Assembly (NCBI GenBank): GCA_903918885.1
Contig: CAIXFY010000049.1
Location: 1 to 37,614 of the forward strand
Direction of reading: 5' to 3'
Origin: an uncultured Verrucomicrobia subdivision 3 bacterium
GTDB lineage: Bacteria; Verrucomicrobiota; Verrucomicrobiia; Limisphaerales; UBA11358
Length of the DNA: 37,614 nt
A program made the translations under genes and the position numbers. The notes under the pieces were generated by a model. That model did not search any database and was not told where the DNA came from. It saw only the letters and a program-made list of their open reading frames with translations. Numbering within the stretch: position 1 is the first letter of the stretch; every line of letters begins with the position of its first letter. Below are positions 1-37,614 of the stretch, piece by piece.

Positions 1-1
1 C

Positions 2-514
<513 letters not shown>

Positions 515-531
515 TTCTCTGCTAGAAATTC

Positions 532-564
532 AAAACGGCGAACTGGAAACAGTTCGCCGTTTTT
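532..564. terminator. bidirectional rho-independent terminator between gap and msrA
   Basis: An 11-bp perfect stem, ACGGCGAACTG (535-545) with CAGTTCGCCGT (550-560), closes a GAAA tetraloop. The stem has AAAA on its left and TTTTT on its right, so it can end transcription from gap on the plus strand and from msrA on the minus strand. It lies midway between the two convergent stop codons. Confidence 0.93.
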
Positions 565-586
565 ATTTGTTTCAATGTTAAGACGC

Positions 587-1210
587 TCACTTCGGCGTTT
601 GCACCGTCGGCTGGATGACCTTCTTGTGTTCCAGCTTTTCCAGTTTGGGCGTGATGACCACCTGACAGTAACCCGCGTCAGTATTCGCGTCGTAATAGCC
701 CTGATGATAATCCTCGGCCTTGTAGAATTTCGTCAGCGGCACGATTTCCGTCACGATGGGACTGTGAAAATCCGCCTGCGCCGCCAGCTTCGCCTTTTCC
801 GCGGTGAGCTTTTGCTTCTCGTCGGAATACAAGATGATGGACCGATACTGCGTGCCGCTGTCCGCGCCCTGGCGGTTCAGCGTCGTCGGGTCGTGCGCCT
901 GCCAGAAAACTTCCAGCAGCTTCGCGTAGGAAATCTTCGCCGGATCAAACGCGATTTGCGTCACCTCCGCGTGGCCGGTGTCACCCTCGCAAACCTGATG
1001 ATAAGTCGGATTCGCGACATGCCCGCCCGAGTAGCCGCTCGTCACGGAAATGACGCCCGGCAGCCGTTCGTAAACGGCTTCCATGCACCAGAAGCAGCCG
1101 CCGCCAAGGGTGGCGAGTTCAATTTTGTTGGTATTCATAACATTGGTGGATTGCGCGACGGCGGCGAGGTTCAACGCGGCGGCGAGCAAAGTTCCGAAAA
1201 ATATTTTCAT
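587..1210 (-). CDS. msrA: peptide methionine-S-sulfoxide reductase, exported
   Basis: MsrA reduces methionine-S-sulfoxide in oxidised proteins. The catalytic motif GGGCFWC is intact, as are the family segments SGYSGG, TGHAEV, QYRSIILY and EDYHQGYY; a GYC near the C-terminus may supply a recycling cysteine. The chosen ATG at 1210 gives a signal peptide (charged start, hydrophobic stretch, Ala-Val-Ala-Gln end at about residue 19), which implies a periplasmic enzyme. An in-frame ATG at 1249 would add 13 polar residues before the signal peptide and is less likely. It lies 57 nt downstream of the ArnT-like gene on the same strand and may be co-transcribed with it. It ends at the shared terminator. 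Confidence 0.94.
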   Translation of the reverse strand: MKIFFGTLLAAALNLAAVAQSTNVMNTNKIELATLGGGCFWCMEAVYERLPGVISVTSGYSGGHVANPTYHQVCEGDTGHAEVTQIAFDPAKISYAKLLEVFWQAHDPTTLNRQGADSGTQYRSIILYSDEKQKLTAEKAKLAAQADFHSPIVTEIVPLTKFYKAEDYHQGYYDANTDAGYCQVVITPKLEKLEHKKVIQPTVQTPK

Positions 1211-1267
1211 TGTTGCAGTCTTTGACCGCGCAACTTCGTCCAAATTCAAACAAATGCCAGCGAAATT

Positions 1268-2713
1268 TTACGGCAGCACGATGGCCGTCAAATCGCGGTT
1301 CTTGAACCGCACCATGTCCAAGCCGCGAACGCGAAATCGCGTTCCGCTCATGTCGGAAAAATTCGTCAGTTCGCTCGTCGGTAGCACAAGGATGAACGGC
1401 GGTGCGTTCGTCAGAAAATTCTTCGCCAGCTTCGCGTCGCCGAGCACGACCAGGTTGGTGCTAACCCCACGGAATTTCCAGACGAGGCTCGGCTCGGCGT
1501 AGCCGAAGCAGCCGGTCTTGGTCTCCGGTCGCACTTGCGCGCCCACTGCGCGCCAAAGATTTTCCGTCAGCAGAAAACTTTTGAAAATCGGAAACGCCAC
1601 CAGCGTCAGCGCCAGAATGAAAATCGCCATCGCGGCAAACCGTTTGCCGAACCACGCGAAGGAATTTTGTTCGCGGCCGAGTTGCAGCGCCAGCCACAGC
1701 GCGAGGCACGGAAACGCCGGCATCGTGTAATGCGGCAGCTTCGTCCGCACCAGCGAAAACGCCGCGAACACCAGCGCCGCCTGCATCAGCAGATACCAGC
1801 CAAGATCATCGCGCCCGCGTTCCGGCCACCACCGGCGCAGCGCGCCCGGCACGCGCGGCGACCACGGGAAAAAACTGACGAAGAACGTCAGAAAATACAA
1901 CGGCAGCGTAGCGAAGAAGCCGATCCATCCCGCCAGCCCGTGGCCGTCGTTCACGCCGGTGGAGCGATGCAGCACGTGTTCGCCCATGCCGACGGCGAAG
2001 TATTGGCCGCGCGTTTGCAGCATCGCCGGCACGCCCCAGCATGCCGCCAGCGACACAGTGACGACGAGACCGACGATTGTTTCCGCCAGCGGCAGGTGAA
2101 AGGAATTTGTCCGCAGCGCACGTCCCAAAATAATTCCTCCGAGCGGCAGCCACGCCACGGGGCCTTTCGCCAGAAAACCCAGCGCCAGCGTGACGTAAAA
2201 AATCCACCACCAAGATTTCCGGCGCGGCTGATCCGGTCGCGTGAGTTCCCAGCCGCTCCACGCGGCGAGCGTGAAGAAGAAAACCATCGCCATGTCCGCC
2301 GTCGCCACGCGGCCGATGATGGCGACGTGCAGTCCCGCCACGAACGTCGCGCCGGCCATGAAGGCCGTTTTCGCGTCCGCAAATTTTCTGCCCCAGCGCA
2401 CGAGGAGCAAGGCGGTGGCGGCGGTGAACAGCGCGGACGGCAGCCGCGCGGCGAACGGATTTTCACCGAACGCGCGGTAGCTGGCGCTTTGGCACCAGTA
2501 AATCAAAACCGGTTTGTCGAAGCGCCACGCGCCGTTGAACCACGGCACGACGTAATCGCCGCGCTGGAGCATCTCGCGCGAGGCCTCGGCGAAGCGCGTC
2601 TCGTCGCGGTCGGTGAGCGGGAGAATCCAGTTGCCGGCGAGCAGTAGCACGAGGCTCAACAGCAAAATGGCGCGATGGGGACGCGCGGCGAATTTTTCCA
2701 GCCAGTCGGTCAT
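1268..2713 (-). CDS. ArnT/PMT-like membrane glycosyltransferase (GT83-type)
   Basis: This 481-residue polytopic membrane protein should move a sugar from an undecaprenyl-phosphate carrier to a lipid or protein acceptor on the outer face of the inner membrane. The first loop holds DRDETRFAEASREM, the acidic-motif region typical of ArnT-like PMT_2 proteins. It is followed by FDKPVLIYW, LAKGPVAWLPLG and, late in the chain, KLPHYTMPAFP, all in the family order. Around ten hydrophobic segments are visible. The ATG at 2713 is chosen because the family similarity starts there; the frame stays open upstream to 3103, but that part is basic, lacks family features and overlaps the divergent PAP2 gene. 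The acceptor and donor sugar cannot be told from sequence. Confidence 0.88.
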   Translation of the reverse strand: MTDWLEKFAARPHRAILLLSLVLLLAGNWILPLTDRDETRFAEASREMLQRGDYVVPWFNGAWRFDKPVLIYWCQSASYRAFGENPFAARLPSALFTAATALLLVRWGRKFADAKTAFMAGATFVAGLHVAIIGRVATADMAMVFFFTLAAWSGWELTRPDQPRRKSWWWIFYVTLALGFLAKGPVAWLPLGGIILGRALRTNSFHLPLAETIVGLVVTVSLAACWGVPAMLQTRGQYFAVGMGEHVLHRSTGVNDGHGLAGWIGFFATLPLYFLTFFVSFFPWSPRVPGALRRWWPERGRDDLGWYLLMQAALVFAAFSLVRTKLPHYTMPAFPCLALWLALQLGREQNSFAWFGKRFAAMAIFILALTLVAFPIFKSFLLTENLWRAVGAQVRPETKTGCFGYAEPSLVWKFRGVSTNLVVLGDAKLAKNFLTNAPPFILVLPTSELTNFSDMSGTRFRVRGLDMVRFKNRDLTAIVLP

Positions 2714-2720
2714 CGCGCCG

Positions 2721-2749
2721 AGTCTAGCGATTTGGATTTTGCTTTGCCA
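2721..2749 (-). promoter_or_regulatory. promoter of the ArnT-like gene, leaderless type
   Basis: Read on the minus strand: TGGCAA (2749-2744), a 17-nt spacer, TAGACT (2726-2721), then 7 nt to the ATG at 2713. Such a short distance predicts a transcript starting at or within a few bases of the start codon. No Shine-Dalgarno sequence is seen. Confidence 0.5.
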
Positions 2750-2765
2750 GCGCAACGCATAGAAT
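2737..2765 (+). promoter_or_regulatory. promoter of the PAP2 gene, overlapping the divergent one
   Basis: TAGAAT (2760-2765) sits 6 nt before the ATG at 2772. The -35 is weak: TTTTGC (2737-2742) gives a 17-nt spacer. The -35 elements of the two divergent genes overlap, so the genes may compete for polymerase. Confidence 0.4.
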
Positions 2766-2771
2766 CGCCGC

Positions 2772-3437
2772 ATGGTCGCACCGCGCAAAATCCGATGGAG
2801 CACGCTGCTCCGGCTGCTGGCTTGCGGCGCGGCGCTCGCCCTCGCGTGGTGGCTCGACAACCGCGTGGACGCCGCGCTGGACGCGACGAACCGGCCGGCG
2901 CTGAAAAACTTTGCGTGGTGGTGTTCCAAAATCGGCGAAGGCTGGGTCGTCGGCGCGGCCGGAATTTTTCTGGCGCTCGTTTTCTTCATTGCCAAGCGTC
3001 CGTCGGTTGCGGCCAAAATTTTCTTCGTGGCGCTCACCTCCGAACTCACCGGGCTGGCCGCGACGATTCTGCGCGTGCTGTTTGGCCGGACGCGGCCGAG
3101 CAACCACGACGTGCCGCAGGGATTTTACGGCGTCTGGCACGACGGCCATTGGATCATCGGCAAGTTCGCGTTCAGCTCGTTTCCGTCCGGTCACGCGGCC
3201 TCGGCGGTCGGGCTGGCGGCGGCGGCGTGGCTGGTGCATCGCGGCTGGGGCGCGGTGGCGGCGGTTTACGCGCTGGCCGTCATGTGGTCGCGCATCGCGC
3301 TGCAATGCCATCATCTCTCCGACGTCGTGGCGTCCGCGCTGCTGGCGATTCCGCTGGCGCTGCTGCTGAAAAAAGTCCTGCTGACTTCCGTAGAATTCCA
3401 ATTCGGCAACCTGCACCGCGCTTGGCGGAAGAAATAA
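2772..3437 (+). CDS. PAP2-family lipid phosphatase, membrane
   Basis: PAP2 enzymes hydrolyse lipid phosphates or pyrophosphates such as undecaprenyl pyrophosphate at the periplasmic side of the inner membrane. The three phosphatase motifs are present in order: RVLFGRTRP (motif 1, with Arg where Lys is commoner), FPSGHAAS (motif 2, catalytic His) and SRIALQCHHLSDVVAS (motif 3). The 221 residues hold about five to six hydrophobic helices. Divergence from an ArnT-like transferase that should use an undecaprenyl-linked donor suggests that both act in lipid-carrier or envelope glycan metabolism; this is inference. The C-terminus is basic and cytoplasmic in character. Confidence 0.9.
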   Translation: MVAPRKIRWSTLLRLLACGAALALAWWLDNRVDAALDATNRPALKNFAWWCSKIGEGWVVGAAGIFLALVFFIAKRPSVAAKIFFVALTSELTGLAATILRVLFGRTRPSNHDVPQGFYGVWHDGHWIIGKFAFSSFPSGHAASAVGLAAAAWLVHRGWGAVAAVYALAVMWSRIALQCHHLSDVVASALLAIPLALLLKKVLLTSVEFQFGNLHRAWRKK

Positions 3438-3459
3438 ACAACTTTTTGCGGCAAGATTC

Positions 3460-3535
3460 GGCCACCGATTCACGCCGATGAAACGCGGATTTTGAACCGC
3501 GAACCACGCCAACCACGCGAACGGATTTTCTTGGC
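3460..3535. repeat. degenerate ACGCGAA/CCGCGAA intergenic repeat stretch
   Basis: Between the convergent PAP2 gene and the 905-aa gene lies a run of short related words: GATTCACGCCGATG, AACGCGGATTTTG, AACCGCGAACCACGCC, AACCACGCGAACGGATTT. Runs of ACGCG/GGATT words of this style are commonly seen between genes in environmental genomes. A weak 5-bp hairpin CGCGG/CCGCG (3484-3501) is present without a T-run, so I do not call it a terminator. Confidence 0.4.
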
Positions 3536-3536
3536 T

Positions 3537-6254
3537 TTACGGAATCACCGCCCGATAGAAACGCTGGCTGGAATTCGTCGCCGCCGGGTCGCAGAAGGTG
3601 ATTGAAGAATTCGTCCCCACAAAATTTGTCAGCGTAGCCCAGCTTGTCAGGTTCGTTGAAACTTGGATGTGTCCGTTTAAGCCGGTGGACAATTGCAGGT
3701 TGAAGACCAGCCCGTTGGTTTTCATCGGCTGCGCGTTGGTGAAGACCAGTTGCAGTGCGAAGGTGTTGCTCGATACAAAACTGACGCTGTTGGTGAGCGA
3801 GAAATTCCCGCCCAAATCCAGCGCGTAGGCTTTTAGCGAATTAGTGCCAATCACGAGCGTCAACAAGGGCGTTGTCCAATTGGTGAAGCTATTGGTCGTC
3901 GCGGCAAGGCTCCAAGTGCCGTTATTCAACTGATACCAAATATTGGTGACACGCCAGTTATCGCTCGCCGTGCCAAGCCCTGTCGCCAAGGCATTGGTCA
4001 TCTTCTGATTGGCGGTGGGCAAAGTGATGGTGAGCGTTGGCTTGGTCACATCCAAAAAGTTCGCCTGCAAGGTCAGGTTGGATTGCATCATGAAAGGCAG
4101 GTTGGTGCCAGTCACGGTCACGCCGCTAATCCAGTTCGTCGAAACTTGCCAGTTGGTGAACACAAAGCCGCTGGCCGGAGCCGAGGTGATGCTGTAATTC
4201 CGGCCAATCTCCAACCACGCATTGCTGTAATTCGGCGAAACGGTTCCCTTGCCAGTGATGCTGACTTGCAGTTGATTGGTCACGACATATTGAAAATTCA
4301 CGCTGTTGGTCACTGAAACATTGCCGGTGGAATCGGTGGCATAAGCGGCAAAGGCATTTGTCCCCGGCGTCAGGGTTAGAGGCGCTGACCAATTGGTTGT
4401 GCCAGTCGCGTTGCCCCAACTTCCGCCATTTAGCTGATACTGCACACCAGCCACCTGCCAGTTGTCTGTTGCCGTTCCTTTGACCGTGAATACGGCGTTA
4501 CTCAACCGCTGCCCAGCCACCAAGTTCGTGATGCTGAAAGTCGGCTTGTTCGTATCAATAAAATTGGCGGTGAATGTGAGGTTGGAAGCCATCGTGAAAT
4601 TCAAAGCTGCCGTGTTGGTTATCAGGCTACCCGTCCAGTTGGTGAATCTAAATCCGGCTGCCGGGGCGGAGGTGATGCTGTAATTGCGGCCAATTTCCAG
4701 CCACGCATTGCTGTAGTTTGGTGAAATCGTCCCCAAGCCAGTCACAGATATTTGCAATTGATTGGTCACGACATATTGGAAGCTCACGCTGTTGGTTGCT
4801 GAAACATTGCCAGTGGTATCGGTGGCATAAGCGGCAAAGGCATTTGTCCCCGGCATCAAGGTCACAGGTGCTGACCAATTGGCTGTGCCGGTCGCGTTAC
4901 TCCAGCTTCCCCCGTTCAACCGATACTGCACACCCGCAACCTGCAAGTTGTCCGTTGCAGTTCCCTTCACAGTAAACACGGCGTTGCTCACGCGCTGGCC
5001 AGCCACCAAGTTCGTGATGCTGAAAGTCGGTTTGTTGGTATCAATGAAGTTGGCCGTGAAAGTTAGGTTTGAAGCCATTACAAATTGAACCGTGGCGTTG
5101 TTTGTCACCACGCTACCCGTCCAATTAACAAAGGCAAAGCCAGAGCTAGGTGTTGCCGTCATGCTGTAGGTTTTACCGACTTCTAATAACTGACCATTGT
5201 AGTTTGGCGAAATTGAACCATTGCCATTGGTCTGCACGCTTGCCACTGCGGCAATAACATAAACCATATTCTGGCTGGCGATGGCGGATGAGTTGCCGCT
5301 CGAATCGACTGAATAGGCTTGAATGACATTGGTTCCAGTTGTTGATAGAGAAATGTTTCCCGCCCAATTGGTCCAGCCGTTTGAAGTCGTCGCTAAATTC
5401 CAACCTTGTCCAAAAATCTGGTAATATACTGCTGAAACTTGGATGTCATCACTAGCTGTCCCTGTGACGGTAAAAACGGAATTGCTCCATCTTTGTCCAC
5501 CCGTCGGAGAAACAATTGTGATGGTTGGCGGAGTGGTGTCTAGCTGCGTGAAATTGCCTACTTGATACCCGCCCGATGATGCTTGAGTCGCAGCAAAGCC
5601 TCCATGTAGCGCATCTGAAAAGCCAAAATAGGCTACAAACGATCCAACTAGACTGCTGCTGAACTGTAATTTACCGGTGCTTCGATTTGCTAATGAGTAT
5701 GAATAAGTCCCTGAATCTCCAGTCGAAGTCGTGTATGTATTTCCAGATGACGCCGTGGTAATCGTGTATGAACCACTTGAATAAAATGGATACAGACCAT
5801 TCACAATCGAACAAGCAAAGGTTTTTCCGGAGACTGAACTAGGCGCATTATACGATGCAAAACTGAATTGCCCCGATTGATACGCGCTAGGATACGCATT
5901 AACAACCGTATTAAAAGTGCCTGAATTTGCTGTGGAAAAAGTCAAATAAAGGGCACCCGGACCGCCCAAAGAATCATTAACGGCGACTGTAGCTGCAGAA
6001 GAGCTTGTTGGCGTATAGGAATATGTGCCAGTGCTGCTGTCAACATTGTAGATTCCGATTAGTTGATAACTATTCCCACTGTTGGCAGGGAGGAAAATGG
6101 AATACCCGTAGCCTGCTAATGGATATGTCCCTGTAATAATTCCAGCCAAGCAACCGTCCCCGGCTATTGAACTTGGGGCTTGTGCAAACGCTGAATTGAA
6201 TTGTGCAAGCACACCGAGTAACCCGCTTATGATAATTCCAATTTTTATTTTCAT
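3537..6254 (-). CDS. secreted repeat protein with Ig-like and InlB-B-like modules
   Basis: A 905-residue exported protein of unknown target. Residues 1-25 form a signal peptide ending in Ala-Phe-Ala-Gln. An N-terminal region rich in Ser, Tyr, Thr and Gly (about 26-235) precedes four Ig-like modules (PT.ITxVxGQ...TVxGTATDN...GTNxxxAYAxDxxGN), which alternate with three Flg_new_2/InlB-B-type repeats (GxGTxSPNYSNAWLEIGRNYSIT, then FxNWTGS, ending LTFTANF). The last about 60 residues carry the signature found in other secreted proteins of this window (STNLTSW...RFYRAVIP). No catalytic motif is seen, so an adhesin or surface-binding role is inferred. The gene looks more AT-rich than its neighbours, especially its 5' third (about 5400-6250). 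A nested inverted repeat lies 44 nt upstream of its start. Confidence 0.85.
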   Translation of the reverse strand: MKIKIGIIISGLLGVLAQFNSAFAQAPSSIAGDGCLAGIITGTYPLAGYGYSIFLPANSGNSYQLIGIYNVDSSTGTYSYTPTSSSAATVAVNDSLGGPGALYLTFSTANSGTFNTVVNAYPSAYQSGQFSFASYNAPSSVSGKTFACSIVNGLYPFYSSGSYTITTASSGNTYTTSTGDSGTYSYSLANRSTGKLQFSSSLVGSFVAYFGFSDALHGGFAATQASSGGYQVGNFTQLDTTPPTITIVSPTGGQRWSNSVFTVTGTASDDIQVSAVYYQIFGQGWNLATTSNGWTNWAGNISLSTTGTNVIQAYSVDSSGNSSAIASQNMVYVIAAVASVQTNGNGSISPNYNGQLLEVGKTYSMTATPSSGFAFVNWTGSVVTNNATVQFVMASNLTFTANFIDTNKPTFSITNLVAGQRVSNAVFTVKGTATDNLQVAGVQYRLNGGSWSNATGTANWSAPVTLMPGTNAFAAYATDTTGNVSATNSVSFQYVVTNQLQISVTGLGTISPNYSNAWLEIGRNYSITSAPAAGFRFTNWTGSLITNTAALNFTMASNLTFTANFIDTNKPTFSITNLVAGQRLSNAVFTVKGTATDNWQVAGVQYQLNGGSWGNATGTTNWSAPLTLTPGTNAFAAYATDSTGNVSVTNSVNFQYVVTNQLQVSITGKGTVSPNYSNAWLEIGRNYSITSAPASGFVFTNWQVSTNWISGVTVTGTNLPFMMQSNLTLQANFLDVTKPTLTITLPTANQKMTNALATGLGTASDNWRVTNIWYQLNNGTWSLAATTNSFTNWTTPLLTLVIGTNSLKAYALDLGGNFSLTNSVSFVSSNTFALQLVFTNAQPMKTNGLVFNLQLSTGLNGHIQVSTNLTSWATLTNFVGTNSSITFCDPAATNSSQRFYRAVIP
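4060..5031 (-). repeat. two tandem units of about 486 bp inside the repeat-protein gene
   Basis: Two adjacent units of about 162 codons, each beginning NKPTFSITNLVAGQR and ending FTANFIDT, are nearly the same at DNA level. For example, CAAGTTCGTGATGCTGAAAG occurs at 4521 and again at 5007, 486 bp apart. Differences are scattered, many at third positions, which suggests an older duplication now under purifying selection. Confidence 0.8.
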
Positions 6255-6297
6255 ACCTCAATTAACCCTAAAAACAATGGCGCGGACTTAACGCACC

Positions 6298-6399
6298 CTG
6301 ACTCAGGCACCGCGAAGCGCCTTTCCCAGAAGCACGCCAAGCCGCGCCGAGTGGCGGCTTGGTTCTGGGAGGCATTGGAAATTCGCGGTTTCGAGTCAG
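6298..6399. other. 102-nt nested inverted repeat: structured RNA leader or MITE-like element
   Basis: Four stems are nested around one loop: CTGACTC (6298-6304) with GAGTCAG (6393-6399); ACCGCGAA (6309-6316) with TTCGCGGT (6382-6389); GCCT-TT-CCCAGAA (6319-6331) with TTCTGGG-AGGC (6363-6373); CCAAGCCGC (6337-6345) with GCGGCTTGG (6354-6362), loop 6346-6353. A small hairpin GTAGC/GCTAC (6404-6418) follows. It lies 44 nt upstream of the start of the 905-aa secreted protein gene, so it may be part of its 5' leader on the minus strand; a mobile palindromic element is equally possible. The 6255-6604 gap around it holds no convincing gene: the 92-codon minus-strand frame at 6251-6529 only reads through this palindrome. 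I see nothing in 6419-6535. Confidence 0.7.
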
Positions 6400-6535
6400 C
6401 CCCGTAGCCAAAAGCTACAAAATATGTTTTGTTTGTTTTATCTGTCGGCAAGGATTCAACGCCCTTAACCCAAATTTGACAAGGTTTATTTCGTTGCGCG
6501 GCTGGCAAAGATTTTACTTCATTTTGCACCGAAAC

Positions 6536-6567
6536 AAAAAGAGCGGCCTTCGTTTCCGAAGGCCGCT
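6536..6567 (-). terminator. rho-independent terminator of the 231-aa gene
   Basis: GCGGCCTTCG (6543-6552) pairs with CGAAGGCCGC (6557-6566) around loop TTTC. On the minus strand the stem is followed by a T-run (AAAAA at 6536-6540 on the plus strand). It lies 38 nt after the stop codon of the 231-aa gene. Confidence 0.9.
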
Positions 6568-6604
6568 TTGCGTTTTATTTAATTTGCCCGCCGTGGCTCA
6601 CGGC

Positions 6605-7300
6605 CTAGCCGTTGACGAGGACGCGGAGGACGGGGCCGAAGGCGAGCGTGGCCTTGTCGGCGTCCCACCAGCAGGCGCGGTAGTCCCGCCATTCGGCCTG
6701 ACCGGCGGTTTTCACGGGGCGGTTGTCCACATAGGGGCTGCCGGTATCGGTGGCGAGAAAGCTGAAGGCGCTTTCCCCCTGCCGCTGGCTTTCCAGCCAG
6801 ATGCCGTCGTGTTCGTAGAGGTTGAAGTCCAGTTCCACGCTGTTCTGCGCCACCGGGCCGGCGGTGAGGATGGGCGGATCGGCGTGGGTGACGGCTCCGG
6901 CGCCGATGATGCCGAGGTTCTGGCCGATGGTGTCGGTGTAGCCTTCGGCGCTTTTCCACCGGGCGATTTCGGCAAAGAGCCAGTTGAGCATTCCGAAATA
7001 CGGGGTGCTCGCCGGGGGCGTGAGCACGGCGGGCAACGGCGGCGCGGTATCGGTGGTGGCGTCGCTGGTGCCGGTGGCGAGGTTGTTGCGCCAGGCGGTG
7101 GCGGCGGGGGCGTCCTGCCGGCGGGCGGGCAGATAGACCTGCCAGCCCCAGATGAGCCAGTCGAGGGTGAGGGTGAGCTTGGCCTGCCGAGCGGGGCTGA
7201 TGTCCAGCGCGGTGTAGTAGGCGGGAACCTTGGACTTGATGTTGGTGAACCAGAGGGCTTGGTCGCCTTCGCGGTTCGGGTAGTATGGTTGATTTGGCAT
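6605..7300 (-). CDS. conserved-looking hypothetical protein, 231 aa, Trp-rich
   Basis: I do not recognise a named family. The chain starts MPNQPYYPNREGDQALWF and has no signal peptide or membrane helix. The first 70 residues are predicted helical (KLTLTLDWLIWGWQVY), followed by a Thr/Pro-rich linker at about 85-105, then a second helical part (YFGMLNWLFAEIARW). The C-terminal part looks beta-rich: ELDFNLYEHDGIWLESQRQG and a final EWRDYRACWWDADKATLAFGPVLRV, which resembles the last strands of an Fn3-like fold. A codon-periodic pattern and a good terminator support it as a real gene. It is monocistronic. Its upstream region is the 21-nt phased repeat. Function unknown. Confidence 0.75.
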   Translation of the reverse strand: MPNQPYYPNREGDQALWFTNIKSKVPAYYTALDISPARQAKLTLTLDWLIWGWQVYLPARRQDAPAATAWRNNLATGTSDATTDTAPPLPAVLTPPASTPYFGMLNWLFAEIARWKSAEGYTDTIGQNLGIIGAGAVTHADPPILTAGPVAQNSVELDFNLYEHDGIWLESQRQGESAFSFLATDTGSPYVDNRPVKTAGQAEWRDYRACWWDADKATLAFGPVLRVLVNG

Positions 7301-7447
7301 ATATGCTTTTTTCTTTCTGGAGGGGCGTGGTTACATGGTTTTCAGGTGTCCCTCCGGCCCTGAAAAGCGTTGAAAGCGGGAAAAACGGTGTTTTGGAGCG
7401 AAAACGGGGGAAACGCGGCTTTTCCCCGGTTTTCCAAGGTAAATGGG

Positions 7448-7470
7448 AGGTTATTTGTCGCAAATAACCT
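7448..7470. repeat. perfect 10-bp inverted repeat at the edge of the tandem array
   Basis: AGGTTATTTG, TCG, CAAATAACCT. The right arm is the core of the first 21-nt unit, so the array starts with one inverted copy of its own core. A further imperfect pair, GAAAACGGGGGAAA against TTTTCCCCGGTTTTC, spans 7400-7434. Confidence 0.75.
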
Positions 7471-7690
7471 TGAATCCGGGGCGAAAAACCCCGTGTCCGC
7501 CGCAAAAACCCCGGAGTCTGGGGCGGATAACCTTGGGTCTGGGTCAGCCAACCGCGAACGGCGGGCGAATAACCTTGGGTCAACGGCGGATAACCCGGAG
7601 TGCGGCGAAAACAACCTTGGCGGCGGGACAAAAAACCTATTGCGCGGGACGGACAACCTTGAGTCCGCGCGGGAGAACCCGGAGTCGTTT
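7462..7690. repeat. eleven degenerate 21-nt tandem repeats, exactly phased
   Basis: The core AACC recurs at 7466, 7487, 7507, 7529, 7550, 7571, 7592, 7613, 7634, 7655 and 7676, that is every 21 nt with a single 20/22 compensation. The fuller core reads ATAACCTTGGGTCTG followed by a GGCG-like end. Units have diverged in sequence but not in spacing. 21 bp equals seven codons and also two helical turns. The array lies 162-390 bp upstream of the start of the 231-aa gene on the minus strand and 160 bp upstream of the small ORF at 7851. Confidence 0.85.
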
Positions 7691-7735
7691 TTGGCGGTGC
7701 ATGAAATCCGATTCACGCACCCACTCTACGGAAGG

Positions 7736-7760
7736 GGGTAGGACATTGGCTGTCCTACCC
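7736..7760. repeat. REP-like palindrome
   Basis: GGGTAGGACA and TGTCCTACCC form a perfect 10-bp stem with loop TTGGC. No T-run follows on the plus strand and only a short A-run on that side, so a REP-like extragenic palindrome is preferred to a terminator. No RAYT transposase is in the window. Confidence 0.6.
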
Positions 7761-7812
7761 TCAAAATGCTAAAAATAATTTTCGGCGGGCTTTTGCCGCT
7801 TGCGCGGCGGGC

Positions 7813-7841
7813 TTGCGCGGGGCGGGTAACGGACTTATGCT
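7813..7841 (+). promoter_or_regulatory. promoter of the small-ORF/nucleotidyltransferase pair
   Basis: TTGCGC (7813-7818), 17-nt spacer, TATGCT (7836-7841), then 9 nt to the GTG at 7851. This predicts a nearly leaderless transcript. Confidence 0.5.
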
Positions 7842-7850
7842 GGCTGCGTC

Positions 7851-8081
7851 GTGAAAACACCGTTTGTCAACGTCGAGGAAAAGATTGACCGCTTTGTCGG
7901 GCGCACCGGCGTGGCGGACAGCCTGCGGGCGGGAATGCAATTGCAGGCCACGGCGGCGCAGTTGCATAAAAGTTTCGGCCATCGCTGGTGGCCCAAGGGC
8001 GTTTACCGTTTCAAAACCCACGAGGAGGCTGACGCATGGATGATCAAAATGCTGGCGCAGAGCGGTCTGCCGAAAACCTGA
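7851..8081 (+). CDS. small protein upstream of and overlapping a nucleotidyltransferase; candidate antitoxin
   Basis: A 76-residue basic, helical protein starting at GTG (VKTPFVNVEEKIDRFVG). It contains the segment RFKTHEEADAWMIKML near its end and a GVADSLRAGMQLQA helix. No named family is recognised. It overlaps the next gene by 46 nt in another frame, and its HEEADA codons contain the Shine-Dalgarno sequence of that gene, so the two must be made together. Short protein first and enzyme second with an overlap is the layout of toxin-antitoxin cassettes; the function is inferred from this only. Confidence 0.7.
   Translation: MKTPFVNVEEKIDRFVGRTGVADSLRAGMQLQATAAQLHKSFGHRWWPKGVYRFKTHEEADAWMIKMLAQSGLPKT
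8022..8028 (+). promoter_or_regulatory. consensus Shine-Dalgarno inside the upstream ORF
   Basis: GAGGAGG is followed by 7 nt and the ATG at 8036. This is the only near-perfect SD I noticed at a start codon in the window, and it decides the start of the nucleotidyltransferase gene. Confidence 0.8.
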
Positions 8082-8566
8082 TCAGCCGTCCGCCCACCGA
8101 GGAGGATTTGGTCGCGCTTTGCCGCGAGCTGAACCAGCGCGGCGCAAAATACGTCGTGGTCGGCGGTCTCGCCATCATCGCCGCCGGTCTGCCCCGCGTG
8201 ACCACCGATGTGGATTTGATGGTGGCTGCCGATTCTGAAAATGAGGCGAAAGTTTTTTCCGCGCTTTCAACTTTGCCGGACAATGCCGTGCGCGAACTGC
8301 AACCCGGCGAACTTCAGCAATACAACGTCATCCGCGTGGGCGACGAGATTCTGGTGGACTTGATGGTTTCCGCCGGTGGCATCAATTATTCCGAAGCCGC
8401 AAAAAACGTGGTGGTGCGGGAACTCGGCGGTGTGCCGATCCCCTTCGCCTCGCCGCGTCTGCTCTGGCGCATGAAGGCCGTGACGCATCGCGAGAAGGAT
8501 GCGGGCGATTTGGTATTTCTCCGCCACTGGTTCGCCGAGCGCGGCGAGCAACCACCCCAAGTCTGA
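8036..8566 (+). CDS. AbiEii/DUF6036-like nucleotidyltransferase, candidate toxin
   Basis: A 176-residue member of the minimal nucleotidyltransferase superfamily. It has the motif KYVVVGGLAIIAAGLPRVTTDVDLMV: the Gly-Gly pair at 43-44 stands in for the usual GS, and Asp58/Asp60 are the metal-binding pair. The third acidic residue is probably in the strand DEILVDLMVS. The later part, LLWRMKAVTHREKDAGDLVFLRHWF, matches the C-terminal helix of AbiEii-type proteins. These enzymes transfer NMP to RNA or protein, and many are toxins paired with a small partner. The partner here would be the overlapping 76-aa protein. It ends 7 nt from the convergent upp stop. Confidence 0.8.
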   Translation: MDDQNAGAERSAENLISRPPTEEDLVALCRELNQRGAKYVVVGGLAIIAAGLPRVTTDVDLMVAADSENEAKVFSALSTLPDNAVRELQPGELQQYNVIRVGDEILVDLMVSAGGINYSEAAKNVVVRELGGVPIPFASPRLLWRMKAVTHREKDAGDLVFLRHWFAERGEQPPQV

Positions 8567-8573
8567 CTTTAAT

Positions 8574-9197
8574 TCAAGTTCCAAACAACCGGTCGCCGGC
8601 GTCGCCGAGGCCGGGCAGGATGTAACCGACCTTGTTCAACTGACGGTCAATCGCGGCGGTGAAGATGGGCAGAGTCTTGTGAGATTTTCGCACGCGAGCG
8701 ATGCCTTCGGGCGCGGCGACGAGGCTGACGAGGCGGATGCTTTTCGCGCCCTGTTCGCGCAGAAAATCAATCGCCGCCACGGCGCTGCCGCCGGTGGCGA
8801 GCATCGGGTCAATCAGGATGACTTCGCAGCGCGTGAGATTTTTTGGCAGACTTTTCTGATAAAAATGCGCGGCCAAGGTTTTTTCATCGCGTTTCAATCC
8901 GAGAAAGCCGACGCGGGCGTGCGGAATCATTTCCAGAATGCCGTCGAGCATGCCTAGTCCGGCGCGGAGGATGGGAACGAGGACGATTTCCTTTTCGAGT
9001 TGCGCGCCGGTTGTCTTTTCCATCGGCGTGCGGACGAAATTTTTTTTCACTGCGAACGAACGCGTGGCTTCATAAGTCATCAAGGCCGCGATTTCATTGA
9101 GCAACCGGCGAAATTCCTGCGGCTGTGTCCGCGCGTCGCGCAACCGGGTGAGGTTGTGCTGCACGAGCGGGTGGTTGATGACGGTGAGGTTTTTCAC
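8574..9197 (-). CDS. upp: uracil phosphoribosyltransferase
   Basis: Upp makes UMP from uracil and PRPP in pyrimidine salvage. The PRPP loop reads VILIDPMLATGGSA and the uracil-binding C-terminus reads GYILPGLGDAGDRLFGT; LVPILRAGLGMLDG is also typical. Length is normal at 207 residues. The start is GTG at 9197 (VKNLTVINHPLV). The gene begins 3 nt after the sppA stop, so the two form an operon. Confidence 0.97.
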   Translation of the reverse strand: MKNLTVINHPLVQHNLTRLRDARTQPQEFRRLLNEIAALMTYEATRSFAVKKNFVRTPMEKTTGAQLEKEIVLVPILRAGLGMLDGILEMIPHARVGFLGLKRDEKTLAAHFYQKSLPKNLTRCEVILIDPMLATGGSAVAAIDFLREQGAKSIRLVSLVAAPEGIARVRKSHKTLPIFTAAIDRQLNKVGYILPGLGDAGDRLFGT

Positions 9198-9200
9198 GGC

Positions 9201-10367
9201 TCAAGGTTGATAGAGGAAATACATCAGGCCGGCTTGCAGCTTCGGCGCTTCGACGCCGAGGTTGAGCTTGATGTCGTGCGACTGGCCGCTCTGGCCGAAC
9301 ATCGAAAGAAAACTCGAAAGGTCGTAGCGCTCGCGGTATTCGACGAGATTGGCGGAATCCAGATGGGCGATTTCCATGGCACGATCCACGGCGTCGTCGA
9401 AATCGCCGAGCTCGTCCACGAGGCCGAGGTTGAGCGCCTGTGTGCCGGAAAGCACGCGGCCGTCCGCGAAATCCTCCCAGTTATCGGCGAGCGCCTTGCC
9501 GGATTTTTTGTTCAAGTCGTGCGCCGCGCCGCGACCGTCGGCGACGACTTCCTTGAATTTTCCGTAAGTCTCATCAATCAAACCCTGCACCATCGCGCGT
9601 TCCTCGGCGGGAATTTCATTCGTGCTGCGGTCGGGGCTGAGCATGTCCTTGAACTTGCCGCTCTTGTAGGTCATCGGCGCGACGCCGATCTTGTCCATCA
9701 GCCCGCGATAATTGTAGCCGTGCATGATGACGCCGATGCTGCCGGTGATGGTCAGGTCGTTGGCGACAATCCAGCGACAGCCGGACGAAATATAATAACC
9801 ACCGCTCGCCGCGAGACTGCCCATCGAGCAAATCACCGGCTTGCCCTTGCAGGCGACTTTGCCGTGGCCGTCCGTGTCGTCGGTCTGGAACGCGCGGATG
9901 GCCCGGTAGATTTCGTCGGACGCGAGGACTTCGCCGCCGGGCGAATCCATTTTCAGCAGCACGGCCTTCACATGCTTGTCGTCCGCCGCGCGGTCGAGTT
10001 GCGCTTGAACGAGGTCAACGAGGTTGTTGCCGTCGCCGTCGAACTCGTGGCTGGTAATGATGCCGTCAATGCTGATGACGGCGATTTTGTTTTGCGACTT
10101 GTTGTTTTCCAAAACGAACTCATCCAGCTTCGGCCCGGCCTCGCGCGCGGAGCCGAACGCCTCGGTGTGCAAACCGTTGCGGAACGACAGCGCATTGCCG
10201 ACAAGTTGCGCGAGATTGCCGAACAGGCTGAACGCCAGCACGACCATCAAAATAATCGCGGCGACCATCCAGCCGCGGCTCTTGCGCGGCGGCGCGGGCG
10301 GCGTGATGACGGGCGGGGCGGAAAGCGGCGGCGGCGCGCCGGCGGGAGAATTGAAATTGTTTTCCAT
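9201..10367 (-). CDS. sppA: signal peptide peptidase SppA-like, S49 family
   Basis: A membrane-anchored serine protease that degrades leftover signal peptides and membrane fragments. The N-terminus is Pro-rich and cytoplasmic (1-30), with one membrane helix at about 33-58. The catalytic Ser is in CSMGSLAASGGYYIS and the catalytic Lys in TYKSGKFKDM. KMDSPGGEV and GSIGVIMHGYNYRGL are conserved family segments. At 388 residues this is the short, single-domain (SohB/36K-type) form rather than the 618-residue E. coli SppA. It is co-transcribed with upp and preceded by a clear promoter. Confidence 0.93.
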   Translation of the reverse strand: MENNFNSPAGAPPPLSAPPVITPPAPPRKSRGWMVAAIILMVVLAFSLFGNLAQLVGNALSFRNGLHTEAFGSAREAGPKLDEFVLENNKSQNKIAVISIDGIITSHEFDGDGNNLVDLVQAQLDRAADDKHVKAVLLKMDSPGGEVLASDEIYRAIRAFQTDDTDGHGKVACKGKPVICSMGSLAASGGYYISSGCRWIVANDLTITGSIGVIMHGYNYRGLMDKIGVAPMTYKSGKFKDMLSPDRSTNEIPAEERAMVQGLIDETYGKFKEVVADGRGAAHDLNKKSGKALADNWEDFADGRVLSGTQALNLGLVDELGDFDDAVDRAMEIAHLDSANLVEYRERYDLSSFLSMFGQSGQSHDIKLNLGVEAPKLQAGLMYFLYQP

Positions 10368-10376
10368 CGTGCGCGC

Positions 10377-10405
10377 AAACTAGCGCAAAGCCGGCGGGGC
10401 GGCAA
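10377..10405 (-). promoter_or_regulatory. promoter of sppA-upp
   Basis: On the minus strand: TTGCCG (10405-10400), exactly 17 nt, TAGTTT (10382-10377), then 9 nt to the ATG at 10367. There is no room for a normal SD leader. Confidence 0.6.
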
Positions 10406-10469
10406 ATGCAATTCCGTTAAGTTGAAAAAATGTCCTGTGTTTGCAGCGCGTTTTAGGCATCATGCGTCC

Positions 10470-10760
10470 ATGTCTCCGTTGACGAACGCCAAAATCCGCG
10501 AGCTGAAAGCGCGCGGCCAGTTGCTCAAGCCCGCGCTTAAGGTCGGGCACGACGGCCTGTCCGCGCAGTTCATCGCCGCGCTGGACGAAACGCTCAAGCA
10601 TCACGATCTGGTGAAGGTGAAATTTTCCGACCTCAAAGATCAGAAGAAAACGCTCGCGCCGCAGCTCGCCGAAAAAACCGGCAGCGAACTCATCATGCGC
10701 GTCGGTAACGTGGCGGTGCTGTATCGCGCCAAGCCCGTGCCGGAAGCGGCGGCGGAATAA
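10470..10760 (+). CDS. yhbY: YhbY-family CRM-domain RNA-binding protein
   Basis: A 96-residue CRM-domain protein; relatives bind pre-50S ribosomal particles and help ribosome assembly. The family pattern is clear: LTNAKIRELKARGQLLKPALKVGHDGLS (the GxxG loop), a helix QFIAALDETLKHHDLVKVKF, and the last strands GSELIMRVGNVAVLYRAK. The start ATG is at 10470, because family similarity begins with SPLTNAKIREL. No SD is present; a CATCAT hexamer lies 6 nt upstream, but no good -35 is seen. It is divergent from sppA. Confidence 0.93.
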   Translation: MSPLTNAKIRELKARGQLLKPALKVGHDGLSAQFIAALDETLKHHDLVKVKFSDLKDQKKTLAPQLAEKTGSELIMRVGNVAVLYRAKPVPEAAAE

Positions 10761-10775
10761 ATCGCCAACGGATTT

Positions 10776-10804
10776 TTGCCAAGCCGCCGTTCGTGAACTA
10801 TTGT
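10776..10804 (+). promoter_or_regulatory. promoter that fixes the start of the DCC-family gene
   Basis: TTGCCA (10776-10781), 17-nt spacer, TATTGT (10799-10804), then 6 nt to the GTG at 10811. The upstream GTG at 10793 lies between the -35 and -10 boxes and would not be on this transcript. Confidence 0.6.
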
Positions 10805-10810
10805 CCCCGC

Positions 10811-11221
10811 GTGAACGAAAACCAAGCCTGGGAATTCAAGCTGCTCTACGACGGCCAATGTCCGATGTGCCGGCGCGAGGCGATGTGGTTGCAGCGCCGC
10901 AGCAAAGACGGACGACTGGCTTTCGAGGATATTTCCTCGCCGGGATTTGACGCGACCCGCTTTGGTCTCACGCAGGAAGTTTTGATGGGCGTGATGCACG
11001 GCGCTTTTCCCGACGGCCGCATCGTCACCAAAGTTGAGGCATTTCGTCAGGCGTATCAGCTGGTGGGATTGGGCTGGTTGCTCGCGCCGACGCGCTGGCC
11101 GGGGCTGAAACAACTTTCCAACTGGGGATACGAATGGTTCGCGCGCAATCGCGTGGCCATTGGGAAATTATTTGGCGGTCACGATTGTCCGGATGGCCGC
11201 TGCGAATTGAAAAAGCCTTAA
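10811..11221 (+). CDS. DCC-family (DUF393) thiol-disulfide oxidoreductase-like protein
   Basis: A 136-residue protein of the DUF393 family, named after a conserved DxxCxxC motif near the N-terminus; here it reads LYDGQCPMCRREAMWL. Later family features are AFPDGRIVTKVEAFRQAYQLVG and a C-terminal CPDGRCEL pair of cysteines. A redox role is assumed for the family but not established. The GTG at 10811 is preferred over 10793 on promoter grounds. It ends 5 nt before the stop of the convergent transporter gene with no terminator between them. Confidence 0.88.
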   Translation: MNENQAWEFKLLYDGQCPMCRREAMWLQRRSKDGRLAFEDISSPGFDATRFGLTQEVLMGVMHGAFPDGRIVTKVEAFRQAYQLVGLGWLLAPTRWPGLKQLSNWGYEWFARNRVAIGKLFGGHDCPDGRCELKKP

Positions 11222-11226
11222 ATCCT

Positions 11227-12555
11227 TCAGTGTCCGCCGCCGGTGACGGGCAAAGTCGCCGCGCCGGTTTTCTGAAAGTTCACCACCAGTAAGGTCAGCA
11301 ACGACGCGATGCCCATGCTGGCGCCGCCGAGGACAAGGGCGTTCATCGGTTCGCTGTGGAGAAAAGTTTTCAAGATGAAACCGAGCAGGCTGGAAGCGGC
11401 GATTTGCGGGATGACGATGAACAGGTTGAACATGCCCATCATCACGCCGACTTTTTCCCGGGGCAGCGACGGCGCGAGCATGGCGTAGGGCATGGAGAGA
11501 ATGCTCGACCACGCGATGCCGATGGCGGTCATGGCGAAGAGCAGGTGATGCTTGTCGCCCGCGAGCGGAACGGACGCAAGGCCGAGCGCGCCGATGGCGA
11601 GGCAGAGGACGTGCATGATTTTCGGGCCGGTGTATTTCGTGCCCCACAGCAGCACGAAGGAAAAAACGAAGCACACGAGGTTGTAGGCCGCGAAACAAAA
11701 GCCCGACCACGCGCCGGCGGCTTCCATTTCCGGCGAGCCGGGCAGGGCGTGAAAAACGTTTTTCGCGACGGCGGGTGAAAAATAGACCCACATCGCGAAC
11801 ATGCCGATCCACGTGAAAAATTGCACGAGGCCGAGTTCCCACATCCGTCGGGGCAGGTGGAACACGAGCGCAAAAATATCACCGAGACCGAGCGTCCAAT
11901 CAAATTTCCGCGCGCGGATTTCAGCCAGTTCCGCATCCGACGGTGGATATTCCTTGGTGGAGAAAACCGTCCACAGCACCGCGCCCATGAACGCCGCCGC
12001 GCCGATGTAAAACGAGAGCCGCACGGATTGAGGGATGCCCGTGCCTTCCGATTTCACGCCGAACCAGTTCGTCATCATCCACGGCAGCGCGGAGGCGACC
12101 GTTCCGCCGAGGCCGATGAAAAGCGATTGGATCGCGAAGCCCTGCGAATTTTGTTCTTCCGGCAAATTGTCGGCGACGAGCGCGCGGAACGGCTGCATGG
12201 AGGCGTTGATGGTTCCGTCCAAAACCCAGAGCAAGCCGGCCGCCATCCAGACGGAAGGGCAATTGGGCATCAGCACGAGCGCGAGCGACGCCAGCACCGC
12301 GCCGGCGAGGATAAACGGTCGCCGGCGTCCGAGGCGCGTCCAGCAGCGGTCGCTGGACTGACCGATGAGTGGTTGGATGATGACGCCGGTGACGGGCGCG
12401 GCGAGCCAGAGGATGGCGAGCGAATCGGCATTCGCGCCGAGGTAACTGTAAATGGAACTCATGTTGGCCATCTGCAGACCCCAGCCAAACTGGATGCCGA
12501 GGAAGCCGAAGCTCATGTTCCAAATCTGCCAGAAGTTCAAGCGCGGTTTTTGCAT
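11227..12555 (-). CDS. MFS sugar transporter, SLC45/GPH-like (probable maltose/maltodextrin carrier)
   Basis: A 442-residue inner-membrane carrier with about 12 helices. The N-terminal part, FGFLGIQFGWGLQMANMSSIY, and the loop QSSDRCWTRLGRRRPFI match the SLC45/sucrose-maltose type of symporter. NLPEEQNSQGFAIQSLF is also typical of this type. It lies 36 nt downstream of a secreted alpha-amylase gene on the same strand, with no promoter seen between them, so it should import the maltose or short maltodextrins released by the locus enzymes. The exact substrate is inferred from context. No SD is seen upstream of its ATG. Confidence 0.9.
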   Translation of the reverse strand: MQKPRLNFWQIWNMSFGFLGIQFGWGLQMANMSSIYSYLGANADSLAILWLAAPVTGVIIQPLIGQSSDRCWTRLGRRRPFILAGAVLASLALVLMPNCPSVWMAAGLLWVLDGTINASMQPFRALVADNLPEEQNSQGFAIQSLFIGLGGTVASALPWMMTNWFGVKSEGTGIPQSVRLSFYIGAAAFMGAVLWTVFSTKEYPPSDAELAEIRARKFDWTLGLGDIFALVFHLPRRMWELGLVQFFTWIGMFAMWVYFSPAVAKNVFHALPGSPEMEAAGAWSGFCFAAYNLVCFVFSFVLLWGTKYTGPKIMHVLCLAIGALGLASVPLAGDKHHLLFAMTAIGIAWSSILSMPYAMLAPSLPREKVGVMMGMFNLFIVIPQIAASSLLGFILKTFLHSEPMNALVLGGASMGIASLLTLLVVNFQKTGAATLPVTGGGH

Positions 12556-12591
12556 GACGGTTTTAGGTTTGGATTTTTTCTGATTGGGGAA

Positions 12592-13989
12592 TTATTTTTT
12601 CGCTACCGCGTCAATGGTGCGGTGGTAGATGCGCCATTGAAAACCGTCCAGATAAACGGATGGCAGCGGGCCGTCATCGGGATCATCGTGGCCGGAAATT
12701 TTTAGCGGGCTGAAGCCGTTCGCGTTGACGCCCTCAATCTTGGCAACGAGCGGGCGGTTGGAAAAATTGATGACGACGAGAAATTCGTCTTTGTCGTCGG
12801 CCCGGGTGAAGGTGACGAGGCGGGTTTCATCGGAATTATGGAGCCAGTTCACATCGCTCGTGCGGAACGCGGCATATTGTTTGCGCAGTTGAATAAGGTC
12901 GTGATAAATGTTGCGGAGCGGAACGCGTTCCTTGGGATTCCAGAAAATGGTTAGCTTGTCAAACAGCGCGGGGTCGCCGGATTCGGTGGCGTCGCCGACC
13001 TCCATGCCGTTGTAAATCAGCGGCACGCCATCCAGCGTGAACATGAGCGCGGACGTGGCGAGCGCACCGTTGAGGCCGTAGCGCGCGACGGCGCGGGCTT
13101 CGTCGTGGTCGTCGGAAATGCGCATGTGCAGCGCGCCCTTGGGAAATTGCCGGCGGCTGTCTTCCCACGATTCACGAATTTTGGAAGCGGGTGCGCTGTG
13201 GATCAAAACCTGATTCATCGTCGCCAGCAGCGGCCAGGAGTAATCCATGTCAAAAGCGTGGAGGAGAAATTCTGGTTTCTTGGTCTCCTCGGCGAGCATC
13301 ATGATATCGGGCTTCACTTGGGTCAGCGCGTCCCGCACTTGTTCCCAAAAATCGGTGGGAACCATGCCGGCGACGTCGCAACGGAAACCATCCACATCGC
13401 ATTCCTTGATCCAAAATTTCAACATGGCGATCATGTATTCCCGGAGCGCTGGGTTGGCGTAATTGAGGCCGGCGACGTCGGTCCAACTCGGCACGGGGGG
13501 AATGACATTTCCCGCCGCGTCCTGCTTGTAAAAATTTTTATTCGTCATCATCACGCTGTCCCACGCGGTGTGGTTGGCGACTAGATCCATAATGACTTTG
13601 ATGCCGCGTTGATGCGCGCCGGCGACGAGCGCCTTGAAATCGGCAAGCGTGCCGTAGTTCGGATCAACGGCGTAATAATCTTTGATTGAATACGGACTAC
13701 CGAATTCGCCCTTCCGAAATTTCTCGCCGATGGGGTGGATGGGCATCGTCCAGATGATGGTGACGCCGAGTTTTTGCAATTCGTCGAGGCGGGCGGTGAC
13801 GGCGACGAGATTGCCGGCGGCGGAGAAGTCGCGCGGGAAAATTTGGTAAATCGTGGCGCGGCGAAGCCAGTCGGGCGACGGGCGGGCGGTTTGGCCGGCG
13901 TAATTTTCATCGGCGCGACCGCTGGCGGAAATGAGAAATAAGGCGGCGAAGAATGCAGCCAGAGATTTGGTGGCGTGGTGATGATTCAT
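12592..13989 (-). CDS. secreted GH13 alpha-amylase family enzyme
   Basis: A 465-residue exported amylase. Signal peptide 1-26. The four GH13 regions are complete: KVIMDLVANH (Asp135, His140), GFRCDVA (nucleophile Asp205), MLAEE (acid/base at about Glu234) and ISDDHDE (His295, Asp296). The motif PIHPIG...GSPYSIKDYY at about 83-106 is shared with the 1124-aa GH13 protein of the same locus. A short beta domain closes the chain (LVTFTRADDKDEFLVVINFSN). It is a single-domain enzyme without binding modules, so it probably acts on soluble maltodextrins. It is the first gene of a pair with the transporter. Operator and promoter lie directly upstream. Confidence 0.93.
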   Translation of the reverse strand: MNHHHATKSLAAFFAALFLISASGRADENYAGQTARPSPDWLRRATIYQIFPRDFSAAGNLVAVTARLDELQKLGVTIIWTMPIHPIGEKFRKGEFGSPYSIKDYYAVDPNYGTLADFKALVAGAHQRGIKVIMDLVANHTAWDSVMMTNKNFYKQDAAGNVIPPVPSWTDVAGLNYANPALREYMIAMLKFWIKECDVDGFRCDVAGMVPTDFWEQVRDALTQVKPDIMMLAEETKKPEFLLHAFDMDYSWPLLATMNQVLIHSAPASKIRESWEDSRRQFPKGALHMRISDDHDEARAVARYGLNGALATSALMFTLDGVPLIYNGMEVGDATESGDPALFDKLTIFWNPKERVPLRNIYHDLIQLRKQYAAFRTSDVNWLHNSDETRLVTFTRADDKDEFLVVINFSNRPLVAKIEGVNANGFSPLKISGHDDPDDGPLPSVYLDGFQWRIYHRTIDAVAKK

Positions 13990-13996
13990 TGTTATT

Positions 13997-14026
13997 TTAA
14001 TACCCTTTTATTCCTGAAGACGGCAA
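13997..14026 (-). promoter_or_regulatory. promoter of the amylase-transporter pair
   Basis: On the minus strand: TTGCCG (14026-14021), 18-nt spacer, TATTAA (14002-13997), 7 nt, then the ATG at 13989. The 14-bp operator abuts the -35 box on its upstream side, a class-II activator position (centre near -43). Confidence 0.6.
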
Positions 14027-14040
14027 CCGCACGAAGATGC
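14027..14040 (+). promoter_or_regulatory. starch-locus operator, site A
   Basis: CCGCACGAAGATGC, inside the wider arms CGCA/TGCG. It is one of four copies of CCGCAC(A/G)AAGATGC in the window, all at starch genes. It lies in the 87-nt gap between the pseudopilin-like gene and the amylase gene. Confidence 0.75.
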
Positions 14041-14076
14041 GGCGTGATTAAATTATCAGGCCAGAAAATCAGCGGA

Positions 14077-14946
14077 TTAATTTTGTGGTGTGTGTTGGGC
14101 AAGCCAGGATAAATCTGGGCTGGACGTGACGGACACGGCACCCAGATGGCCGTCGGTGTCGGGATGCACTGGTATGATGGTATGTCCATCAAGCCACTTG
14201 TGCATTTCCGTATGTCCGTCTGCAAACGCGATACCGCAAGCACCGCCGTGGTTGTTGCCGGGCAACTCGGAATAAGCACCCGTCCCTGCCAACGTGTTGT
14301 TCATGCTGGTCTGATCACTTGCGATGAAAATAAACAAGGCTCCATCGTCTATGGAAGAGGGATGCTCGTCCATTAGCAGCCAAGAATCCGTTGGCGACGG
14401 CGTGTGAAAACCGGAGGCTTTTTTTACGATGGTTGGCAGTGAGAAACTTTTCGCGCCGTCACCGATGGAGCCGTTCATGGCACAACTGCGGACGCGGTAT
14501 TCCCAGCCAGCGCCTTTTTGTGCCGAGCTTAAATAATTATCAGCCGGACAATGAAACACTTTTGCATTCAGACCGATATAGTCTCCGAGCTGCGCGTATT
14601 TGGAATTGTTAAGAAAAAGGAGATTAGTGTTTGCCGAGCCAAGGACGACGGACCAGTCTAATTTCTTGTTTTTGTCGGAATACGCCCAACTCTTATCCCC
14701 GGTGCCGTTACTAATGTCATTATTGGCGGCGAGAGAATCATTATTGTCGTTGGCATACATGTGCCAAGCCAGTGTCAATTGCCGATAGTTGCTCATGCAA
14801 CTGATGGCTTGGGCTTTTCTCTTGGCGGCGGCTAGCGCGGGCAGGAGCATGGCTGTGAGAATGGCGATAATCGCGATGACCACCAGAAGTTCAATCAGCG
14901 TGAATCCGCTCCGTTCCAGATTTTGATTGGCCTGATTAGTTTTCAT
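14077..14946 (-). CDS. prepilin-type N-terminal protein with C-terminal H-x9-DG motif
   Basis: A 289-residue pseudopilin-like protein. The N-terminus has a prepilin peptidase site ([19 protein letters not shown]) followed by a hydrophobic helix and [17 protein letters not shown], typical of type II secretion pseudopilins and the numerous DUF1559-like proteins of Planctomycetes and Verrucomicrobia. The C-terminal part carries [20 protein letters not shown], the H-x9-DG box. The middle part is globular, with CPADN and YANDNND segments. It lies 58 nt downstream of the starch-binding protein gene and may be co-expressed. Its role could be surface assembly or secretion of the locus proteins; this is inference. 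AAGGG lies 2 nt before the ATG, too close for a normal SD. Confidence 0.88.
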
Positions 14947-15004
14947 TTCCCTTGGGTCGGTTCAGTTATACCGCGATTTATTTGATTGAGTGGATGTTTT
15001 TCGT

Positions 15005-17380
15005 TCACCGGTAATTTTGCAACCGGAAAAAGCGTGTGCCGTTGGTGGCTGGCCAGTTGGTCTGGCTGGCGCCATCGGTATTGAGGACGTCCACCCAATT
15101 GGTGCTCATCAGATTGGTGTTGCTTTGGAGGCGCACACCGGAAATGCCCACCCAACTAATCGGCAGCTTGCCGTTCGCAATCTTGGTGGCAGCTAAGTTC
15201 CCAAACAGAGGCTCGACGCCCGCAGCGGCGTTGGTGGCTTGGACGCCAAAGGTGTCCAAGGGGAAATTATAAGTGCCATTGGCGCGGATGTAGCGATGAT
15301 GGTCGTTGCCACCGGGAGCCTCGTTATCCACGTTGGTATTGGCGACAGATGAATTATGATAAATTCCGTATTTATAATACACATTGATGGAATGTCCGGC
15401 TGGAACCGTGAAAGTGCCGGTATACACCTGACTGCCCGGCGGGTTATTCTGGAGAATATAACCTGAAAAATCCTGATCAATCGTAGAGTCATGCCAGAAA
15501 TCAGGCAGTGACGGACTGCTGTTCCACGCCGGATCGGCGAAATCACCGTTGATGAAGAGTAAGTCATTTGCTGGGTCAAACGGATAGCCGTAAATATCCA
15601 CCGCATTGGTCATGTTGACCGTAAAAGTGAGCGTGGTGCCGGACGGTGTGAAATCAATCGGTTTGTCGTCATTCCAATAAACCAAAGCATTCGTCATGGC
15701 GCTGGCGAGAATGAACTGCCGGTCGCTCCGGGTTTCGTAAAACGAACTCCCGTTGTTGGTGTTCAAAACAAACTTAAAGTATTCGCCAGTGCCCGGCGGG
15801 TCGGTGACGATGTAAGTGCCGCTATAGATATTTGAACTCGCAGAGTTAGGGTTGTTCGTCAGCACAAAGCCGTTGGGAGTCGGCGTCCAAGCGTTGGTCT
15901 GGAAAGTGCCAGCCGCAACCACGGTGTCGCCAGCGGTTGGGGAGAATACGTGCGTCAGCAGCGGCAGGGTCATGTCCACTTGAAAAGTGACACGATTGGT
16001 ATAGGGACTCCAGTTGTTGAAATATGCGAGCGTGAATGTGCCGGAGTTGGTGGGCGTGTAGAAAGTGCGATTGTTCAGGAATTCATAGTTCAAATTGGTC
16101 AGACTGGAGACAATCACGAATTTATATTGCTGCCAACTACCCGGGTAATTGCCATCACGATATGTGCCGGAGTAAAGATTCGTATTCGCTCCGTTGGGAT
16201 TGTTGGTCAGAATAAAACCCGAACTCCATTGGTTCGTCTGAAATGTGCCGAAGACCATGATCTGATTCGTCGCCGGATTAAACACGCCTCGGGTCAGAGC
16301 CGAAGTCATGTCAATTTGGAAAATTTCCGAATTAGTCGTGACGCTGGGGCGCGCCGCTACATCGTTGAAATAAACCAGCGGCAACGTCTGTGTGCCCGCC
16401 GCCGAATTGAACGGGCGGTTTTCGTTCGGCGGTCCAAATTCCCAAACATCATTATTGGCACTGACGCTGTGAAATTTGAATTTATACAATTCCGGAGTGC
16501 CGGGCGGATTAAAGTCCTGATTGGTTCCGACGTAAATATTGGTATTACCTACTGTCGGGAATAGTTGGAATCCAGACCACGGATTCAACTGAAAGCTGCC
16601 CGCTGCATATACCGTATCATTGCTGGATGGTTTGAAAGCGCCGCTGGCAATTTGTGCCGTCATGTCCACCGAGAAAACCAGCGGATAATTCGTCGCCGGT
16701 CCCGAGGCAAAGGCGTAAGTGGAATACTTCGTCTGTGAGAATGGCTGGTAGCCAACGCCAAACGGAGCGAGCACATTACCCGCAACTGCTTCAGCCGAAC
16801 GATAGCCAAGATTGTTGATGTAGGTGCCGAAAATCTTGACGGATTTTTTTACGTTTTTGGCCAAACCGATGTTGGTAGCAACGAATGAAAAAGAATAGGG
16901 GCCGACATTCGTGGTGGGATTTAAATTTACCGAAGAGATGAAATTCAGGCTGCCATTTCCGCCACTAGCAAGCTTGAACAATCCGCCAAAATGATCGTTG
17001 TTCGGTGCAATCGTGATGGCATATGAGGGGGTGAAGCCATTGGAAAATGTCAGCGCACTGCGACCAAAACTAGACACACCAGAAATGGCTATGCGGCCAC
17101 CATCCTGCTGATCATTGAAATTCGTTGTTGAAGAAAAACCGCTTGCGCCGGTGTCGATATAAATGACGAGCGTGTCATTCATGGCCCCACCCGCCACCAA
17201 TCCGCCTAAAATATTTGTGCCGTCATCGGACAAAGCGAGCACGCCGTTTCCGACCGCGCCGCTAAAACTGCTGTCACCGTTGCCAATATAATTGTCAGCA
17301 AAAGTGTTCATGCCCAGCAGCATTGCGCCACCGGTGATGACGGCTGCCAACTTGGCCAATTTTTTTAGGATGTGCTTCAT
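15005..17380 (-). CDS. secreted protein with four tandem CBM20/48-like starch-binding domains
   Basis: A 791-residue exported protein without a catalytic motif. The start is the ATG at 17380, which gives a signal peptide (KHILKKLAKLAAVITGG...ADN, about 1-28); the open frame further upstream covers the promoter and operator. After an N-terminal Gly/Ser/Asn-rich domain (30-230) come four modules at about 233-340, 352-455, 463-570 and 583-712. Each starts VTFQVDMT-like, continues with GxFxPxxxDTVxxAGTFQxNxW and ends with a YxGTxxxxxxPGxxxxYKFV strand. This is the layout of CBM20/CBM48-like beta-sandwiches. The end holds the shared C-terminal signature (LQSNTNLMSTNW...RFFRL). By analogy with SusE/SusF it is probably a surface glycan-binding protein for starch. 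Confidence 0.82.
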   Translation of the reverse strand: MKHILKKLAKLAAVITGGAMLLGMNTFADNYIGNGDSSFSGAVGNGVLALSDDGTNILGGLVAGGAMNDTLVIYIDTGASGFSSTTNFNDQQDGGRIAISGVSSFGRSALTFSNGFTPSYAITIAPNNDHFGGLFKLASGGNGSLNFISSVNLNPTTNVGPYSFSFVATNIGLAKNVKKSVKIFGTYINNLGYRSAEAVAGNVLAPFGVGYQPFSQTKYSTYAFASGPATNYPLVFSVDMTAQIASGAFKPSSNDTVYAAGSFQLNPWSGFQLFPTVGNTNIYVGTNQDFNPPGTPELYKFKFHSVSANNDVWEFGPPNENRPFNSAAGTQTLPLVYFNDVAARPSVTTNSEIFQIDMTSALTRGVFNPATNQIMVFGTFQTNQWSSGFILTNNPNGANTNLYSGTYRDGNYPGSWQQYKFVIVSSLTNLNYEFLNNRTFYTPTNSGTFTLAYFNNWSPYTNRVTFQVDMTLPLLTHVFSPTAGDTVVAAGTFQTNAWTPTPNGFVLTNNPNSASSNIYSGTYIVTDPPGTGEYFKFVLNTNNGSSFYETRSDRQFILASAMTNALVYWNDDKPIDFTPSGTTLTFTVNMTNAVDIYGYPFDPANDLLFINGDFADPAWNSSPSLPDFWHDSTIDQDFSGYILQNNPPGSQVYTGTFTVPAGHSINVYYKYGIYHNSSVANTNVDNEAPGGNDHHRYIRANGTYNFPLDTFGVQATNAAAGVEPLFGNLAATKIANGKLPISWVGISGVRLQSNTNLMSTNWVDVLNTDGASQTNWPATNGTRFFRLQNYR

Positions 17381-17432
17381 GAAATTGAATTTAGAGAATG
17401 TGAATTGCCAATGAATGATTTTGGATGTGTTG

Positions 17433-17462
17433 AACATAACATCGTTTCTTGGACATGCCATA
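17433..17462 (-). promoter_or_regulatory. promoter of the starch-binding protein gene
   Basis: On the minus strand: TATGGC (17462-17457) directly after the operator, 18-nt spacer, TATGTT (17438-17433). This leaves a leader of about 45 nt to the ATG at 17380. The -35 box is poor, as expected for an activator-dependent promoter. Confidence 0.45.
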
Positions 17463-17476
17463 GCATCTTTGTGCGG
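17463..17476 (-). promoter_or_regulatory. starch-locus operator, site B
   Basis: CCGCACAAAGATGC read on the minus strand. The identity to site C extends to 22 bp (17459-17480 against 23975-23996). Confidence 0.75.
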
Positions 17477-17485
17477 TAGAGCAAA

Positions 17486-17505
17486 CCGACGGCCTCGCCG
17501 GTCGG
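17486..17505 (-). other. stem-loop between the regulator and starch-binding genes
   Basis: CCGAC-GGC (17486-17493) pairs with GCC-G-GTCGG (17497-17505) around CTC, with one bulge. On the minus strand only TTT follows, so at most it is a weak terminator for the kinase/regulator transcript. Confidence 0.4.
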
Positions 17506-17566
17506 AACAAACCACTCACTGCTGATTTTCGAGGACGAGTCTTCTTGCCGCACGATGCCGTCCAAT

Positions 17567-18208
17567 TTAGCCGCGCAGAAATTTCACCACGGCCTCGGTG
17601 CGCGAGTGGACATGCAGTTTTTCGTAGACTGTCCGCACATAGCTGCGCACGGTATCAATGCTGATATGCATGCGGTCGGCAATTTCCTTGTAGGGGTAGC
17701 CATTGGCGAGCTGGTTGAGAAATTCCCGTTCGGCGGGCGTGAGTTTGGCCAGCGAGGCGGATTCCAGCGAGGGTTTGGAAAAAAATTGCACCACGCGCCG
17801 CGCGAGTTGCGGCGACATCGGTGAACCGCCTTCGTGCACGTCGCGGATGGCTTCCAGCAGACGCGCGGACGCCGTGCGCTTGAGCAAATAGCCGCTCGCA
17901 CCGGCGCGCAACGAGTTGAAGAGCGAATCGCTGTCTTCGTAAACGGTCAGCATCAAAAACTGCATCGTCGGCTGCGCGCCCTTGAGCTGGCGGACGCATT
18001 CGTAGCCTTTCATGCCCGGCAGGTTGATGTCCATGAGCACCAGATCGGGCATCAATTTTGGCAGTTCCTTCAGCGCCGATTCGGCATCGGAAAATTCGCC
18101 GGTGAGCTTCAAGCCGCTGGCACGCCTGACCAGCGCGGAAATCGCGCTGCGAATGCCTTCGTCATCGTCCACGATGGCGACTTTGATTTGCATGATTTTA
18201 TCAGCCAT
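17567..18208 (-). CDS. NarL/LuxR-type response regulator
   Basis: A two-component response regulator that should be phosphorylated by the kinase encoded just upstream. The receiver domain has the acidic pocket VAIVDDDE, the phospho-acceptor Asp60 in LVLMDINLPG and the Lys in SGYLLKRT. The C-terminal LuxR helix-turn-helix reads LTPAEREFLNQLANG...KEIADRMHISIDTVRSYVRTVYEKL. The start is set at the ATG at 18208 (MADKI). A TTG at 18238 overlaps the kinase stop as TTGA and would add 10 residues; it cannot be excluded. It is the last gene of the GH57-kinase-regulator run and the best local candidate to bind the four operators. Confidence 0.93.
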   Translation of the reverse strand: MADKIMQIKVAIVDDDEGIRSAISALVRRASGLKLTGEFSDAESALKELPKLMPDLVLMDINLPGMKGYECVRQLKGAQPTMQFLMLTVYEDSDSLFNSLRAGASGYLLKRTASARLLEAIRDVHEGGSPMSPQLARRVVQFFSKPSLESASLAKLTPAEREFLNQLANGYPYKEIADRMHISIDTVRSYVRTVYEKLHVHSRTEAVVKFLRG

Positions 18209-18234
18209 GGCACTCAATCCAAAAACACCCGCCG

Positions 18235-19656
18235 TCAAGCCGGCAGATTAACCTTCAGTTCCATGCGAGTCCCTTTGCCAGGTTCGCTGGTCAATGACAC
18301 GGAGCCACTGATGGCGGCGGCGCGGCGCTGGATATTGCCCAAGCCGTTGTTCGGGTTTTCGCCCGCTTTGCTTTTGGAATCAAAGCCTTTGCCGTCATCG
18401 GCGACGACCAGTTTGAGCTGCTGACCTTCAACTTTGACCTCGACTTGAACCTGCGTGCTGCCGGCGTGTTTGAATACATTGGTCAACGCCTCTTTTGCGA
18501 TGAGATAAATGTTGTGCCGTAAATCTGGCGGCAACACGCGGGCCGGCAGGTCGTGCGGTAAATCGAGCCGGCAGCGGGTCTGGCTTTCTTCAAAAAGTTC
18601 ACTGGCGAAATGCGCGATGTAATCCACGAGGCTTTGGAGAGTGTCACTGCCGGAACGCACAGCCCAGACAATTTCGTCGAGTGAGCGGATGGTTTGGCTG
18701 GCGGCTTCGGAAAGTTTTTCCGCGTGTGCGCCAACCAACGTTGGATTGGTCTTGTCCTCCTTCAATAAACCGCTCAACAGCGCGATGCGCGAGAGCGAGG
18801 AGCCAAGGTCATCGTGCAAATCCTCCGCGATCCGCGCACGTTCCTGCTCCAGCGCGCGCTGCTGCTCGGCGTGTTGCAGACGCAAACGGTATTTGCGTTT
18901 TTCAATGCCCATCACAATCGCTCCGGCTAGAATTAAAATCACCGTCCCGACCGCGTAAAGAAACCACCAGCGCTGCCAGAATTGGTGCACGATAAAATCG
19001 TCAAATGAAGTTGCAATGGCCATGTCACTGAACACCCAGCCGTCGCCGTCGCCATGATGGCGGAGGCGGATTTGATTGAATTTGGCGTTGGCGCGGAAAT
19101 GGGTAGTGAGCGTCAGCGCTTGGTTATCCTCAGTCGCGCCGACGGCGAGATTCGGGTTAATCCAAGCGGTGACCATGTCGGTTCCGCCAGGAATAAATTG
19201 AACTTTAAAAACAATCGTTTTCACGACGCCCCGGCGCGGGAGTTCGTAGGCCAGAAAAGTTCCTGGCACATACGTTTCCGGCGTGGAGGAATGCAGGTCA
19301 ATGTCGCCAAAAACCTTGTTATTTTCGCCGGTATTTTCCGTGTTGAACGCGCTGTAAGCCCAAGCTTTGAACGAATTGCCGACGCTCAAGCGTTCCGTGT
19401 CATTTTCATACAGCATGAACGCGGCAAAATATTCCTCCTTGCTCACATCGGTCAGCGGATCCACCTGAAACTTGAAATACAATACGCCGCCTTCTTTGGG
19501 GCCGCGTTTTACCGCGCCGTTGAGGATGTCTGTGCCCGCGCCATTTTCGTGGGCGGTGATCGGGCCGGGGAGGCTCCACAAAATTGACGCATGGGCGGGC
19601 GCTAAACTAAAAGCCGTCCAAATAATCAGTGAGGAAACGGCGAGGATGGGACGCAT
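18235..19656 (-). CDS. sensor histidine kinase, HisKA_3 type, with exported sensor domain
   Basis: A 473-residue membrane kinase. A signal or anchor segment at 1-23 is followed by a large extracytoplasmic domain (about 24-225) of beta-rich character (GGVLYFKFQVDPL, FKAWAYSAF, GDIDLH, GDGDGWVFSDMAIA), which resembles LamG/concanavalin-like carbohydrate-binding folds. One membrane helix (229-250) and a coiled segment (255-275) precede the HisKA_3 box ERARIAEDLHDDLGSSLSRI with phospho-acceptor His281. The HATPase domain has EALTNVFKHAG (N box) and VVADDGKGFD, then GLGNIQRRA. It starts 27 nt after the GH57 gene and precedes its regulator, so it probably senses a starch breakdown product outside the cytoplasm. 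The ligand is inference. Confidence 0.93.
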   Translation of the reverse strand: MRPILAVSSLIIWTAFSLAPAHASILWSLPGPITAHENGAGTDILNGAVKRGPKEGGVLYFKFQVDPLTDVSKEEYFAAFMLYENDTERLSVGNSFKAWAYSAFNTENTGENNKVFGDIDLHSSTPETYVPGTFLAYELPRRGVVKTIVFKVQFIPGGTDMVTAWINPNLAVGATEDNQALTLTTHFRANAKFNQIRLRHHGDGDGWVFSDMAIATSFDDFIVHQFWQRWWFLYAVGTVILILAGAIVMGIEKRKYRLRLQHAEQQRALEQERARIAEDLHDDLGSSLSRIALLSGLLKEDKTNPTLVGAHAEKLSEAASQTIRSLDEIVWAVRSGSDTLQSLVDYIAHFASELFEESQTRCRLDLPHDLPARVLPPDLRHNIYLIAKEALTNVFKHAGSTQVQVEVKVEGQQLKLVVADDGKGFDSKSKAGENPNNGLGNIQRRAAAISGSVSLTSEPGKGTRMELKVNLPA

Positions 19657-19683
19657 ATGAATGGTTATAACTTCTTGGTTGAA

Positions 19684-22600
19684 TTATGGCAACAGTTTCA
19701 CGCGGTAAAAACGCTGTGGCAAACCTGCTGGCGTGTCGGTGAAATTCAAAATAGTCTGCGGCGGCGCGGCGAAATTGGTGCCGGAAAAATTGGTCCACGG
19801 TCCCGTCAGGTTGCTGGCGTAATACACCTGATAATTCCGCCCCGGCATCACCCCAAAATTCAAGACGCGGTTCGTGTTCGATGAGCTGGTGGAAAGGATT
19901 TTGAAACCGCGCGCCGGGTCGAGCAAATCCAGCGTGCCGTTGCCGGCCGAATCGCGCAACGCGGTGATGGGCAGCACAAAAAATTCATTCGGCTCAATGT
20001 TGTTGTTGGTCGTCACAGCGGCGGGACATTGGGCGGCAAGAAATCCGCCGTTGGTCGTGGTGTAGGCGGTCGCGCAAAGGTAAAGATTGGTCGGCATGGT
20101 GCCGAACGCGGCCACGAGGTCGAGCGTGCCTTCCAGCGCGCCGGAATTCACCGAGGCCTTGGCGCACGGCCAGTTGGTGGCCATCCCGTTCGCATACCAG
20201 CTCACATAACTGTTCAAACTTTCGCTCGCGAGGAAAGGCTTGTTGGTGCTCACACTGATTAATCCGGTTTTGCTCCACGCCACCGCCGGCGCGGCGGTGG
20301 CGGACGGTAGCAACGTGTCGCTGACGAAAATGAAATGGTCATTCGGGCCGTTTGTTCCCGGCGACCACGTCGCAACGTAAAGCGTCGTCCCGCGCACCGC
20401 GCCGTAAAGCACCATGCCGCTGCTGGCGAGTAAATAGCCGGTCGAATCCGGTGAGCCGTCCAGCGCGAAGGATGGAAGATTGGTGATTGAGGCTAGTGTG
20501 TTGGTGCAGACCGTCGCGCTCGCGGCGGAAGTGCCGACGCTGTTGGACGCGATGACGGAGTAGCAGTGCGATGAGTTCACCGCGAGACCGATGTCGGAAT
20601 AATTTGCCAAGCTTGTCGTGGAGATGACGGCGCTGTCCCGTGTCACGAAATAGGCGGTTGCGTTGCCAATGGCGATCCAGTTCAGATTAATTTGGTTAGT
20701 GCTGATCGCGGAAGCGGAAAGTCCCGTCGGGATGCCGGGCGGCTGCGGAATGCCGTTGGTGGCAACGGCAAAATGCCAGTCGGTGCTGCTGTTGTTGTCC
20801 CACGTGCCCGTGCCGTTGTTGAACACACAATCAAGTTGCGCCGCATTCGCTGGAATGTTGGTTGTGAACTGCCACACGCCCAAACCCGCGTTATAAGTCA
20901 TCGCTAAATCGGGCGAAACAAGAGTGCCCCAATTGTTCAAGCCGAGGTGCAGATAAATTGTCGCGGCGGAGGAAATCGGCCCGCCCGCCGGCGAATAGGA
21001 AATCGTCACGGCATTTCCCTGCACCAGCGGCGTCGGCGCGACGCACGCGCGGCCGTTGCAAAGCGTCGGATTGTTCGTCAGGGTCGTCGCGCATTGCGCG
21101 GCGGTGGGCGCGGAAGAACCGACGTTGTTCGTCGCTGTGATCGTGTAACAGTGATTGCTGTTCGCGGTGAGCGTGGTGTCGGAATAATTGGTGTTTACCG
21201 TAGTCACCAGCGGCGAACTTTCGCGCGTGACGAGATAGCCAATCGCACCGGACGAAGCCGACCAAGACAAATTAATTTGATTTGTGCTGACGGCGGTGGC
21301 GGTCAGCGTGGCGGGCGTGGCCGGTGTTTGAATGGTGACGCATTGCGCGGTGTTAGTCGGGGAGTTGCCGATGTTGTTCGTCGCGACGACAGAGTAACAG
21401 TAAGTTGAGTTCAGCGACAAACCGGTGTCGGAATAACTTGTGATGTTGTTCGACGCCACCGGCACACCGCCGCGCAAAATGATGTAGCCCGTAGCACCCG
21501 ATGAAGGCGTCCACGACAAATTAATTTGGCTCGCGTTGGCCACGGCCACGCTCACGCTCGCCGGTGCGCCGGGTGGCTGCGGCACGCTGTTGGAGGTAAC
21601 GGTGAAATTCCAGTTCGCACCGCCGTTGTTGTCCCACGCGCCGGCGCCGTTGTTAAACGTGCAGTTCAGCATGGTCGCGTTATTGCTAATGTTGATGGTG
21701 CATTGCCACCAGTTCGCCGCGGCGTTGAAAGTCATCGCCGTGTCGGGCGCGGCGATGATGGAATAATTATTGAACCCGAGGTGGAGATAAATTTGATTGG
21801 CCGAGGACAGCCCGCGTCCGGCGGCGACGTATTGAACCGTGACGGGATTTCCCGCGACGGGATTGGTCGGCGTGATGCTCACCGGGCCGCTGACGCCGGT
21901 GTTGCCGCCGCCGCTGCCGGAACCAGCGCCGACATAGACGTGTTGAATCGGCGACTTGTAAGTGTTGCCCTTCGCGTCGGTGGCGCTGACGTAATAATCC
22001 ACGAACGCGTTCGAGATGCCGGTGACTTTGGAGTAATAATAATCCGCCATGTATTGCGGCGAGTAACCGCTGGAATTGGCGGCCACGCGTTGGGTCATGT
22101 TGGTGGTCTGCCAGATACCGCCCGCGTAAACTTTATATTGATCGCTGGTCGGCGGATTTGCGCCGTCATTACGGAGAAACAGCGTGACATTGGTGACGCC
22201 GGAAACATCGTAGGCGTAAGTCCACACCCAAAAATCCGAATTTGGCGCGACGTAAGTCTTGTAGCCGTATTGCACGCCGAAGTTCGTGCCGCCGGGATTC
22301 CACGGATGCCGTTGCGGAATGAAAACCGTCGGCGGCGTGGTGTCGTTGGCGGTGTTCGATAAAATGGAATTCACGTTCCGCACCGCGTTCGACTGCGCGA
22401 CGATGGCGCGGAGGCATTCGTCCGCGACGCAGCCGTAATAAACGAAGCCGCTGTCGAGCGAACCGAGATAATAATGCCAGCCGAGTTCCACCGCGTTCGG
22501 CGTGGTGGAAAAACTGCCGGGGTCGCGAATCTGGTCGATGTTCGGCTGGATGCCGGAAATCTGCTGCGCGGTTTTCACGCGGTTTTCCGTGGCGATGATG

Positions 22601-23928
22601 ACGCGCCAGGTGTCGCCCTTATCGGTCGTTCCGATGCTGGGGTCAACGACGTTGCCGCCGCTCGTTGAATAGCTCGGCGGCCAGTTCCAGTTGATGAAAC
22701 TCGGTGAGCCGAAATCGCTGTCGGCAAAAACCCAGCCGCCGTCTTCGACATGAACCACGTCGTTCGCGGCGGGCGTCCAGTCGGAAATAAATTGTTCGAT
22801 GGTCGTTGGCTCGTAGCCTTTGCCCGCCGCTTGGCTTGCCATGTTGCCGACCCACTCGTTGTAATAAGAGCTGCCGCCGCTCCACGCGTTGTCGCCGTCG
22901 TGCGCGCAGAAAACGAGCGAGGGTTTCGATGGATCATTTTTCCCGGCGATGAAATCAATCAGGCCCAAATCCCAGGTGCTGTAGCTGTCTTTCCAGCCGA
23001 ACACCTGATCGCTGGGCGCGAGAATGATTTTGCTTTCCGCGCCGGTGTTCGGATCGACATAGCGCGCGTAGTGGAGTTGAAAACCAAACGGTGCAGATTG
23101 AATCGGCGAGCAGCCACGGTCAATGGCCATGCGCCGGTAACTGCCCGCGCCCTGTGCTGGATTGATCTGGTCGGCGGCGTTCGGCAGGTCACACATTTCG
23201 CCGCCGCTGCCGGTGACGATGGGCATGTCCGGACAGGTGCGCGCGAGGTGCGTGTTGCCGATGACCGTCCACGCGATGCCGAGTTTGTTGAGCACGGGAA
23301 TCATGTACTCGGAGAAACAGGTTTCGGTCGGAAAATAGCCGCGCGAGAGCGGCACGCCCGTGCCCCAGAAAATTTGCATCTGCCGCTGCTGGATGCGGAG
23401 TTCCATTTCGAGCGTCTCGTCGCTCACGAGCGGGGCGAGCGCGTGATGGTAGGTGAAATTGACGATGTCCATGCGCGGTTTGCCGCCGCTGGTCGTCCAA
23501 GTGCGCGCGGTGGCGTTGCCGTTGTTCCAGCCACTGCCGTAACCGAGTTGGCCCGCAGCGGCGAGACTCTGGACGTTTTCCATGAGCGCGCCGGACATGT
23601 TTAATTGGACGCCCGCGTTGGCGTAGCCGCGCAGGCCGTTGACGGTGGAGCTCGGGCCACCTTGATACGCCGCGATGCGGTCGCCAACGCTGAAGACGGT
23701 AGAGACGGAAGTGTCGGTGGGATGCGGGTTACCGAGTTGAATCGTGTCCCACGCATTTTGATAATGATCGGCGGAGTGGTTGGCGGGCGCGCGGTCAGGC
23801 CAGTAAATCGGCTGGTGCAAATGCCAGAGCCAGGTGGTGTGAACACTGGTGTTGGCGGCGATGACTCCGGCTGGCGTGAGGGCTGCAAACAAAACTACGG
23901 CGAGCGCGGTGCAGGGGGAGAATTTCAT
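19684..23928 (-). CDS. secreted multidomain GH57 amylolytic enzyme with two CBM25-like modules
   Basis: A 1414-residue exported enzyme, unusually large. Signal peptide 1-24. The GH57 domain covers about 30-510: TTWLWHLHQPIYWPD (HQP region, 36-40), RGYFPTETCFS with probable nucleophile Glu202, GNTH, and CAHDGDNAW with candidate acid Asp344 or Asp346. A beta domain (530-667) is followed by CBM25-like module 1 (682-778: IYLHLGFNNYS...FNNGAGAWDNNGGANW), two Fn3 domains (786-950), CBM25-like module 2 (963-1056), a third Fn3 (1063-1145), a beta-rich domain with LYVATWSPGTNGPNDHFIFVSD (about 1150-1330) and the shared C-terminal signature ending RFYRVKLLP. GH57 enzymes cleave alpha-1,4 or alpha-1,6 glucans with retention. 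It heads the run with the kinase and regulator. No SD is seen. Confidence 0.92.
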   Translation of the reverse strand: MKFSPCTALAVVLFAALTPAGVIAANTSVHTTWLWHLHQPIYWPDRAPANHSADHYQNAWDTIQLGNPHPTDTSVSTVFSVGDRIAAYQGGPSSTVNGLRGYANAGVQLNMSGALMENVQSLAAAGQLGYGSGWNNGNATARTWTTSGGKPRMDIVNFTYHHALAPLVSDETLEMELRIQQRQMQIFWGTGVPLSRGYFPTETCFSEYMIPVLNKLGIAWTVIGNTHLARTCPDMPIVTGSGGEMCDLPNAADQINPAQGAGSYRRMAIDRGCSPIQSAPFGFQLHYARYVDPNTGAESKIILAPSDQVFGWKDSYSTWDLGLIDFIAGKNDPSKPSLVFCAHDGDNAWSGGSSYYNEWVGNMASQAAGKGYEPTTIEQFISDWTPAANDVVHVEDGGWVFADSDFGSPSFINWNWPPSYSTSGGNVVDPSIGTTDKGDTWRVIIATENRVKTAQQISGIQPNIDQIRDPGSFSTTPNAVELGWHYYLGSLDSGFVYYGCVADECLRAIVAQSNAVRNVNSILSNTANDTTPPTVFIPQRHPWNPGGTNFGVQYGYKTYVAPNSDFWVWTYAYDVSGVTNVTLFLRNDGANPPTSDQYKVYAGGIWQTTNMTQRVAANSSGYSPQYMADYYYSKVTGISNAFVDYYVSATDAKGNTYKSPIQHVYVGAGSGSGGGNTGVSGPVSITPTNPVAGNPVTVQYVAAGRGLSSANQIYLHLGFNNYSIIAAPDTAMTFNAAANWWQCTINISNNATMLNCTFNNGAGAWDNNGGANWNFTVTSNSVPQPPGAPASVSVAVANASQINLSWTPSSGATGYIILRGGVPVASNNITSYSDTGLSLNSTYCYSVVATNNIGNSPTNTAQCVTIQTPATPATLTATAVSTNQINLSWSASSGAIGYLVTRESSPLVTTVNTNYSDTTLTANSNHCYTITATNNVGSSAPTAAQCATTLTNNPTLCNGRACVAPTPLVQGNAVTISYSPAGGPISSAATIYLHLGLNNWGTLVSPDLAMTYNAGLGVWQFTTNIPANAAQLDCVFNNGTGTWDNNSSTDWHFAVATNGIPQPPGIPTGLSASAISTNQINLNWIAIGNATAYFVTRDSAVISTTSLANYSDIGLAVNSSHCYSVIASNSVGTSAASATVCTNTLASITNLPSFALDGSPDSTGYLLASSGMVLYGAVRGTTLYVATWSPGTNGPNDHFIFVSDTLLPSATAAPAVAWSKTGLISVSTNKPFLASESLNSYVSWYANGMATNWPCAKASVNSGALEGTLDLVAAFGTMPTNLYLCATAYTTTNGGFLAAQCPAAVTTNNNIEPNEFFVLPITALRDSAGNGTLDLLDPARGFKILSTSSSNTNRVLNFGVMPGRNYQVYYASNLTGPWTNFSGTNFAAPPQTILNFTDTPAGLPQRFYRVKLLP

Positions 23929-23977
23929 TTTGGGCGGTTGGATGAAATCACACTACTGTATTTCGCGGCATTGGCTA

Positions 23978-23991
23978 CCGCACAAAGATGC
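23978..23991 (+). promoter_or_regulatory. starch-locus operator, site C, between divergent GH57 and GH13 genes
   Basis: CCGCACAAAGATGC in the 190-nt divergent region. TATGGT follows directly, as TATGGC does at site B, and a TAAGGT box lies 19 nt further on (24017-24022), so it most likely drives the plus-strand gene at 24119. On the other side, TAGCCA and a TAGTGT box (23955-23950) could serve the GH57 operon. A TTGACA at 24061 has no good partner -10. Confidence 0.7.
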
Positions 23992-24118
23992 TATGGTGAT
24001 GCGAGCGGTTAGCGCGTAAGGTTTGCCACATTCCAATTTCGCGACTGAACCAAGTGTGGTTTGACAATGGCTGTCTGGTGTTGGAATTTTAGGCTGACCA
24101 CCCAATTAAATCTAATCT

Positions 24119-27100
24119 GTGAAATCAATTTCTCTCCACATCTTTTTTCTCCTAGCGCTGGCCGCTGTCGTTCAAACTTCGCGCGGGGAGGCGATGTTGC
24201 AGTTGTTCAACGTGACGTGGAGCGACATCACAAAAAAGATGCCGGAGATTGCCGAGGCGGGTTATGACTCGATCTGGCTGCCGCCGCCGACCAAGGCGAG
24301 CAGTGTCTACTCCACTGGTTACGATGAGTATGATTCGTTCGATTTGGGCGACACTTCGCCGACGCGCTGGGGGACGAAGGCGCAGCTTCAGCAACTGGTG
24401 CAAACCGCGCACCGGTTCGGTGTCCGGATATATCTGGACAACATCATGAATCATCGTGGCTTTACCGTGCCCGGCTACAACAGCAGCGTGGCGACAAATT
24501 TTTATCCAGGTTTGGTTCCGCAGGATTTTCATTTGCAAACGGTAGGAATCTATTTTGCCAACTGGCCGAGCGTCGGTTCCGGCGGGTCGACCGATTGGAA
24601 TGATTCCTGGAAGGTGCAGTATCAACCGCTGGCCGGCTTGATTGATTTGGCGAACGAGCCGGGTTCGGTCAACGGCAACTTCGGTTCCACCATGGCCAGC
24701 ACCATTACCAAGCCCAGTTTCATCCGGCATCCGGGAAAAAATCAACTTTACATGGACACCAGCAAGCCGGTGATTGAAGGAAGTTTTTGGCGGCCATTCA
24801 ATGGCACCAACGGCACGCCTGTGGTGGAAGACGTGAACAGCTATTTGATCCGGTCCATCCTGTGGGAATTGAACGAGACGAAATGCGACGGTTTTCGTCT
24901 TGATGCAGTGAAGCATGTTCCCGCCGGGTTTTTTGGCGACAGTTCGGCGACGTTCAATGGCTATTGCGGCGCGGTTCAGGCGATGTTTGATTACGTCCAC
25001 GGCTATGGCACGAACGTTTTGGGCAATGGTTATTTGGAACCCAACGACAGCCGCGATAGTTGTTTTAATTCCGAAGAGGTGCGCAATGACGCTTTGATTT
25101 TTGGCGAGCATCTGGGAAACCAACCGCCCTACGGTGATTATATCGCAAAAGGAATGCGGCTGCTGAACGCACCGCTCCGCGATCAGATGAACAATGCGTT
25201 GAACGGCAGCGCGTCTTTGGTAGGCGCGGATGCGCCCGGCTATGTGCCTTACAGCGGCGCCATTGATCCGCGGCAGAGCGTGATGTTTGCCCAGAGCCAC
25301 GATGCGTCTGGCAGTTACGCCGCGCACCGGGAGTTGCAGAATGCCTATTACTTCATGCATGAAGGAACGTCGGTGATTTATTCTGACGGTTACAACTGGT
25401 CGAGCCCGACCGTCAATAACGGTTCTACTAATTATTTCCCGTCCATTGCCTACGCCAACTATCTCGGCGAATACGGCGACAATCAAATGCCGGACATTTG
25501 CTATCTGCACAACCAGTTAGCCCGCGGTTATACAGTCTCGCGCTGGAACGAAAATAATTATGTGGCGTTTGAGCGCTACGATTATCGCGAAGGCACGGCG
25601 CTGTCCAATCAGGCGGTGGTCTTATTCGCGATGAATGACAACTACGGCAATCCCGGTGACGTGTATTTCGTGGACGGCTCCAATGACATCCTGCCTTCCA
25701 GCTACGCGGTTCCTTCCGGTGGTTTGCAGGGTTTGGTCGTAGATTTTCCGGTCGGGTCGGTGTTGCGCCAGCTTGCGACCTCGACGCCGGGTTACGACCG
25801 GACTTTCAAAACCGTCACCGTGCGCATCGCAACCAATGGCACGCCAGCCAACAGCAACTTCGTTTATGTTCGCAACCAAATCATCCCTGCGGGCGGCGGC
25901 GCGATTGAAATGATGATCCCCAGCGGCGGATGGGTGATGTATGGCTACCAATGGCCGGAGGCCAGTCGCGCGAATCCCTCAACCAACGCCATTGTTTTCA
26001 AGCAGAGCGGCAAAGAGGTTCCGCATATCACCATCAACCGCACCGATGGCGTGAATGGTGATGCGGGTTATAATCCGACTTACCCATTCAAGATGCGCGG
26101 CAGCGTGGATCAATACGGAAATACAATTGGCGGGGTTCACGTTTCTAATCTGACCTACGCGATTGATGTGCCGATTGTGACGAATGCTAATTTTGACATT
26201 CTTGTCCGCAATGATGCTTCGTCGGTGAACACACTGGTAAAATTGGATGGCGGCATTGATTTGAACAGCCAGATGGGTTTGGGTGTTACTAATCTGAACG
26301 GCAAAAGTTCGGATGGATTTGCGCCGACGAATTTTCTGGATTTGCGCGACAATAAACCGGGTTATGCGTCCGATGTTTTTCTTGGCTACGAGCAGACAGC
26401 ATTTCAATTTCGCAACGGCCCGGAAAAATTTGCCGCCAAGAACACGTTGAGCAACGCGGTGGTTTCGCTGGGTGCGGAGACTTATTATTACACGGTCGGT
26501 AGCACGAATAATCTGATTGTTTCCGGCTCTGGTTATGGCCAGAGCATCAACAACGCGACATGTTATTTCAATTATCACGATCCCGCCGCTCCGAATACGG
26601 CGACCAACAATTCCACCGCCACCCAGCGTGTTCCGTTGAGTCCGACCAACAATCAGCCAACGGATATTTATGTGCAAATTGGCGACGCAGGGCAGGTCAA
26701 TACTTGCTATATTTATTACACCACTGATGGAACCAATCCTGAAGGCGACTTTGGCAGCGGCAAGGGCACGACGCAAGTAACGCCGGCATTCTGGGTGGCT
26801 CGCGATAGCGGAGTGGTAACCAAAGAGTGGTGGAAGGGAACCATCCCAGCCCAAATTGACGGCACGCAAGTGCGCTACAAGGTGGGAATTTTCAACGGCG
26901 GCAGCTACGGTTTTTCCGTCGGCAATATTGCGAGTTGGCCGAGCATTCTACCCATCTCTGACGCGGAAGCTTCCGGTTCCAAGCTGTATGGCATGACTCA
27001 GGCGGCCATCACTAATTTCAATCCCACCACGGCGGTCATCTGGTTGCACAACGACTTGAACACAAATAACACTACCATTGGTTTGCAGTCTGGATTCCAC

Positions 27101-28090
27101 ATCGTCCGAGCTCGGGCGTTTCTGCCGCGCACGAACCAGTCGTCAGTATTCAACACATTTTTGCAGACGTTTTATTATGATGGTGCGCTGCCTACTGGCG
27201 TGATTGCTTACCCAATGACGGATGGGACGATGATCACCAACACCAGTTACACGGTGGTGGTTCGAGCGGACAGCACGGTGACCGGAGTTGATTATAATTT
27301 TCAGGACAGCCTGAATACCAATACAGCATTTTATACGGCTACGAATGTTTTGCCCAATTCCACGATTGATGCCCAGTATCCGAACTACCCACAGGAATTT
27401 CGGTTTATATACACCAACGTTCCATTCAGCGGCACGGGCATCATTACCGTTCGCCTGAAAGAATTCGCGACGAGCGTTTACACCAACCGTTTCACCACCT
27501 TGGTGCGCACGGTGAATACCATCGCGCCGCCGCAGGTGATTCAGATTTCCAGTCCGTCCACCGATGGCGCAGTGCTTACCAATTCACAGAACTCCACCTA
27601 TTTGGTGCAAGCCTGTTTTACTTCAACTCTAACCCCGGGCGGCACAAATTTTAATGTGCTTATCAACGGCGTGCTTCAGCCGCAGGTGAATTATTTTTTC
27701 CAGAACAAAGGTGCCAACAATGCCTTTTGTCCCGGCTTTCGAACCCTGCAATACAATTGGAGCAACCCCTCGATTGGCACTAATGTAATTCAGGTCATTT
27801 ATACCAATACCGCTTTGACGCAGGTTGGCGTGCCGATCAGTGACACACGCATAATCATGGTCGCGCCGCCGCTGAAAATCTCTGGCTTGTCCGGTTCGGG
27901 GGTGGGCAACAAGCAGGTGGTTTGGGACAGCGCTTTGGGCGCACTCTACAAGGTGCTGGCGACGACGAATCTGAGCCAGCCGTTTCAAGACATCAGCGGT
28001 CCGGTATCCGGCGCCGGCGGCTCGACGTTTTTCTTCGATACGGACACAAATACACCGCAACAGAAATTTTACGAAATCCAGATGCTGTAG
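24119..28090 (+). CDS. secreted GH13 amylase, 1323 aa, with C-terminal accessory domains
   Basis: An exported alpha-amylase-family enzyme starting at GTG 24119, which gives a signal peptide (KSISLHIFFLLALAAVVQT). The GH13 barrel occupies about 25-480: region I YLDNIMNH (Asp107, His112), region II CDGFRLDAVKH (nucleophile Asp262), region III ALIFGEHLG (acid/base Glu330), region IV FAQSHD (His394, Asp395), with Ser where Asn is usual. Downstream come several beta domains, including VYIQ-type segment TCYIYYTTDGTNPEGDFG at about 865 and Ig-like modules (TGVIAYPMTDGTMITNTSYTVVV). The C-terminus carries the shared signature (LATTNLSQPF...KFYEIQML). It is followed after 24 nt by a second GH13 gene, so the two are probably one transcript. 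Confidence 0.92.
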   Translation: MKSISLHIFFLLALAAVVQTSRGEAMLQLFNVTWSDITKKMPEIAEAGYDSIWLPPPTKASSVYSTGYDEYDSFDLGDTSPTRWGTKAQLQQLVQTAHRFGVRIYLDNIMNHRGFTVPGYNSSVATNFYPGLVPQDFHLQTVGIYFANWPSVGSGGSTDWNDSWKVQYQPLAGLIDLANEPGSVNGNFGSTMASTITKPSFIRHPGKNQLYMDTSKPVIEGSFWRPFNGTNGTPVVEDVNSYLIRSILWELNETKCDGFRLDAVKHVPAGFFGDSSATFNGYCGAVQAMFDYVHGYGTNVLGNGYLEPNDSRDSCFNSEEVRNDALIFGEHLGNQPPYGDYIAKGMRLLNAPLRDQMNNALNGSASLVGADAPGYVPYSGAIDPRQSVMFAQSHDASGSYAAHRELQNAYYFMHEGTSVIYSDGYNWSSPTVNNGSTNYFPSIAYANYLGEYGDNQMPDICYLHNQLARGYTVSRWNENNYVAFERYDYREGTALSNQAVVLFAMNDNYGNPGDVYFVDGSNDILPSSYAVPSGGLQGLVVDFPVGSVLRQLATSTPGYDRTFKTVTVRIATNGTPANSNFVYVRNQIIPAGGGAIEMMIPSGGWVMYGYQWPEASRANPSTNAIVFKQSGKEVPHITINRTDGVNGDAGYNPTYPFKMRGSVDQYGNTIGGVHVSNLTYAIDVPIVTNANFDILVRNDASSVNTLVKLDGGIDLNSQMGLGVTNLNGKSSDGFAPTNFLDLRDNKPGYASDVFLGYEQTAFQFRNGPEKFAAKNTLSNAVVSLGAETYYYTVGSTNNLIVSGSGYGQSINNATCYFNYHDPAAPNTATNNSTATQRVPLSPTNNQPTDIYVQIGDAGQVNTCYIYYTTDGTNPEGDFGSGKGTTQVTPAFWVARDSGVVTKEWWKGTIPAQIDGTQVRYKVGIFNGGSYGFSVGNIASWPSILPISDAEASGSKLYGMTQAAITNFNPTTAVIWLHNDLNTNNTTIGLQSGFHIVRARAFLPRTNQSSVFNTFLQTFYYDGALPTGVIAYPMTDGTMITNTSYTVVVRADSTVTGVDYNFQDSLNTNTAFYTATNVLPNSTIDAQYPNYPQEFRFIYTNVPFSGTGIITVRLKEFATSVYTNRFTTLVRTVNTIAPPQVIQISSPSTDGAVLTNSQNSTYLVQACFTSTLTPGGTNFNVLINGVLQPQVNYFFQNKGANNAFCPGFRTLQYNWSNPSIGTNVIQVIYTNTALTQVGVPISDTRIIMVAPPLKISGLSGSGVGNKQVVWDSALGALYKVLATTNLSQPFQDISGPVSGAGGSTFFFDTDTNTPQQKFYEIQML

Positions 28091-28114
28091 TAATTAGCCG
28101 ATCCAAATTCTTTC

Positions 28115-31100
28115 ATGAAAAAAACCTCCCCGTTTGCGCTTACGGCCAACGTCGTAGTCATTGCCGCCCTGATGATTTTATGCGGTCATGCCGATGGCTC
28201 CGGTCTGGCAAACTGTTGGCACATTCCGGATAGCACCAGCGAACCCAGTTTGTCCGGCATAAATATGCGTAGCCCCGAATTTGCCATCGGGACGAGCACC
28301 GTTGTCACTTTTTACACTGGGATTTATAAGTGGAATGGCAGCATCACCAATTGCAACCAAACCGGCGGCACACTTTACTACAAGACCACCTCGCAAGGTT
28401 CGTGGAGCAGCACCAACCTCATTTTTTATTCCAACACCACGGCCAACCAATATTGGCAGGCATCATTGAACGGCTATTTGTTCAACTTCAACGACACGGT
28501 GCAGTATTTTTTCCTGCTCACCCTTGACGGAACCGGCACGCAAGGTTGGACAAACACCTGGCTCTACGGCAACAACGCTGCCAGTTCCACCACCGGTTCC
28601 TCCAACACCGCCGCTGCCAGTCCGTTCACGTTTCAAGTTACCAACACAGCCGTCGGCACGCCGGTGCTCACTGTCAACGGCGTCAACGCCGACTACACCA
28701 CGACGCATGTGTTCGTCAACGAAGTCAGCAACGACGCCGTGCCGTTGACGATGGTGTTCACGCCCAACGGTGGCAGCGTCACCAACGTGGAAATTTTCTC
28801 CAACCTCAACCGTCGCGACCGCGCCGCGCTCGATGCGAACAGCGACGGCATTGACGACGGCATCATCGCGCCGGATGGCAACCTGCTGGTCGCGGGGGAC
28901 GACAGCAATTATTACAAGGCTTACGCGATGACGAACAATGGCGGCGGAAATTATTCGCTCACGCTCAATGCGACGAAGACCGGCGCGTATCGCATCACCG
29001 CGCGTTACAAGGTCGTCGGCAATAATAATTGGTTTTGGTATAACAGTGCCAATGGCGGCAGCCGCCGTGACCACGCCGTCGTTGTAACGCCCGCGCGCGC
29101 GCGCGACATTTCGATGTATGAGATTAACGCCATGAACATCGGCGCACAGGGAACAAACTTCAGCGATCGCAGCACGTTCACTGATTTATATAACGGCCCT
29201 GGATCGCGTCCCTACGATGCAACCAACAACCGGTTTAACCTCACCTATGTGACGAACATTGGTGTCAACTGGCTGTGGTTCCAGCCGATTCATCCCATTG
29301 GGATTCTTAACCGGGGAACCAATCCGGCGACGGGGCAGCCTTACGATGTGGGCAGTCCGTATTCGATCAAAAACTTTTTCCAAATCAATCCGCTGCTCGG
29401 CAAGGCCAACACGCGCGATTCGGCGATGGGCGAATTTACCAACTTTGTGATCGCTGCCCACGCTTCCGGCGTGAACGTGATGTTGGACGAGCCGTTCAAC
29501 CACACGTCTTGGGATTGCGAGCTGGACAATCTGGGCACGAATTATTTTACAGCGTCCTCGCCTACGCCGGTGAATCCGACCGACAGCATCATGAGCCACG
29601 AAGCGCGCTTCTACTCGCGCGTCAATGAATACGATCAGCGCGCTTTCAGTGCCGGCAGCGTGGCGCAGGCGCCCGACCGCAATGATTTTGGCAAATGGTC
29701 GGATGTGTCCGACATTTTCTTTGGCCGTTACGCTGCGCTGGTGGCCAACACCAGCCAGACAGCCAATTACACGAACGAGGGCGATTGGTTTGACTATTCG
29801 ATAAACCAGACCAACGGCGTGGAATCCGGTGTTGACGATTCCAATTCTTTTGGCAGCGGGCACGGCCATTTCGACAAAACCACGCAGAATGTGTGGCGCT
29901 ATTTTTCGGACTGCGTTCTCTATTGGCTCGACAAAACCGGCTGTCCGCAGGGCACGCCAGCCAGCCAGACCGCTGGCAAGGGCATTGACGGTGTGCGCGC
30001 CGATTTCGGTCAGGGTCTACCGCCGCAGTGCTGGGAATACATCATTAACAAAACTCGCAGCCGCAAATGGGATTTTGTGTTCATGGCCGAGTCGCTCGAC
30101 GGCAATCAAGTGGGCTACCGTTCCAACCGTCACTTCGACATTCTGAACGAGAATCTGATTTTTGCCATCGAGACCAATCTACCATCGCGTCCGTTTGTCT
30201 ACACCAGTGACTATCGCAATGCGTTTGAGGCTCGTCGAAGCGCCTACGGTCAGGGGCTTGTATTGTTGAACCATGTTTCTCACGATGAGCCTAGTTACAC
30301 CATTCCGTTTGAAGCGCTCATACGGCACGCGGTGCTCGGCACCATTGACGGCGCGCCGATGATTTTCTACGGCGAAGAACTGGGTGTCTCTGCCAATTAT
30401 GGATTCAACAATTATGAATTGAATTTTGGAAAAAGCATTCCGCAGTTCAAAACCTACAATTCCATGCAGCCGATTTTCACCAACCGGAGCAATGGCGCGG
30501 ATTTTCTAAAGCCGGTCTATTCGGCCGTCAACCAGGCGCGCGCCGCTAGTCCCGCGCTGCGCAATTCCAACCGCTATTTTCTGGATCAAACCAACGGGGT
30601 CGCGCAGGGTTACGTCTATTCGGTCGCCAAATATGTTGCGGCCAACGCCGCTCCGAATTTGAGTGACGTGGTTTTCGCCTTCGCCAACCTTGACCGCAAC
30701 AATTACCAGTCGGGCTGGTTTAATATCAACATTACACAGAACGGCACGAACCTTTTCGGCATCAAGCCCGGTCGTGTCTACAACGTCAAAAACATTTCCG
30801 CTTACACGGCTTGGGATTCCAGCCGTCGCAACGTCTGGCTGTGGCCGACGAACACCGGTGGTGGCTATTACGGCAGCAACATTCTTTCCGGCGGCATTTA
30901 TGTAGGCCTCAACGCCGTGCCCAGCACCGATTCCGGCTGGACCAACGCGCCGTTCGAGGCGCAGTATCTGAAAATTTACGACGTGACGCCGCCGCCGTCG
31001 GCCGGCGTGCCGGGTATTGGCTCCACCAATAATTACATCCTCGGCACAAACGTCACCTTCTCCTGGCCAGCGGTCGTGGACAATGAGGGTGGGATTTTCG

Positions 31101-31489
31101 GCTACCACGTTCGCATCGGCACCACGCCGGGCGGCTCCGATGTTTTCAATGGCACCAACTCCGGCTTGTCGCTCACCGTTTCGGGTTCTTTGGGCGCGCA
31201 TCTTTACGCGACGGTGACGGCCATCAACAACGCCGGCATCGAAGGTCAGACCAGCGCCAGCAGCAGTTCGGTCGCGTTGGTGAATCCGCCGGTGGCCAGC
31301 ATGCCTGCCAAAAATTCCCTGAACTGGTCGAGCATCTCCGGTCTGGTCTATCAGGTTTGGTCCACGACCAATCTGGCCATTCCCTTTACGAATTACAGCG
31401 GAACGTTCACGGCGAGTTCCTCGACGCTTACCTACACCAATAGCCCGACCAACTCCGCGCGGTATTACAAGATTCAATTGATTCCTTGA
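28115..31489 (+). CDS. secreted GH13 amylase, 1124 aa, with N-terminal beta domains
   Basis: Exported, signal peptide about 1-27. N-terminal beta domains (30-325) include a starch-binding-like region (TGGTLYYKTTSQGSW) and a calcium-loop-like DANSDGIDDG at about 240. The GH13 barrel spans about 330-900: WFQPIHPIG...GSPYSIKNFF, region I VMLDEPFNH (Asp458, His463), region II GVRADF (nucleophile Asp630), region III FVFMAES (Glu659), region IV NHVSHDE (His723, Asp724). An Fn3-like domain (about 985-1070) precedes the shared C-terminal signature (VWSTTNLAIPF...RYYKIQLIP). The PIHPIG/GSPYSIK pair also occurs in the 465-aa amylase, so the two share a subfamily although their architecture differs. No SD lies before the ATG; translation may follow from the upstream gene. 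Confidence 0.92.
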   Translation: MKKTSPFALTANVVVIAALMILCGHADGSGLANCWHIPDSTSEPSLSGINMRSPEFAIGTSTVVTFYTGIYKWNGSITNCNQTGGTLYYKTTSQGSWSSTNLIFYSNTTANQYWQASLNGYLFNFNDTVQYFFLLTLDGTGTQGWTNTWLYGNNAASSTTGSSNTAAASPFTFQVTNTAVGTPVLTVNGVNADYTTTHVFVNEVSNDAVPLTMVFTPNGGSVTNVEIFSNLNRRDRAALDANSDGIDDGIIAPDGNLLVAGDDSNYYKAYAMTNNGGGNYSLTLNATKTGAYRITARYKVVGNNNWFWYNSANGGSRRDHAVVVTPARARDISMYEINAMNIGAQGTNFSDRSTFTDLYNGPGSRPYDATNNRFNLTYVTNIGVNWLWFQPIHPIGILNRGTNPATGQPYDVGSPYSIKNFFQINPLLGKANTRDSAMGEFTNFVIAAHASGVNVMLDEPFNHTSWDCELDNLGTNYFTASSPTPVNPTDSIMSHEARFYSRVNEYDQRAFSAGSVAQAPDRNDFGKWSDVSDIFFGRYAALVANTSQTANYTNEGDWFDYSINQTNGVESGVDDSNSFGSGHGHFDKTTQNVWRYFSDCVLYWLDKTGCPQGTPASQTAGKGIDGVRADFGQGLPPQCWEYIINKTRSRKWDFVFMAESLDGNQVGYRSNRHFDILNENLIFAIETNLPSRPFVYTSDYRNAFEARRSAYGQGLVLLNHVSHDEPSYTIPFEALIRHAVLGTIDGAPMIFYGEELGVSANYGFNNYELNFGKSIPQFKTYNSMQPIFTNRSNGADFLKPVYSAVNQARAASPALRNSNRYFLDQTNGVAQGYVYSVAKYVAANAAPNLSDVVFAFANLDRNNYQSGWFNINITQNGTNLFGIKPGRVYNVKNISAYTAWDSSRRNVWLWPTNTGGGYYGSNILSGGIYVGLNAVPSTDSGWTNAPFEAQYLKIYDVTPPPSAGVPGIGSTNNYILGTNVTFSWPAVVDNEGGIFGYHVRIGTTPGGSDVFNGTNSGLSLTVSGSLGAHLYATVTAINNAGIEGQTSASSSSVALVNPPVASMPAKNSLNWSSISGLVYQVWSTTNLAIPFTNYSGTFTASSSTLTYTNSPTNSARYYKIQLIP

Positions 31490-31503
31490 AGCTCGCAAAA
31501 AAT

Positions 31504-31533
31504 AAAAGCCTCGGAAATTTCCGGGGCTTTTTT
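31504..31533. terminator. bidirectional terminator between GH13 and malQ
   Basis: AAAAGCCTCGGAA pairs with TTCCGGGGCTTTT (one T-G wobble) around a 2-nt loop. A-rich sequence lies to the left and TTTTTT to the right. It lies between two convergent stop codons. Confidence 0.85.
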
Positions 31534-31552
31534 GTTTAACAAATTAATAAAA

Positions 31553-34216
31553 TCACCGGCCAGCGTCGGTGATGAGTTGTTGGATTCGCGCGTTGAAATC
31601 CTTCGCCCGGTTCAATTTTTCCAAATCAAGGTGCATCCGGTAGCGCCAGTAAAAACTGGGGTTCGCCGGCACGTTGATGCGCTCCGCCTCCACGTCTACG
31701 CGGCGTAGGTGGCCGTCAATGCCCAGCCAGTCCTGCAACTGAAAAATGCTCCACATCGCCGGCGACGCCAAATGCTGCCGCACCACGGCCTCGACGATTT
31801 CTGGTGTGGCCTCACGCGGTGCCGCGCCGTGGCCGCCAAGTTCGTCGTTGAAAAATTTCTGTGTCAGTTCCGCGTCCTCCGTCCACCAGCCGCGAATCGT
31901 GCTCATGTCGTGCGTCGAGGGTGTGACCACGCTCAAATGCGGCGCATCCGCCGGGCGCGAAAACGCCACGCCCATCGCCTTGGGCATGCGCTGGATTTCC
32001 AGGCTCAAAAAGCCGAGGTCGCGCATCACTTCCGGCACGCACGCGGGAACCATGCCGAGGTCTTCGCCGCAGATGAGCATGTCCGTGACGCGCTTGAGCG
32101 TGGGTAGCTTCTGCATCGCTTCGCGCATCCAGAAATCGTCCTGCCGCCGGAAAAAATAATCCACATAAAGATCCTTCAGCTTCGCCTGCTGGTCGGGCGC
32201 GAGGTTTTTGAACGACGCCGTCTGCTCGATGCCGAAGCGGAAATGGAATTTGCCGTCCACGTCGAACAAAATGACGTTGCTGATCAAATCGAACAGGCCG
32301 GTTTTCAGTTTTGCGTTGCGTTCGCTGGGTTTGAGTTTTGCAAAATTATTTTCCACTTGTCGTTGCGTGGCGAATTCCGGTTTCAGCGCGTAATGGCCGT
32401 GACCGGTCGGCTGTAAAAACTTTTTCCGCACGAAATTCGCGTCGCTGCCGAAAGTCTCGTGCAGCACCGCGTCGCTGATGAACGGTTTCGTCAGCCGGTC
32501 ATAGTCCATGTGAATCCCGCGCCCCGCGAATTCGCCTGGCTCGACGGCGATGGCTGGCACGAAGTAGCCGAGGATGCCCTCGACCGCGTGTGCCGGGCTG
32601 CTCCAGATACGGAAGAAGCCGAGAATGTGATCAATGCGGAAAGCGTCGAAATAATTTCCCATCTGTGCGAACCGCCGTTTCCACCACGCAAAGCCGTCCG
32701 CCGCCATGCGCGGCCAGTTGTAAGTCGGGAAGCCCCAGTTCTGCCCCTTTGCCGCGAACGGATCTGGCGGTGCACCGGCTTGCATGTCCATGTGGTAAAG
32801 TTCCGGCGACTGCCATGCATCCGCGCCGTGCCGATACACGCCGATGGCGATGTCTCCTTTCACGACCAGTCCGCATTTGCGCGCGTGTGCCGTGGCGTTG
32901 CGAAGTTGCAAATGCAGGTGATACTGGAGAAAATAATGGAACGCGATGTCGTCGTTGTTCTGCGCCAGCGCGGCGATTTTTTTGGCCTCAAAATTCTGGT
33001 GCTCTGGCCATCGACTAAAATTAACGGTGCCGAACTTATCGCGTAAAAAACAGAATGCGGCGTAAGGCACGAGCCAATGTTCGTTTTCGGCGAAGAATGT
33101 TTTGTATTCCTTCGCGCGGAAGGTTGTGATTTTTTGCGACGGAAAGATTTTTTTCAGAAAACCCAACTTTGCCTTCATCACGGCCTCATAATCCACGGCG
33201 TCGAGCGCGTTGAGGTGCTGGCGTTCGGGTTCCAGCTTTTTGAGCAGCGGCTTGTTTTTGGGATTCGCGACGGCGGCGAGGTTGAGATACTGCGGATGTA
33301 ATGCGAACGCGGAAATCGCGGCGTAGGGATAGGAATCTTTCCAGGTCTTGGTCGCAACCGTGTCGTTGATGGGCAAAAGTTGGATAAGTTTCAGCCCAAC
33401 TTTTTTGCCCCAGTCGGCGAGTGGTTTCAAATCGGCAAACTCGCCGACGCCAAAACTTTTCTGGCTGCGCAGGCTGAAAACCGGAACGGCTACGCCCGCG
33501 CCGTGCCAAGTGTCCGCCGGGAGCACGGCAAAACCATCGTCAATCAGCACATGCTGGTGGCGCGTCGGCGGCGCGGTGAGTAATCGATTCTCGCCGCCCT
33601 CAAAGCGGACGAAGGAGCTTTTTTCTAAATCAAACACGCCGTATTTGTAGGCGATGGGAACCGGTTGGCCGTGGAGATTGAGCTGCGCCGAGAAAAAATC
33701 TTCATCCGGCTTGCGGGCGAGCAAAATGGGCGCGGTGGTCTGCCAGTTTCCCAGCGACGCGCTTTCGCCGATAAGGCACAAGGTTTGACCTTTGGCGAGT
33801 AGCGGCGCTTTGACGCGGAAGGTGTGAGTTGGATTTTGCGGCGCGTTGGTTTTGGCTTTGGGCAGATTTTCTGCGAGGAGAATTTTTTTAAACGGCCGGG
33901 TGTAAAAGGCGTTGGCAAAAAAACCGGCGTGGTTCCAGGAATCAACGACGAGCAATTCGGGAGAATTGAAGCCGGCGGGCACGAGGCAACGGTTTTTGCC
34001 CCAGTCGGTGGTCTGCGAGCCGTCGGCGTTGCGGAGAATGTAGGAATAATTCAGCGGTTGGTCAGCGACCAACGTGGTCAGCGGAATTGTCACCTGCCAG
34101 AATTCCGAATCCAGATATTTCATTGCGACCGGGTGGTCGGGCAGGGGATGGCCACCAGTGAGCCAGAGCGATTGGCCGGGCTGGGTGCTGAAACGGAGCC
34201 GGAACGTGATGTTCAT
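31553..34216 (-). CDS. malQ: 4-alpha-glucanotransferase, DPE2-type (GH77 with two CBM20 domains)
   Basis: A cytoplasmic disproportionating enzyme of 887 residues, without a signal peptide, that transfers glucosyl units between maltodextrins and releases glucose. Two N-terminal CBM20 modules (about 1-95 and 130-225, the second with CLIGESASLGNW) precede the GH77 barrel. The nucleophile Asp529 is in FRIDH, the acid/base Glu718 in CGEDLG, and the stabiliser Asp770 in STHD. GVGEFADLKPLADW and PYAAISAFALHPQYL are classical MalQ segments. Two CBM20 modules and a long insert within the barrel mark the DPE2 type of plants and some bacteria, which handles maltose plus glycan. It has its own operator-promoter, leaderless type. 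Confidence 0.95.
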   Translation of the reverse strand: MNITFRLRFSTQPGQSLWLTGGHPLPDHPVAMKYLDSEFWQVTIPLTTLVADQPLNYSYILRNADGSQTTDWGKNRCLVPAGFNSPELLVVDSWNHAGFFANAFYTRPFKKILLAENLPKAKTNAPQNPTHTFRVKAPLLAKGQTLCLIGESASLGNWQTTAPILLARKPDEDFFSAQLNLHGQPVPIAYKYGVFDLEKSSFVRFEGGENRLLTAPPTRHQHVLIDDGFAVLPADTWHGAGVAVPVFSLRSQKSFGVGEFADLKPLADWGKKVGLKLIQLLPINDTVATKTWKDSYPYAAISAFALHPQYLNLAAVANPKNKPLLKKLEPERQHLNALDAVDYEAVMKAKLGFLKKIFPSQKITTFRAKEYKTFFAENEHWLVPYAAFCFLRDKFGTVNFSRWPEHQNFEAKKIAALAQNNDDIAFHYFLQYHLHLQLRNATAHARKCGLVVKGDIAIGVYRHGADAWQSPELYHMDMQAGAPPDPFAAKGQNWGFPTYNWPRMAADGFAWWKRRFAQMGNYFDAFRIDHILGFFRIWSSPAHAVEGILGYFVPAIAVEPGEFAGRGIHMDYDRLTKPFISDAVLHETFGSDANFVRKKFLQPTGHGHYALKPEFATQRQVENNFAKLKPSERNAKLKTGLFDLISNVILFDVDGKFHFRFGIEQTASFKNLAPDQQAKLKDLYVDYFFRRQDDFWMREAMQKLPTLKRVTDMLICGEDLGMVPACVPEVMRDLGFLSLEIQRMPKAMGVAFSRPADAPHLSVVTPSTHDMSTIRGWWTEDAELTQKFFNDELGGHGAAPREATPEIVEAVVRQHLASPAMWSIFQLQDWLGIDGHLRRVDVEAERINVPANPSFYWRYRMHLDLEKLNRAKDFNARIQQLITDAGR

Positions 34217-34222
34217 GCAATT

Positions 34223-34252
34223 ATTTTACCAGTCTAAACTGCTAGCTGGAAA
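34223..34252 (-). promoter_or_regulatory. promoter of malQ, leaderless type
   Basis: On the minus strand: TTTCCA (34252-34247), 18-nt spacer, TAAAAT (34228-34223), 6 nt, then the ATG at 34216. The predicted transcript start falls on the A of the ATG. Confidence 0.6.
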
Positions 34253-34253
34253 C

Positions 34254-34267
34254 CCGCACGAAGATGC
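34254..34267 (+). promoter_or_regulatory. starch-locus operator, site D
   Basis: CCGCACGAAGATGC, 1 nt from the -35 box of malQ and in the same orientation and distance as site A has to the amylase promoter. The next base on its right is G, as at site A. Confidence 0.75.
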
Positions 34268-34318
34268 GACGCACCAGACCGGACGTAAAATCATCCAGGA
34301 GGGAATTCAAAATGGCGG

Positions 34319-35449
34319 TCAATCTCCCAAACATGTTCCCACGCGACGAGCAGTTTTTACCCAAGAATGGTCAATGGGAACCATCTTGCGTTTCCCGGCG
34401 ACCTTCTCCAGCGGAACCGGTTCTGTGCCGTCGCCGCGCGCGGCAACCATCACGCCGTAATGCTCCTCGTTGATGAGGTCCGCGCACGCGCTGCCCAACC
34501 GCGTGGCCAGCACGCGATCAGCGGCGCAGGGCGTTCCGCCGCGTTGGACGTAGCCGAGAATCGTCACGCGTGATTCGAGATGCGTGAGTTCTTCCAGTTG
34601 CTTGGCGAGGCGCATCGTGTTGCCCGCGTGCCGGACGTCGAGTGCCGCGAGTTCATTCTTTGCTTCCTTCTTGTCGTGCAGATTTTTCGCACGCTCCAAT
34701 TTCTTTTCGGCGGCCAACAATGCCCGCGCGTCGTCCCGGCTCATCGCGCCCTCGGCTACGGCCACGATGCTGAAGTTCGTTCCATTCCGGCTGCGGCGCT
34801 TGATGGCCCCAGAGATTTTTTCCACGTCGTAGGGAATTTCGGGAATCAAAATCACGTCCGCCCCGCCCGCGATGCCCGCGCCCAGCGTCAGCCAGCCCGC
34901 GCGATGCCCCATGATTTCCGCAACGATGATGCGGTGATGACTGTGCGCCGTGCTGTGCAATCGGTCGAGCGTGTCAGTAGCGATGTCCAGCGCGGTGGCA
35001 AAGCCAAACGTCGAGTCCGTCATCGCCACATCGTTGTCAATCGTCTTGGGCAGCGTGATGACGTTCAATCCGGCCTGATGCAGGCGCAACGCGTTTTTCT
35101 GCGTGCCGCCGCCGCCGAGACAGACGATACAATCGAGTCCCCACTTCTTGTAATTTTCCTTGATGACTTCGGTCATGTCGCGTGTGCGGCCGTCTATGAC
35201 CATGCGATGCGGCTTGTCGCGACTCGTGCCGAGAATCGTGCCGCCGACCGTGAGAATGCCCGCGAGCGTGTGCTTGTCGAGCTTGAGCCGACGATTTTCC
35301 ACCAGCCCGCGGAAGCCGTCGCGGAAACCAATAATCTCCATGCCGTAGTAGCCGAGCGCCGTTTTGCCGACGCCGCGAATGGCTGCATTGAGGCCGGGGC
35401 TGTCGCCGCCAGCGGTGAGGATGCCGATGCGTTTGATTTTTTTGCCCAT
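34319..35449 (-). CDS. pfkA: 6-phosphofructokinase, atypical active site
   Basis: A 376-residue PFK-family kinase of glycolysis. [13 protein letters not shown] near the N-terminus, LPKTIDNDV (base Asp at about 138), [25 protein letters not shown] and GYVQRGGTP are present. The start is the ATG at 35449; the open frame further upstream overlaps the cysteine desulfurase gene and shows no family features. The phosphoryl-donor loop reads LGGGGTQKN: Gly stands where ATP enzymes have Asp (GGDGS), and Lys135 in PKTIDND is the residue seen in pyrophosphate-type and group-III enzymes. The donor (ATP or PPi) therefore cannot be read safely. It follows mutY and the desulfurase on the same strand. Confidence 0.92.
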
Positions 35450-35517
35450 GCCGGGAATTATTTGAAACTGCCCACGAAAATTGTCGAGCAGAACTTTAAA
35501 AAATCTTTCGGCACGAA

Positions 35518-36654
35518 CTACGCCTTGTGCTGCATCTCGGCGTGGACTTTGACCACGGCCTTGAGCAGCGCGTCCCAATCGGCTTCCGTCGTCTCCCAGC
35601 CGGCGCTCATCCGCACCGCGCGGTGGGCTTGTGCGGATTTGTAACCCATCGCCGACAAAACGTGCGACGGTTCCTCTTTGCCCGTCGTGCAGGCGGAGCC
35701 GGTGCTGACGGCGAAGCCCGCCTTGTCGAGCCGGATGACCCATTGCAGCTTGCGGTCGCCGTCCGGCATCAACGCGGAAACGGTATTCCACAAGCGCGAC
35801 TGGTTCTGGCCGATAACCGTCGCGCCGGGCAGCGCGCGGAGAAACTGCGCCTCGAAATTGTCGCGCCAGACTTTGCGGAGCAGATGTTCGCTGCGGAGGA
35901 TTTGTTTCTCACGCACTTCCAGCGCCGCCATCATCGCGGCGATGATGGCGAGATTTTCCGTTCCGGCGCGGCGTCCGCCTTCCTGCTTGCCGCCGTGCAG
36001 CAACGGAGTGATTTGGCTGCGGTGCGGAATTTTCAAAAAGCCCACGCCGCGCGGCCCGCCAAACTTGTGCGCCGCGCCGCTGACAAAATCACATTCGCCC
36101 AAGCCGGTCATGGGCATCTTGCCGATGAATTGCACCGCGTCGGTGAAAAACGGCACCTTGTATTGATGGCAAATCGCGCGCGCCTCGCGCCACGGCTGGA
36201 TGATACCGGTCTCGTTGTTTGCGGCCATCACCGTGACGAGCGCCGGACGGGAATCGGCCAGCTCCGTCGTCAGCCAGTCCATGTCAATCACGCCTTCGTG
36301 CGTGACGGGAATGAGTTTCGCCCGCTTGCCAAAATAATAATGCGCGGAATCAAACACGCACGGATGCTCGATGGCGGAAATCCACACCTCGCCCGTCGTG
36401 CCGAGCTTCTTGGCAAAATGGTGCATCACCATGTTGTTCGCCTCGGTCGCGCCGCTGGTCCAGATCAGGTCGAGGGGATGACAGCCGAGCATTTCCGCGA
36501 GCTTCTCGCGCGCGTCGGCAAGCGCGTTGGACGCCTTCGCGCCGAACTGGTGCATGGACGACGGGTTGCCGCCGAGCTTCTCGGTGACGTGCAACCACGA
36601 TTCGCGCGCCTCGCGCATCACGGGCGCGGTGGCGTTATAATCGAAGTAAATCAT
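35518..36654 (-). CDS. cysteine desulfurase, NifS/IscS type
   Basis: A PLP enzyme that takes sulfur from cysteine for Fe-S clusters or thio-modification. The N-terminus [10 protein letters not shown], the segment [22 protein letters not shown], the PLP lysine in [16 protein letters not shown], and the catalytic cysteine loop [21 protein letters not shown] are all in place. Length (378) is normal. The start codon overlaps the mutY stop as ATGA, so translation is coupled to mutY. A housekeeping or tRNA-thiolation role cannot be separated from sequence. MutY needs a 4Fe-4S cluster, which gives this pairing some functional sense. Confidence 0.94.
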
Positions 36655-37614
36655 CGGCCTGACAGGATACTTTTCGCGGCGGCGCTGGCGAGTTTTTTAT
36701 GGGCGCTGGCAAAGGCGAGCGAATCAAACTCTGCCGGCGCGAGCCATCGGCCGTTCGCGTTCGCCGGTCGTTTCGCCAACGAAACGGAAAACGCCTCCAG
36801 CGTGATGCGATAGCGCGTGATGGAATGCTTCACCGTGCGCAGCGGCTGAATCGCCTTCGGTTTCGCGCCGAAATTTTTTTGGAATTCAGTTGTTGCCGTG
36901 GCGAGGGAATCGGAAGCAGACGCGTTCCCCCTCAACCGGCCTCCGGCCACCTTCTCCCCCGCTGGGGGAGAAGGACGGGATGAGGGGGCATCGGTGATTT
37001 CCACATTCGGAAATTCCCAGAGATGCGCATTCACCACGCCCGCCGGTCTTTGCTGAACCAAAAACTTGCCGTCGCACTCGATGGCGAACGCGATGAAATG
37101 CCGCGCCGTCGCTGTCTCGCGTTTGCCGAGGTTCGGCAAATCCTCCACGCGGTTTTCTTTGAATGCAACGCACAGTTTCTTCACGGGACAAATCAAACAC
37201 TGCGCATTGCGCGGCGTGCAGACCAGCGCGCCGAGTTCCATCAGCGACTGGTTGAGATGAGAGCAGCACAGTTTTGAATTTTTAATTTTTAATTTTGAAT
37301 TCAACACCAACTCTTCCGCCAGTTGCCACAGTCGCGCGTTGGTTTGTTTTTCCTTCGGATTTTCAGCGATGCCGAAGAGGCGCGTCAGGACGCGGATGAC
37401 ATTGCCGTCGAGAATCGGCGTGGGCTGGTTGAAGGCGATGCTGCAAATCGCGCCGGCGGTGTAGCGGCCGATGCCCGGCAGCGCTAAAACCTCATCAAAC
37501 TTTTCGGGAAACTTACCGCCGTGTTTTTCCACAATAACTTGCGCGGCCTTTTGCAAATTGCGGACGCGCGTGTAGTAGCCGAGTCCTTCCCAAAGCTTAT
37601 GGATTTTTTCCGAA
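36651..37614 (-). CDS. mutY: A/G-specific adenine glycosylase, N-terminal end outside window
   Basis: MutY removes adenine mispaired with 8-oxoguanine. The frame is open to the window edge and reads KLWEGLGYYTRVRNLQKAAQ, then LPGIGRYTAGAICSIAF and the catalytic Asp in PILDGNVIRVL. The 4Fe-4S ligands are Cys-x6-Cys-x2-Cys-x5-Cys (CTPRNAQCLICPVKKLC). The C-terminal NUDIX-like domain (HFIAFAIECDGKFLVQQRP...) recognises 8-oxoG. Only about the first 50-60 residues are missing. Two stretches look like in-frame insertions of intergenic repeats: NSKLKIKNSKL between the helical domain and NQSLMELGA, and SSRPSPPAGEKVAGGRLRG within the C-terminal domain. It overlaps the desulfurase start by 4 nt. Confidence 0.95.
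   Translation of the reverse strand, partial: SEKIHKLWEGLGYYTRVRNLQKAAQVIVEKHGGKFPEKFDEVLALPGIGRYTAGAICSIAFNQPTPILDGNVIRVLTRLFGIAENPKEKQTNARLWQLAEELVLNSKLKIKNSKLCCSHLNQSLMELGALVCTPRNAQCLICPVKKLCVAFKENRVEDLPNLGKRETATARHFIAFAIECDGKFLVQQRPAGVVNAHLWEFPNVEITDAPSSRPSPPAGEKVAGGRLRGNASASDSLATATTEFQKNFGAKPKAIQPLRTVKHSITRYRITLEAFSVSLAKRPANANGRWLAPAEFDSLAFASAHKKLASAAAKSILSGR
36927..36988. repeat. 62-bp palindromic repeat inserted in frame in mutY
   Basis: The inner stem CTTCTCCCCC (36951-36960) with GGGGGAGAAG (36964-36973) and the outer arms CCCCCTCA (36927-36934) with TGAGGGGG (36981-36988) form one palindrome. Elements with this CCCTCA/CTTCTCCCCC make-up are common between genes in environmental genomes; here it is translated into a Pro/Gly/Arg-rich loop. 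Confidence 0.8.
37272..37303. repeat. AT-rich AATTTTTAATTTTTAATTTTGAA insertion in mutY (partial core given)
   Basis: A 32-bp run of repeated AATTTTT/AATTTTG words in an otherwise GC-rich gene, read as NSKLKIKNSKL on the minus strand. It looks like an intergenic simple repeat captured in frame. Confidence 0.6.

Follow-up and report, generated by a model that had tools for sequence, protein, structure and literature searches.

Plasmid iterons and parC-type arrays are direct repeats of about 20 bp, two helical turns apart, and each is a single locus with one cognate protein. BIMEs, which are composed of REP palindromes and occur in enterobacteria and pseudomonads, bind gyrase and IHF (PMC2817692), and a GTAG or CGTC tag marks most REPs, which fall into sequence families (PMC3733652). 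Sequence is what normally defines a family of dispersed bacterial repeats, whereas the arrays described here appear to form a class defined by spacing, with the letters largely free.

The window is the whole stretch of 37,614 bp analysed here, from an uncultured Verrucomicrobia subdivision 3 bacterium. It contains one array of a large and apparently so far undescribed class of 21-bp arrays in uncultured lake Verrucomicrobia; no description of such arrays was found in the literature searched.

Structure of the array in the window

Stacked at 21, positions 7466–7690 of the forward strand form eleven direct 21-bp units, whose register is kept without any indel (permuted consensus TGAGTCCGGGGCGAATAACCT). 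The AACC cores start at 7466, 7487, 7507, 7529, 7550, 7571, 7592, 7613, 7634, 7655 and 7676, and the spacings of 20 and 22 come from a register ambiguity in AAAAACCCC, where the core can also be read one base earlier. Autocorrelation reaches 0.56 at lag 21, 0.55 at lag 42 and 0.53 at lag 63 (maximum of 0.43 in 2000 Markov-simulated sequences), and the longest chain of AACC at 20–22 bp has 11 members, compared with 3 in 2000 Markov simulations. The original prediction of eleven units with drifting letters and a fixed spacing of 21 nt is thus confirmed by autocorrelation, core chain and stacking. Its description of the bases between the cores as widely different holds in part: drift is present, but these bases vary loosely and not freely, because the mean identity of the units to their own consensus is 0.70. 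That the array belongs to so large a class suggests conservation of the helical spacing rather than of the exact letters.

An inverted core caps the array, as had been predicted, in the form of a hairpin at 7448–7470 (AGGTTATTTGTCGCAAATAACCT) with perfect 10-bp arms and a 3-nt loop. A further inverted unit (7428–7448, reverse strand) has its GGTT core at 7428, a full 21 bp ahead of the one at 7449, and the lattice therefore spans about 7428–7690. GGTT units at 21 bp lie on the same side in the homologous arrays of four other genomes (G002, G041, G059 and G013); caps similar to that of the window are found in the same four and in G063. The cap is conserved within the window family. A second perfect 10-bp hairpin, GGGTAGGACATTGGCTGTCCTACCC, was observed at 7736–7760, between the array and a 76-aa ORF.

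The predicted location between two divergent genes was also borne out. A 231-aa ORF (MPNQPYYP...; 6605–7300) lies on the reverse strand, and the 76-aa ORF (7851–8081), followed by a 176-aa ORF (8036–8566), on the forward strand. The family search returned no match for the first two, while the third is nucleotidyltransferase-like (DUF2204, Pfam PF09970) with a marginal score (E 3e-4; 20.8 bits at a cut-off of 20.3). No Rfam match was found within the window. Elsewhere in the window, a 905-aa ORF, in which Ig-like and InlB B-repeat domains were recognised, contains two copies of a 486-bp tandem repeat (4149–5213), and the heptamer TTTTGAA is repeated 4.3 times at 37272–37301.

Related arrays in the genus

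No fewer than five further species of the genus (Verrucomicrobia subdivision 3) have arrays related to that of the window. When 49 genomes of the genus were searched by core pattern, relatives appeared in G041 (two arrays), G059, G013 and G002, and arrays of G018 and G063 were also recognised as relatives. The array in G041:C52 (L149) adjoins the orthologue of the 231-aa ORF (73% nucleotide identity over 704 bp) and lies upstream of it, as in the window. In G059, a start-like remnant of a 231-aa-type ORF can be recognised by eye.

In G002 and G018, an array occupies one orthologous locus, ahead of a membrane-protein-like ORF. The units match one to one, and the gaps in the conserved half of the array total 21 bp, i.e. 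one unit, which indicates that unit number varies and the period is kept; this is the outcome of the comparison with related genomes that had been proposed as a check. In G063, the units of a window-family array (L181, 9241–9657) change orientation at least twice, seemingly within a single 21-bp lattice.

Period specificity and indel constraint

Across the 49 genomes, four AACC cores spaced at 21 bp gave more than 100 matches, whereas the same core, the only one used in this test, gave none at 22 bp and, one stray apart, nothing but simple repeats of 5 or 10 bp at 20 bp. A period-agnostic scan of randomly chosen stretches placed 22 of 39 intergenic periodic regions at 21, 42 or 63 bp but only one genic region at 21, with genes called by a simple home-made gene caller. 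Most arrays have unit sequences unrelated to one another and share the period. Other unit lengths in relatives, which had been named as the evidence that would speak against a kept phase, are rare: 21 dominates, and the exceptions are lags of 22 and 41 and one 1-bp slip noted by eye in L202 near 6572. The period is thus kept while the sequence changes within arrays, between orthologous loci and across unrelated arrays of the genus.

Of the 550 units in 40 arrays, 549 are in phase, and these arrays contain 3481 substitutions in 11529 bases. Because detection favours in-phase arrays, simulated arrays were passed through the same pipeline; 2% indels per substitution put about 3% of the units off phase, and when the rate was raised to 5%, just 59% of the arrays were detected. 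Observation and simulation together place the indels of the arrays below roughly 1 per 100 substitutions; in intergenic bacterial DNA the ratio is nearer 1 indel per 10 to 20 substitutions.

Array density differs among genomes (11 in 293 kb in G018, 3 in 209 kb in G016, 4 in 632 kb in the window's own genome). Array numbers vary greatly, and many genomes have no match, therefore the class is not essential.

Two other kinds of periodic arrays were noted. Arrays that have an AACC core but a period of 7 or 14 bp, such as repeated AACCGTG, occur in G060:C113, G036:C526 and G037:C20, and a historical link between heptamer arrays and the 21-bp class is possible, since 21 is three heptamers. A-rich arrays with a period of 41 or 42 are found in G029, from another family of the order (L130, 1481–1783 and 13929–14220; L131, 11570–11707).

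Dispersal of array-bearing elements

Five copies in G018 have common left and right flanks and diverged units; for one pair the left flanks are 96.5% identical over 145 bp, and two unit types are combined in one mosaic copy. L096 and L101 also share their flanks around diverged units, and L192 and L202, both from the window's own genome, have a leader in common. Shared flanks with differing units show that array-bearing elements disperse and that the units turn over faster than the flanks. Recent 42-bp duplications also occur, and array duplicates of G041 have about 10 units and 4 units. In the right flanks of L157, L159 and L161, sequence resembling GGCGGATAAAACTC, possibly a separate repeat, forms the end of the dispersed copies of the element.

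RAYT transposases are candidates for moving these elements. Two of three RAYT genes in randomly sampled stretches, a small sample, have an array within 1 kb, and one further case comes from a stretch that was chosen for its array. In the window contig, no RAYT was among the matches of the RAYT search.

The main rival to selection on the period is that the arrays form a dispersed tandem-repeat family, neutral or selfish, with a 21-bp ancestor, in which slippage and unequal exchange would copy whole units and discard odd-length ones, and a transposase would act on the flanks or the cap. It ranks first among the rivals, since the arrays are seen to move and their units to turn over, whereas selection is inferred. 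The common flanks in G018 and in L096/L101, the duplications, the RAYT genes near arrays, the patchy abundance and the random gene orientation (see below) would all be expected from such a family. However, substitutions have reached saturation in the units of unrelated arrays, and still almost no array has moved to 20, 22 or 23 bp, and array number bears no relation to RAYT copy number. This explanation has a substantial chance of being right, but we consider it on balance doubtful.

Placement relative to genes

All arrays examined (41 of 41) are intergenic. Their neighbouring genes are co-directional in 16 cases, divergent in 9 and convergent in 7, while nine could not be classed. These counts are near 2:1:1, the expectation for indifference to transcription, and therefore disfavour the view that the class acts as promoters or terminators. 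A leader motif common to all arrays was not found, and the best hairpin is terminal in 15 of 23 arrays compared with 10.9 expected, which is not significant (p 0.06).

The same data bear on the possibility that the array is a multi-site operator for its flanking genes, with a putative regulator on the AACC cores. Direct repeats two turns apart suit cooperative binding, and an operator would agree with the divergent genes of the window and with the array upstream of the G041 orthologue of the 231-aa ORF. However, unrelated genes stand beside related arrays, a glycosyltransferase-like ORF in G013 and the membrane-protein-like ORF in G002 and G018; orientation is random across the class, and no sigma-70-like promoter was seen in the window between 7200 and 8050. 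An operator is thus improbable.

RNA structure, coding potential and curvature

Structured RNA, or hairpins acting on transcripts, would explain the cap hairpin and the palindromic consensus of many arrays of the class, but RNA hairpins do not demand an exact period. As a whole, the window array folds like its shuffles on both strands (z -0.18 and -1.36), for which reason RNA structure was rejected for it, and no local covariation peak was found. Dyad symmetry is raised in the class average (0.63 vs 0.54) and absent in the window family, where unit palindromicity (0.40) falls below the shuffled mean (0.54) and the cap alone is palindromic. Covariation within units is weak and not concentrated there, so a hairpin per unit was also rejected. 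We regard an RNA function as very improbable.

A seven-residue protein repeat, the other option of the original prediction, is hardly credible and already contradicted: 21 is divisible by 3 and four of six frames are open in the window array, but none of the frames stays open throughout the seven homologous arrays, column conservation has no 3-base rhythm and 6 of 40 arrays lack any open frame.

Helical phasing of sites or bends, which had been put forward as well, is plausible. The period is kept, but the curvature predicted from wedge values is barely above shuffles: about 1.9 sd above period-preserving column shuffles for the window array, with a class mean of 0.48 +/- 0.21. Intrinsic curvature is therefore weak as a property common to the class.

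Interpretation of the 21-bp lattice

A DNA-level element phased at two turns fits best, because the period is kept, the sequence is free and the placement is indifferent to transcription. We tentatively favour, at somewhat less than an even chance, that the arrays are dispersed intergenic DNA elements whose working feature is the 21-bp lattice (two turns of B-DNA), with the sequence largely free. From the pattern of the arrays, selection acting on the double-stranded DNA appears to keep the period. The likeliest cause is a putative protein of low or co-evolving sequence specificity that would bind successive units on one face of the helix, with binding starting at the inverted cap. By analogy with gyrase and IHF on BIMEs, its role would be architectural rather than that of an operator of one gene.

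A broader and unlikely version is a system that spans the chromosome and recognises arrays by their period and not by their sequence, with a putative protein polymer, or a wrapped complex, that nucleates at the inverted cap and requires sites two turns apart. If this were true, recognition of the period would leave the unit sequences at liberty to change as long as the spacing stayed fixed. In a class defined by spacing, the conserved character would be the helical repeat itself, and similarity-based repeat searches would have overlooked such a class. It would also supply numerous natural replicates with which to study what senses spacing in a cell.

Comparison with known systems

The arrays resemble iterons and parC-type arrays in having direct repeats of about 20 bp at two-turn spacing, but they occur at many chromosomal loci with unrelated units. 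The window array has no replication or partition gene alongside; its neighbours are the 231-aa ORF and the DUF2204-like ORF. CRISPR arrays combine near-identical repeats with unique spacers, whereas the window array has a 4-bp core in 21-bp units of 70% identity. A coding heptad repeat would keep one open frame in the homologues, which is not the case here.

With BIMEs, the arrays share a dispersed intergenic location, short units and, in some cases, a nearby RAYT transposase gene. They differ in that each array has its own unit and an exact 21-bp period. Neither a GTAG nor a CGTC tag of the REP type is found around the cap (7440–7480), and the window unit, less palindromic than its shuffles, is unlike the palindromic 20–40 bp unit of REPs and BIMEs. 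Whole-unit changes in intergenic DNA also characterise the tandem repeats of freshwater Planctomycetota (PMC9426551) as well as VNTRs and minisatellites. The parts of the Planctomycetota account considered here report no fixed period, whereas in the present arrays 21 bp recurs across unrelated arrays and species.
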